Part shown: positions 1 through 48,868 of the stretch, in pieces
Layout: each line of letters opens with the position of its first letter
How positions within the stretch are numbered: the first letter of the stretch is position 1
From: Actinomycetes bacterium
Lineage (GTDB): Bacteria; Actinomycetota; Actinomycetes; Mycobacteriales; Mycobacteriaceae
Direction of reading: 5' to 3'
Assembly: GCA_029780675.1 (NCBI GenBank)
Contig: JAKOYE010000042.1
Location: forward strand, 1 to 48,868
DNA: 48,868 nt
Position numbers and translations under genes: made by a program
Notes under the pieces: generated by a model
What the model saw: only the letters and a program-made list of their open reading frames with translations
What the model was told of the DNA's origin: nothing
Database searches by the model: none

Positions 1-804
1 GTCGCGCTGGTGATCTTCTCCTACTTCGGCACCGAGATCGCCGTCATGGCCGCCGCGGAATCGGTCGACCCCGCCAAGGGTGTGCGGCAGGCCACCAGCA
101 CGGTGATCTGGCGGATCCTGCTGTTCTTCGTGGGCGGCGTGCTGATCATCGCGACCGTCGTTCCCTGGAACACATTGCCCGACCCGAAGGAGAACGCGCC
201 GTTCGCCTACATCTTCGGGCTGTTCGGGTTGCCGGGGGCTCAGGCGTTCATGACCGCGGTCATCCTCACCGCCGTGTGTTCGGTGCTCAACTCCGGGTTG
301 TACTCGGCGGCGCGGATGTTCGCCGCCCTGGCCGACGACGGCTTCGCGCCGGGCGTCGTCGCCAAGCGCGCCCGCGGCGTGCCGTACATCGCGGTGCTCG
401 CCTCGACGCTGGGCGGCTACGCGGCCGTCGCGGTCAACTACGTGGCACCGGAGACCGGCATCTTCGACTTCATCATGAACTCCGCCGGCCTGGTGGCGCT
501 GTTCGTCTACGCGTTCATCGCGCTCACCCAGATGCGGTTGCGCAACGCCATGACCGCCGAACAACAGGACGCGCTCAAGCTGAAGATGTGGCTGCACCCC
601 TGGATGGCGATCCTTGTCATCACGGCCGTCATCGGCGTCGTCGTGGTCATGCTCTTCGACGAGACCGGCCGGGTGCAGGTGTCGACGAGTCTCGTCTCGC
701 TGGCGGTGCTGATCGTGTTCTGGCCGTTGGCCAAGCGTGCCGTGGCCAAGCGCACCACGCACTTCGAGGACATCGTCGACGATCTCGACTACAGCGGTCA
801 CTGA
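1..804 (+). CDS. gabP: APC-family amino-acid permease, probable GABA permease (5' end outside window)
   Basis: C-terminal 267 codons of a cytoplasmic-membrane amino-acid/proton symporter; the reading frame is open from base 1, so the start lies upstream. The segment FSYFGTEI...AAAESxDPAKGVRQATSTVIWRI is the conserved loop and helix of the amino-acid transporter (AAT) subfamily of APC permeases. Four to five further hydrophobic helices follow (around residues 45-65, 80-105, 135-150, 160-180 and 205-245), ending in a short charged tail. GABA as substrate is inferred from similarity to GabP-type carriers and from gabT about 3 kb away; another amino acid is possible. The two are not in one operon: the ruv genes lie between them and gabT is on the other strand. 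Confidence 0.8.
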   Translation, partial: VALVIFSYFGTEIAVMAAAESVDPAKGVRQATSTVIWRILLFFVGGVLIIATVVPWNTLPDPKENAPFAYIFGLFGLPGAQAFMTAVILTAVCSVLNSGLYSAARMFAALADDGFAPGVVAKRARGVPYIAVLASTLGGYAAVAVNYVAPETGIFDFIMNSAGLVALFVYAFIALTQMRLRNAMTAEQQDALKLKMWLHPWMAILVITAVIGVVVVMLFDETGRVQVSTSLVSLAVLIVFWPLAKRAVAKRTTHFEDIVDDLDYSGH

Positions 805-830
805 CCCGAGGGCCGGATAGATTTCCGGGT

Positions 831-1160
831 ATGCAGGTGAGGGATCGCGACGATGTGAAGTGGTCGGTGCGGCGGGTCTGGTGGCCGTTCGGGAAATGGC
901 TGCTGGAGCTTCCCGACTGGGGTGGACTGTTCGTCATCGGCATGGTGCTGACCGCACCGCTGGTGTTGATCTGGCCGTTCTGGCTCCTGGCCCATGCCTT
1001 CGGCATGCCCTGGACCCTGGTGGTTCGCCGTGAACGCAAGGAGGTCCGGCGCGAAAAGGTGACCGGATGGACGGCCTCGAAGGAGCGGATGGCGGCCATC
1101 CTTGAGGAGGTGCGCGAGCAGGGCGGCCCGGCCATCCCGCCGGGCGTCACCGTGCACTGA
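831..1160 (+). CDS. Small membrane protein of unknown function
   Basis: Protein of 109 residues. I do not recognise a named family. A basic N-terminus ([15 protein letters not shown]) precedes a hydrophobic stretch at about residues 30-58 that is long enough for one or two membrane helices, followed by a strongly charged tail ([13 protein letters not shown]) and a helical C-terminus. The net charge pattern predicts a cytoplasmic tail. It lies 26 bases after the permease stop and about 90 bases before ruvC, so it may be co-transcribed with the permease. The ATG at 831 was chosen because everything upstream in this frame is a shadow of the permease gene. Confidence 0.65.
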
Positions 1161-1208
1161 ACACGCTCATGTCGCTGCGGCCGGATGTCGTGGCGAGCCG
1201 CTACGCTA

Positions 1209-1224
1209 TCGAACAGCTGTTCGT
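1209..1224 (+). promoter_or_regulatory. LexA-binding SOS box upstream of ruvCAB
   Basis: The site reads TCGAAC-AGCT-GTTCGT, matching the mycobacterial/Gram-positive LexA palindrome TCGAAC-N4-GTTCGA at 15 of 16 positions. A -10-like hexamer TACGCT lies just upstream at 1202-1207, so LexA bound here would cover the likely transcription start. The ruvC start codon is 28 bases downstream. Repression by LexA and induction by DNA damage fits the known SOS control of ruv genes in mycobacteria. Confidence 0.85.
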
Positions 1225-1251
1225 AGTTGGCCGGCGGTGAGAGGTATGCGT

Positions 1252-1824
1252 GTGCGGGTGATGGGTGTCGACCCGGGGTTGACGCGCTGCGGGCTGTCGG
1301 TGATCGAGAGCCGCGGCGGCCGCCAGGTGATCGCCCTCGACGTCGACGTGGTGCGCACTCCGGCCGACGAGCCGCTCGCCAAGCGGCTGCTGACGATCAG
1401 CCAGACGGTGGAGCACTGGATGGACACCCACCTGCCCGACGTCATCGCTATCGAGAGGGTGTTCTCCAATGCCAACGCCAACACCGCCATGGGCACCGCA
1501 CAGGCCGGCGGCGTGATCGCCCTGGCGGCCGCGCACCGCGACATCGACGTGCATTTCCACACCCCCAGCGAGGTGAAGGCCGCCGTCACCGGCAACGGGC
1601 GCGCGGACAAAGCCCAGGTCACCACGATGGTCACCCGGATTCTGCAACTACAGGCCAAACCGACACCTGCCGACGCCGCCGACGCCCTCGCCCTGGCCAT
1701 CTGCCACTGCTGGCGCGCCCCGATGATCGCGCGGATGGCCAAGGCCGAGGCCCTGGCCGCCGAGCAGAAGCGCGCCTACCAGGCCCGGTTGAAGTCCGTC
1801 CGCGCCGCCGGGGGTGTCCGGTGA
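1252..1824 (+). CDS. ruvC: Crossover junction endodeoxyribonuclease RuvC
   Basis: RuvC is the dimeric, Mg2+-dependent resolvase that cuts Holliday junctions held by RuvAB. The protein starts MRVMGVDPG and carries the four acidic catalytic residues in RNase H-fold positions: Asp7, Glu68, Asp141 and Asp144 (E. coli Asp7, Glu66, Asp138, Asp141). At 190 residues it is close to the family length. The GTG at 1252 is preferred over the in-frame ATG at 1246 because GAGAGG at 1239-1244 sits 7 bases from the GTG but only one base from the ATG, and because family members begin MRVMGVDPG. First gene of ruvC-ruvA-ruvB, directly behind the SOS box; its stop overlaps the ruvA start (GTGA). Confidence 0.95.
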
Positions 1825-2411
1825 TCGCCGCGGTGCGCGGCGAGGTCCTCGACATCGCCCTGGACCATGCCGTGATCGAGGCGGCCGGAGTCGGCTACAA
1901 GGTGATGGCCACCCCGGCCACGCTGGCGACGCTTCGCCGGGGGACCGAGGCCAGGCTGATCACCGCGATGATCGTGCGGGAAGACTCGATGACCCTCTAC
2001 GGCTTCGCCGACGGTGAGGCCCGGGACCTGTTCGCCACCCTGCTCGGGGTGTCCGGGGTCGGCCCGAAGATCGCCCTGGCCACACTGGCGGTCTATGACG
2101 CCCAGGCGCTGCGCCAGGCGCTGGCCGACGGCGATATCGCCGCCCTGACCAGGGTGCCCGGTATCGGCAAACGCGGTGCCGAACGGATGGTGCTGGAACT
2201 GCGCGACAAGATCGGCGCCCTGCCCGGCGGCTCCGGCGGTGCTGCGGTCGGCGGACACGCGGTTCGGGCCCCCGTGGTGGAAGCCCTTGTGGGCCTTGGC
2301 TTCCCGGTCAAGCAGGCCGAGGACGCCTGTGACAAGGTGCTGGCCGGCGATCCCGACGCCACCACCTCGAGCGCGTTGCGGTCGGCGCTGTCGATGCTGG
2401 GCAAGAAGTGA
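1821..2411 (+). CDS. ruvA: Holliday junction branch migration protein RuvA
   Basis: RuvA binds four-way DNA junctions as a tetramer and loads the RuvB motor. The 196-residue protein has the N-terminal OB-fold (about 1-62), a tandem helix-hairpin-helix domain ([18 protein letters not shown] at about 77-94 and [19 protein letters not shown] at about 112-130), a short Gly-rich linker and a C-terminal RuvB-contact domain (about 148-196). The GTG start overlaps the ruvC stop by four bases and the gene overlaps ruvB in the same way, so all three are translationally coupled. Confidence 0.95.
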
Positions 2412-3475
2412 GCCGCTTCGACGACCCCGCCGAGGAGGACATCGGCCAACGGGAGGTCTCCGCGGCGCTGACGGTCGGCGAGGGCGATATCGACGCCAGC
2501 CTGCGGCCGCGGTCGCTGGGGGAGTTCATCGGACAGCCCCGAGTGCGCGAACAACTTCAGTTGGTGATCGAGGGCGCCAAGAACCGCGGTGGCACCCCCG
2601 ACCACATCCTACTGTCCGGGCCGCCCGGTCTGGGGAAGACCTCGCTGGCGATGATCATCGCCGCCGAACTGGGATCGGCGCTGCGCGTCACCTCCGGCCC
2701 GGCGCTGGAGCGGGCCGGGGATCTTGCTGCGATGCTGTCCAACTTGGTCGAGGGTGACGTGCTGTTCATCGACGAGATCCATCGCATCGCCCGCCCGGCG
2801 GAGGAGATGCTCTACCTGGCGATGGAGGACTTCCGCGTCGACGTCGTGGTCGGCAAGGGACCCGGCGCGACATCGATTCCGCTCGACGTCGCGCCGTTCA
2901 CACTGGTCGGCGCGACGACGCGGTCGGGGGCGTTGACCGGGCCACTGCGCGACCGGTTCGGGTTCACGGCGCATATGGACTTCTACGAGCCCGCCGAATT
3001 GGAGCGGGTGCTGACCCGGTCGGCCGGGATCCTGGGCATCGATCTGGGCCACGAAGCGGCATCGGAGATCGCCCGACGCTCCCGCGGCACCCCGCGGATC
3101 GCCAACCGGCTGCTGCGCCGGGTTCGGGACTACGCCGAGGTCCGGGCGGACGGCATCATCACCCGGGACGTCGCCAACGCCGCCCTGGAGGTGTACGACG
3201 TCGACGAACTCGGCCTGGACCGGCTCGACCGCGCGGTGCTCTCGGTGCTCACCCGCAGCTTCGGCGGCGGTCCGGTGGGGGTGTCGACTCTCGCGGTCGC
3301 AGTGGGGGAGGAGGCCACCACCGTGGAGGAGGTGTGTGAGCCGTTCCTGGTGCGCGCCGGGATGCTGGCGCGCACCCCCCGTGGACGGGTCGCGACCCAA
3401 CTGGCCTGGACTCACCTGGGTTTGACCCCGCCGCCGTCGGCGACGGCTCTCGGGCAGGCCGGGCTCTTCGAGTGA
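2408..3475 (+). CDS. ruvB: Holliday junction DNA helicase RuvB (AAA+ ATPase)
   Basis: ATP-driven hexameric motor that pumps DNA through the RuvA-bound junction. The 355-residue protein has the RuvB N-terminal signature ([20 protein letters not shown]), Walker [10 protein letters not shown] at 71-79, Walker B LFIDEIH at 119-125, sensor-1 GATTRSG and the Arg-containing segment PLRDRFGF, followed by a C-terminal winged-helix domain (RVATQLAW). The GTG start overlaps ruvA by four bases. It closes the operon; the next gene starts 16 bases later, so read-through is possible. Confidence 0.96.
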
Positions 3476-3491
3476 AAGGCAGCCATCACCC

Positions 3492-3881
3492 ATGCTCATC
3501 GTCGCGCTGACCATCGCCGGCCTCGCCGCTCTCCTGCACGTCTACATCTTCGTGCTGGAGTCGCTCACCTGGACCTCGCCGCGGACCCGCGCGGTCTTCG
3601 GCACCACCGCCGACGAAGCCGAAACCACCAAGCCGCTGGCCTTCAACCAGGGCTTCTACAACCTGTTCCTGGCGGTCGTCACCGCCGCCGGAATAGTGGC
3701 ATTCCTCATGGGCCACAAGGGAGTTGGCGCCGCTCTGGTGTTCGCCGGGGTGGGGTCGATGCTGGCCGCCGCGGCGGTGCTGCTGGCGTCCTCCCCGGAC
3801 AAGTCGCGTGCCGCGCTCACGCAGGGCGCCCTGCCGTTGGTCGGCGTCGTGCTACTCGGAATCGCCCTGACGACAACCTGA
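3492..3881 (+). CDS. DUF1304-family integral membrane protein
   Basis: 129 residues with four predicted membrane helices (about 3-24, 53-73, 76-100 and 106-127) and little outside the membrane. The N-terminal pattern LLHVYIFVLES..W and the central AFNQGFYNLFLA are typical of DUF1304 proteins, whose function is unknown. The start at 3492 follows an AAAGGCAG ribosome site. It lies 16 bases after ruvB and converges with gabT, with only 12 bases between the two stop codons, so no separate terminator region exists. Confidence 0.85.
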   Translation: MLIVALTIAGLAALLHVYIFVLESLTWTSPRTRAVFGTTADEAETTKPLAFNQGFYNLFLAVVTAAGIVAFLMGHKGVGAALVFAGVGSMLAAAAVLLASSPDKSRAALTQGALPLVGVVLLGIALTTT

Positions 3882-3893
3882 CCGCGGCTCGGC

Positions 3894-5249
3894 CTACCGC
3901 AGCGAGGCGAGCACCTCGGCGAGGACGTCGAGACCCTCGTGCAGAAGCTCGTCGCTGATCGTCAGCGGGGGCAGGAACCGCAGGATATTGCCGAAGGTGC
4001 CGCAGCTGAGCACCAGCACGCCCTGGGCGTGGGTCCCGGCGCACAGTGCCTTGGTCAGCTCCGGATCCGGCTCGGCGGTGCCGGACTTCACCAGTTCCAT
4101 GGCGATCATCGCGCCGCGGCCGCGGACGTCGCCGATGCGGTCGTCGTCGGCCTGCATCCGTCCCAGTCGATCCTTCATCAACCGCTCGATCTCCTTGGCG
4201 CGGTCGAGCAGGCCGTCCATCTCGAGGGTCTTGATGGTGCCCAGCGCGGCCGCGCAGGCCACCGGGTTCCCGCCGTAGGTGCCGCCCAGACCGCTGACGT
4301 GGGGAGCGTCCATGATCTCGGCGCGACCGGTGACCGCCGACAGCGGCAGACCGTCGGCGATGCCCTTGGCCGTCACGATCAGATCGGGGTCGATACCCTC
4401 GTCCTCGCAGGCGAACATGTGTCCGGTGCGGCCGAACCCGCTCTGCACCTCATCGGCGATGAAGACCACGCCGTTGTGGGTGCACCACGACCGCAGTGCG
4501 GGTAGGAAGCCGGGGGCGGGCACGATGAACCCGCCCTCACCGAGGATCGGCTCGATGATGATCGCGGCGAGATTGGCCGCACCGATCTGCTTGTCGATCA
4601 CCGTCAGCGCACGTTCGGCGGCCAGTTCGCCGTTGGTGGCCCACTCCTTGTCGATCAGGCCGTCGCGGTAGGGGTAGGACAGCGGCGCGCGGTAGATCTC
4701 CGGGGCGAACGGACCGAACCCGCTCTTGTAGGGCATCGACTTCGCGGTCAGCGCCATGGTGAGGTTGGTGCGGCCGTGGTAGGCGTGGTCGAAGGCGACG
4801 ACCGCCGGACGCTTGGTATAGGCCCGGGCGATCTTGATGGCGTTCTCCACCGCCTCGGCGCCGGAGTTGAACAACGCGCTGCGCTTCTCGTAGGAGCCCG
4901 GGGTCAACCGGTTGAGGTGCTCGGCGACTTCGATGTAGCCCTCGTAGGGCGTCACCATGAAACAGGTGTGGGTGAACTCGCCCACCTGGTCGCGGACCGC
5001 ATCGACCACCCGCGGCGAGGAGTTGCCGATCGTGGTGACGGCGATCCCGGAACCCAGGTCGATCAGCCGGTTGCCGTCGACGTCCTCGATGATCCCGCCG
5101 AAGGCGCGTGCGCAATACACCGGCATGGTGACGCCCACCCCGTGGGAGACCGCGGAAAGCCGGCGCCGGGTCAGTTCCTGGGATTTCGGCCCGGGAAGTT
5201 CGGTGACAAGCTTTCGGCTCTGCTCGACGGTCATCACATCTGTGGTCAT
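3894..5249 (-). CDS. gabT: 4-aminobutyrate--2-oxoglutarate transaminase
   Basis: PLP-dependent class III aminotransferase that passes the amino group of GABA to 2-oxoglutarate, giving succinate semialdehyde and glutamate. 451 residues, the usual length. Visible PLP-site elements are NSGAEAVENA (128-137, phosphate loop), HAYHGRT (155-161), the cofactor-contacting Asp in IADEVQSGFGRTG (Asp266) and the Schiff-base lysine in TAKGIADG (Lys295). The ATG at 5249 has GAGGA about 7 bases upstream. It is transcribed away from yajC; the intergenic 244 bases hold both promoters. A TACGCT hexamer on the minus strand (5286-5281) is a possible -10. No succinate-semialdehyde dehydrogenase gene is adjacent. 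Confidence 0.93.
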   Translation of the reverse strand: MTTDVMTVEQSRKLVTELPGPKSQELTRRRLSAVSHGVGVTMPVYCARAFGGIIEDVDGNRLIDLGSGIAVTTIGNSSPRVVDAVRDQVGEFTHTCFMVTPYEGYIEVAEHLNRLTPGSYEKRSALFNSGAEAVENAIKIARAYTKRPAVVAFDHAYHGRTNLTMALTAKSMPYKSGFGPFAPEIYRAPLSYPYRDGLIDKEWATNGELAAERALTVIDKQIGAANLAAIIIEPILGEGGFIVPAPGFLPALRSWCTHNGVVFIADEVQSGFGRTGHMFACEDEGIDPDLIVTAKGIADGLPLSAVTGRAEIMDAPHVSGLGGTYGGNPVACAAALGTIKTLEMDGLLDRAKEIERLMKDRLGRMQADDDRIGDVRGRGAMIAMELVKSGTAEPDPELTKALCAGTHAQGVLVLSCGTFGNILRFLPPLTISDELLHEGLDVLAEVLASLR

Positions 5250-5493
5250 GGCATTCCTCGGTCCGGTGGGGCTGATCGAAAGCGTAGCCGGACCTCGCTA
5301 CCTCGCATCGGGAAACCCTGGTGTCCAGCGGTCCCGCCGGGCCCGGTGAGCAGGGGCGGACCAGGCAAGCACGTCCGCCCCGGCAACTGCATGAGGGTTC
5401 CGTTTGTGGTCAATGGCACACTGGACGGCACACTTACCTGCCGCGGGCACTCTGTTCGGCGGTCTCCGAACTACTGGAAAGACACGATCTGCC

Positions 5494-5880
5494 ATGGAAC
5501 TGCTGAGCTTCCTGCCCCTCTTCATCATCATGGGAGCCTTCCTGTTCTTCGCCTCCCGCCGGCAGCGCAAGGCCATGCAGGCCACCATCGACCTGCACGA
5601 ATCGCTGCGGGTCGGCGACCGGGTTTACACCACGTCAGGGCTGGCGGGCGATATCACCGCCATCACCGAGGACACCGTGTCGCTGGAGATCGCGCCCGGT
5701 GTGGTGACCGAATGGATGAAGCTGGCCATCCGGGAGAAGATCGACGCGGCCGACTCCTTCGAGACCGACTCCTTCGAGACCGATGATGTCGTCGAGATCA
5801 CTGAGACGTCCGCGGAGGCTTTCGAGCCCTCCGAGGCCGACGCGAAGAGGTTGGCCTCGAAACGGCTGACCGACGACTGA
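5494..5880 (+). CDS. yajC: Preprotein translocase subunit YajC
   Basis: Single-pass membrane partner of SecD-SecF in the Sec translocon. 128 residues: membrane helix at about 3-20 (LLSFLPLFIIMGAFLFF), the classic RRQRKAMQ basic turn, then the conserved LRVGDRVYTTSGLAGDITAI domain and an acidic C-terminal tail. The tail contains a direct repeat of DSFET caused by a 15-base duplication at 5752-5781. The ATG at 5494 was chosen because the membrane helix follows at once and the upstream in-frame codons are non-conserved. It opens the yajC-secD-secF cluster. Confidence 0.93.
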   Translation: MELLSFLPLFIIMGAFLFFASRRQRKAMQATIDLHESLRVGDRVYTTSGLAGDITAITEDTVSLEIAPGVVTEWMKLAIREKIDAADSFETDSFETDDVVEITETSAEAFEPSEADAKRLASKRLTDD

Positions 5881-6066
5881 CCGTCCGCGCCGACCCGTAC
5901 CCTTTCGGGAGCGCAGGGTGTCGCCCGGGCGGAATGCGGGACCACCGGGGTTGACTCACGGAGTTGACTGAGGTGCCTCGTCCGCCATGGAACACGCCCG
6001 GTGGCACGCAGAGCTCAACAGCACGCAGAACAGAACGCGCAGAACAGAACGAGGAGAATCCACAAC
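5881..6066 (+). other. Long leader between yajC and secD with short repeats and a possible upstream ORF
   Basis: A 186-base gap inside an otherwise tight operon. It contains two TTGACT hexamers (5951-5956 and 5964-5969), a direct repeat CGCAGAACAGAAC at 6024-6036 and 6038-6050, and the secD ribosome site GAGGAGA at 6051-6057. A 44-codon ORF (ATG 5987, TGA ending 6121) runs through the repeat and across the secD start in another frame. Neither a clear -10 nor a known arrest-peptide motif is visible. Confidence 0.4.
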
Positions 6067-8010
6067 GTGGCATCGTCATCGGCGCCGGTGCGGCCGTACC
6101 GCTACCTTGCGCTGTTCCTGATCATGCTCATCGGGGTGTACCTGCTGGTGTTCCTCACCGGTGACCGCGAGGCCAAGCCCAAACTGGGCATCGACCTGCA
6201 GGGCGGTACCCGTGTCACGCTGACCGCGCGCACCCCGGATGGTTCCAAGCCCACCCGCGACGCGCTCAACCAGGCCCAGCAGATCATCAGCGCCCGGGTG
6301 AACGGACTCGGTGTTTCCGGGTCCGAGGTGGTCATCGACGGCGACAACCTGGTCATCACGGTGCCCGGTAACGACGGCAACGAGGCCCGTAACCTCGGGC
6401 AGACCGCGCGGCTCTACGTCCGGCCGGTGATCGGCCAGCCCATCCCGGTCGAGGCGGTCAAGGAGCAGGCCAAGAAGGCCGCGCCGCCGCCGGGCGGGGC
6501 ACCCGCTCCCGGCGCACCGGCTCCGGGCGGGGCTCCTCCCGGTGCCCCGCCCGCTCCGTCCACACCTGCACCTCCGCCAGCGCCGGCGCCCGCCCCTGCG
6601 CCGGCCCCCGCGCCCGCGCCCGCTCCGGCACCCGCGCCCGCCCCTGCCCCGGCGCCCAGCACCGGCGCCGTGGGCGAACAACCCAAACCTCAGCCACGTC
6701 CGTACCCGCTCGAACCGGGTCCGACGCCCTCACCGTCGCCGTCACCGGCACCCGCCGCCGGCGCACCACCCGGCGCAGGCCCGCCACCTGGTGCTCCTCC
6801 GGGTGCGGCTCCGCCGCCCGGGGCGCCCCCGGCCCCCGGCGCACCGAAACCGCCGGGCCCGCCCGATCCGCGCGAGGATCTCGCCGCACGGATCAAGTTC
6901 GAGAAGGATCTGCGGCAAAGCACCAACCAGACGTTGCTGATCTTCGCCGTGCAGTACGTCGCCGAACGCTGCGGCGAGGAGGACGTGCTCGCCGGTAACG
7001 ACGACCCGAATCTGCCCCTGGTGACCTGTTCGGCGGACAACAAGGCCGTCTACATCCTCGACAAGTCGATCATCAGCGGCGACCAGATCAAGAACGCCTC
7101 TTCAGGCTTCGACCAGCAGAGCGCGACCTACGTCGTCGACCTGGAGTTCAAGGACGAGGCATCCAAGACCTGGGCAGATTTCACCGCCGCCAATGTCGGC
7201 ACCCAGACGGCCTTCACCCTGGACTCGAAGGTGGTCAGTGCCCCGCAGATCCGCGAGGCGATCCCCGGCGGTCGCACCCAGATCAGCGGTGGTGACCCGC
7301 CGTTCACCCCGGACAGCGCCCGGGAATTGGCCAACGTCCTCAAATACGGCTCGCTGCCGCTGTCCTTCGAATCCTCGGAGGCCGAAACCGTGTCGGCGAC
7401 ATTGGGCCTGACCTCGCTGCGCGCGGGCCTGATCGCCGGCGCCATCGGCTTGGCCATGGTGCTGGTGTACTCGCTGGTCTACTACCGGGTGCTGGGCCTG
7501 CTCACCGCGTTGTCGCTGGTTGCCTCGGGTGCCATGGTGTTCGGCATCCTGGTGCTGTTGGGCAGGTACATCAACTACACCCTTGACCTGGCCGGTATCG
7601 CGGGTCTGATCATTGGTATCGGCACCACCGCCGACTCGTTCGTGGTGTTCTTCGAACGCATCAAGGACGAGATCCGGGAGGGCCGCTCGTTCCGGTCGGC
7701 GGTACCGCGCGGCTGGGCCCGGGCGCGCAAGACCATCCTGTCGGGTAACGCCGTCAGCTTCCTGGCCGCCGCAGTGCTCTACTTTTTGGCAGTCGGACAG
7801 GTTAAGGGCTTCGCCTTCACGCTCGGTCTGACGACGATCCTCGACGTCGTGGTGGTGTTCCTGATCACCTGGCCGCTGGTCTACCTGGCGTCGAAGTCGT
7901 CGCTGATGTCCAAGCCGGCTCTGAACGGGCTGGGTGCGGTCCAGCAGATCGCTCGTGAGCGGCGGATAGCCGGACAGACCGCGGTGGGTGCCGGGACGGA
8001 ACGGGGATGA
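6067..8010 (+). CDS. secD: Protein translocase subunit SecD with long Pro/Ala-rich insert
   Basis: RND-fold membrane protein that, with SecF, uses the proton gradient to drive late steps of Sec export. 647 residues. Membrane helix 1 lies at about 12-31, followed by the conserved [13 protein letters not shown]. The extracytoplasmic P1 domain is interrupted by a low-complexity Pro/Ala/Gly block at about 139-266, including an (AP)n run near 172-195. The helix bundle TM2-TM6 carries the signature [19 protein letters not shown]. The GTG at 6067 has GAGGAGA 9 bases upstream. Mycobacterial SecD proteins are known to carry a Pro-rich segment; this one is larger, since I recall about 573 residues in M. 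tuberculosis. Confidence 0.95.
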
Positions 8011-9221
8011 TGACCGAGAACAGCAAAGACGTCGACGTGACCGCCGACGCCGAGTCCACCGTCTCCGCGGGGCAGCAGCTACCGCAGCACGGCTTCTTCA
8101 CGCGGCTCTACACCGGTACCGGTGCCTTTGACGTCGTGGGCAAGCGCAAGCTGTGGTACGTCATCACCGCCCTGATCGTCGCGCTCGCCGGGGCCAGCAT
8201 CGTGTTGCGCGGGTTCACCTTCGGCATCGACTTCCAGGGCGGCACCAAGGTGTCCTTCCCGGTCGCGGGCGTGAACGGCAACGCCAGCGTCACCGAGGTC
8301 GAGCAGGTTTTCACCGAGGCGATCGGCACCGCGCCGCAGTCGGTGGTCATCGTGGGCAACGGGCCCACGGCCACGGTTCAGATCCGCTCCGAGGCCCTCG
8401 ACAACGCCGAGGCCGCCGACGTGCGTGAGGCGTTGTTCGAGAAGTTCCAGCCCAAGGGTTCCGACGGCAAGCCCAGCAAGCAGGCCATCAGCGACTCCGC
8501 GGTGTCGGAGACCTGGGGCGGACAGATCACCCAGAAGGCCCTGATCGCCCTGGCCGTGTTTCTGGTGCTGGTGACCATCTACATCACCATGCGCTACGAG
8601 CGCTATATGGCTACAGCAGCCCTGCTCTCCCTGGGCTTGGACATGATCACCGTCGCCGGCATCTACTCCCTGGTGGGTTTCGAGGTCACCCCCGCCACGG
8701 TGATCGGCCTGCTCACCATCCTCGGCTTCTCCCTCTACGACACCGTCATCGTGTTCGACAAGGTGGAGGAGAACACCAAGGGCTTCGAACACACCACCCG
8801 GCGCACCTACGCCGAACAGGCGAACCTGGCGATCAACCAGACCTTCATGCGTTCGATCAACACCAGCGTCATCTCGGTGATGCCGGTCGTGGCGCTGATG
8901 GTGGTGGCGGTCTGGATTCTTGGTGTGGGCACCCTCAAGGACCTGGCCCTGGTTCAGTTGATCGGCATCATCGTCGGCACCTACTCGTCGATCTTCTTCG
9001 CCACTCCGCTGCTCGTCACGCTGCGGGAGCGCACCGAGAAGGTTCGCAACCACAATCGCAAGGTGCTCAACCGGCGTAAGCAGGCCACGAGTGACGCCGC
9101 GTCGGCATCGGCCGAACCGGTGGCGGTGGGCGCTGGGGCGTCGGCGGCGGGTACCGCGCCCGAGGCGCGCCCACTGCGGCCGCGTCGGCCTTCCGGTAAG
9201 CGCGGCACGGGCGACCAGTAG
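8007..9221 (+). CDS. secF: Protein translocase subunit SecF
   Basis: Partner of SecD in the proton-driven Sec accessory complex. 404 residues: helix 1 around 50-70, [14 protein letters not shown], a short P1 domain, and the five-helix C-terminal bundle with [23 protein letters not shown] and [18 protein letters not shown], both hallmarks of SecF. The C-terminus is a basic then Ala/Pro-rich cytoplasmic tail. The ATG overlaps the secD stop (ATGA), so translation is coupled. A second ATG follows at 8010. It overlaps the next gene by one base. Confidence 0.95.
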
Positions 9222-10891
9222 TGCTCGCCGGTCGCTCGGCGGTGAGCGGGCGCGCTCGCCGGAAGGCGGCGTCCGTCGCCTCCGCACTGATCCTGATATC
9301 CCCGTTCGCGCTGAGCGGGTGTTCGGGTGGGGCGGCCGAGCAGGTCAACTACGCCGTTGACGGCGTGCTGACCACCTACAACACCAACACCGTCGACGGG
9401 GCCGCATCCGCGGGCCCGCAGGCGTTCGCCCGGGTCCTGACCGGGTTCGGCCTGCACGGCCCGGACGGGCAGGTGCTGGCCGACACCGACTTCGGTTCGG
9501 TGTCGGTGGTCGGGCGCGAACCCCTGGTGGTGGATTACCAGATCGCTGACGACGCGGTGTACTCCGACGGTAAGCCCGTGGTCTGTGACGACATGGTGCT
9601 GGCCTGGGCGGCCCAGTCGGGGCGCTTCCCGGGCTTCGACGCCGCGAGTCAGGCGGGCTATCTCGATATCGCCGGTATCGAATGCCAGGCCGGTCAGAAG
9701 AAGGCGCGGGTGAATTTCTTTCCCGGCCGCAGCGTCGTCGACTACACCCAGTTGTTCACCGCCACATCGCTGATGCCCTCCCACGTGATCGGTGACGAAC
9801 TGGGTCTCGACGTCCCGGCGTCGCTGCTCGGCGGCGACCCGGCGGTGGTGGCGCGTATCGCCGACGCCTGGAACACCATCTGGCAACTCAACGAGAACAT
9901 CGATCTCAAACGCTTCCCCTCTTCGGGCCCCTACAAGATCGACTCCGTTCTTCCGGAGGGAGCCGTGGTCCTCACGGCCAACGACAAGTGGTGGGGTGCG
10001 GAACCGGTCACCAAGCGGGTTGTGGTGTGGCCACGCGGGGTGGACGTGCAGGACCGGGTCAACAACGGCAAGTTCCACGTCGTCGACGTCGCCACCGGTT
10101 CGTCGGGAACCCTCGCCACGCCGGATGACTACCAGCGCACCGAGATCCCGGCCGGGGGCATCGAGCAACTGATCTTCGGGGTTCGCGGAGCGCTGGCCAC
10201 GCCGGAGGCGCGTCGTGCGCTGTCGCTGTGCACCCCCCGTGACGTGATCGCCCGCAACGCCGGTGTCCCGGTCGCCAACACCCGGCTCAACCCGGTGGCC
10301 GATGACGCCTACAGCGGCGCCGAAGCCGCAGCTGAGGGCGGCGCGTTCGCCGTCGCCAATCCGGAGGCGGCCCGGGCGGCGATTCAAGGCGTCCCACTGA
10401 CGGTGCGCATCGGCTACCAGGCGCCGAATCCCAGGCTGGCGGCCACCATCGCGGCGATCACCTCGTCCTGCGCGGCGGCGGGAATCACCGTCGTCGACGC
10501 CACCACCGACTCGACCGGTCCGCAGACCCTGCGGGACGGCGGTATCGACGCTCTGCTGGCCAGCACCGGCGGCGCGACCGGGAGCGGCTCCACGGGGTCG
10601 TCGGCGTTCGACGCCTACGCTCTGCACACCGGCAATGGGAACAACTTGTCCGGCTATTCGAACCCCCAGATCGACGGCATCATCTCCGCCCTGGCGATCA
10701 CCACCGACCCCAAGGAGCAGATCCGGTTGCTCGCCGACGCGGCACCGATGTTGTGGTCCGATGTGCCCACGCTGCCCCTCTACCGCCAGCAGCGCACCGT
10801 TCTGGCGTCGAAGAAGATGTTCGCGGTCGAGGCGAACCCGACCAGGTGGGGAGCCGGCTGGAACATGGACCGCTGGATGCTCAAGCCATGA
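9221..10891 (+). CDS. ABC transporter family 5 substrate-binding lipoprotein
   Basis: 556-residue secreted lipoprotein. The N-terminus is basic, then hydrophobic, ending in the lipobox LSGC with lipidated Cys34. The mature part has the SBP_bac_5 fold of oligopeptide/dipeptide-binding proteins, e.g. the [21 protein letters not shown] segment near the N-terminus, and a late stretch with planned peptide-site features ([28 protein letters not shown]). The ligand is unknown. No permease or ATPase gene is adjacent; instead it sits between secF and apt, the same place as the Rv2585c lipoprotein of M. tuberculosis. The GTG start touches the last base of the secF stop. Confidence 0.85.
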
Positions 10892-11439
10892 CCCCGAAGA
10901 CGGGCCCCGAGGGTGCGGCAACGGTGGCCGACATCCTGGCCCGGCTGACCCGGGAGGTTGCCGGCTTCCCCGAACCGGGGGTGATCTTCCGTGACCTCAC
11001 CCCGGTGCTGGCCGACGACCACGGGTTCGCGGTGATCACCGACGCGTTGGCCCGGGTGGTGGCCGGGGCCGACCTGATCGCCGGGATCGACGCCCGCGGC
11101 TTCCTACTCGGGGGAGCGGTGGCCCATCGGCTCGGCTGCGGCGTGCTGGCCATCCGCAAGAGCGGCAAGCTGCCGCCGCCGGTGTTCAGCCGCAGCTATG
11201 ACCTGGAGTACGGCAGCGCGACGCTGGAGATTCCCGCCGAGGGCATCGAACTGGCCGGCCGCCGGGTGGCCGTCGTCGACGACGTGCTGGCCACCGGCGG
11301 GACCCTGGCTGCGAGTCGCGATCTGCTCGCGAGCGCGGGTGCCGACGTCACGGTCGCCGCGGTGGTCATGGAACTGGCGGGGTTGGGCGGCCGGGAACTG
11401 CTCACGCCCCTCCCGGTGCACAGCCTGCAGCAGGTCTGA
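10888..11439 (+). CDS. apt: Adenine phosphoribosyltransferase
   Basis: Salvages adenine with PRPP to make AMP. 183 residues; type I phosphoribosyltransferase fold with the hood [14 protein letters not shown] (27-40), [11 protein letters not shown] (67-76) and the PRPP-binding loop [11 protein letters not shown] (129-139). The ATG overlaps the preceding stop (ATGA). Translation could instead begin at the in-frame GTG at 10924, just before the conserved core. Neighbour of relA, as in other mycobacteria. Confidence 0.93.
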
Positions 11440-11496
11440 CCGGTCCGCGGCGATCCCGCGACGACGCCGTCTCGGGCCACCGCCCGGTGCGGGCGT

Positions 11497-11694
11497 TCAG
11501 GAAGCGAAGCTGATGTCCACCGAGAGGCGTTCTCCGATAGCCCGGGCGGCCGCCCAGTCACCGGCGCGTGCGGCGTCGGCGAGTGCGTCGACCAACGGGC
11601 TGTGCACATCGAAGTCGGCCAGCCAGGCCGCCACCGCACCGGCAATCTCGGGGCCGGGGACGCTGACCGTCCGGCCACGTAGTCGATCGCTCAC
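11497..11694 (-). CDS. Small conserved-looking hypothetical protein between apt and relA
   Basis: About 65 codons from a GTG at 11694. I do not recognise the family. The product (starting [19 protein letters not shown]) has two short amphipathic helices ([26 protein letters not shown] and [10 protein letters not shown]) and ends SVDISFAS. Almost every codon ends in G or C across this stretch, as expected for a real gene here, and the codon pattern decays upstream of 11694. The gene converges with apt and diverges from relA. No strong ribosome site is visible, so the start is uncertain and could lie further upstream in the same open frame. Confidence 0.5.
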
Positions 11695-11868
11695 CTGATA
11701 CAGCTGGGGACTGGACTCTGGTCGCTCGCCGCGATGCCGTTTCGTTCCGAAGAGGTCGCTGTTCAACCGAAACAGTGGAGACACGGCGTCATCACCCCTA
11801 GTTGCGAGGGTTTCGCCCGCGAAGGCATCGAGTTCAGTATCGCGCCTCCGGCCCGTCGAGTAAAGGAC

Positions 11869-11889
11869 ATTCTGAGAAAATCTCAGAAT
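11869..11889. promoter_or_regulatory. Perfect 9-bp-arm palindrome upstream of relA
   Basis: Arms ATTCTGAGA and TCTCAGAAT separated by AAA. It lies 66 bases before the relA start and is strikingly AT-rich for this genome. The dyad could be an operator for a dimeric regulator of relA or of the small divergent gene, or a hairpin in a longer relA leader. I could not match it to a known mycobacterial operator. Confidence 0.55.
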
Positions 11890-11922
11890 TGTGCATGCTG
11901 CGGCAGGGACGGGCGGAGGCGA

Positions 11923-11928
11923 TATCCT
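11923..11928 (+). promoter_or_regulatory. Candidate -10 hexamer of relA
   Basis: TATCCT fits TANNNT and would place the transcript start near 11935, giving a leader of about 20 bases that contains the GGAGG ribosome site at 11946-11950. No convincing -35 is visible at normal spacing. Confidence 0.35.
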
Positions 11929-11955
11929 CGCAATGCGCCCGCAACGGAGGTGGAC

Positions 11956-14328
11956 ATGGCAGAGGAGACGGTCACCGGCTCGCTGCCGGTCGCCGAATCG
12001 GGTTCGGAGACTTCGCCGGTCGAGCATCGCCCAGAGCCCCAGAAGGGCTCGGACATCCCGAAGTCGACATCCAGCGCCTCTCGGCGGGTGCGGGCCCGTC
12101 TGGCCCGGCGGATGACGGCGCAGCGCGGCACCGTCAACCCGGTGCTCGATCCGCTGGTCTCGGTGCACCGCGCCGTCTACCCCAAGGCTGACCTGTCCTT
12201 GCTGCAGCGCGCCTACGAGGTCGCCGAGTCCAAGCACGAGGGTCAGTTACGCCGCTCCGGGGACCCCTACATCACCCATCCGCTGGCGGTGGCGACCATC
12301 CTCGCCGAACTCGGCATGGACACCACCACCCTGGTCGCTGCGCTGCTGCACGACACGGTGGAGGACACCGGGTACACGCTGGAGGCGCTGACCACCGAAT
12401 TCGGCGACGAGGTCGGACACCTCGTCGACGGGGTGACCAAACTCGACAAAGTGGTGTTGGGCAGCGCCGCTGAAGGCGAGACCATCCGCAAGATGATCAT
12501 CGCCATGGCCCGTGATCCCCGGGTTCTGGTGATCAAGGTGGCCGATCGGTTGCACAATATGCGCACCATGCGGTTCCTGCCGCCCGAGAAGCAGGCCCGC
12601 AAGGCGCGCGAGACGCTGGAAGTCATTGCGCCCCTTGCCCATCGACTGGGAATGGCCACCGTCAAGTGGGAGTTGGAGGACCTGTCGTTCGCGATCCTGC
12701 ACCCTAAGCGCTACGAGGAGATCGTCCGGCTCGTCGCCGATCGGGCGCCCTCCCGCGACACCTATCTGGCCAAGGTGCGTGCCGAGATCACCGCCGCACT
12801 CGGCGCTATGAAGATCGGCGCGACGGTCGAGGGCAGGCCAAAGCACTACTGGTCGATCTATCAGAAGATGATCGTCAAGGGCCGCGACTTCGACGACATC
12901 CACGACCTGGTCGGCGTCCGGATCCTCTGCGACGAGATCCGCGACTGCTACGCCGCGGTTGGCGTTGTGCACTCGCTGTGGCAGCCCATGCCGGGCCGAT
13001 TCAAGGACTACATCGCCCAGCCGAGGTTCGGGGTGTACCAGTCGCTGCACACCACCGTCGTCGGTCCGGAGGGCAAACCGCTGGAGGTGCAGATTCGCAC
13101 CCGCGATATGCACCGCACCGCCGAGTACGGGATCGCGGCACACTGGCGCTACAAGGAGTCCAAGGGGCGCAACACCGCCTCACATCCGACCTCCGCCGCC
13201 GAGATCGACGATATGGCCTGGATGCGGCAGCTGCTCGACTGGCAGCGGGAGGCCGCCGACCCGGGCGAGTTCCTCGAGTCCCTGCGTTACGACCTGGCGG
13301 TCCAGGAGATCTTCGTCTTCACCCCCAAGGGTGACGTCATCACCCTGCCGGCCGGCTCCACCCCGGTCGACTTCGCCTACGCCGTGCACACCGAGGTCGG
13401 CCACCGCTGCATCGGCGCGCGGGTGAACGGCCGCTTGGTCGCCCTGGAGCGGAAGCTCGAAAACGGGGAACTGGTGGAGGTTTTCACCTCGAAGGCGCCC
13501 AACGCCGGCCCATCCCGGGATTGGCAGAGCTTCGTGGTGTCGCCGCGGGCGAAGGCCAAGATCCGCCAGTGGTTCGCCAAGGAGCGGCGCGAGGAGGCGC
13601 TGGAGAGCGGCAAGGACGCGATCGCCCGTGAAGTTCGCCGCGGCGGGCTTCCGCTGCAACGACTCGTCAACGGCGAGGCGATGGCCGCGCTGGCCAGCGA
13701 ACTGCGCTATGCGGACGTCTCCGCGCTGTTCACCGCGGTGGGGGAGGGACACGTCTCGCCCCGACACGTCGTGCAGCGCCTTCTGGCCCAACTTGGTGGT
13801 GCCGACGGCGCCGAGGACGAACTCGCCGAACGATCCACCCCGGCCACCATGCCGGTGCGTCACCGTCGCAGCGAGGACACCGGCATCGCGGTGCCCGGCG
13901 CGCCGGGGACGCTGACCAAGCTCGCCAAGTGCTGCACACCGGTGCCGGGCGACAACATCCTGGGTTTCGTCACCCGCGGCGGCGGGGTGAGCGTGCACCG
14001 CACCGACTGCACCAACGCCGCCGATCTGCAACGGCAGTCCGAGCGCATCATCGACGTGGTGTGGGCCCCGTCCCCGACGTCGGTATTCCTGGTGGCCATC
14101 CAGGTCGAGGCACTCGATCGGCACCGGTTGCTCTCCGACGTCACCCGGGTTCTCGCCGACGAACGGGTGAACATCCTGTCGGCCTCGGTGACCACCTCCG
14201 ATGACCGGGTCGCCGTCAGCCGCTTCACCTTCGAACTCGGCGATCCGAAGCACCTCGGTCATGTGCTCAACGCGGTACGCAACGTCGAAGGCGTCTACGA
14301 CGTCTACCGGGTGACTTCCGCCGCCTGA
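11956..14328 (+). CDS. relA: Bifunctional (p)ppGpp synthetase/hydrolase RelA/SpoT homologue
   Basis: Makes and degrades the alarmone (p)ppGpp, the master switch of the stringent response. 790 residues, identical in length to M. tuberculosis Rel. Hydrolase domain with the HD motif [10 protein letters not shown] (His132, Asp133, Glu136, Asp137); synthetase domain with [10 protein letters not shown] and [25 protein letters not shown] domain ([25 protein letters not shown]); conserved-cysteine region ([11 protein letters not shown]) and a C-terminal ACT domain. The RFKD version of the synthetase motif is that of bifunctional enzymes. The ATG at 11956 has GGAGG 5 bases upstream. Its last codons and stop are echoed in the 60-base repeats just downstream. 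Confidence 0.96.
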
Positions 14329-14385
14329 CCGTCGAGTCGACGATGCCGCCGAGGGACGAGGCGGAGGAGGAGCGAGACGTCGCGT

Positions 14386-14505
14386 GATGCCGGGCGAGGA
14401 ACGAGCCTGGAGGAGGAAGGCGGCTATCGGGTTCCGCCGCCTGACGATGCCGGGCGAGGAACGAGCCCGGAGGAGGAAGGCGGCAATCAGGTTCTGCCGC
14501 CTAGT
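14386..14505 (+). repeat. Tandem 60-base repeat (two copies) downstream of relA
   Basis: Copy 1 is 14386-14445 and copy 2 is 14446-14505, differing at only a handful of positions. A degenerate third copy occupies about 14342-14385. Each unit ends in TTCYGCCGCCT, and copy 1 ends in the same 14 bases (TTCCGCCGCCTGAC) as the relA terminus at 14316-14329, including its stop codon. Each unit holds an inverted repeat: 7-bp arms at 14418-14424/14436-14442 and 8-bp arms AGGCGGCA/TGCCGCCT at 14478-14485/14495-14502, which could act as a hairpin terminator. The 20-codon open frame through the repeats shows no sign of being a gene. Confidence 0.85.
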
Positions 14506-14559
14506 CTGGCTGCCGCGTCTCCGTCCTGAGCGCCGGTCGCCCCCGGTAGGGTCATCCCC

Positions 14560-15843
14560 ATGTCGGATCGGCCGCTGATGTCAGGTTTCCCGCCTGCGGA
14601 GGAGTCCCGCGTGACCCTGTTGAACTGGCAGGACCCGCCGTTCAACCGCTGGTCGTTTCAGCACCTGCGGGAGTTGATCCCCACCCAGCGGATATCGCGC
14701 GGCTACGGCAAGCCGCGGCCGTTGCCACTGCACCCCGTCCCGCTCAATCCCAGCGACGTCGAAGTGCAGCGGTTGGAGGGCCTCGGAACCCTGGCGGATG
14801 TGCTGGGAGACACCTGGACCGATGCGGTGGTGATTCTGCACAACGGCCGGATCGTTCTGGAGGGCTACGGCAACGGTATGGCCCCCGACACCCCGCACCT
14901 GCTGATGTCGGTGACCAAGTCGGTGGTCGGCTGCATCGCCGGCATCCTCACCGAGCGTGGCGACCTGAACCCCGAGATGGTGGTCGAGTACTACGTGCCG
15001 GAGGTGGCGGGATCCGGGTACGGCGGCGCCCGGGTCCGGGACCTGCTCGACATGAGAACCGGGGTGGCGTTCAGCGAGGAGTACACCAATCCCGACGCCG
15101 AGGTCCGGGTGATGGAGCGCTACATGGGCTGGCGGCCGGGCCTGAGCCCCGGCGAGAACGGCGGGATGTACGCCTACCTGGCCACGCTGGGTTCGGCCGG
15201 TCCGCACGGCGGCACCTTCGTCTACCGCTCGGCGGACACCGACATGCTCGGTTGGGTCTGCGAACGAGCTGCGGGCACCCGGATGGCCGACCTGGTGTCG
15301 ACGTTGATCTGGCACCCGCTCGGCGCCGAGTTCAACGCCGAGATCACCTGCGACGGGGTCGGCTCGGCGATTCACGACGGCGGGATGTCGGCGACGGCGC
15401 GGGACATGGCCCGATTCGGCCAGCTGCTGCTCGAGGACGGTTTCGTCGACGGCATGCCGGTGGTGCCGAGTCGCTGGCTGGGCGCTGCCAGGGCGCTGGA
15501 CCCCGACATCCGCGGCGCGTTCGCCTCGTCGGACTCCGAACCGGTGCTCACCGGCGGCTGGTATCGCAACCAGTTCTGGTTCGTTCCGGGTGCGGTCGGG
15601 GACCTGCAACTCTGTCTTGGTATCCACGGTCAGATGGTGCTGGTCGATCGCGCCACCCGAACGGTGTCGGTGAAGATGTCGACCTGGCCGACGGCGCAGT
15701 CGGCCGCGTACCTCATCGACACCATCCGGGGGTTCGCGGCGGCGGGCCGGCACCTGGCCGGACTCAACGGTCGTGCGAACGACCGGATGGTGGGTACCGG
15801 ACCGATCGGCGTGGTGGAGGGACGCGAGCGCGGGCACGGTTAG
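14560..15843 (+). CDS. Beta-lactamase-fold serine hydrolase, 6-aminohexanoate-dimer-hydrolase (NylB)-like
   Basis: 427-residue predicted cytoplasmic hydrolase of the class C beta-lactamase/penicillin-binding fold. The catalytic tetrad SVTK gives nucleophile Ser117 and Lys120; Tyr222 in VYRSAD is the second-motif Tyr. Tyr175 lies 58 residues after the serine, the same spacing as Tyr170 to Ser112 in the nylon-dimer hydrolase NylB (from memory), suggesting an amidase or esterase of small linear amides. No signal peptide is seen. The ATG at 14560 is followed by an in-frame ATG at 14578. It converges with the ATP-grasp gene. Substrate is unknown; an amide made by the neighbouring ATP-grasp enzyme is an attractive guess. 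Confidence 0.8.
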   Translation: MSDRPLMSGFPPAEESRVTLLNWQDPPFNRWSFQHLRELIPTQRISRGYGKPRPLPLHPVPLNPSDVEVQRLEGLGTLADVLGDTWTDAVVILHNGRIVLEGYGNGMAPDTPHLLMSVTKSVVGCIAGILTERGDLNPEMVVEYYVPEVAGSGYGGARVRDLLDMRTGVAFSEEYTNPDAEVRVMERYMGWRPGLSPGENGGMYAYLATLGSAGPHGGTFVYRSADTDMLGWVCERAAGTRMADLVSTLIWHPLGAEFNAEITCDGVGSAIHDGGMSATARDMARFGQLLLEDGFVDGMPVVPSRWLGAARALDPDIRGAFASSDSEPVLTGGWYRNQFWFVPGAVGDLQLCLGIHGQMVLVDRATRTVSVKMSTWPTAQSAAYLIDTIRGFAAAGRHLAGLNGRANDRMVGTGPIGVVEGRERGHG

Positions 15844-15866
15844 CCCGGCCCCTTCCCAAACCGGGC
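15843..15866. terminator. Hairpin between two convergent genes
   Basis: GCCCGG (15843-15848) and CCGGGC (15861-15866) form a 6-bp stem with a 12-base loop in the 28-base gap between the convergent serine hydrolase and ATP-grasp genes. No T-run follows on either strand. Confidence 0.3.
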
Positions 15867-15871
15867 GGCGA

Positions 15872-17359
15872 CTACTTCACGAAGCTGATCGGCACCACGG
15901 TCGGAGCCTGCGGCAACGGCTCGCTGACGTACATCGAACGGATGCCGTTGATGTAGTTGCGGCACCGCGTGGTGAGCCCCTCATCGGTCTGCATGCGGCC
16001 CTTGGTGACCAGAATGCCCAGATCGGCGCCCTTGAACCGGTAGTCGCCCGGCCCGTACACCCGCATGTAGAAGCACTCGTCCTCGTGGGTGACGTCATGC
16101 CAGTCGTTGGTGACCCCGACGAAATTCAGGGTGCCGTCCTCGCCGAGACGGTACCGGCCGGTGGTCGGTGCGGCCAGGATCCGCTCGACGGAGTCGTTGG
16201 GTTCCTTCATGATCAGCTGGGCCCAGACGTCGACGGCGGCCAGTTCCCGCCACCGCTCGTTGATCTCGTCCACGTCGAGGCTGTAGTCGACCCCCATGAA
16301 CTCGAGCAGGTGGAACAGGAACAGCGGGATGTCGGAGTAGGCCCCCGCGGTGACGTTCGTCATCGACGAGGCGCCGGAGATGCGGGGGTTCAACTCACCC
16401 AGGTAGACCTCGTCGGAGTCGAGGTCGACCAGGACGTCGACCTCGAAGAACCCGCGGTAACCCTCATCGCGGAGCCGGTCACCGAGCCGCCGCACATGGC
16501 CGATCGCGGTGGCGCGGTGGGCCTCCGACAACGCCTCCGGGAAGAGGTCGTTACCGCACCAGCCGCCGCGGTAGGGCGTCAACTCCGGGTATCCGGTCAG
16601 GTCGGTCATGAAGGGGCCGACGACGGTGCCGTGCCGGGTGTTGACCGCCTCGACGGCGACCGCCCGGTTGTTGATCCGCTTCATGATCTTGAGCTCTTCG
16701 CCGACGATGTCCTCGCTGCACCGATCCCAGTCGGCCTCCGCGGCGATGAAGAAGGTCGTCTTTCCCGAGTCGCCGTAGGGGGTCTGAACCACCAGATCGG
16801 TACCGAGGCCGTGCCGACCGGCGAGGTCGATCAGCGTCTCGTAGCTGTCCGCCCGGCCCAGGACGTTGGGCACCGAGGGGGCGCCGGCCTGTTCACCGAG
16901 TTTGGTGGTGACGATCTTGGAGTCCAGGTGCCGGCGGAGTTCGTCCTTGGGCAGGATCAGGTTGTAGTTCAGCTCCTCGCAGATCTCCTCGGTTTCGGCG
17001 TCGAAGAAGACCATCGCCACCATCGGACGCAGTCCCGTTGCCGCGCAGCGGGATTCGATGAAGCTCTGCACCTCGGGGTCGCGCAGCAGGTAGTTGACGA
17101 TCTCCTCGCTGCTCTGGAACTCGACATAGGGCCGATTCGAGGGTGCGAACACCCGCGGATGGGCGCCGTCCCAGGAGTCGTGGTAGACGATGTACTCGAA
17201 TCCGCGCACCCATCGGTCGATGCCGAGAAGGTTGAACGCCGTCGGTCCGACGAAGAAGATCGGCTGCTCGTTGGTCCGGAAGAAGGTCCGCATCTCCGAG
17301 ATCCCGTTGAGTCCCCGGGACCCGAAAACCTTGGAAAACAAGCCCTGTCGTTCGCTCAT
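15872..17359 (-). CDS. ATP-grasp-domain enzyme of unknown substrate (biotin-carboxylase-like)
   Basis: 495 residues. ATP-grasp enzymes activate a carboxylate as acyl phosphate and join it to an amine, thiol or other nucleophile. Seen here: the Gly-rich ATP loop TPYGDSGKTTF (193-203) and the metal/ATP-binding strand YLGELNPRISGASSMTN (319-335; Glu322 and Asn324 as Mg ligands). The N-terminal 140 residues (FFVGPTAFNLLGIDRW) form a family-specific domain, and about 150 residues follow the ATP-grasp core. There is no biotin-carrier domain or carboxyltransferase nearby, so an amide ligase is more likely than a carboxylase. The ATG at 17359 has GAGGAGA upstream. It follows the permease gene on the same strand after 107 bases, probably one transcript. 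Confidence 0.8.
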   Translation of the reverse strand: MSERQGLFSKVFGSRGLNGISEMRTFFRTNEQPIFFVGPTAFNLLGIDRWVRGFEYIVYHDSWDGAHPRVFAPSNRPYVEFQSSEEIVNYLLRDPEVQSFIESRCAATGLRPMVAMVFFDAETEEICEELNYNLILPKDELRRHLDSKIVTTKLGEQAGAPSVPNVLGRADSYETLIDLAGRHGLGTDLVVQTPYGDSGKTTFFIAAEADWDRCSEDIVGEELKIMKRINNRAVAVEAVNTRHGTVVGPFMTDLTGYPELTPYRGGWCGNDLFPEALSEAHRATAIGHVRRLGDRLRDEGYRGFFEVDVLVDLDSDEVYLGELNPRISGASSMTNVTAGAYSDIPLFLFHLLEFMGVDYSLDVDEINERWRELAAVDVWAQLIMKEPNDSVERILAAPTTGRYRLGEDGTLNFVGVTNDWHDVTHEDECFYMRVYGPGDYRFKGADLGILVTKGRMQTDEGLTTRCRNYINGIRSMYVSEPLPQAPTVVPISFVK

Positions 17360-17466
17360 ACCCAGTATCTCCTCGTCGCGAATTGTGGCATGCCCGGTGT
17401 GAACATGCGGGGAAAAGTGCAGGGGAGGGCTGCGGGCGTGCGGGGCCGGCAGCGGACATCAGGTGC

Positions 17467-18993
17467 TCAGTCGACGATCACGACGGGGGTGTCCTGCCGC
17501 AACGTCTCGCCGCGGAAGAACGCGGGTTCCACCGACCGCCAGATCAGCATCAGCACCAGACCCAGCACGATCAGCCCCATTCCGAGGGTCAGCACCAGGC
17601 CGACGCCGAAAATGCTCGCGCCGCTGCCGTAATCCGGTGACGCGCTGTCGCGCAGGGTCACGATCAGCACGCCGAACAGGCCGATCCCGCCGAGCAACGG
17701 GAACAGCAGTTTGAACACCACGCTGGAGAGGTTGACGAAAAGTTCGCGCCGGAAGAACCAGATACAGCCGAACGCCGTCAGCCCGTAGTAGAAGCAGATC
17801 ATGATGCCCAGCGAGTAGATGGTGTCGGTCAGCGCGTTCTCGCTGAGGAACATCATCACCGCGTAGAAGCCGCCGGCGAAGACCCCGGCGACCACCGTCG
17901 CGTAGGACGGGGTCAGGTAGCGGGGGTGGATCGCGCCGAATCGCTGCGGCAGCGCCTTGTAGGTCGCCATCCCGAGCATGGTCCGCGAGGCCGGCAGAAA
18001 GGTGGTGATCAGGCTGGCGATGCTGGAGGCCAGCACGGCGAGGAACAGCAGGATGTGCCAGGGGTTGCCGAGCACCGGTTCGGCCAGCGCACCGAAGACG
18101 TTGTGGGCGATCTTCTCGTTGCCCAGGCCGACCCCCTCGGTTCCCGTCCCGGCGTACAGCACCGAGGCGGTCGACACGATGAGGTAGGTCAGCAGGATCG
18201 ACAGCACGGTCAGCAACGCCGCGCGGCCGGGCGTCTTATCCGAGCCCTTCGACTCCTCGTTGACCGTCAGGCAGGTATCCCACCCCCAGAACGCGAAGAT
18301 CGAACCGGACAGCCCCGCGATGAAGGCCGACAGGGTCAGTCCCGCCGGGCTGAACCAGTCCCAGCTGAAGTCGAGACCGGTGGGGGCGGTGCGGGACTTG
18401 ACGATCGCGACGACCGCGAACACCAGCAGGATCGTCAGCTGGAACCCGACCAGGATGAACTGCACCTTCTCGGTGGTGGTGATACCGCGGTAGGCCACCC
18501 AGGTGGCGATCCCCAGAAACGCCAGGCAGGTGACCACGTTGATGGTGTTGTTCTCCCACAGGCCGCCGAGGGTCTCGTTGCGGAAAATGTCGCCGAGTAG
18601 TTGGTAGAAGAATTCCACGGCGACGCCGGCCAGATTGGACAGCACGATGGCGGTGGCCAGGATGGCCGCCCACCCGCCGATCCACCCGATGTAGGGGCCG
18701 AACGCCTTGGTGGTCCAGGTGAACGACGTGCCGCAGTCCGGAACGACCTTGTTCAACTCGCGATAGGCGTAGGCGGCGAAGAACATCGGCAGGAATCCGG
18801 CCAGGATGACCACTGCGGTCTTACTGCCCGCCTGGGTGACCAGAATTCCGATCGTGGCCGACAACGTGTAGGCCGGGGCGACACAGGAGATGCCCAGCAC
18901 CACACTGCCGAACACGCCCAGTGAGTTACGGGAGAGACCCTTGTCCATCAGATCGGCCTCGGGTGCATGGTGGACTTCGTGTGTCTCTGCCAT
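17467..18993 (-). CDS. APC-superfamily amino-acid permease
   Basis: 508 residues with about 12 predicted membrane helices. The first helix region LGVFGSVVLGISCVAPAYTLSATIG and the following QAGSKTAVVILAGFLPMFFAAYAYRELN match the APC amino-acid/polyamine/organocation family; IAFWGWDTCLTVNEE-like sequence in TM6 and the late LPASRTMLGMA helix agree. The short acidic, His-containing N-terminus (MAETHEVHHAPEADL) is cytoplasmic. The ATG at 18993 with a GAGGGCGG site upstream was chosen; the longer open frame upstream is non-conserved. Substrate is unknown; location beside an ATP-grasp enzyme suggests it imports or exports that enzyme's substrate or product. Confidence 0.87.
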   Translation of the reverse strand: MAETHEVHHAPEADLMDKGLSRNSLGVFGSVVLGISCVAPAYTLSATIGILVTQAGSKTAVVILAGFLPMFFAAYAYRELNKVVPDCGTSFTWTTKAFGPYIGWIGGWAAILATAIVLSNLAGVAVEFFYQLLGDIFRNETLGGLWENNTINVVTCLAFLGIATWVAYRGITTTEKVQFILVGFQLTILLVFAVVAIVKSRTAPTGLDFSWDWFSPAGLTLSAFIAGLSGSIFAFWGWDTCLTVNEESKGSDKTPGRAALLTVLSILLTYLIVSTASVLYAGTGTEGVGLGNEKIAHNVFGALAEPVLGNPWHILLFLAVLASSIASLITTFLPASRTMLGMATYKALPQRFGAIHPRYLTPSYATVVAGVFAGGFYAVMMFLSENALTDTIYSLGIMICFYYGLTAFGCIWFFRRELFVNLSSVVFKLLFPLLGGIGLFGVLIVTLRDSASPDYGSGASIFGVGLVLTLGMGLIVLGLVLMLIWRSVEPAFFRGETLRQDTPVVIVD

Positions 18994-19136
18994 ACCGCCC
19001 TCGCCGGGATCGTGAATCACGTTAGCTTTGCGGAGTACCGTACCGCTAAGTCTGGCTTGCGGTTCGGTGTTCGCTTTCGCGTACGGAACTTCATGGGACG
19101 GCCAGAAGGACGACCCAGCGGATGGAGGGCACCGCC

Positions 19137-20063
19137 ATGACCGAGGACATCGCCATGACCGAGAGCGTCGGGTGGGCTGAGAGTGGCGTCGTCGTCGGTG
19201 CCGACGGCTCCGATCACGGCATCGCGGCGCTGCGCTGGGCTGCCGACACCGCAGTCGCCTACGGACTGCCGCTGACCGTCCTGCATGCGCGCCCCGACGC
19301 GGCGGCGGTGCCGACGTTGCTCGCCGAGCCCACCGGAACGCTCGGTGCGGCGGTGGCCGAGGCGCGAACCCGGCAGCCGGATCTGGAGATCCGCGCCCTG
19401 CAGATGCCCGACGCGCCGGTTCAGTCACTGCTGGCGGCGGGGGAGAACGCCGACGTCCTTGTGCTGGGGTCCCGCGGCCGGGAGGGTTTCCGGGGGCTGC
19501 TGCTGGGGTCGACCACCATGCACGTCGCGCCCTACGCGCAGTGTCCGGTCGTGGTGGTGCACTCCGGTCTGGAGGGCGGCACACCGTTCGAGGACGTCGA
19601 GGGCCATCCGGGGAACCCGGGCCAGGTCATCCTCGGTTATGACGGCTCGCCGGCATCCAACCGGGCGGCGGCTTTCGCGTTCCGCCACGCCGAGGCCATC
19701 GGGTGCGGGGTGGTGGCGGTGACCGTGGAGCCCGGGCGGGGTGAGCCGGTCGCCGAGCACATCGACCCCGAGAACGCCACCCCCGGATCGGACACCAGCG
19801 CATTCCACTCACCGGTGATCGTCACCGCAACATCGTTTCCGATGGTGCCGGTGACATTCATCGCCGGCAGCGGACGGCCCGCCGAGGTGCTGTTGTCCCA
19901 GGCGGTCGGCGCCGAACTGCTGGTGGTCGGCAGCCGGGGGTCCGGCGGGTTCTCCGGTCTGATCATGGGGTCGGTCACCCAGAAGGTGCTGGCCCACGCC
20001 GACTGCCCGGTGGCGGTGCTGCATCCCGGTGTCCCCGCGGCCACGGCCGCCGGGATGGACTGA
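19137..20063 (+). CDS. Universal stress protein with two ATP-binding UspA domains
   Basis: 308-residue cytoplasmic protein made of two UspA domains (about 15-145 and 160-300). Both keep the ATP-binding G-2x-G-9x-G-S/T pattern, in GSRGREGFRGLLLGSTT and GSRGSGGFSGLIMGSVT, so both should bind ATP. Tandem Usp proteins of this size are common in mycobacteria and often respond to hypoxia or stationary phase. The ATG at 19137 is preferred over the upstream ATG at 19122 because GGAGGG at 19124-19129 sits 7 bases before it. It diverges from the permease over 143 bases and converges with the cyclophilin gene. Confidence 0.9.
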   Translation: MTEDIAMTESVGWAESGVVVGADGSDHGIAALRWAADTAVAYGLPLTVLHARPDAAAVPTLLAEPTGTLGAAVAEARTRQPDLEIRALQMPDAPVQSLLAAGENADVLVLGSRGREGFRGLLLGSTTMHVAPYAQCPVVVVHSGLEGGTPFEDVEGHPGNPGQVILGYDGSPASNRAAAFAFRHAEAIGCGVVAVTVEPGRGEPVAEHIDPENATPGSDTSAFHSPVIVTATSFPMVPVTFIAGSGRPAEVLLSQAVGAELLVVGSRGSGGFSGLIMGSVTQKVLAHADCPVAVLHPGVPAATAAGMD

Positions 20064-20077
20064 CCGCCGGCTCAGTC
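20058..20077. terminator. Hairpin holding the stop codons of two convergent genes
   Basis: Arms GACTGA (20058-20063) and TCAGTC (20072-20077) with the 8-base loop CCGCCGGC. The stop codons of the stress-protein gene and of the minus-strand cyclophilin gene form the two arms. A bidirectional transcription end is possible, but no T-run is present. Confidence 0.3.
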
Positions 20078-21148
20078 GAGCCGCACCGATTCGATGACGA
20101 TGGGGGTCTGCGGCGCGCCGTCCGCCTCGCCGCCGGCCACACCGACCGACACCAGAGCGTCGACCGCGGCCAGTCCGGTCCGGTCGATGCTGCCGAACGC
20201 GGTGTAGGTCGGCGGAAGTATGGAGTCCCGGTAGACGATGAAGAACTGGCTGCCGTTGCTGTCCGGTCCGGAGTTGGCCATCGCCAGCGTCCCGCGCGGG
20301 TAGACGACGGGCTCCTTCAGCGCGGGGTCGAAGGGCCGGTACTGGTTGGTCGGGTACTCGTTGGCGAAGCGGTAGCCGGGACCGCCGGTTCCGGTGGCGG
20401 TCGGATCACCGCACTGCAGCACCGATGTGGTCGTCGAGTCGGTCAGCCGGTGGCACCGGGTGTTGTCGAAGAACCCCTGCTGGGCGAGGCTGACGAAACT
20501 GTTCACCGTGCACGGCGCCTTGGCGTTGTCGAGTTGCAGGCCGACGACCACGTCCTCGGTGGTCCCGTCGTTGAACTTCGCGGTCGCCCCGACCAGCGGC
20601 GGATCGGTCGGCACCCGCCCCGGGCGGGGCGGCCTGACCGGTTTGGCGGCCCGGGTGGGTGTCGACGGGTAGCTGCAGGTGGCGCCCAGTCCGGCCGGCG
20701 GATCGAACGGCGGCAGCGGCGCCCCCACAGTTCCGGGCGGGACACCCATGCCGCGGTACTCCGGCGATTCGCGCACCACCTTCGCCGCCCAGGAGAACAA
20801 CAGCACGCCGACCACCAGGATGAGTACGGTCGCCACCGTCAGGATGTACCCGATCACCAGGCCGGCCACGGCCATCCCGCGCCCCTCCTCGCCGGAGCGC
20901 TTGATCTGCGACAGCGACAGATGGCCGAACAGGATGGCCAGCGGGGCGAACAGGAAGGCGCACACCAGGGACGCGATCGCCATGGCGTTGGTGCGCCGCG
21001 GCGGATACGGGTACGGCGGGTACGGGGGCGGCGGATACGGGGAGGGTGCGGGGACCGGCGGCGGCCACGGCTCCTCCGGGTACGGCACCGCCGTTCCGTG
21101 CGGCGGGGTCGGCAGATCCGGGTGTTCCTGGGGCGGGGGCGCCGTCAT
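20072..21148 (-). CDS. Membrane-anchored cyclophilin-type peptidyl-prolyl isomerase with Pro-rich N-terminus
   Basis: 358 residues: Pro/Tyr-rich cytoplasmic N-terminus (1-50, PYPPPPYPPYPYPP), a DUF4190-type pair of membrane helices (about 55-80 and 93-122, with GHLSLSQIKRSGEEGRGMAVAGLVIGY between), then an extracytoplasmic cyclophilin domain from about 190. Catalytic-core signatures are present: CHRL (Arg), LQCGDP, and GSQFFIVY (Gln and Phe). It helps fold proline-containing secreted proteins, presumably. It is a paralogue of the next gene (ppiB), 15 bases away on the same strand, and is extra compared with M. tuberculosis, where ppiB follows relA directly. Confidence 0.87.
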   Translation of the reverse strand: MTAPPPQEHPDLPTPPHGTAVPYPEEPWPPPVPAPSPYPPPPYPPYPYPPRRTNAMAIASLVCAFLFAPLAILFGHLSLSQIKRSGEEGRGMAVAGLVIGYILTVATVLILVVGVLLFSWAAKVVRESPEYRGMGVPPGTVGAPLPPFDPPAGLGATCSYPSTPTRAAKPVRPPRPGRVPTDPPLVGATAKFNDGTTEDVVVGLQLDNAKAPCTVNSFVSLAQQGFFDNTRCHRLTDSTTTSVLQCGDPTATGTGGPGYRFANEYPTNQYRPFDPALKEPVVYPRGTLAMANSGPDSNGSQFFIVYRDSILPPTYTAFGSIDRTGLAAVDALVSVGVAGGEADGAPQTPIVIESVRLD

Positions 21149-21163
21149 CCGGGCTGGTCCTGG

Positions 21164-22051
21164 CTAGTCCAGGAGGATCGACTTGACCGTCACCGCGGTC
21201 GCGGGCTTGCCGTCCTGACCGCCGCCGGCGACACCACCCTTGGCGATCTTGTCCAAGGTGGCCAGACCCGTGGAGTCGATCGTCCCGAAGACGGTGTAGT
21301 TCGGGGGCAGCTTGGAGTCCTTGTAGACCAGGAAGAACTGGCTGCCGTTGGTGTCCGGTCCGGCGTTGGCCATCGCCAGCGCGCCGCGCGGGTACAGCAC
21401 CGCTTTGCCCAGGGCGGGGTCGTCCTTGGCGAACTGGTTGGTGGGGTACTCGTTGGCGAACTGGTAACCCGGGCCGCCCGCGCCCGTGCCGGCGGGGTCA
21501 CCGCACTGCAGCACACCCAGATCGGGGGCGGTGGTCAGCCGGTGGCAGACGGTGTCGTCGAAATAGCCCTTCTGGGCCAGGCTGGCGAAGTTGTTCACCG
21601 TGCACGGAGCCTCGGCGTTGTTGAGTATCAGCCCGATGTTGCCCTGGTCGGTGGACATGCTGACGCTGATGGTGGCCGGGTCCGTCGGAATCTGGCCGGA
21701 TTTGGGCGGATCCACCTTCTTGCTGGCCGGCTGCGCGGCCGGGTACTGGCAGTTGGAACCGAGGCCGGCCGGGGCCTTGAACGCCGGCAACTGGTCGGGG
21801 CCGCCCCGGGTCAGTGTGGTGGGCGTGCCCGGCCCGGCCGGGGCCGCCGACGTGGACGAGGCTTCGGCGGCGAGTTCTTCCTCGTCGTCGCCGAAGACGA
21901 AGGTGATGATCACCGCCGCGGCGGTGACCAGGGCGACCAGGGCTCCGACGACCGACACGATGCGCCGTTGCCGAGCCTTGCGCGCCCGGCTCTCCAACTG
22001 CTCCTGGAGCTTGCGCTTGGCAGCCTCGCGTCGTTCCTCGTTGGTCGGCAC
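21164..22051 (-). CDS. ppiB: Membrane-anchored cyclophilin-type peptidyl-prolyl cis-trans isomerase
   Basis: 295 residues: a basic, coiled-coil-like cytoplasmic segment (EERREAAKRKLQEQLESRARKARQRR), one membrane helix (about 29-52, IVSVVGALVALVTAAAVIITFVF), a low-complexity linker and an extracytoplasmic cyclophilin domain (about 125-295). Active-site signatures CHRL, LQCGDPAG and NGSQFFLVYKD are intact. Position and length match PpiB (Rv2582) of M. tuberculosis. The start at 22051 follows a GGAGG site (reverse of CCTCC at 22060-22064). Two conserved Cys residues flank the active site in both paralogues. Confidence 0.92.
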   Translation of the reverse strand: MPTNEERREAAKRKLQEQLESRARKARQRRIVSVVGALVALVTAAAVIITFVFGDDEEELAAEASSTSAAPAGPGTPTTLTRGGPDQLPAFKAPAGLGSNCQYPAAQPASKKVDPPKSGQIPTDPATISVSMSTDQGNIGLILNNAEAPCTVNNFASLAQKGYFDDTVCHRLTTAPDLGVLQCGDPAGTGAGGPGYQFANEYPTNQFAKDDPALGKAVLYPRGALAMANAGPDTNGSQFFLVYKDSKLPPNYTVFGTIDSTGLATLDKIAKGGVAGGGQDGKPATAVTVKSILLD

Positions 22052-22188
22052 CGGTGCTTACCTCCGTATCGTTCGGGTCCGCGTCGTTGGCGGCCGCATC
22101 GCCCAACGAGTGTGCCAGCCTGACCCGTGAACGGGGGCAGCGCCCACCCCTTGGACGGGGCGTGGCGCGCGATGGGAGACTGATCGCC

Positions 22189-22896
22189 GTGTTGCTCACC
22201 GGCTTTCCGGCCGGCATGTTGGCCTGTAACTGCTACGTGCTGGCGCCTCGTCAGGGATCGGACGCGATCGTCGTCGACCCCGGCCAGCGGGCGTTCGGGC
22301 CGCTGCGCCGGATCCTCGACCAGAACCGCCTGACCCCGGCGGCCGTGCTGCTCACCCACGGGCACATCGACCACATCTGGTCGGCGCAGAAAGTCGCCGA
22401 CACCTTCGGCTGCCCGGTCTACATTCACCCGGCGGATCGGACCATGCTGACCGACCCGATCCGGGGATTCGGGCCCCGGATCGCCCAGGTGGCCTTCGGC
22501 GCGATGTTCCGCGAGCCGCGCCAGGTCGTCGAACTCGAGTCCGACGGCCAGACCCTTGACCTCGGCGGGATGGCGGTGACGGTGGACCACACCCCGGGCC
22601 ACACCCGCGGATCGGTCAGCTTCCGGGTCTCCGGGGCGCACGGCGCACACCCGGGTCAGGGAACAGGCACCGCGGCCGACGAGCACGACCTGGTGTTCAC
22701 CGGCGACACCCTCTTCAGGGGATCCGTTGGACGCACCGACCTGCCCGGCGGCAGCGGGCGGGATCTGATCGGCTCGATCATGTCCAGATTGATGGTTCTC
22801 GAGGACGACACCCGGGTGCTGCCCGGGCACGGAGAGGCGAGCACCATCGGTGTCGAGCGCCGCACCAACCCGTTCCTGCAGGGCCTCGTGCTGTGA
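22189..22896 (+). CDS. Metallo-beta-lactamase-fold hydrolase, glyoxalase II-like
   Basis: 235 residues. The binuclear metal motif THGHIDH gives His57, His59, Asp61 and His62; later ligands are in [13 protein letters not shown] and the Asp of VFTGDTLF, and a final His in LPGHGE. The family splits thioesters such as S-lactoylglutathione; mycobacteria lack glutathione, so a mycothiol or other thioester is likelier. The GTG at 22189 was chosen because homology starts there ([18 protein letters not shown]) and a GGGAGA site lies upstream. It leads directly into hisS with 10 bases between, as in M. tuberculosis (Rv2581c-Rv2580c). Confidence 0.9.
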
Positions 22897-22906
22897 GGGG
22901 AGTGCT

Positions 22907-24184
22907 GTGAACGGGTTCCAGGCCCCCAAGGGCGTTCCGGACTACCTGCCGCCGGAGTCGGCCGCATTCGTCGCCGTCCGGGACGGATTGCTGGCCGCCG
23001 CCCGCCGCGCCGGTTACGGCGATATCGAGTTGCCGGTGTTCGAGGACACCGCCCTGTTCGCCCGCGGGGTGGGGGAGTCCACCGATGTGGTCTCCAAGGA
23101 GATGTACACGTTCGCCGATCGCGGGGACCGTTCGGTGACGCTGCGCCCGGAGGGCACCGCCGGGGTAATGCGGGCGGTCATCGAGCACGGACTCGACCGC
23201 GGTGCGCTGCCGGTCAAACTCTGCTACGCCGGGCCCTTCTTTCGATACGAACGGCCACAGGCCGGCCGATACCGTCAGTTGCAGCAGGTTGGGGTCGAGG
23301 CGATCGGCGTCGACGACCCGGCGCTCGACGCCGAGGTGATCGCCGTCGCGGACGCCGGATTCCGCGCGCTGGGGCTCGACGGCTTCCGGCTGGAGATCAC
23401 CTCGCTGGGCGACGACAGCTGCCGGCCGCAGTATCGGGAGCTGTTGCAGCGCTACCTGTTCGGCCTCGATCTCGATGACGCCACCCGGGAGCGCGCCGCG
23501 GTCAACCCGCTGCGGGTCCTGGATGACAAGCGGGCCGAGGTGCGGGCCATGACTGCCGGAGCCCCGGTGATGCTCGATCACCTCTCCGAGTCCGCGCGGG
23601 CGCACTTCGACACCGTGCTGGCACATCTCGACGCACTCGGTGTTCCCTACGTGGTCAATCCGCGTCTGGTGCGCGGCCTGGACTACTACACCAAGACCAC
23701 GTTCGAGTTCGTGCACGACGGACTGGGCGCTCAGTCGGGCATTGGCGGCGGTGGCCGCTATGACGGTCTGATGGCCCAGTTGGGCGGCCAGGACCTCTCC
23801 GGAATCGGTTTCGGGCTCGGTGTGGACCGGACGGTGCTGGCGTTGCGGGCGGAGGGTAAGACTGTGGGTGACACGTCTCGCTGCGACGTCTACGGGGTGC
23901 CTCTGGGCGCGTCGGCCAAGATCGAACTGGCACGGCTGACCGCTCAGTTGCGGGCGGTGGGCGTGCGCACCGACATGGCGTTCGGGGACCGGGGGATCAA
24001 GGGTGCGATGCGGGCCGCCGACCGCTCCGGCGCCCGGATCGCGCTGGTGGCCGGTGACCGCGACATCGAGGCCGGCACCGTGGGCGTCAAGGACCTGCGC
24101 GCCGGTGAGCAGATCGACGTGGCGGCTGATCGCGTTGTCGGCGAGGTCCTTTCGCGACTGTCGGCGGTCGAGATCGGGGCCTGA
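22907..24184 (+). CDS. hisS: Histidine--tRNA ligase
   Basis: Class II aminoacyl-tRNA synthetase that charges tRNA-His. 425 residues, normal length. Motif 2 [17 protein letters not shown] (around 110-126), His-specific [13 protein letters not shown] (about 258-270) and [11 protein letters not shown] (about 281-291) are present, followed by the C-terminal anticodon-binding domain. The GTG at 22907, behind GAGGGGAG, was chosen; the [14 protein letters not shown]-terminus matches the family. Probably co-transcribed with the upstream hydrolase. Confidence 0.96.
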
Positions 24185-24240
24185 TCGCGCGGGCCGTTGA
24201 AGGCCCCCACGAACGCTTAGCAAACTCTTACCGGCGCTGT

Positions 24241-24267
24241 GGAACACCGCGTTCCGCTAGCGGCGTT
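24241..24267 (+). promoter_or_regulatory. ECF-sigma-type promoter (SigH/SigE-like)
   Basis: GGAACA at 24241-24246 and CGTT at 24264-24267 are separated by 17 bases, fitting the mycobacterial SigH/SigE consensus GGAAYA-N16-20-(C)GTT. The expected start point, 7-9 bases after CGTT, falls on or beside the ATG at 24276, and no ribosome site exists, so the transcript would be leaderless. Confidence 0.6.
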
Positions 24268-24275
24268 TACCGGGT

Positions 24276-24755
24276 ATGAGCGATCTGATCGCGGACTGCC
24301 TGCGGGCCAAGGGTGTGCGTTACTTCCATGGTCACCACGACTGGGAGTACTTCTTTTTGCTGGATTACCTGGACCATCCGGGGGCCGGCCATTCGGCCAC
24401 CAACTCGGCTGTGGAGTTCCGGCACGGCAAACTGCACGTCCATCTCGATCGGGGTGGTGCACCGGGTGAGATCACCGTCACGGTCACGCCCGACCGCTAC
24501 TACCCGGCTGTCAACCGGGAGCACCTGATGGATGTCGCCGAGCGGTGGGCCGCCGGTGGACACGGAAGCGCCACCGTGCACCCCTCCAGCGACCCGCACC
24601 TGGTGGGCGCCGTCGTCCAGGCCACCGGACGGCCCGTCACCGTGGCGGAGTTGACCGCACTGGTCGACTGCACCGTCGCCGCCGCGCTGGATCTTTTTGG
24701 CCGGATGCGGCGGGTGACGGCGAACTCTGCGCCGGAACTGCGCGACGCCGGCTGA
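24276..24755 (+). CDS. Hypothetical protein behind an ECF-type promoter
   Basis: 159-residue soluble protein; family not recognised. It is rich in aromatic and histidine residues near the start (RYFHGHHDWEYFFLLDYL), then has alternating strands (AVEFRHGKLHVHLDR, EITVTVTPDRYYP), a helix ending RWAAGG, and a final helical part with VDCTVAAALDLFGRMRRV. The alpha/beta layout is reminiscent of YbjN/type III chaperone-like folds, but this is a guess. It has no signal peptide or membrane helix. The ATG at 24276 fits a leaderless mRNA from the promoter just upstream. It stands alone between hisS and a secreted-protein gene. Confidence 0.7.
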   Translation: MSDLIADCLRAKGVRYFHGHHDWEYFFLLDYLDHPGAGHSATNSAVEFRHGKLHVHLDRGGAPGEITVTVTPDRYYPAVNREHLMDVAERWAAGGHGSATVHPSSDPHLVGAVVQATGRPVTVAELTALVDCTVAAALDLFGRMRRVTANSAPELRDAG

Positions 24756-24798
24756 CCGGACCGGTAACGCGCCCGGCGGCGGGACCGATACACCGGGC

Positions 24799-25398
24799 AT
24801 GCGACCTCTCACCGTGTGCACTGTCGTGGGCGCCGTCGCGGCCGCCGCCGCGCTGACTGCGGGGCCCGCCGCAGCCGAACCGAACGACGCTGGCGCGACG
24901 ACCACCCCGACCGCCTCGGCGGCACCGGCCCCGAGCAGTGCACCGGAGTCGGCTGGCCCCGAGTCCACCAGCACCGAGTCCACCAGCACCGAATCCACCG
25001 GCACCGAGCCGAGCGCGACGGCCGGCCCGGAAGCGACAGCCGCGCCCAGCACGGCAGCCTCCGCCGCACCCGCCGCCGCGGGAGCACACCAAGTCACCTA
25101 CACGGTGACGACCACCAGCGACCTGACCGCCAACATCTACTACGTCAGCGCCGATCCGCCCAACCAGGGCGCAGCCAACGACCCGCAGTACATGCCGATG
25201 GCCCGCACGCTGGTCGGCCCCGGTGCACCCTGGACCTTTCAGGCGACTCTCGACGACCCGACCCAGTGGGCCTTCGTCAGCGCCAGCGGTGGTCTGCGGG
25301 TCAATCCGGAGTTCCGCTGCGAGATCGCCGTCGACGGGCAGGTCGTGGTCTCCCAGCAGGGCGGCAGCGGAGTCCAGTGCTCGCTGCGGCCCTGGTGA
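24799..25398 (+). CDS. Secreted MmpS-like protein with Ser/Thr/Glu-rich linker
   Basis: 199 residues. Signal peptide at about 1-27 (hydrophobic core VCTVVGAVAAAAALTAGPAAA, cleavage after AAA). A disordered linker follows (about 28-95) with a TESTS repeat made by three 15-base units at 24961-25005. The C-terminal 100 residues show the MmpS pattern: VTYTVTTTSDLTANIYY, PWTFQATLDDPTQWAFVSASG, CEIAVDGQVV and a final Cys in VQCSLRPW; the two Cys should pair. Unlike true MmpS it lacks a membrane anchor and an mmpL partner. Position matches Rv2576c of M. tuberculosis. Function unknown. Confidence 0.8.
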   Translation: MRPLTVCTVVGAVAAAAALTAGPAAAEPNDAGATTTPTASAAPAPSSAPESAGPESTSTESTSTESTGTEPSATAGPEATAAPSTAASAAPAAAGAHQVTYTVTTTSDLTANIYYVSADPPNQGAANDPQYMPMARTLVGPGAPWTFQATLDDPTQWAFVSASGGLRVNPEFRCEIAVDGQVVVSQQGGSGVQCSLRPW

Positions 25399-25423
25399 CG
25401 GCGCCTGGTGACAGCTGAAGTCC

Positions 25424-26302
25424 TCAGCTCAGATTGCGGGCGTTGAACGTGTCGCACTTCTTCGGGTCCCCGGTCTGATAACCGATCGTGAACCACTTCT
25501 GGCGCTGCTCGGAAGATCCGTGCGTCCAGCGCTCCGGGTTGATCCGGCCGGTGGTCTCGGCCTGGATGCGGTCGTCGCCCACCGAGGACGCCGCGGACAG
25601 GGCGTCGGCGATGTCCTTGTCACTCAGCGGCTGGAGGAACGGAACGTCGGTGCCGGCCTGCTTCGTCGTCGCCGCGTAGTGCGCCCACACGCCCGCGTAG
25701 CAGTCGGCTTGTAGTTCGGAGCGCACTCCGTTGCCCTGAGCCCCTTGCGGTCCCTGCTGCGCTTTGCGAAGGTCACCGAGCAGGTTCTGGACGTGGTGGC
25801 CGTACTCGTGGGCGACGACATACTCCTGAGCGAGCGGCCCGCCACTGGAACCAAACTGGGTCTCGAGCACCTTGAAGAAGTCGGTGTCGAAGTACGCGGT
25901 GGAGTCGGCCGGACAGTAGAAGGGGCCCACATCACTGCTGGCGGGGCCGCACCCGGTCTGGACCTGGCCTTTGAACAGCTTCATCGCCGGCCGCTGGTAC
26001 CCCTTGAGGAGCTGTTCCCACACACCGTCTACCGAGTTTCCGGTGGCGACCACCCGGCACTCGTCGTACTTGTTGGCATCGGCTCCGGTCCGGCACTTGC
26101 TCAGGTCGTAGGTCTGGCCGCCGCCCTGGCCGGACCCGGTCTGCTGCTGGTTGAGCACCGGTCCGGGGTCCACGCCGAGGAACAGGGCCAGGAGGACGAT
26201 CGCCAGCCCGCCGATCCCGCCGCCGATGGCGATACCCCGACCGCCGCCCCCGCCGGTCGACGTGGTGCTGGTGTCGATCCGCATGCCCTCGTTGAAGGTC
26301 AT
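25424..26302 (-). CDS. Neutral zinc metallopeptidase, YpfJ family
   Basis: 292-residue membrane-anchored protein. A Gly-rich N-terminal tail and one membrane helix (about 23-45) precede the extracytoplasmic peptidase domain, whose zinc motif is HEYGHH (His165, Glu166, His169). The domain continues with [18 protein letters not shown], which supplies the third ligand region (Glu in [10 protein letters not shown]), and a Cys-rich core. The substrate is unknown. The ATG at 26302 with AGGAG 6 bases upstream was chosen; the longer open frame upstream is a shadow. Position and length fit Rv2575. It diverges from aspS across 199 bases. Confidence 0.9.
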
Positions 26303-26459
26303 CCGCGCTCCTGGGGGTATTTGCTGCAACCGTGCAGTCCGGGCCGAACAGCTCCGGACCAGCTTGCCACAGTACGGAGACGGGATGCCCGTTTGTGGGG
26401 GACGGCCGCCGGGCGTCCGATTTGCAGGTGTCGGTGGCGGACCGGATCGGCCTTCTTCA

Positions 26460-26465
26460 TACACT
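26460..26465 (+). promoter_or_regulatory. Candidate -10 hexamer of aspS
   Basis: TACACT fits TANNNT well and would start a transcript near 26472, about 30 bases before the aspS GTG, leaving room for the GAGGAG ribosome site. No good -35 is seen at 17-18 bases. The rest of the 199-base divergent gap (26303-26501) holds nothing else I can name. Confidence 0.4.
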
Positions 26466-26501
26466 TGCGCTTTCCCGAGTCCCCTTCCTGAGGAGTATTC
26501 A

Positions 26502-28361
26502 GTGCTGCGCAGTCATGCCGCGGGTTCGTTGCGGGCCTCCGATGCCGGGCAGGTCGTGCGCCTCGCGGGGTGGGTGGCCCGCCGTCGGGATCACGGCGGG
26601 GTGATCTTCATCGACCTCCGCGACGCGGGAACCGGCGACGCGGGGAATCAACCCGGCGGGCAGGAGCGAAGCGACGCGGGGAATCAACCCGGCGGGCAGG
26701 AGCGAAGCGACGCGGGGAAACAACCCGGCGGGGTGCAGGTCGTTTTCCGGAACGCCGACGTGCTGGCCCAGGCCCACCGGCTGCGAGCGGAGTTCTGCGT
26801 CGCCGTGGAGGGCGTGGTGGAGATCCGCCCGGAGGGCAACGCCAACCCGGACATCGCCACCGGCGAGATCGAGGTCAACGCCACCACGCTGACCGTGCTG
26901 GGGGAGTGCGCACCGTTGCCGTTCCAACTGGACGAGCAGGCCGGCGAGGAGGCCCGGCTTCGGCACCGCTACCTGGATCTGCGCCGTGAGGGCGGACCGG
27001 GCGATGCGCTGCGGCTGCGGTCGAAGGTGAACGCGGCGGCCCGTTCGGTTCTGGCCGGGCACGACTTCGTCGAGATCGAGACCCCGACGCTGACCCGGTC
27101 GACGCCGGAGGGTGCCCGCGACTTCCTGGTTCCGGCCCGGCTGCAACCGGGCAACTTCTACGCCCTGCCGCAGAGCCCGCAGCTGTTCAAGCAGCTGCTC
27201 ATGGTGGCCGGGATGGAGCGGTACTACCAGATCGCCCGCTGCTACCGGGACGAGGATTTCCGGGCCGACCGGCAACCGGAGTTCACCCAGCTCGACGTGG
27301 AGATGAGCTTCGTCGACTCCGACGACGTGATCGCCGTCGCCGAGGAGATCCTGGCCGCATTGTGGGCGCTGGTCGGGTACGACCTGCCCCGGCCGATCCC
27401 GCGGATGACCTATGCCGAGGCGATGCGCCGATTCGGCTCAGACAAGCCCGACCTGCGGTTCGGACTCGATCTCGTGGAGTGCACCGACTACTTCAAGGAC
27501 ACCCCGTTCCGGGTGTTCCAGGCTCCCTACGTCGGTGCGGTGGTGATGCCCGGCGGGGCATCCCAGCCGCGGCGCACCCTGGACGGCTGGCAGGAGTGGG
27601 CGAAGCAGCGTGGGGCCAAGGGACTGGCCTACGTGCTGATCGGCGAGGACGGCGAACTGGGCGGCCCGGTTGCCAAGAATCTTTCCGACGCCGAACGTTC
27701 CGGCCTCGCCGCCCATGTCGGGGCAAAGCCGGGGGACTGCGTGTTCTTCGCGGCCGGAGCGGTCAAGGCTTCCCGGGCGCTGCTGGGCGCGGCCCGGATC
27801 GAGATCGCCCGGCGCCTGGACCTGATCGACCCCAATGCCTGGGCCTTCGTCTGGATCGTCGACCCGCCGCTGTTCGAACCCGCGGGCGAGGCCGCCGCCG
27901 CCGGTGACGTCGCTGTCGGCTCGGGAGCCTGGACGGCGGTGCACCACGCTTTCACCGCGCCCAAGCCGGGTCAGGAGGGGGCGATCGACACCGATCCGGG
28001 TGCGGTGCTGGCCGATGCCTACGACATCGTCTGCAACGGCCACGAGATCGGCGGCGGTTCGGTCCGCATCCACCGCCGTGACATCCAGGAACGGGTCTTC
28101 GCGGTGATGGGGATCAATGCCGAGGAGGCGGACGAGAAGTTCGGATTCCTCCTGGAGGCATTCACTTTCGGGGCACCTCCCCACGGCGGCATCGCCTTCG
28201 GCTGGGACCGGATCGTCGCGTTGCTATTCGGCGCGGATTCCATTCGTGATGTCATCGCCTTCCCGAAGTCCGGCGGCGGCGTCGACCCGCTCACCGATGC
28301 GCCGGCGCCGATCACCGCCCAGCAGCGCAAGGAATCCGGGATGGACCACCGCCCCGAGTAG
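26502..28361 (+). CDS. aspS: Aspartate--tRNA(Asp/Asn) ligase with internal 12-residue repeats
   Basis: Class II synthetase; mycobacterial AspRS is usually non-discriminating and also charges tRNA-Asn for later amidation. 619 residues versus about 596 in M. tuberculosis. N-terminal OB-fold anticodon domain ([21 protein letters not shown]), catalytic motif 2 ([25 protein letters not shown]), GAD insertion domain and motif 3 ([14 protein letters not shown]). The loop after IDLRDA, normally a few residues (SGIVQVVFR type), is expanded to residues 43-78 by repeats [24 protein letters not shown] and SDAGKQPGG. The GTG at 26502 has GAGGAG 7 bases upstream. The stop lies inside the first unit of a 27-base repeat. 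Confidence 0.95.
26635..26733 (+). repeat. In-frame 36-base tandem repeat inside aspS
   Basis: Units start at 26635, 26671 and 26707; the first two are identical 36-mers and the third is a 27-base partial copy with one change (AAT to AAA). Each unit is 12 codons, so the frame is kept. It encodes a Gly/Asn/Gln/Pro-rich, probably disordered loop in the anticodon-binding domain. Copy number could vary between strains. Confidence 0.95.
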
Positions 28362-28445
28362 GGGCGAGTTGGATGAAGCCCCGAGTAGGGGCGAGTTGGA
28401 TGAAGCCCCGAGTAGGGGCGAGTTGGATGAAGCCCTGAGTAGGGG
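28352..28445 (+). repeat. 27-base tandem repeat overlapping the aspS stop codon
   Basis: Three identical 27-base units (28352-28378, 28379-28405, 28406-28432) and a fourth partial one (28433-28445, CCCC to CCCT). Each unit begins CCCCGAGTAGGGG, a small inverted repeat with 4-bp arms, and carries the GAGTAG that ends aspS in unit 1. It fills most of the 131 bases between aspS and the acyltransferase gene. Confidence 0.95.
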
Positions 28446-28492
28446 ATTGATGCACGCCTGACCCGGCTAACGCTGGTTTAGGCTCTCCAACC

Positions 28493-29809
28493 ATGGACAA
28501 TCTGCTGGCGTACATCGATCAGGGGTCTTTCCTGGCCCTGCGGGCCTTTGGTCATGAGCCGCTTGGGCAGTACGTCTGGGTGTACAAGCACGACATCGAC
28601 ATGGACCGTGTTCGGCAGTTGCACCGCAACCTCGGCGACGGCTTGATGGGCCGCCTCATCGAGCGTTCTCCGCTTCCGTTCGGCCGGCACCGGTGGGTGG
28701 CCGCCCCCCACCAGGCCGCCCTCGATGTGGCGCCCGTCCCGCGACCCGCCAGCGACCTGTCGGCCTGGATGGATGAACAGGCCGTGATTCCGGTCGACCC
28801 GGAGCGCGGACCGGCGTGGCGGATGGCGGTGCTGCCCTTCGTCGAGGGGGGCGGTGCGGTGACCATGATCGTCTCCCACTCCGTCGGCGACGCGGGCGCG
28901 ATCATCGTGTCGCTCCTCGAGGCGTCGCACGGCATCAAGCGCGATCTGGGCTACCCGCCGCCGAAGTCCCGGACCTATCGAGAGGCGGTGCGGGAGGATC
29001 TTGCGGTGACCAGGCGGTCGCTCCCGGAGATGGCCAAGGCGCTGAAGGTCGGTGCTCAACTGGCGCGGGAGAACAGCTCGGCTCCGAAGCGGGCGGTTCG
29101 GCCGGCGAAGTTGCGTGGTGGCAGGTTGACGATCAGGCCGTCGGTGGCCGCGGTCGTCGATGCGGCGGACTGGGACGAGCGTGCCAGTGCGCTGGGTGGT
29201 TCCAGCAACGCACTGATGACGGCGTTCGCTGCGCGGATCGCTTTCCTTCGGGGGTATGCGGACGGTGCCGGCCGGGTCACGGTCCAGTTGCCGGTCAGCC
29301 AGCGGACACCGACCGACAACAGGGCGAACGCGTTGACGGGAATATCGGTGGAGACCGACGCCCGCGAGGTCACCACGAGCCTCGCGGCCATCCGGGCCGA
29401 GCTGAAGGAAGCGCTTTCCGGGCTGGCGGAGGAAGAGCACAAGCTGATCGCATCGCTGCCGCTGACGCCGTTCACACCGAAGTGGCTGGTCAGGAGGCTG
29501 GCCAGCGCTGCGCTCGGTACCGGGACGCCAGTGGGTTCCTCCAGCATGGGTGAGGTGTTCCCGGACGTGGTCCGTCCGGACGGAACCGATGCGGACGTCT
29601 TCTGGGCGCGGGGAGTCGAATGGCCGATCACCAAGGAAGGGCTCGACCAGCGTGGTGACTCGCTCTTCGTCGGCTCGGGTCGGGTGAACGGCAAGGTCAT
29701 CATATGCGTGGTTTCCTGGCAGGTGAACGGCTCGAACGACCGCCAGGAGCTCATGGAGTTGGTCCGCCGTGGTCTGGCCGATTTCGATCTGACCCCGACC
29801 TTCGTGTAG
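28493..29809 (+). CDS. WS/DGAT- or PapA-like acyltransferase, first paralogue (HxxxDA)
   Basis: 438-residue protein of the CoA-dependent acyltransferase superfamily (wax-ester synthase/DGAT, PapA and condensation domains). The N-terminal half contains the active-site motif HSVGDA (His129, Asp133); the usual HHxxxDG has lost the second His and the Gly is Ala. The C-terminal half has QLPVSQRTPTDNRANALTG and a FVGSGRVNGKVIICVVSW strand typical of this fold. No membrane helix or carrier domain. About 35-40% similar by eye to the next gene over the full length. A TAGGCT -10-like hexamer at 28479-28484 would make the mRNA leaderless at ATG 28493. Activity is plausible but unproven given the changed motif. 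Confidence 0.75.
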   Translation: MDNLLAYIDQGSFLALRAFGHEPLGQYVWVYKHDIDMDRVRQLHRNLGDGLMGRLIERSPLPFGRHRWVAAPHQAALDVAPVPRPASDLSAWMDEQAVIPVDPERGPAWRMAVLPFVEGGGAVTMIVSHSVGDAGAIIVSLLEASHGIKRDLGYPPPKSRTYREAVREDLAVTRRSLPEMAKALKVGAQLARENSSAPKRAVRPAKLRGGRLTIRPSVAAVVDAADWDERASALGGSSNALMTAFAARIAFLRGYADGAGRVTVQLPVSQRTPTDNRANALTGISVETDAREVTTSLAAIRAELKEALSGLAEEEHKLIASLPLTPFTPKWLVRRLASAALGTGTPVGSSSMGEVFPDVVRPDGTDADVFWARGVEWPITKEGLDQRGDSLFVGSGRVNGKVIICVVSWQVNGSNDRQELMELVRRGLADFDLTPTFV

Positions 29810-29822
29810 AGGGAACTCCATC

Positions 29823-31223
29823 GTGACGCGCACGGACAACGTCCTGGACTACCTCGATGAGAGTTTCTACCGGGACTACCGGGCCCAGGGGCACGGGCCG
29901 ATGATCCAGTTCGTCTGGATCTACGACCACGATGTCGATCTGGACGCCCTGAGACGCTTTCACCGCAACCTCGGCACGGGTCTGCTCGGCCGGTGCGTGG
30001 AGCGCTCGCCGATTCCGTTCAGCAGGTCCCGGTGGGTCGCGTGGTCGGGGCCCGGCGATCTTGACGTCGCACCGTCGCGGCGGTCGCGGGAGGACGTCAC
30101 CGCGTGGACCGACGAGCAGGCGGCCCGGCGCATCGACATCGAGAACGGACCGCCCTGGCGACTGGCCGTTCAGCCGTTGGAGGGTGGCGGCGCGGCGGTG
30201 ACGCTGGTGGTCTCCCACACGGTGGCCGATGGTGTCGGGGTCAACGACGCCGTCGTCAACGCCGTTCGGGGAACCGGCGTCGACATCGGTTACCCCGCAC
30301 CGCGTTCGCGCAGCAGGATGCAGGCGCTCCGGCAGGATCTGCGACAGGTGTTGCGGGATCTGCCGCACGCCGGCAAGGCGGTCGTGCAGGCACCCCTGGC
30401 CGCCAGGGAGATGCCGCTGCGGGTTCGGCCCAGCCGGCACAGCGAGATCGCCCGCCGCGCTACCGGCGGCCCCGTGCTGCGCAGCACTGCGGGCGGCGGT
30501 GGATCCCCGGGCAACGAAGTCGTGCCCACCCGGTCCGGGCGGCTGCCGTCGGTGGCGGTCCTGGTGCCCACCGCGCACTGGGACCAGCGGGCGGAAAGTC
30601 TCGGCGGGACCAGCAACTCACTGCTGGTCGGACTGACCTCGAGGCTGTGCGGCATCCTGGGCTGGCTCGATGCCGACGGGTTGGTCAATCTGACGTTCCC
30701 CGTCAATGAACGCACGCCGGGGGACACCCGGGGGAACGCCCTCAGCAGTGCGTCGATGACCGTCGTGCCAACGGCGGCGACCGACCTTCGCGGCATCCGG
30801 GCGGAGGTCAAGGCGGCACTTGTGCGGCTCTCGAAAATCCGCGACCGGGTGCTGGCGCCACTGGCGCTGATGCCGTTCGTGCCGGAGTTCATCGCCCGCC
30901 GGATGCAGAACGTCGTCCTGAAGAGCGCGAACATCACCTGCTCGCACTTCGGGGATCTGGATCCGGCGGTGAACCGCCCGGACGGCACCGACGCGGAATG
31001 GTTCTACGCCCGGCATGCGCGTGCGCCAGAGATGGCCGACCCGGAACTGCTCCGGAAGGCCGGCGGCATCTTCTTCCCGATCGCCTCCGGCCGCCTCGGC
31101 GGCCGGATCTACATCAGCCTCTGCTATTGCGACGGCGACGGGATGACGACAGCAGAACAGCTCGCGGAGGCGGCGCGTCGGGCGCTCGACGATTTCGGGA
31201 TCAGCGACTTCGTCATTCGATGA
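29823..31223 (+). CDS. WS/DGAT- or PapA-like acyltransferase, second paralogue (HxxxDG)
   Basis: 466 residues, a full-length paralogue of the preceding protein (shared IQFVWIYDHDVD, FHRNLGTGLLGRCVERSPIPF, NGPPWRLAV). The active-site motif HTVADG (His132, Asp136, Gly137) is canonical. A 40-residue Gly/Ser/Arg-rich linker near 215-245 separates the halves; LTFPVNERTPGDTRGNALSSASM follows. It begins 13 bases after the first paralogue with a GAGGGAA ribosome site before the GTG, so the two are co-transcribed. It likely transfers an acyl chain from CoA or a carrier to a hydroxyl or amine of a lipid or glycolipid; no PKS or NRPS gene is in the window to tell which. Confidence 0.8.
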   Translation: MTRTDNVLDYLDESFYRDYRAQGHGPMIQFVWIYDHDVDLDALRRFHRNLGTGLLGRCVERSPIPFSRSRWVAWSGPGDLDVAPSRRSREDVTAWTDEQAARRIDIENGPPWRLAVQPLEGGGAAVTLVVSHTVADGVGVNDAVVNAVRGTGVDIGYPAPRSRSRMQALRQDLRQVLRDLPHAGKAVVQAPLAAREMPLRVRPSRHSEIARRATGGPVLRSTAGGGGSPGNEVVPTRSGRLPSVAVLVPTAHWDQRAESLGGTSNSLLVGLTSRLCGILGWLDADGLVNLTFPVNERTPGDTRGNALSSASMTVVPTAATDLRGIRAEVKAALVRLSKIRDRVLAPLALMPFVPEFIARRMQNVVLKSANITCSHFGDLDPAVNRPDGTDAEWFYARHARAPEMADPELLRKAGGIFFPIASGRLGGRIYISLCYCDGDGMTTAEQLAEAARRALDDFGISDFVIR

Positions 31224-31265
31224 CCACCCCCGACTGACGATTTAGTTCCGGCGGATTATTAGCCC

Positions 31266-31271
31266 TACTAT
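31266..31271 (+). promoter_or_regulatory. -10 element of mmpS giving a leaderless transcript
   Basis: TACTAT is a strong TANNNT -10. Seven bases downstream is the G of the mmpS GTG at 31278, so transcription probably starts at the start codon. TTAGTT at 31242-31247 is a possible -35 with an 18-base spacer. The gap (31224-31277) is AT-rich for this genome. Confidence 0.5.
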
Positions 31272-31277
31272 GTAGCG

Positions 31278-31805
31278 GTGGCGGACGGCGGCGAATCTGC
31301 GGTGACAGCGGGCAGCCCGGTCGGCGCGCCCGATCGTCGTCCCACCCCGCCACGGCGCGGGCCGGGTTACCGGGCGATGCGATTGCTACGCAGGGCCTGG
31401 ATGCCGCTGCTGATCGCCCTCGTCGTCGCCGTCGCAGCCTTCGCCGTCGACCGACTGCACGGGGTGTTCGGCAAGACCGAGCTGACCCGGGAGGGCAGCG
31501 GCCTGGCCGAGGACGCCAAGCCGTTCAACCCCAAGACCGTCGTCTACGAGATCTACGGGCCACCGGGCACGGTGGCGACCATCAACTACCTCGACCTCGA
31601 CGCCGAACCCCGGATCGCCCGCGACGTTCCCCTGCCCTGGACCCTGACCCTGACCACCACCGCGCCGGCGGCGGCCGCCAACATCGTCGCCCAGGGGAAC
31701 AGCGACACCATCGGTTGCCGCATCACCATCGACGGCGTCGTCAAAGAGGAACGGGTGAGCACCGGCGTCAGCGCCCAGACCTTCTGCATCGTCAAGTCCG
31801 GATGA
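31278..31805 (+). CDS. mmpS: MmpS-family membrane protein
   Basis: Small accessory partner of an MmpL transporter. 175 residues: Pro/Arg-rich cytoplasmic N-terminus, one membrane helix (about 38-57, [20 protein letters not shown]) and the extracytoplasmic beta-rich domain with the family pattern [60 protein letters not shown] and a final ...FCIVKSG; the two Cys are the usual pair. The GTG start fits the leaderless promoter. It overlaps mmpL by four bases (ATGA). Which numbered MmpS it matches cannot be told by eye, though the set resembles MmpS4/MmpS5. Confidence 0.93.
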
Positions 31806-34696
31806 TCACCCTCCCGAAGCGGCAGCGGGCCCCCGCCGACGAGCCCGCCGCCCGGCCGCACATCGCCCACTGGATCCGCCGTCTTGCGGTACCGATCATC
31901 CTGGGCTGGCTGGCGCTGACGATCGTCACCAATACCGCGGTGCCGCAGATCGAGGTCGTCGGCCAGGAACAGTCCGTGCCCATGGCGGATCCGAACGCGC
32001 CGTCGACCATCGCGATGAGGGAGATCGGTAAGAAGTTCGAGGAGTTCGACTCCAACACCTCCGTGATGATCGTGCTCGAGGGCGACACACCTCTCGGCGA
32101 CGATGCGCACGCCTACTACGACGAGATCATCCGCAAACTCAACGCCGACACCACCCACGTCGAGCACGTCCAGGACTTCTGGAGCGACCCTCTGACGGCG
32201 ACGGGTTCGCAGAGCGCCGATGGCAAGGCGGCCTATGTGCAGGTCTATCTGGCCGGGAACATGGGTGAGGGTCTGGCCAATGAATCGGTGGAAGCCGCCA
32301 AGGAGATCGTGGCAGGCGTCCCCGCCCCACCGGGGGTGAAGACCTACGTCACCGGGCCGTCGGCGCTGATCGCCGACACCCATATCGCCGGCGACCGCAG
32401 CCTGCGGTCGATCACCCTGCTGACCTTCGGGGTCATCACGGTGATGTTGCTGTTCGTCTACCGGTCTCTCGTCACCGTCCTGCTGGCATTGGCCATGGTG
32501 TTCCTCGAAGTGGGCGCCGCCCGCGGGGTGGTGGCCTTCCTCGGACACCACCAGTTGATTCAGCTGTCCACCTTCGCGGTGAACCTGCTGACCATGGTCG
32601 CGATCGCCGCCGGCACCGACTATGTGATCTTCCTGTTCGGCCGCTATCAGGAGGCGCGCAGCAAGGGCGGGGACGGCTCGGGGCCAGGCAAGGAGGCCGC
32701 CTACTACGAGATGTTCCATGGCACCAGCCACGTCATTCTCGGGTCCGGACTGACCATCGCCGGGGCGCTGTTCTGCCTGCACTTCACCCGCAGCCCGATG
32801 TTCCAGACGATGGGCGTGCCACTGGCCATCGGCATGGTCACGGTCGTGGCCGCCGCCGTCACCCTCGGACCCGCCGTGGTCACGGTGGCCGGCCGCCTCG
32901 GCGCGCTGGAACCCAGACGTGCGGTCCGGGAGCGGTTCTGGCGCCGGATCGGCGCCGCCGTCGTGCGCTGGCCGGGCCCGATCCTGGTGGCCACGATCGC
33001 GCTGTCGCTGATCGGTCTGCTGGCCTTGCCGGGCTACCGCACGGACTACAACGACCGCCACTATCTGCCCCCCGACATCCCGGCCTCCGAGGGGTTCGCG
33101 GCCGCCGAGCGTCACTTCCCGGCCGCTCGGCTCAGTCCCGAACTGCTGATGCTCGAGAGCGACCACGACATGCGCAACTCGGCGGATTTCCTGGTCATCG
33201 AACGTGTCGCGAAGGAGATGTTCCACCAACCCGGTATCGGGCGGGTCACCACGATCACGCGCCCGCAGGGCACCCCGATCGAGCACAGTTCGATCCCGTT
33301 CGCGCTGGGTATGCAGGGCACCCTGCAGACGCTCAACCAGTCCTACCTGCAGGACCGGATGGACGACATGCTCAAACAGGGGGAGGTGATGCAACTCAAC
33401 ATCGACACCATGACCCGCATGTATGACCTGATGGGCGATCTGAACGCCGTCACCCACTCGATGACCGGCAAGATGCACGTCACCCTCGAGGACATCCAGC
33501 AGCTGCGCGACAACATCGCCAACTTCGACGACTTCTTCCGGCCGATCCGCAACTATTTCTACTGGGAGCCGCACTGTTTCGACATCCCGGTGTGCTGGTC
33601 GATGCGGTCGGTGTTCGACACCCTTGACGGCATCGACACGATGACCGACGACTTCCAGAGCCTGATGCCCGACCTGGATCGGCTGGACATGCTGACCAGC
33701 CAGATGCGGACGCTGATCCCGCCGATGATCTCCTCGATGGAGTCGATGCGGATGATGCAGCTCACCCTGCAGAGCACGCAGAACGGCATGTACGACCAGA
33801 TGGCCGAGATGCAGGACAATCAGAGCGCGATGGGCAAGGCCTTCGATCAGGCCAAGAACGACGACTCGTTCTACTTGCCACCGGAGGTGTTCGACAACGC
33901 CGATTTCCAGCGCGGTATGAAGATGTTCCTGTCACCGGATGGAAAAGCGGTGCGGTTCATCATCTCCCACCAGGGTGACCCGATGTCCCCGGAGGGGCTG
34001 ACGCACGTCGACACGATTCGCAACGCGGCCTTCGAAGCCATCAAGGGCACCCCGCTGGAAGGGTCCAAGATCTACCTGGCCGGCACCGCCACCAGTTACA
34101 AGGATCTGCAGGAGAGCGCCAACTACGACCTGATGATCGCGGGGATCTCCGCGCTCTGCCTGATCTTCGTGATCATGCTGATCATCACCGGCGGGGTGGT
34201 GGCCGCGGCGGTGATCGTCGGCACGGTGGTGCTGTCGCTGGGTACGTCGTTCGGATTGTCGGTGCTGATCTGGCAGGACATCCTGGGCCAACCGCTGCAC
34301 TGGATGGTGCTGGTGATGTCGGTCATCATCCTGCTGGCCGTCGGATCCGATTACAACCTGCTGCTGGTCGCCCGGTTCAAAGAGGAGATCGGGGCGGGAC
34401 TGAACACCGGGATCATCAGGGCGATGGGCGGCAGCGGATCGGTGGTGACCTCGGCCGGACTGGTGTTCGCCTTCACCATGGCGGCGATGATGTTCAGCGA
34501 ATTGAAGATTCTCGCCCAGGTCGGCACCACGATCGGTCTGGGACTGGTATTCGACACCCTGGTGATCCGCGCGCTGATGACGCCGTCGGTCGCCGCCCTG
34601 CTCGGGCGGTGGTTCTGGTGGCCGCAGGTGGTGCGCCAGCGTCCGGTGCCGCAACCGTGGCCGGCGCCGGAGGCGGTTCCCGCGTCGATAGCCTGA
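31802..34696 (+). CDS. mmpL: MmpL-family RND lipid/siderophore transporter
   Basis: 964-residue RND transporter of the MmpL4/5 size class. One N-terminal helix, a first extracytoplasmic domain, helices 2-6, a long second extracytoplasmic domain (about 430-760) with a Met/Gln-rich helical, coiled-coil-like part ([31 protein letters not shown]), then helices 7-12. The two Asp-Tyr proton-relay pairs are present: GTDY (Asp273-Tyr274) and GSDY (Asp850-Tyr851). The ATG overlaps the mmpS stop. Downstream of the acyltransferase pair, it likely exports the acylated lipid those enzymes make; siderophore export, known for MmpL4/5, is an alternative. Confidence 0.94.
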
Positions 34697-34700
34697 GGGA

Positions 34701-36029
34701 GTGTCCGACAGCCTCTTCGACGTGCCCGGCGATGAGGGGAGACCCGGGCCTGCCGCACCCCTGGCGGTGCGGATGCGCCCCACCGGGCTCGACGAGGTGG
34801 TCGGCCAGCCGCATCTGCTCGGACCAGGCTCACCGCTGCGACGACTGGTGGAGGGGTCGGGCGCGGCGTCGGTGATCCTCTACGGCCCGCCCGGAACCGG
34901 GAAGACCACGCTGGCCTCCCTGGTTTCGCAGGCCACCGGCCGCCGGTTCGAGGCACTCTCGGCGCTGACCGCCGGGGTCAAGGAGGTCCGCGCGGTCATC
35001 GACGAGGCCCGCCGAGCCGCCGTGCACGGCCGCCAGACCGTGCTGTTCATCGACGAGGTGCACCGGTTCTCCAAGACCCAGCAGGATGCGCTGCTGGCCG
35101 CGGTGGAGAACCGGGTGGTGCTGCTGGTCGCCGCGACCACTGAGAACCCGTCCTTCTCCGTCGTCGCCCCACTGCTGTCCCGGTCGCTGATCCTGCATCT
35201 TCAGCCGCTCGGGCCCGACGACATCCGCACCGTCCTCGGCCGCGCCATCGCCGATCCGCGCGGCCTGGGTGGCACGCTCACCGTCACCGACGACGCCATC
35301 GACATGCTGGTCCGGCTGTCCGCCGGGGACGCCCGCCGTGCGCTGACCGCGCTGGAGGTCGCCGCCGAAACCGCCTGCGCAGCAGGACAATCCGTGACCG
35401 TTGAGGTCGTCGAACAGTCGGTGGACGAGGCGGCGGTGCGCTACGACCGCGACGGCGACCAGCACTACGACGTCACCAGCGCGTTCATCAAGTCGATCCG
35501 CGGCTCCGACGTCGACGCCGCTCTGCACTACCTGGCCCGGATGCTGGTGGCGGGGGAGGACCCCCGCTTCGTGGCCCGCAGGCTGATGATCCTGGCCAGC
35601 GAGGACATCGGCATGGCCGACCCCACCGCGCTGCTGACCGCGGTGGCCGCCGCGCAGACCGTGCAGTTGATCGGGATGCCCGAGGCGCAACTGACCCTGG
35701 CCCACGCCACCGTCCACCTGGCCACCGCGCCGAAGTCCAACGCCGTCACCACCGCGATCGGGGCGGCGATCGGCGACATCCGCGGCGGGAAGGCCGGACC
35801 GGTGCCCGCCCATCTGCGCGACGGCCACTATTCGGGGGCCGCCCGGCTCGGTCACGGCCGGGGCTACCGCTACCCGCACGACGACCCCGACGGTGTCGTC
35901 GCCCAGCAGTACCCGCCGGACGACCTGACCGGTGTGGATTACTACCGGCCCACCAACCGCGGGGCCGAGCGGGCCGTCGGGACACGTCTGGAGAAGTTGC
36001 GGGCCATCATCCGCCGGGGGCGTCGGTAG
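34701..36029 (+). CDS. rarA: Replication-associated recombination protein A (RarA/MgsA AAA+ ATPase)
   Basis: AAA+ clamp-loader-like ATPase that acts at stalled replication forks. 442 residues: Walker [10 protein letters not shown] (62-70), Walker B LFIDEVH (115-121), sensor 1 GATTENPSF, then the C-terminal tetramerisation domain ending [12 protein letters not shown]...YYRPTNRG. The GTG at 34701 lies four bases after the mmpL stop. The same gene (Rv2559c) precedes alaS in M. tuberculosis, so this marks the return to the conserved backbone after the second accessory block. Confidence 0.93.
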
Positions 36030-36128
36030 GCCGGAGCACCGGTCGCGGTGACCCCTCCCGGTACTGTGGTGCGGTCGATGCTGCGGTGCGGCCGGGCCCG
36101 AGCAGCACCCGGATTTGCGAGGACAGGT

Positions 36129-38834
36129 TTGCACACACACGAGATCAGGAAGCGGTTCACCGACCACTTCGTCAACGCCGGACACACCGAGGTACCCAGT
36201 GCCTCGGTGATCCTCGACGATCCCAATCTGTTGTTCGTCAACGCCGGGATGGTCCAGTTCGTGCCGTACTTCCTCGGCCAGCGCACGCCGCCGTACGCCA
36301 CGGCGACCTCCATCCAGAAGTGCATCCGCACACCGGATATCGACGAGGTCGGAATCACAACCCGGCACAACACCTTCTTCCAGATGGCGGGCAACTTCTC
36401 CTTCGGCGATTACTTCAAACGCCGCGCCATCGAACTGGCCTGGACCCTGCTGACCAATCCGGTCGACGAGGGCGGCTACGGGTTCGACCCGCAGCGGTTG
36501 TGGGCCACCGTCTTCTACGACGACGACGAGGCCGTGCAGTTGTGGCAGGAGGTGGCCGGGCTGCCGGCGGAGCGGATCCAGCGCCGCGGCATGGCCGACA
36601 ACTACTGGTCGATGGGTATCCCTGGGCCCTGCGGTCCGTGTTCGGAGATCTATTTCGACCGCGGTCCGGACTACGGGGTCGACGGCGGCCCGGCGGCCAA
36701 CGAGGACCGCTACATCGAGATCTGGAATCTCGTGTTCATGCAGAACGAGCGGGGTGAGGGCACCTCGAAGGACGATTTCGAGATCCTCGGCCCGCTGCCC
36801 CGGAAGAACATCGACACCGGCATGGGTGTGGAACGCATCGCCTGCCTGCTGCAGGGTGTCGACAACGTCTACGAGACCGACCTGCTGCGCCCGGTCATCG
36901 ACAAGGCGGCGTCCTATGCCCCGCGCGGCTACGGCCAGGGCAACGCAGCCGACGACGTGCGCTTCCGGGTCATCGCCGACCACAGCCGCACCGCGGCGAT
37001 CATCATCGGCGACGGGGTGACACCCTCCAACGAGGGCCGCGGCTACGTGCTGCGCCGTCTGCTGCGCCGCATCATCCGGGCTGCCAAACTGCTCGGCATC
37101 GAACGGCCGATCATCGGCGAACTGATGGATACGGTGCGCGACGCGATGGGGCCGTCCTACCCCGAACTCGTCGCCGACTTCGACCGCATCCACCGGATCG
37201 CCGTCGCCGAGGAGACCGCGTTCAACCGCACCCTGGCCTCGGGCTCCAAGCTGTTCGAGGAGGCGGCCGAAGCCACCCGCGCGGCCGGGAAGTCCGAACT
37301 CGGCGGATCGGATGCCTTCGCGCTGCACGACACCTACGGCTTCCCGATCGAACTGACCCTGGAGATGGCCGCCGAGGCGGGGCTCAGCGTCGACGAACTC
37401 GGCTTCCGGGAACTGATGGCCGAGCAGCGCCGCCGGGCCAAGGCCGATGCCGCCGCCCGCAAGCACGCCCACGCCGACCTTTCCGCATTCCGCGAACTCG
37501 TCGACGCCGGCCCCACCGAGTTCACCGGCTTCGACGAACTCAGCTCCCAGGCCCGCATCCTGGGGATCTTCGTCGACGGGAAGCGGGTGCCGGTGGTGGC
37601 TCACCGGCCGCGGGTGCACTCCGAGACGCTGCCCCCGGAGCGGGTCGAGATCGTGCTCGACCGGACCCCCCTCTACGCCGAGTCCGGCGGACAGATCGCC
37701 GACACCGGAGAGATCACCGGCGTCGGCGGCAGCGGGTCGGCCAAGGCCGCCGTGAGCGACGTGCAGAAGATCGGCAAGACGCTCTGGGTGCACCGGGTCA
37801 ACGTCGAGTCGGGCGAGTTCGTCGAGGGTGACACCGTCGTCGCCTCCGTCGACCCGAAATGGCGCCGCGGTGCCACGCAGGGACATTCCGGGACGCACAT
37901 GGTCCACGCCGCACTGCGGGAGGTGCTCGGACCCAACGCCGTTCAGGCCGGCTCCCTCAACCGTCCGGGCTACCTGCGCTTCGACTTCAACTCCCAGAGC
38001 GCGCTGACCGAGGAACAGCGCACCCGGGTCGAGGAGGTCGCCAACGAGGCGGTCGAAGCGGACTACCCGGTCAACACGTTCATCACCGCTCTCGACAAGG
38101 CGAAGGCGATGGGCGCGATGGCGATGTTCGGCGAGCAATACCCCGAAAAGGTGCGTGTGGTGGAGATCGGCGGCCCGTTCTCCCTGGAACTGTGCGGTGG
38201 CACGCACGTCCACAACTCGGCCCAGATCGGACCCATCACCATCCTCGGCGAGTCCTCGGTCGGCTCGGGGGTGCGGCGGGTCGAGGCCTACGTCGGCTTG
38301 GACTCCTTCCGCCACCTCGCCCGGGAACGCGCCCTGATGGCAGGGCTGGCGTCGTCACTCAAAGTGCCTTCGGCGGAAGTGCCGGCCCGGGTGGCCACCC
38401 TGGTGGAGAAGCTCAAGGCGGCCGAGAAGGAACTGGACCGGGTGCGGCTGGCCAATGCGCGGTCCGCGGCCGCCGAGACTGTGGCGGCGGCAGAGCAGGT
38501 CGGTGGCGTCCGCCTGGTGGCGCGGCGGATGGCGACGGGGATGTCCGCCGGCGATCTGCGATCCCTGGTCGCCGACATCCGCGGCCGACTCGGCTCGGAC
38601 CCCGGCGTGGTGGTCCTGCTCTGCGAGAACGACGGGTCGGTGCCGTTCGTGGTGGCCAGTAACCAGGCTGCCCAGGATTCCGGCGTGCGGGCCAACGACC
38701 TGGTCGCCACCGTGGCCGCGGCGGTCGGTGGGCGTGGCGGCGGCAAGGCAGACCTGGCGCAGGGGTCGGGCAATGACCCGGCGGGAATCGACGCGGCCCT
38801 GGCAGCGGTACGTTCCGAACTGCTCCGGGGCTGA
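36129..38834 (+). CDS. alaS: Alanine--tRNA ligase
   Basis: Charges tRNA-Ala and edits mischarged Ser and Gly. 901 residues. Class II core near the N-terminus ([43 protein letters not shown]), tRNA-recognition domain, editing domain with zinc-site motifs HSGTHMVHA and CGGTH, and the C-terminal DHHA1/oligomerisation part ([12 protein letters not shown]). The start is taken as TTG at 36129, because homology begins with HTHEIRKRF and GAGGA lies about 5 bases upstream; TTG is uncommon in this window. A TACTGT hexamer at 36063-36068 may be the -10. It leads the alaS-ruvX-mltG-aroE run. Confidence 0.95.
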
Positions 38835-38839
38835 ACCGG

Positions 38840-39334
38840 GTGACGACCGACGACCGTCAGCCCGACCGTCCCGGGCGCGATGATCCCGGCCGCGGCCGGC
38901 GCCTCGGGGTGGACGTCGGAACGGTACGGATCGGTGTCGCGGTCAGCGATCCGGACGGGATTCTGGCCACGCCGGTGGAGACCGTGCGGCGGGACTCCAG
39001 CGGTGGGCATCTGCGCAGACTGGCCCGACTGGCGAACGAGTACGAGGTGGTCGAGGTGGTCGTGGGGCTGCCGCGAACCCTGGCCGACCGCGCCGGCAGT
39101 TCCGCCCAGGACGCGGTGGCGCTCGCCGATGCACTGGCCGGGCGGCTGGATCCGGTGCCGGTGCGGCTCACCGACGAACGATTGACTACCGTCAGCGCAG
39201 CACGTTCACTGCGGGAGGCGGGCGTGCGCGCGAAGGACCAGCGGGGAAAGATCGACCAGGCCGCGGCCGTGGCGATCCTCCAGGGCTGGCTGGACCAACG
39301 CCGCACTGCGGCGCCCGACCGGTGTGGAGAGTGA
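38840..39334 (+). CDS. ruvX: Putative pre-16S rRNA nuclease RuvX (YqgF)
   Basis: RNase H-fold nuclease thought to trim the 5' end of 16S rRNA precursor. 164 residues: [17 protein letters not shown] (21-37) with the first catalytic Asp, [17 protein letters not shown], and [13 protein letters not shown], then [16 protein letters not shown] with the late Asp. GTG at 38840, five bases after alaS, so almost certainly co-transcribed. Confidence 0.92.
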
Positions 39335-39352
39335 CGTGGCAGAGACGGTGAC

Positions 39353-40600
39353 GTGGCGATGAGCGGCTCCGACCAGACCGGTCCCGAGCGCGCCAAGCCC
39401 GCGTCGGTGGGTGCCCGGACGGGCGCCCGGCGGCCGCGCCGCGGCCAGCAGCCCGTCCGTTCGGCCGGTAAGCGCCGGCTGTGGGTATTGGTGTCGGTGG
39501 CCGCGGTGGTGCTGGTCGCAGTGCTCCTCGGTCCGTCGCTGCTGAAAATGATCAAACCTGCCACGGACTTCACCGGTGAGGGTAAAAGCGACATCATCGT
39601 GCAGGTGCACCCCGGCGACTCCGGGTCGGTGATCGCGCAGACCCTCAAAGACAACGGTGTGATCGCCAACGTGGACAACTTCCTGTCCGCCGCGAAGGGC
39701 AACGCACAGTTCGCCGCCATCCAGCCGGGTTTCTACAAGCTGCGCACCGAGATTTCCTCATCCGCAGCGGTGGCGAAACTGACCGAACCGGGGAACCGGG
39801 TGGGCAAGCTGGTCATTCCGGAGGGCCGCCAGCTCGACGATATCGAGGCGGTCGGCAGCGGAAAGGTCACCGACGGAATCTTCACCCTGATCGCCGACGC
39901 CAGTTGTGTCGAACTCAACGGCGAGCGGAAGTGCCTGTCCGCCCAGGACCTCAAGTCCGCCGCCGGCGATGGCCCGCTTGCATCGCTCAACGTGCCGGAG
40001 TGGGCGGCGTCGGGTGCCGGTGCCATGGGCAACAGCCATCGTCGGCTGGAAGGCCTGATCGCTCCGGGAACCTGGAACATCAACCCGTCCGCCTCACCCC
40101 AGCAGGTGCTGGCCACGTTGGTGTCCGAGAGCAATGACCGCTACCTCAAGGGTGGACTCCTCGAAACCGCCCAGGCGCTCAACCTGTCGCCCTACCAGGT
40201 CCTCATCGTGGCCTCACTGGTGCAGAAGGAGGCGCAGCCGGCCGACTTCGCAAAGGTGGCGCGAGTCATCTACAACCGGCTCAACAGCGATTACGACCGA
40301 CTGGAGTTCGACTCCACGGTGAACTACCCGCTGGCGCGTCAGGAGGTGGCCACCACCGACGCCGACCGCCACGCCGAGACCCCGTGGAACACCTACGCCA
40401 TGGCGGGGTTGCCCGCGACGCCGATCTGCTCGCCGGGTGACGAGGCGCTGGCCGCCGCCGAACGGCCGGAGCCGGGTGACTGGCTGTACTTCGTGACCAT
40501 CGACATGGACGGCACGACTCTGTTCACCAGCGACTATCAGGAGCACCTGGCGAATATCGAGAAGGCGCAGAGCAGCGGCATCCTCGATTCGCAGCGATGA
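39353..40600 (+). CDS. mltG: Endolytic transglycosylase MltG
   Basis: Membrane-bound murein lyase that cuts nascent glycan strands and sets their length. 415 residues: Arg/Pro-rich cytoplasmic tail, one membrane helix (about 43-62), a LysM-like segment (IIVQVHPGDSGSVIAQTLKDNGVIAN) and the YceG domain with catalytic Glu293 in ASLVQKEAQPADFAKVARVIYNRL. The GTG at 39353 (or ATG 39359) follows a repeated GTGACGTGGC (39331-39340 and 39349-39358), which blurs the choice of start. It is 18 bases after ruvX. Confidence 0.93.
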   Translation: MAMSGSDQTGPERAKPASVGARTGARRPRRGQQPVRSAGKRRLWVLVSVAAVVLVAVLLGPSLLKMIKPATDFTGEGKSDIIVQVHPGDSGSVIAQTLKDNGVIANVDNFLSAAKGNAQFAAIQPGFYKLRTEISSSAAVAKLTEPGNRVGKLVIPEGRQLDDIEAVGSGKVTDGIFTLIADASCVELNGERKCLSAQDLKSAAGDGPLASLNVPEWAASGAGAMGNSHRRLEGLIAPGTWNINPSASPQQVLATLVSESNDRYLKGGLLETAQALNLSPYQVLIVASLVQKEAQPADFAKVARVIYNRLNSDYDRLEFDSTVNYPLARQEVATTDADRHAETPWNTYAMAGLPATPICSPGDEALAAAERPEPGDWLYFVTIDMDGTTLFTSDYQEHLANIEKAQSSGILDSQR

Positions 40601-40649
40601 GCAGCCCGACGGTGACCACGCCGATGACGAGCAAAGCCGGGGGCTAGCC

Positions 40650-41447
40650 GTGCCCGGCCGAAAAGCCGCCGTCCTGGGATCCCCGGTCGCGCACTCCCGC
40701 TCCCCGCAACTCCACCTGGCCGCCTACCGTGCGCTCGGTCTCGATGACTGGACCTACGACCGCATCGAGTGCACCGCCGAGGAACTGCCCTCGCTGGTGG
40801 GCGGACTCGGGCCGGAATGGGTGGGACTGTCGGTCACCATGCCGGGCAAATTCGCCGCTCTGCGGTTCGCCGACCAGCGGACTCCCCGGGCCGAATTGGT
40901 CGGATCGGCCAACACCCTGGTGCGCACCGGCGACGGTTGGCGCGCGGACAACACCGACGTCGACGGTGTGGCCGGCGCGCTGGGGCCGCGGACGGTTCGG
41001 CGCGCTGTCGTCGTGGGTTCCGGCGGCACCGCGCCGGCCGCTGTCGTGGGCCTGGTCGAACTCGGCGTGACGGATCTGACGGTGGTCGCGCGGAACCCGG
41101 CCAAAGCCTCCCGGCTGATCGACCTGGGTGCGGGACTCGGGGTGTCCACCGTGCTGCGCGACTTCGACGATCCGGGTCTTCCGGCGACCGTCGCTGCTGC
41201 CGACGCGCTGGTCAGCACCGTCCCGGCCGATGTGGCCGAGCGTTTCGCCGCCGTCTTCGCCCAGGCGCCGGTACTTCTCGATGCCATCTACGATCCGTGG
41301 CCGACGCCCCTGGCTCGGGCGGTGACCGCCGCCGGCGGTGAGGTGATCAGCGGGTTGCAGATGCTGTTGCACCAGGCGTTCAGCCAGGTCGAACAATTCA
41401 CAGGCCGGCCCGCTCCGCGAACCGAGATGGCCGCTGCCCTGACCTAA
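40650..41447 (+). CDS. aroE: Shikimate dehydrogenase
   Basis: NADPH-dependent reduction of 3-dehydroshikimate to shikimate in aromatic amino-acid synthesis. 265 residues. N-terminal substrate domain with GSPVAHSRSPQLH, the catalytic Lys67 in VTMPGKFAA and Asp103 in NTDVDG; Rossmann domain with VVGSGGTAPAAVVGL. The C-terminus GLQMLLHQAFSQVEQFTG is typical. GTG at 40650, 49 bases after mltG. It starts the first part of a shikimate-pathway cluster that continues with aroC, aroK, aroB and aroQ. Confidence 0.93.
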   Translation: MPGRKAAVLGSPVAHSRSPQLHLAAYRALGLDDWTYDRIECTAEELPSLVGGLGPEWVGLSVTMPGKFAALRFADQRTPRAELVGSANTLVRTGDGWRADNTDVDGVAGALGPRTVRRAVVVGSGGTAPAAVVGLVELGVTDLTVVARNPAKASRLIDLGAGLGVSTVLRDFDDPGLPATVAAADALVSTVPADVAERFAAVFAQAPVLLDAIYDPWPTPLARAVTAAGGEVISGLQMLLHQAFSQVEQFTGRPAPRTEMAAALT

Positions 41448-41457
41448 TCTGGTCGGC

Positions 41458-41895
41458 ATGGGTGCGCTCGGCTGGGCGGGTTGTCTGGCGGTCATCGGCT
41501 GGGCTGCGGCACTGTGTGTCAAGGACATTCGTGAACTGCGACTGCCCAACCCGCTGACCCTGGGCGGCGCAGCGGTGATACTCGTGGTCGCCGGGTGCTG
41601 CGGGCGGGGGCTTTTCGCGCTGGCGGGTGCGCTTGCTCTGGGATTGCTCTATCTGCTGGTGCACCTGGCCGCCCCGGCCGGACTGGGCGCAGGGGATGTG
41701 AAACTCGCACTCGGCGTGGGGGCGCTGACCGGCGCACTCGGTGTCGGCGTGTGGGTGCTGGCGGCGCTGGCGGCACCCGTGGCCACGGCCGCGGTCGGAC
41801 TCGGCGCCGCCGCCCGCGGACGCCACGGCCCGGTACCGCACGGCCCCTCCATGCTGGCGGCCACTGTGGCGGCGGCCGCACTGGCGGTGTTCTGA
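41458..41895 (+). CDS. A24-family prepilin peptidase-like membrane protein
   Basis: 145 residues, nearly all hydrophobic (4-5 helices). The two catalytic aspartates of type IV prepilin peptidases are present: Asp23 in [13 protein letters not shown] and Asp80 in [10 protein letters not shown]. The N-terminal cytoplasmic methyltransferase domain of PilD is absent, as in the short FlaK/TadV-like and mycobacterial (Rv2551c) forms. No pilin gene is nearby. The start is 10 bases after aroE and the gene lies in the middle of the shikimate cluster, as in M. tuberculosis. Confidence 0.85.
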
Positions 41896-41939
41896 CGCCG
41901 TGGTCCCGGTGCGGGAATCCGACGTGGGAAGATGATCGG

Positions 41940-43160
41940 GTGTTGCGATGGACGACCGCCGGTGAATCCCACGGCCCCGCGCTGGTTGCCGTAATCGAGG
42001 GAATGGTCGCCGGTGTGCATGTCACCTCGGCTGATATTGGAGCCCAGTTGGCGCGGCGCCGGCTCGGCTACGGCCGCGGCGCCCGGATGAAGTTCGAACA
42101 GGATCAGGTGCGGGTACTGGCCGGGGTGCGGCACGGCAGCACCCTCGGCGGACCGATCGCCATCGAGATCGGTAACACCGAGTGGCCCAAGTGGGAGACG
42201 GTGATGGCGGCCGATCCAGTCGACCCGGCCGAATTGGACGTGGCGCGCAACGCACCGCTGACCCGGCCCCGGCCCGGCCACGCCGACTACGCGGGCATGC
42301 TCAAATACGGTTTCGACGACGCCCGCCCGGTGTTGGAACGGGCCAGTGCGCGGGAGACCGCCGCACGAGTCGCGGCCGGTACGGTCGCCCGCGCCTTCCT
42401 GCGGCAGGCGCTCGGCGTCGAGGTGGTCTCGCATGTCGTGTCCATCGGAGCATCCACACCGTATGACGGTCCGCCGCCCGTCGCGGCCGACCTCGACCGG
42501 ATCGATGCCAGCCCGGTGCGAGCCTTCGATCAGGCCGCCGAGGAGTCCATGATCGCCGAGATCGAGGCCGCCAAGAAGGACGGCGACACCCTGGGTGGGG
42601 TGGTCGAGGTGGTGGCGCACGGACTGCCGATCGGATTGGGCTCGTTCACCAGCGGGGAGGACCGGCTGGACGGGCAGCTCGCCGCCGCGGTGATGGGGAT
42701 CCAGGCCATCAAGGGGGTCGAGATCGGCGACGGTTTCCAGACCGCCCGGCGTCGCGGCAGCCAGGCCCACGACGAGATGTTCCCGGGTGCCGACGGGGTG
42801 GTCCGGTCCACCAACCGGGCCGGCGGACTCGAGGGTGGGATGACGAACGGTCAACCGCTGCGGGTGCGGGCGGCGATGAAGCCCATCTCGACGGTGCCGC
42901 GCGCCCTGGCCACGGTCGACATGGCGACCGGCGCTGAGGCGGTCGCCATCCATCAGCGCTCCGATGTGTGCGCAGTTCCCGCCGCGGCGGTGGTGGTCGA
43001 GACCATGGTGGCGCTGGTGCTGGCCCGTGCCGCGCTGCGGAAGTTCGGCGGCGACTCGTTGGCCGAGACCCGCCGCAATATCGACGGCTACCTGAGGGAA
43101 CTGGCCAGGAGAGAGACGTTCGACGGTGACGTCGAGGCCTCTTCGGTGCTGTCGGGATAG
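41940..43160 (+). CDS. aroC: Chorismate synthase
   Basis: FMN-dependent last step of the shikimate pathway (EPSP to chorismate). 406 residues. Starts [25 protein letters not shown] (GESHGP signature), with [62 protein letters not shown] and [26 protein letters not shown] in order. The GTG at 41940 was chosen from homology and a GGGAAGA ribosome site. Called aroF in older M. tuberculosis annotation. Confidence 0.96.
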
Positions 43161-43165
43161 CGGCG

Positions 43166-45422
<2,257 letters not shown>

Positions 45423-45427
45423 ACATC

Positions 45428-45443
45428 CCGCCGGGTGCGGCGG
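45428..45443 (+). terminator. GC-rich hairpin after the aro cluster
   Basis: CCGCCG (45428-45433), loop GGTG, CGGCGG (45438-45443), six bases after the aroQ stop and before a convergent gene. A 6-bp all-GC stem without a T-run; could stop transcription, as proposed for many actinobacterial hairpins. Confidence 0.35.
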
Positions 45444-45487
45444 ATGGGGTGACGCCGATTCCGGACGTGGCGGTCAGAACCTCACGG

Positions 45488-46108
45488 TCAGGACTTCTTG
45501 TCGCCCTCGCCCTGAATCCGCTCGGTCTCGGCGGCCGCCGAAGGATAGTCCTCGGGGTAGTCGGCAGATGCCCCGGCGGCGACGGCAGCCGGGATCGGCG
45601 GGATCGGGCCGGTGCGGTCGTCGTCCCGGACCACCTCGAAGACGTCCACCGCCGCACCGTCCGCATCGAGTCGGTGCGGCACCTCGGGACGGCTGCGATC
45701 GACCACCCAGCGCCCGATGGCCACCGCCAGCATCGCGGGCAGGAACACCACCAGCGCGGTGAACGCCGCGAAGGCCGTCACCTCCGGTCCCAGACCGTCG
45801 GCGTAGATGTTGCTGTAGACCAGCGAGATCAGCCAGACGACCGCACCGCTGATCACCCCGGCTGACAGGCCACCGAGCAGCCAGCGCATCGCCAGATCCC
45901 GGCGACGGTCCGGGTCCGGGTTGGCCCGGGCATCGGACATGCCGTCCAGGAAGCCCCACACCAGGGCGCCGACGCCGAAGATCAGGACCAGCAGCACGCT
46001 GATGGTTCCCGCGTTGGTCGGGTAGGTGTTGATGAGCGTGCCCTGCACCAATCGCAGCAACACCATCCCGGCCGCGAACACCAGTCCGCGCGGCAACCAC
46101 GTCGTCAT
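45488..46108 (-). CDS. Four-helix membrane protein (B-4DMT family, Rv2536-like)
   Basis: 206 residues with four predicted membrane helices (about 7-24, 35-56, 78-103 and 112-137) and a C-terminal acidic, disordered cytoplasmic tail ending in EGDKKS. Motifs include LRLVQGTLINTYPTNAGTISVLL and the charged SDARANPDPDRRRDLAMRWL loop. The position between aroQ and pepQ, on the opposite strand, matches Rv2536. Transport role is a family-level guess; no substrate is known. Confidence 0.8.
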   Translation of the reverse strand: MTTWLPRGLVFAAGMVLLRLVQGTLINTYPTNAGTISVLLVLIFGVGALVWGFLDGMSDARANPDPDRRRDLAMRWLLGGLSAGVISGAVVWLISLVYSNIYADGLGPEVTAFAAFTALVVFLPAMLAVAIGRWVVDRSRPEVPHRLDADGAAVDVFEVVRDDDRTGPIPPIPAAVAAGASADYPEDYPSAAAETERIQGEGDKKS

Positions 46109-46141
46109 AAGGCACCAGAGTAGCGAGTACCGTCACCGACC

Positions 46142-47233
46142 GTGACGCATTCCCGGCGCCGTGCCCGTCTGGCGGTTCGTCTGGACGCCCTGTCCATCGA
46201 CGCCCTGGTGGTCACCGACCTGGTCAATGTCCGTTATCTCACCGGTTTCACCGGCTCGAATGCGGCCGTGCTGGTGTTCGCCGACGACACGCCGCCCGTC
46301 CTGGCGACCGACTCCCGCTACATCACCCAGGCCTCCCGGCAGGCGCCGGACGTCGACCTGGTCATCGACCGGTCCTGCGGCCGCCGGTTGGTGGCTGAGG
46401 CGCGGGACTGCCGGGCCCGCCGGATCGGTTTCGAGAGCCACGTCGTCACCGTCGCCGGATTCGACGCGCTGGAAGCGGTGGTCACCGACACCCCCGGAGC
46501 CGAACTGGTGCGGACTGCGGGGGAGGTCGAAGCCCTGCGCGAGGTGAAGGACGACGGCGAGGTGGCGATACTGCGGCGGGCCTGCGCGGCCGCCGATGCC
46601 GCACTGAGCGCCCTGATCGACGGCGGCGGATTGCGGCCCGGCCGCTCCGAACGCGCCGTCGCGCGCGAACTCGAGTCGTTGATGCTCGACCACGGTGCCG
46701 ACGGCGCCTCGTTCGAGACGATCGTCGCGGCCGGGGCGAACTCCGCCGTTCCCCACCACCGACCGACCGGCGCGATCCTCGAAAGGGGAGATTTCGTCAA
46801 GATCGACTTCGGGGCGCTGGTGGACGGCTACCACTCCGATATGACCCGGACCTTCGTCCTCGGCACGGCCGTACCCTGGCAGCGGGAGGTCTACCAGCTG
46901 GTCGCCGAGGCCCAGCAGGCCGGACGGGAAGCGCTGCGGCCGGGGATGCAGTTGTGCGAGGTGGACGCCGCGGCGCGGACCGTGATCACCGCCGCCGGTC
47001 ACGGCGATCGGTTCGGTCACGGCTTGGGCCACGGTGTGGGCCTGCAGATCCATGAAGCGCCGGGAATCAGCTCGGCATCCGCCGGTACACTGCGAGCTGG
47101 CTCCGTGGTGACCGTCGAACCCGGTGTGTACCTGCCGGACCGCGGCGGTGTGCGCATCGAGGACACTCTGGTCGTCGGCGAGCGGGCCCCCGAATTGCTG
47201 ACCAGGTTCCCCAAGGACCTGGCCATCCTCTGA
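46142..47233 (+). CDS. pepQ: M24-family Xaa-Pro aminopeptidase/dipeptidase
   Basis: Cytoplasmic metallopeptidase that removes residues before proline. 363 residues: N-terminal creatinase-like domain (1-125), then the pita-bread domain with all five metal ligands: Asp222 and Asp233 (VKIDFGALVDGYHSDMTR), His297 (GHGLGHGVGL), Glu326 (VEPGVYL) and Glu340 (GVRIEDT). GTG at 46142. It diverges from the membrane-protein gene by 33 bases and precedes efp by 18, matching the conserved pepQ-efp-nusB run. Confidence 0.93.
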   Translation: MTHSRRRARLAVRLDALSIDALVVTDLVNVRYLTGFTGSNAAVLVFADDTPPVLATDSRYITQASRQAPDVDLVIDRSCGRRLVAEARDCRARRIGFESHVVTVAGFDALEAVVTDTPGAELVRTAGEVEALREVKDDGEVAILRRACAAADAALSALIDGGGLRPGRSERAVARELESLMLDHGADGASFETIVAAGANSAVPHHRPTGAILERGDFVKIDFGALVDGYHSDMTRTFVLGTAVPWQREVYQLVAEAQQAGREALRPGMQLCEVDAAARTVITAAGHGDRFGHGLGHGVGLQIHEAPGISSASAGTLRAGSVVTVEPGVYLPDRGGVRIEDTLVVGERAPELLTRFPKDLAIL

Positions 47234-47251
47234 CGTTAAGGAGAACCGACC

Positions 47252-47812
47252 GTGGCTACCACCGCCGACTTCAAAAACGGCCTTGTGCTCAACATCGACG
47301 GCCAGTTGTGGACCATCCTCGAGTTTCAGCACGTGAAGCCCGGTAAGGGCCCGGCGTTCGTGCGCACCAAACTCAAGAACGTGCTGTCCGGCAAGGTGGT
47401 CGACAAGACCTACAACGCCGGCGTGAAGGTGGAGACCGCCACGGTGGACCGCCGGGACGCCACCTACCTGTACCGCGACGGCTCGGACTTCGTGTTCATG
47501 GACAGCGAGGACTACGAGCAGCACCCACTGCCGGAGTCGCTGGTCGGCGACGCCGCGCGGTTCCTGCTGGAAAGCATGCCGGTGCAGATCGCCTTCAACG
47601 AGGGAGCGCCGCTGTACCTGGAACTGCCGACGACCGTCGAGGTGCTCGTCGCGTCCACCGAGCCCGGCCTGCAGGGTGACCGCTCCAACGCCGGCACCAA
47701 GCCGGCGACGCTGGAGACCGGTGCCGAGATCCAGGTTCCGCTGTTCATCAACACCGGCGACAAGCTGAAGGTGGACACCCGCGACGGTAGCTACGTCAGC
47801 CGAGTCAATTAG
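47252..47812 (+). CDS. efp: Elongation factor P
   Basis: Helps the ribosome make peptide bonds at polyproline stretches. 186 residues in three beta domains. The tip loop that reaches the peptidyl-transferase centre reads [10 protein letters not shown], with the Lys in the PGKGP setting that in actinobacteria works without the usual beta-lysyl or rhamnosyl modification. C-terminal signature [28 protein letters not shown]. The GTG at 47252 follows an AAGGAGAA ribosome site, the strongest in this area, as expected for an abundant protein. Confidence 0.96.
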
Positions 47813-47814
47813 GA

Positions 47815-48303
47815 ATGGCAGACCGCAAGGGGGAGACCGGCCGGCATCAGGCCCGGAAGCGGGCGGTGGACCTGCTGTTCGAGGCCGAGGCCCGGGGCAT
47901 ATCGCCGGCCGAGGCGGCGGAGAGCCGGATCGCGCTGGCCGAGGGTGACACCGAGGTGTCTCCGCTCAACCCGTACACGGTGAAGGTGGCGCGCGGGGTG
48001 ACCGAGCACGCCGCCCACATCGACGAGCTGATCGCCTCGCATCTCCAGGGCTGGACCCTCGACCGGTTGCCCGCCGTCGACCGGGCGGTGCTGCGCGTTG
48101 CGGTGTGGGAGCTTCTGCACGCCGACGACGTACCCGAACCCGTCGCCGTGGATGAGGCGGTGGAGCTGGCCAAGTCGCTGTCCACCGACGAGTCACCCGG
48201 ATTCGTCAACGGTGTTCTCGGCCAGATCATGTTGGTCACTCCGCAGATCCGCGCGGCCGCGGCCGCGGTGAGTCCGCAAACCCCGGAACCGGATTCGGCC
48301 TGA
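47815..48303 (+). CDS. nusB: Transcription antitermination factor NusB
   Basis: RNA-binding partner of NusE in rRNA antitermination. 162 residues, all-helical: [20 protein letters not shown] (arginine-rich RNA-binding start), [20 protein letters not shown], and [29 protein letters not shown] are the NusB hallmarks. The C-terminal tail past about 140 is Ala/Pro-rich and likely disordered. Two bases separate it from the efp stop, so the pair is coupled. Confidence 0.95.
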
Positions 48304-48347
48304 ATCGCCGCGGCGAAATCGTCACAGAGCGATCGAAACCGGGCACT

Positions 48348-48385
48348 ATGACCGACATGCACCGAGATGACCGACATGCAACGAG
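48348..48385 (+). repeat. 19-base tandem duplication at the start of the decarboxylase gene
   Basis: Units 48348-48366 and 48367-48385 match at 18 of 19 bases; each begins ATGACCGACATG. Because 19 is not a multiple of 3, the first ATG opens a different frame that ends at a TAA (48387-48389) after 13 codons, overlapping the true start at 48367 or 48376. Confidence 0.9.
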
Positions 48386-48687
48386 GTAACCGACGTCGTC
48401 GGCTCTCCGTTTCCGCGCTGGCCGCGGTGGCGAATCCGTCCTACACCCGGATCGACACCTGGAATCTCCTCGATGACGCCTGCCGCGAACTGGCGGAGGT
48501 TGACCGCGCCGGGTTGGACACCACGCACAAGGCCGCCCAGGTGCACCGGATGCTGGACCGCCTCGGCGCCTACGAGCGGTACTGGCTCTATCCCGGCGCG
48601 GCGAACCTCGCGGCCTTCCGCGAACACCTCGCCGACGGGGAGACCGGCCGTCTTGCCGAGCAGGTCTCCCCGAGGTGCCTCACGTAA
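48367..48687 (+). pseudogene. Orn/Lys/Arg decarboxylase-like gene, cut off after ~100 codons
   Basis: The 106-residue frame starts RRRLSVSALAAVANPSYTRIDTWNLLDDACRELAEVD...RLGAYERYWLYPGAANLAAFREHL, which I recognise as the N-terminus of the large (over 900-residue) mycobacterial PLP decarboxylase Rv2531c. Similarity stops at about LAEQVS (near 48669), after which PRCLT and a stop follow, read from what appears to be an insertion-element end. The rest of the gene is not in this window; it may lie beyond the element. The pepQ-efp-nusB-decarboxylase order agrees with M. tuberculosis. Start is ATG 48367 or ATG 48376. I infer an insertional knockout. Confidence 0.65.
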
Positions 48688-48733
48688 AAGTGAGCGCGAA
48701 GCGGTGGGCGGTGCCTCACGTACTTTGAGCGCG
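48674..48733. mobile_element. Putative insertion-element end with two direct repeats
   Basis: Near-identical repeats GGTGCCTCACGTA...TGAGCGCG at 48674-48698 and 48710-48733, followed by a partial inverted copy (GCGTGAGGTA at 48731-48740). They sit exactly where decarboxylase homology ends and just outside the stop codon of a rightward-truncated minus-strand ORF, the layout of an IS end. Paired end repeats recall IS21-type elements, but the family is not established. Confidence 0.5.
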
Positions 48734-48748
48734 TGAGGTAGGCCTGCT

Positions 48749-48868
48749 CTACGTCTTGGTCAATCGGTTGATTGACGGTTGCAATGCTTCCAGGTCGACA
48801 TGCCGGGCGGCGACCAGGGCCTCGGTCTTGGCTTGCGCCAGGTCGAGCAGCTGCATCTGGACGGCGTT
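48749..48868 (-). CDS. C-terminal 39 codons of an unidentified protein, probably transposition-related
   Basis: The minus-strand frame enters from the window edge and stops at 48749-48751. It encodes NAVQMQLLDLAQAKTEALV...HVDLEALQPSINRLTKT, a helical tail. I do not recognise the family. Its place, 16 bases inside the putative end repeats, is typical of the last gene of an insertion sequence, so a transposase or its helper is likely, but an ordinary gene cannot be excluded. Confidence 0.45.
   Translation of the reverse strand, partial: NAVQMQLLDLAQAKTEALVAARHVDLEALQPSINRLTKT

What the first reader, a model, noticed from the sequence alone, without database searches (positions are those of the whole stretch)
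14560..20063. Serine hydrolase, orphan ATP-grasp enzyme and amino-acid permease block between relA and ppiB
In M. tuberculosis relA (Rv2583c) and ppiB (Rv2582) are direct neighbours; here about 6 kb is inserted. It encodes a NylB-like hydrolase (Ser117/Lys120/Tyr175/Tyr222), an ATP-grasp enzyme with intact ATP and Mg motifs but no carboxylase partner, and an APC permease on the same strand as the ATP-grasp gene, plus a tandem Usp. An amide-forming ligase, an amide-cleaving hydrolase and an amino-acid carrier would make a self-contained route for making, moving and breaking down an amino-acid conjugate or omega-amino-acid oligomer. The gene facts are seen; the pathway is inferred.
Basis: partly seen in the sequence, partly recalled or inferred. 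Interest (0 to 1): 0.72.

Follow-up and report, generated by a model that had tools for sequence, protein, structure and literature searches.

The report
Make-and-break amide cassette for diamines
In this mycobacterial genome an enzyme of a family named 'biotin carboxylase', which lacks that enzyme's catalytic motif, sits beside an enzyme resembling nylon-dimer hydrolase, and 97 of 99 sampled loci from several bacterial groups pair this family with an amide hydrolase; the pair likely puts a protecting group onto one end of a diamine such as cadaverine and later takes it off, which would be a new variant of diamine and lysine breakdown and would give nylon-degrading enzymes a natural job.

Summary
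The gene facts are confirmed; the important part is the ATP-grasp/NylB pair. In 97 of 99 loci encoding this ATP-grasp family (NF005096, named 'biotin carboxylase') an amide hydrolase lies nearby: NylB-like, or an unrelated C45 hydrolase in the same slot; 0 of 20 random control regions has one. The family lacks the biotin-carboxylase catalytic motif. Recurring neighbours in part of the loci are copper amine oxidase, aldehyde dehydrogenase, GABA-type transaminase, succinate-glutarate CoA-transferase, glutaryl-CoA dehydrogenase and Orn/Lys/Arg decarboxylase; the window's own genome has the glutarate set on another contig. Best reading: a protected-amine route, cadaverine to 5-aminovalerate to glutaryl-CoA, like E. 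coli Puu but built from unrelated enzymes. Shown: pairing, displacement, active-site residues. Inferred: substrates, order, acyl donor. Against: the window has lost the amine oxidase gene and its genome shows none; the second set of 26 loci has no amine oxidase or glutarate genes at the thresholds used; the permease probe matches 19 of 73 and 0 of 26.

The parts
14560..15843 (+). NylB-like serine hydrolase (PF00144); predicted amide hydrolase of the cassette
15872..17359 (-). ATP-grasp protein NF005096 ('biotin carboxylase' by name); predicted amide ligase; tail to tail with the hydrolase gene, 28 bp between them
17395..17467 (.). Site where relatives (L001, L002 and others) carry a copper amine oxidase gene in about 2 kb; gene cleanly absent here
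   Evidence: L002 flanks align to the window up to 17395 and from 17467 (89% and 86% identity); the 2.0 kb between them in L002 (3617-5615), which holds the oxidase gene, is replaced by 71 bp; no PF01179 match in the window's genome
17467..18993 (-). APC amino-acid permease, start at 18993, 107 bp upstream of the ATP-grasp gene
   Evidence: APC probes match in 19 of 73 and 0 of 26 loci
19122..20063 (+). Tandem universal stress protein; relatives of it in 8 of 73 loci; accessory at most
3903..5231 (-). Second GABA-type aminotransferase (56% to the cluster transaminase); possible lower-pathway enzyme
48367..48687 (+). Start of an Orn/Lys/Arg-decarboxylase-type gene at the contig end; a larger part is near the end of contig C60
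   Evidence: weak by tblastn (34% over 11-72, E 9.8e-4), but by eye its N-terminus reads like that of 9n0n as printed

Best explanation
The ATP-grasp gene and the NylB-like hydrolase gene form a conserved two-gene cassette, present in 97 of 99 sampled loci with either a NylB-like or a C45 hydrolase, that likely makes and later breaks one and the same amide, putting a protecting acyl group onto one amine of a diamine (most likely cadaverine) and removing it after the other end has been oxidised. Proposed order, all steps inferred: lysine -> cadaverine (Orn/Lys/Arg-type decarboxylase); cadaverine + an amino acid + ATP -> N-acyl-cadaverine (ATP-grasp); oxidation of the free amine (copper amine oxidase or another oxidase or transaminase) and of the aldehyde (ALDH) -> N-acyl-5-aminovalerate; hydrolysis (NylB-like or C45) -> 5-aminovalerate; GABA-type transaminase -> glutarate semialdehyde; ALDH -> glutarate; succinate-glutarate CoA-transferase -> glutaryl-CoA; glutaryl-CoA dehydrogenase -> crotonyl-CoA. 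Protection would stop the amino-aldehyde from cyclising. The acyl donor is open: glutamate (as in Puu) or an omega-amino acid (as NylB's acyl pocket suggests).
For: (1) Pairing: hydrolase in 97 of 99 loci, nearest one within 300 bp in 91 of 99, in several relative orientations, 16 of 16 clusters at 70% identity, 0 of 20 controls. The window's own hydrolase as sole NylB probe already finds one in 66 of 73. (2) Displacement: two unrelated amide-hydrolase folds fill the same slot (5 loci carry both); the quick tree needs 7 changes of hydrolase type. (3) Active sites: in 83 aligned NylB-like proteins (82 of the 84 from the 73 loci plus P0001; two short pieces dropped) the positions of S112, K115 and Y215 are invariant in 83, Y170 in 82, position 181 is acidic in 72 and position 266 is Asp in 79; E173 is invariant in 58 of 58; one Cys is invariant in 27 of 27 C45 partners. 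Asp181 and Asn266 matter for Ahx-dimer hydrolysis (PMC7019077, passages). (4) Not a biotin carboxylase by motif: QVEH absent in 99 of 99 rows. (5) Pathway genes in the 73 loci: copper amine oxidase 19, ALDH 20 (six of them 7.6-10 kb away at 31-33% identity), GabT-type 12, PucR 10, glutaryl-CoA dehydrogenase 9, CaiB 9, OKR decarboxylase 6; in the 26 further loci OKR decarboxylase 5, GabT-type 2, ALDH 1; controls ALDH 2 of 20, the others 0. The dehydrogenase is identified for L021 (PDB 3swo, E 6e-224). L017 and L019 hold upper and lower halves together. (6) The window's own genome has GabT-GCDH-ALDH-CaiB-PucR on C146 (GabT 69%, GCDH 85%, CaiB 70% identity) and the decarboxylase at the ends of C78 and C60.
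Against: No substrate is shown for any of these proteins. The window lacks the oxidase gene and its genome (92.8% complete) has no PF01179 match, so another enzyme must oxidise or the route is broken here. Pathway genes are local in a minority of loci; the second set of 26 has copper amine oxidase, glutaryl-CoA dehydrogenase, CaiB and PucR in 0 at the thresholds used, and mycobacterial branch L138-L146 and most of L127-L137 show little beyond the pair. Plasmid locus L096 is surrounded by arginine/D-amino-acid genes, so the amine may differ between lineages. OKR decarboxylases act on Orn, Lys or Arg, and copper amine oxidases of this type are often aromatic-amine enzymes (recalled). L035 has neither hydrolase (amidase-signature gene instead). 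Both hydrolase families also contain acyltransferases (recalled), so transfer instead of hydrolysis is not excluded.
Confidence: 0.55

Rival explanations
1. Same protect-deprotect logic but on arginine/ornithine-derived amines (agmatine, putrescine, guanidinobutyrate), ending in GABA and succinate rather than glutarate.
For: L096: speB, 5-guanidino-2-oxopentanoate decarboxylase, ALDH, ATP-grasp, C45, D-amino-acid dehydrogenase, racemase; GabT and a carbon-nitrogen hydrolase in L066-L068 and L095.
Against: Glutaryl-CoA dehydrogenase and glutarate-type CoA-transferase go with actinobacterial clusters (9 of 73 each) and are in the window's genome; GABA degradation does not need them.
Confidence: 0.25
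2. The pair makes and mobilises an amide store or osmolyte (ligase on, hydrolase off), with the permease moving the product.
For: Loci with little beyond the two genes; a permease beside it in the window.
Against: Catabolic neighbours recur in set 1; the permease is not constant (19 of 73 and 0 of 26); ligase and hydrolase are often on the same strand within 300 bp, which suits sequential use.
Confidence: 0.12
3. The ATP-grasp protein is a real or modified carboxylase (N-carboxylation of an amine or urea-like compound), as the database name says.
For: Biotin-carboxylase fold over most of the chain; NF005096 is named 'biotin carboxylase'.
Against: The QVEH segment that carries the carboxylase base (recalled) reads S/T/C-G-A/V/I/L-S in 99 of 99 rows; no biotin carrier or carboxyltransferase among the seven scanned window proteins; an almost constant amide-hydrolase partner.
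Confidence: 0.07
4. The window copy is a decaying remnant: with the amine oxidase gene lost, the genes persist without a pathway.
For: Clean loss of the oxidase gene and no PF01179 match in the genome.
Against: All reading frames and catalytic residues are intact; the ATP-grasp is 97% and the hydrolase 91% identical to the L001 copies; lower-pathway genes are present on C146.
Confidence: 0.1

Closest known systems
E. coli Puu gamma-glutamylation pathway (PuuA-D), with counterparts in Pseudomonas and Streptomyces
   Same: Logic: acylate one amine of a diamine, oxidise the other end, hydrolyse the amide, then transaminate and oxidise (PMC9397018, passages).
   Different: Puu uses a glutamine-synthetase-type ligase, a flavin oxidase and a glutamine-amidotransferase-like hydrolase (folds recalled); here ATP-grasp, copper amine oxidase in part of the loci, and NylB or C45. 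The main text of PMC9397018 has 0 occurrences of 'ATP-grasp'.
NylB 6-aminohexanoate-dimer hydrolase
   Same: Fold and catalytic residues; acidic position 181 in 72 of 83.
   Different: 34-35% identity in the structural alignments; position 266 is Asp in 79 of 83 instead of Asn; sits with a ligase in natural loci.
Insect Ebony/Tan shuttle (carcinine made and cleaved)
   Same: A ligase makes an omega-aminoacyl amide and a hydrolase cleaves it; the cycle is in abstracts listed (e.g. PMC5555718). Tan is of the C45/AAT type (recalled).
   Different: Ebony is an NRPS-like ligase (recalled); its purpose is transmitter recycling, not catabolism.
Glutathionylspermidine synthetase/amidase and carnosine synthase (recalled)
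   Same: ATP-grasp-type ligases that put an amino acid or peptide on an amine; the first is fused to its own amidase.
   Different: Not compared here; neither appears in the listed sequence matches; different amidase fold.
Biotin carboxylase (AccC/PC/PCC)
   Same: Closest fold and the database name.
   Different: 12-16% identity, no QVEH catalytic segment, no carboxylase partner among the scanned neighbours.

Membership tests
NF005096 (PRK06524) ATP-grasp family | Score over the curated cut-off (684 bits) | tested here: met
   732 bits, residues 11-485
ATP-grasp superfamily | Match to an ATP-grasp Pfam domain | tested here: inconclusive
   P0002 has no Pfam match; 14 of 51 relatives match PF02786 at E 0.01 or better; ATP-grasp fold by model
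Biotin carboxylase | Catalytic QVEH segment after the Mg-binding E-N-R | tested here: not met
   S/T/C-G-A/V/I/L-S there in 99 of 99 rows
Biotin carboxylase | Biotin carrier and carboxyltransferase partners | tested here: inconclusive
   none among 7 scanned window proteins; not searched elsewhere
NylB-type serine hydrolase | Ser-Lys-Tyr catalytic set plus Tyr170 | tested here: met
   S117/K120/Y222/Y175; kept in 82-83 of 83
NylB-type serine hydrolase | Asp181 and Asn266 of the efficient Ahx-dimer enzyme | tested here: inconclusive
   E186 (acidic kept) and D273 (changed)
NylB-type serine hydrolase | Hydrolysis of omega-amino-acid dimers | not testable with these tools
   needs an assay
C45 autoproteolytic acyltransferase/hydrolase (partner in other loci) | NF040521 score over cut-off and a conserved Cys | tested here: met
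   182 bits against a cut-off of 85 for L066; one Cys invariant in 27 of 27; autoproteolysis not tested
Puu gamma-glutamyl diamine pathway | Glutamine-synthetase-type ligase and PuuD-type hydrolase | tested here: not met
   in this cassette the ligase candidate is ATP-grasp, the hydrolase NylB or C45; a separate Puu set elsewhere in the genome was not searched
Puu gamma-glutamyl diamine pathway | Glutamate as acyl donor | not testable with these tools
   needs an assay
Glutarate route of lysine/cadaverine degradation | Transaminase, glutarate CoA-transferase and glutaryl-CoA dehydrogenase in the same genome | tested here: met
   C146 gene set of G000, by sequence similarity

The most novel reading that the evidence does not exclude
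The protecting group is the pathway's own product: the ATP-grasp enzyme couples 5-aminovalerate (or GABA) to cadaverine (or putrescine), oxidation turns the free end into a second 5-aminovalerate, and the NylB-like enzyme cleaves the resulting linear 5-aminovalerate dimer, a natural nylon-5 dimer, into two product molecules, one of which re-primes the cycle. NylB-type nylon hydrolases would then descend from a dedicated diamine-catabolic enzyme rather than from a generic esterase.
Probability: 0.22. Interest if true: 0.88.

Novelty: new variant of a known kind. Interest (0 to 1): 0.7.

Why it matters
A family carried by actinobacteria, by proteobacterial (including rhizobial) plasmids and by two MAGs filed under Acidobacteriota is annotated as biotin carboxylase, and its motif and gene context say it is something else. 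The pairing gives a concrete, testable role to an unassigned ligase family, a plausible natural function for NylB-type nylon-oligomer hydrolases, and an alternative to glutamine-synthetase-based polyamine breakdown. It would also bear on nylon recycling and on amine catabolism in nitrogen-fixing symbionts, where one cassette sits close to nifHDKE.

Tried and rejected
Whole-genome work in Python was not possible; own-genome searches and stretches were used instead. Nothing fixed the acyl donor: sequence alone does not separate glutamate from an omega-amino acid; the acidic pocket positions are only suggestive. The C45 partner of L066 has no PDB relative by sequence at E 0.01, so its pocket could not be compared. 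Fold search of the ATP-grasp model returned only biotin-dependent carboxylases in the 50 rows shown; absence of ATP-grasp amide ligases from those rows is not evidence against kinship. The promoter/terminator scan found no more than shuffles. Literature searches for ATP-grasp with cadaverine, putrescine, polyamine or Ebony/Tan terms, for NylB with cadaverine or amine oxidase, for cadaverine with glutarate in Actinobacteria, and for 'biotin carboxylase' with 'C45 family peptidase' listed no title or abstract describing this cassette (some searches listed only 15 of 84, 12 of 15 and 10 of 26 papers; only the held open-access library). One search asked for Rv2531c or lysine decarboxylase with cadaverine and was not informative. 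The copper-amine-oxidase step was first taken as constant and dropped to one option after counting 19 of 73, 0 of 26 and none in the window's genome.

Counting limits: set 1 (73 loci) was found by close peptide patterns and is rich in Brevibacterium and mycobacteria; the 70% clustering (16 clusters) is the fairer number. Set 2 is 20 stretches from 19 of the 27 other genomes over the family cut-off, plus 6 of 32 plasmid records. 16 of 61 and 15 of 396 genomes were over the cut-off. Many probes were cut out of loci of set 1, so those loci match by construction; the window's own hydrolase probe alone gives 66 of 73. The tree, cluster and motif counts use 99 rows: the window, 72 of the 73 loci (L073, partial, left out) and 26. 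Alignment A1 has 51 rows and A2 58, chosen from more. The 20 control regions come from five congeneric genomes only; at lower scores they also held one GabT-, one CaiB- and one acyl-CoA-dehydrogenase-like match.
Full report
What is in the window. Between relA (11734-14328) and the ppiB genes (20072-22051) lie a NylB-like serine hydrolase (14560-15843, +), an ATP-grasp protein (15872-17359, -), an APC permease (17467-18993, -) and a tandem Usp gene (19122-20063, +). The stated catalytic residues are right. The hydrolase and ligase genes are tail to tail with 28 bp between them. In 12 of 13 congeneric genomes relA and the nearest ppiB are at most about 1.3 kb apart (G016 has 3.4 kb), so this is an extra block; a cassette lies between relA and ppiB in nine further loci too.

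The ligase and an amide hydrolase go together. A scan for relatives of the ATP-grasp protein gave 73 loci, mostly Actinomycetota, with two MAGs filed under Acidobacteriota and three alphaproteobacterial loci. Probing them with tblastn showed a NylB-like gene in 66, a C45-family gene in 11 (five loci have both), and neither in one (L035, which has an amidase-signature gene, an ALDH and a permease). The nearest hydrolase is within 300 bp in 91 of 99. Twenty random 19.5-kb stretches from five congeneric genomes had none. At 70% identity the 99 ATP-grasp rows fall into 16 clusters and all 16 have a hydrolase (9 NylB, 9 C45, 2 of them both). The pair occurs in several relative orientations, so this is not only shared synteny. 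On a quick tree the hydrolase type needs 7 changes: two unrelated amide-hydrolase folds have joined or replaced each other in the same slot. That is the strongest sign that the partner's job is to hydrolyse (or transfer) an amide.

The neighbours suggest diamine breakdown. In the 73 loci the recurring genes are a copper amine oxidase (19), ALDH (20, six of them 7.6-10 kb away at 31-33% identity), GABA-type transaminase (12), PucR regulators (10), a CaiB that in L021 is closest in NCBIfam to succinate-glutarate CoA-transferase (9), a glutaryl-CoA dehydrogenase (9; for L021 PDB 3swo E 6e-224) and an Orn/Lys/Arg decarboxylase (6). In the 26 further loci: decarboxylase 5, carbon-nitrogen hydrolase 3, GABA-type transaminase 2, ALDH 1, and no amine oxidase, glutaryl-CoA dehydrogenase, CaiB or PucR at the thresholds used. 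The 20 controls have two ALDH matches and none of the others at these thresholds. Mycobacterial loci L017 and L019 hold ALDH, amine oxidase, two NylB genes, the ATP-grasp gene, transaminase, ALDH, CaiB, PucR and glutaryl-CoA dehydrogenase within about 17 kb. In Kiloniella and rhizobial plasmids the order is decarboxylase, ATP-grasp, C45 (with a hypothetical gene between in L098). On one R. leguminosarum plasmid this lies about 0.9 kb from nifH, with one hypothetical gene between.

The window's own genome. G000 (4.03 Mb, 92.8% complete) has, on contig C146, ALDH | GabT-GCDH-ALDH-CaiB-PucR (GabT 69%, GCDH 85%, CaiB 70% to the L021 genes). An Orn/Lys/Arg-type decarboxylase lies near the end of contig C60 (52% identity over residues 130-916 of the query) and its start is at the end of the window (48367 onward, weak by tblastn). 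The amine oxidase is missing: L002 carries about 2.0 kb between permease and ligase that holds the oxidase gene, the window has 71 bp in its place, and the flanks are 86% and 89% identical; there is no PF01179 match in the genome. So in this strain another enzyme would have to do that step, or the route is broken.

Mechanism. I commit to protection and deprotection: the ligase N-acylates one end of cadaverine, the other end is oxidised without the amino-aldehyde cyclising, and the hydrolase frees 5-aminovalerate, which goes through glutarate to glutaryl-CoA and crotonyl-CoA. Shown: gene pairing, displacement, active-site conservation, presence of lower-pathway genes by similarity. Inferred: every substrate, the order of steps, the acyl donor. 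The known counterpart is the gamma-glutamylation pathway (PMC9397018, passages); lysine to glutarate via cadaverine is known in E. coli with other enzymes (PMC6265302, passages). Locus L096 (arginine-type genes) shows that the amine may differ between lineages; the main text of a paper on S. meliloti arginine catabolism (PMC7268258, passages) has no occurrence of 'biotin carboxylase', 'ATP-grasp' or 'C45'.

Novelty. No listed paper in the held library matched in the searches made (three of them with capped lists). The logic is known, the enzyme set is new as far as these searches show: a new variant of a known kind.

Noticed in passing
window 48367-48687 (+) and G000:C60:46428-48764 (-): An Orn/Lys/Arg-decarboxylase-type gene (best PDB relative of the L066 gene: 9n0n 'Probable amino acid decarboxylase') starts at the window's end and a larger part lies near the end of another contig; the window frame stops at 48687. 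Described only.
   Followed up: partly
window 14386-14502: Two copies of a 57-nt direct repeat (93% alike, spacing 60) between relA and the hydrolase gene; among the 192 loci held, a 15-mer of it occurs exactly only in L001 and in L088, which is the window's own stretch.
   Followed up: partly
window 17395-17467: Clean loss of a copper amine oxidase gene that close relatives carry at this spot.
   Followed up: yes
window 1-714: Fragment similar to a GABA-type permease (42% to the GabP-like gene of L028) at the contig start, near a GABA-type aminotransferase at 3903-5231.
   Followed up: no
L094 (R. leguminosarum p3), L098, L099 (S. meliloti pSymA): Decarboxylase, ATP-grasp and C45 genes on rhizobial plasmids, in L094 close to nifHDKE; a possible amine route in symbiosis.
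   Followed up: no
L096 3873-4745: A universal stress protein gene next to an amino-acid permease in a plasmid cassette locus, the same neighbour pair as in the window.
   Followed up: no
L098 8064-8858: Hypothetical protein between decarboxylase and ATP-grasp gene; matches to both families fall near it.
   Followed up: no
L127, L128, L130, L131: A recurring frame of about 470 codons directly upstream of the ATP-grasp gene in this group of genomes (cluster 9); not scanned, and the frame caller is crude.
   Followed up: no
NCBIfam NF005096: The family name 'biotin carboxylase' looks wrong and is carried into plasmid annotation.
   Followed up: yes
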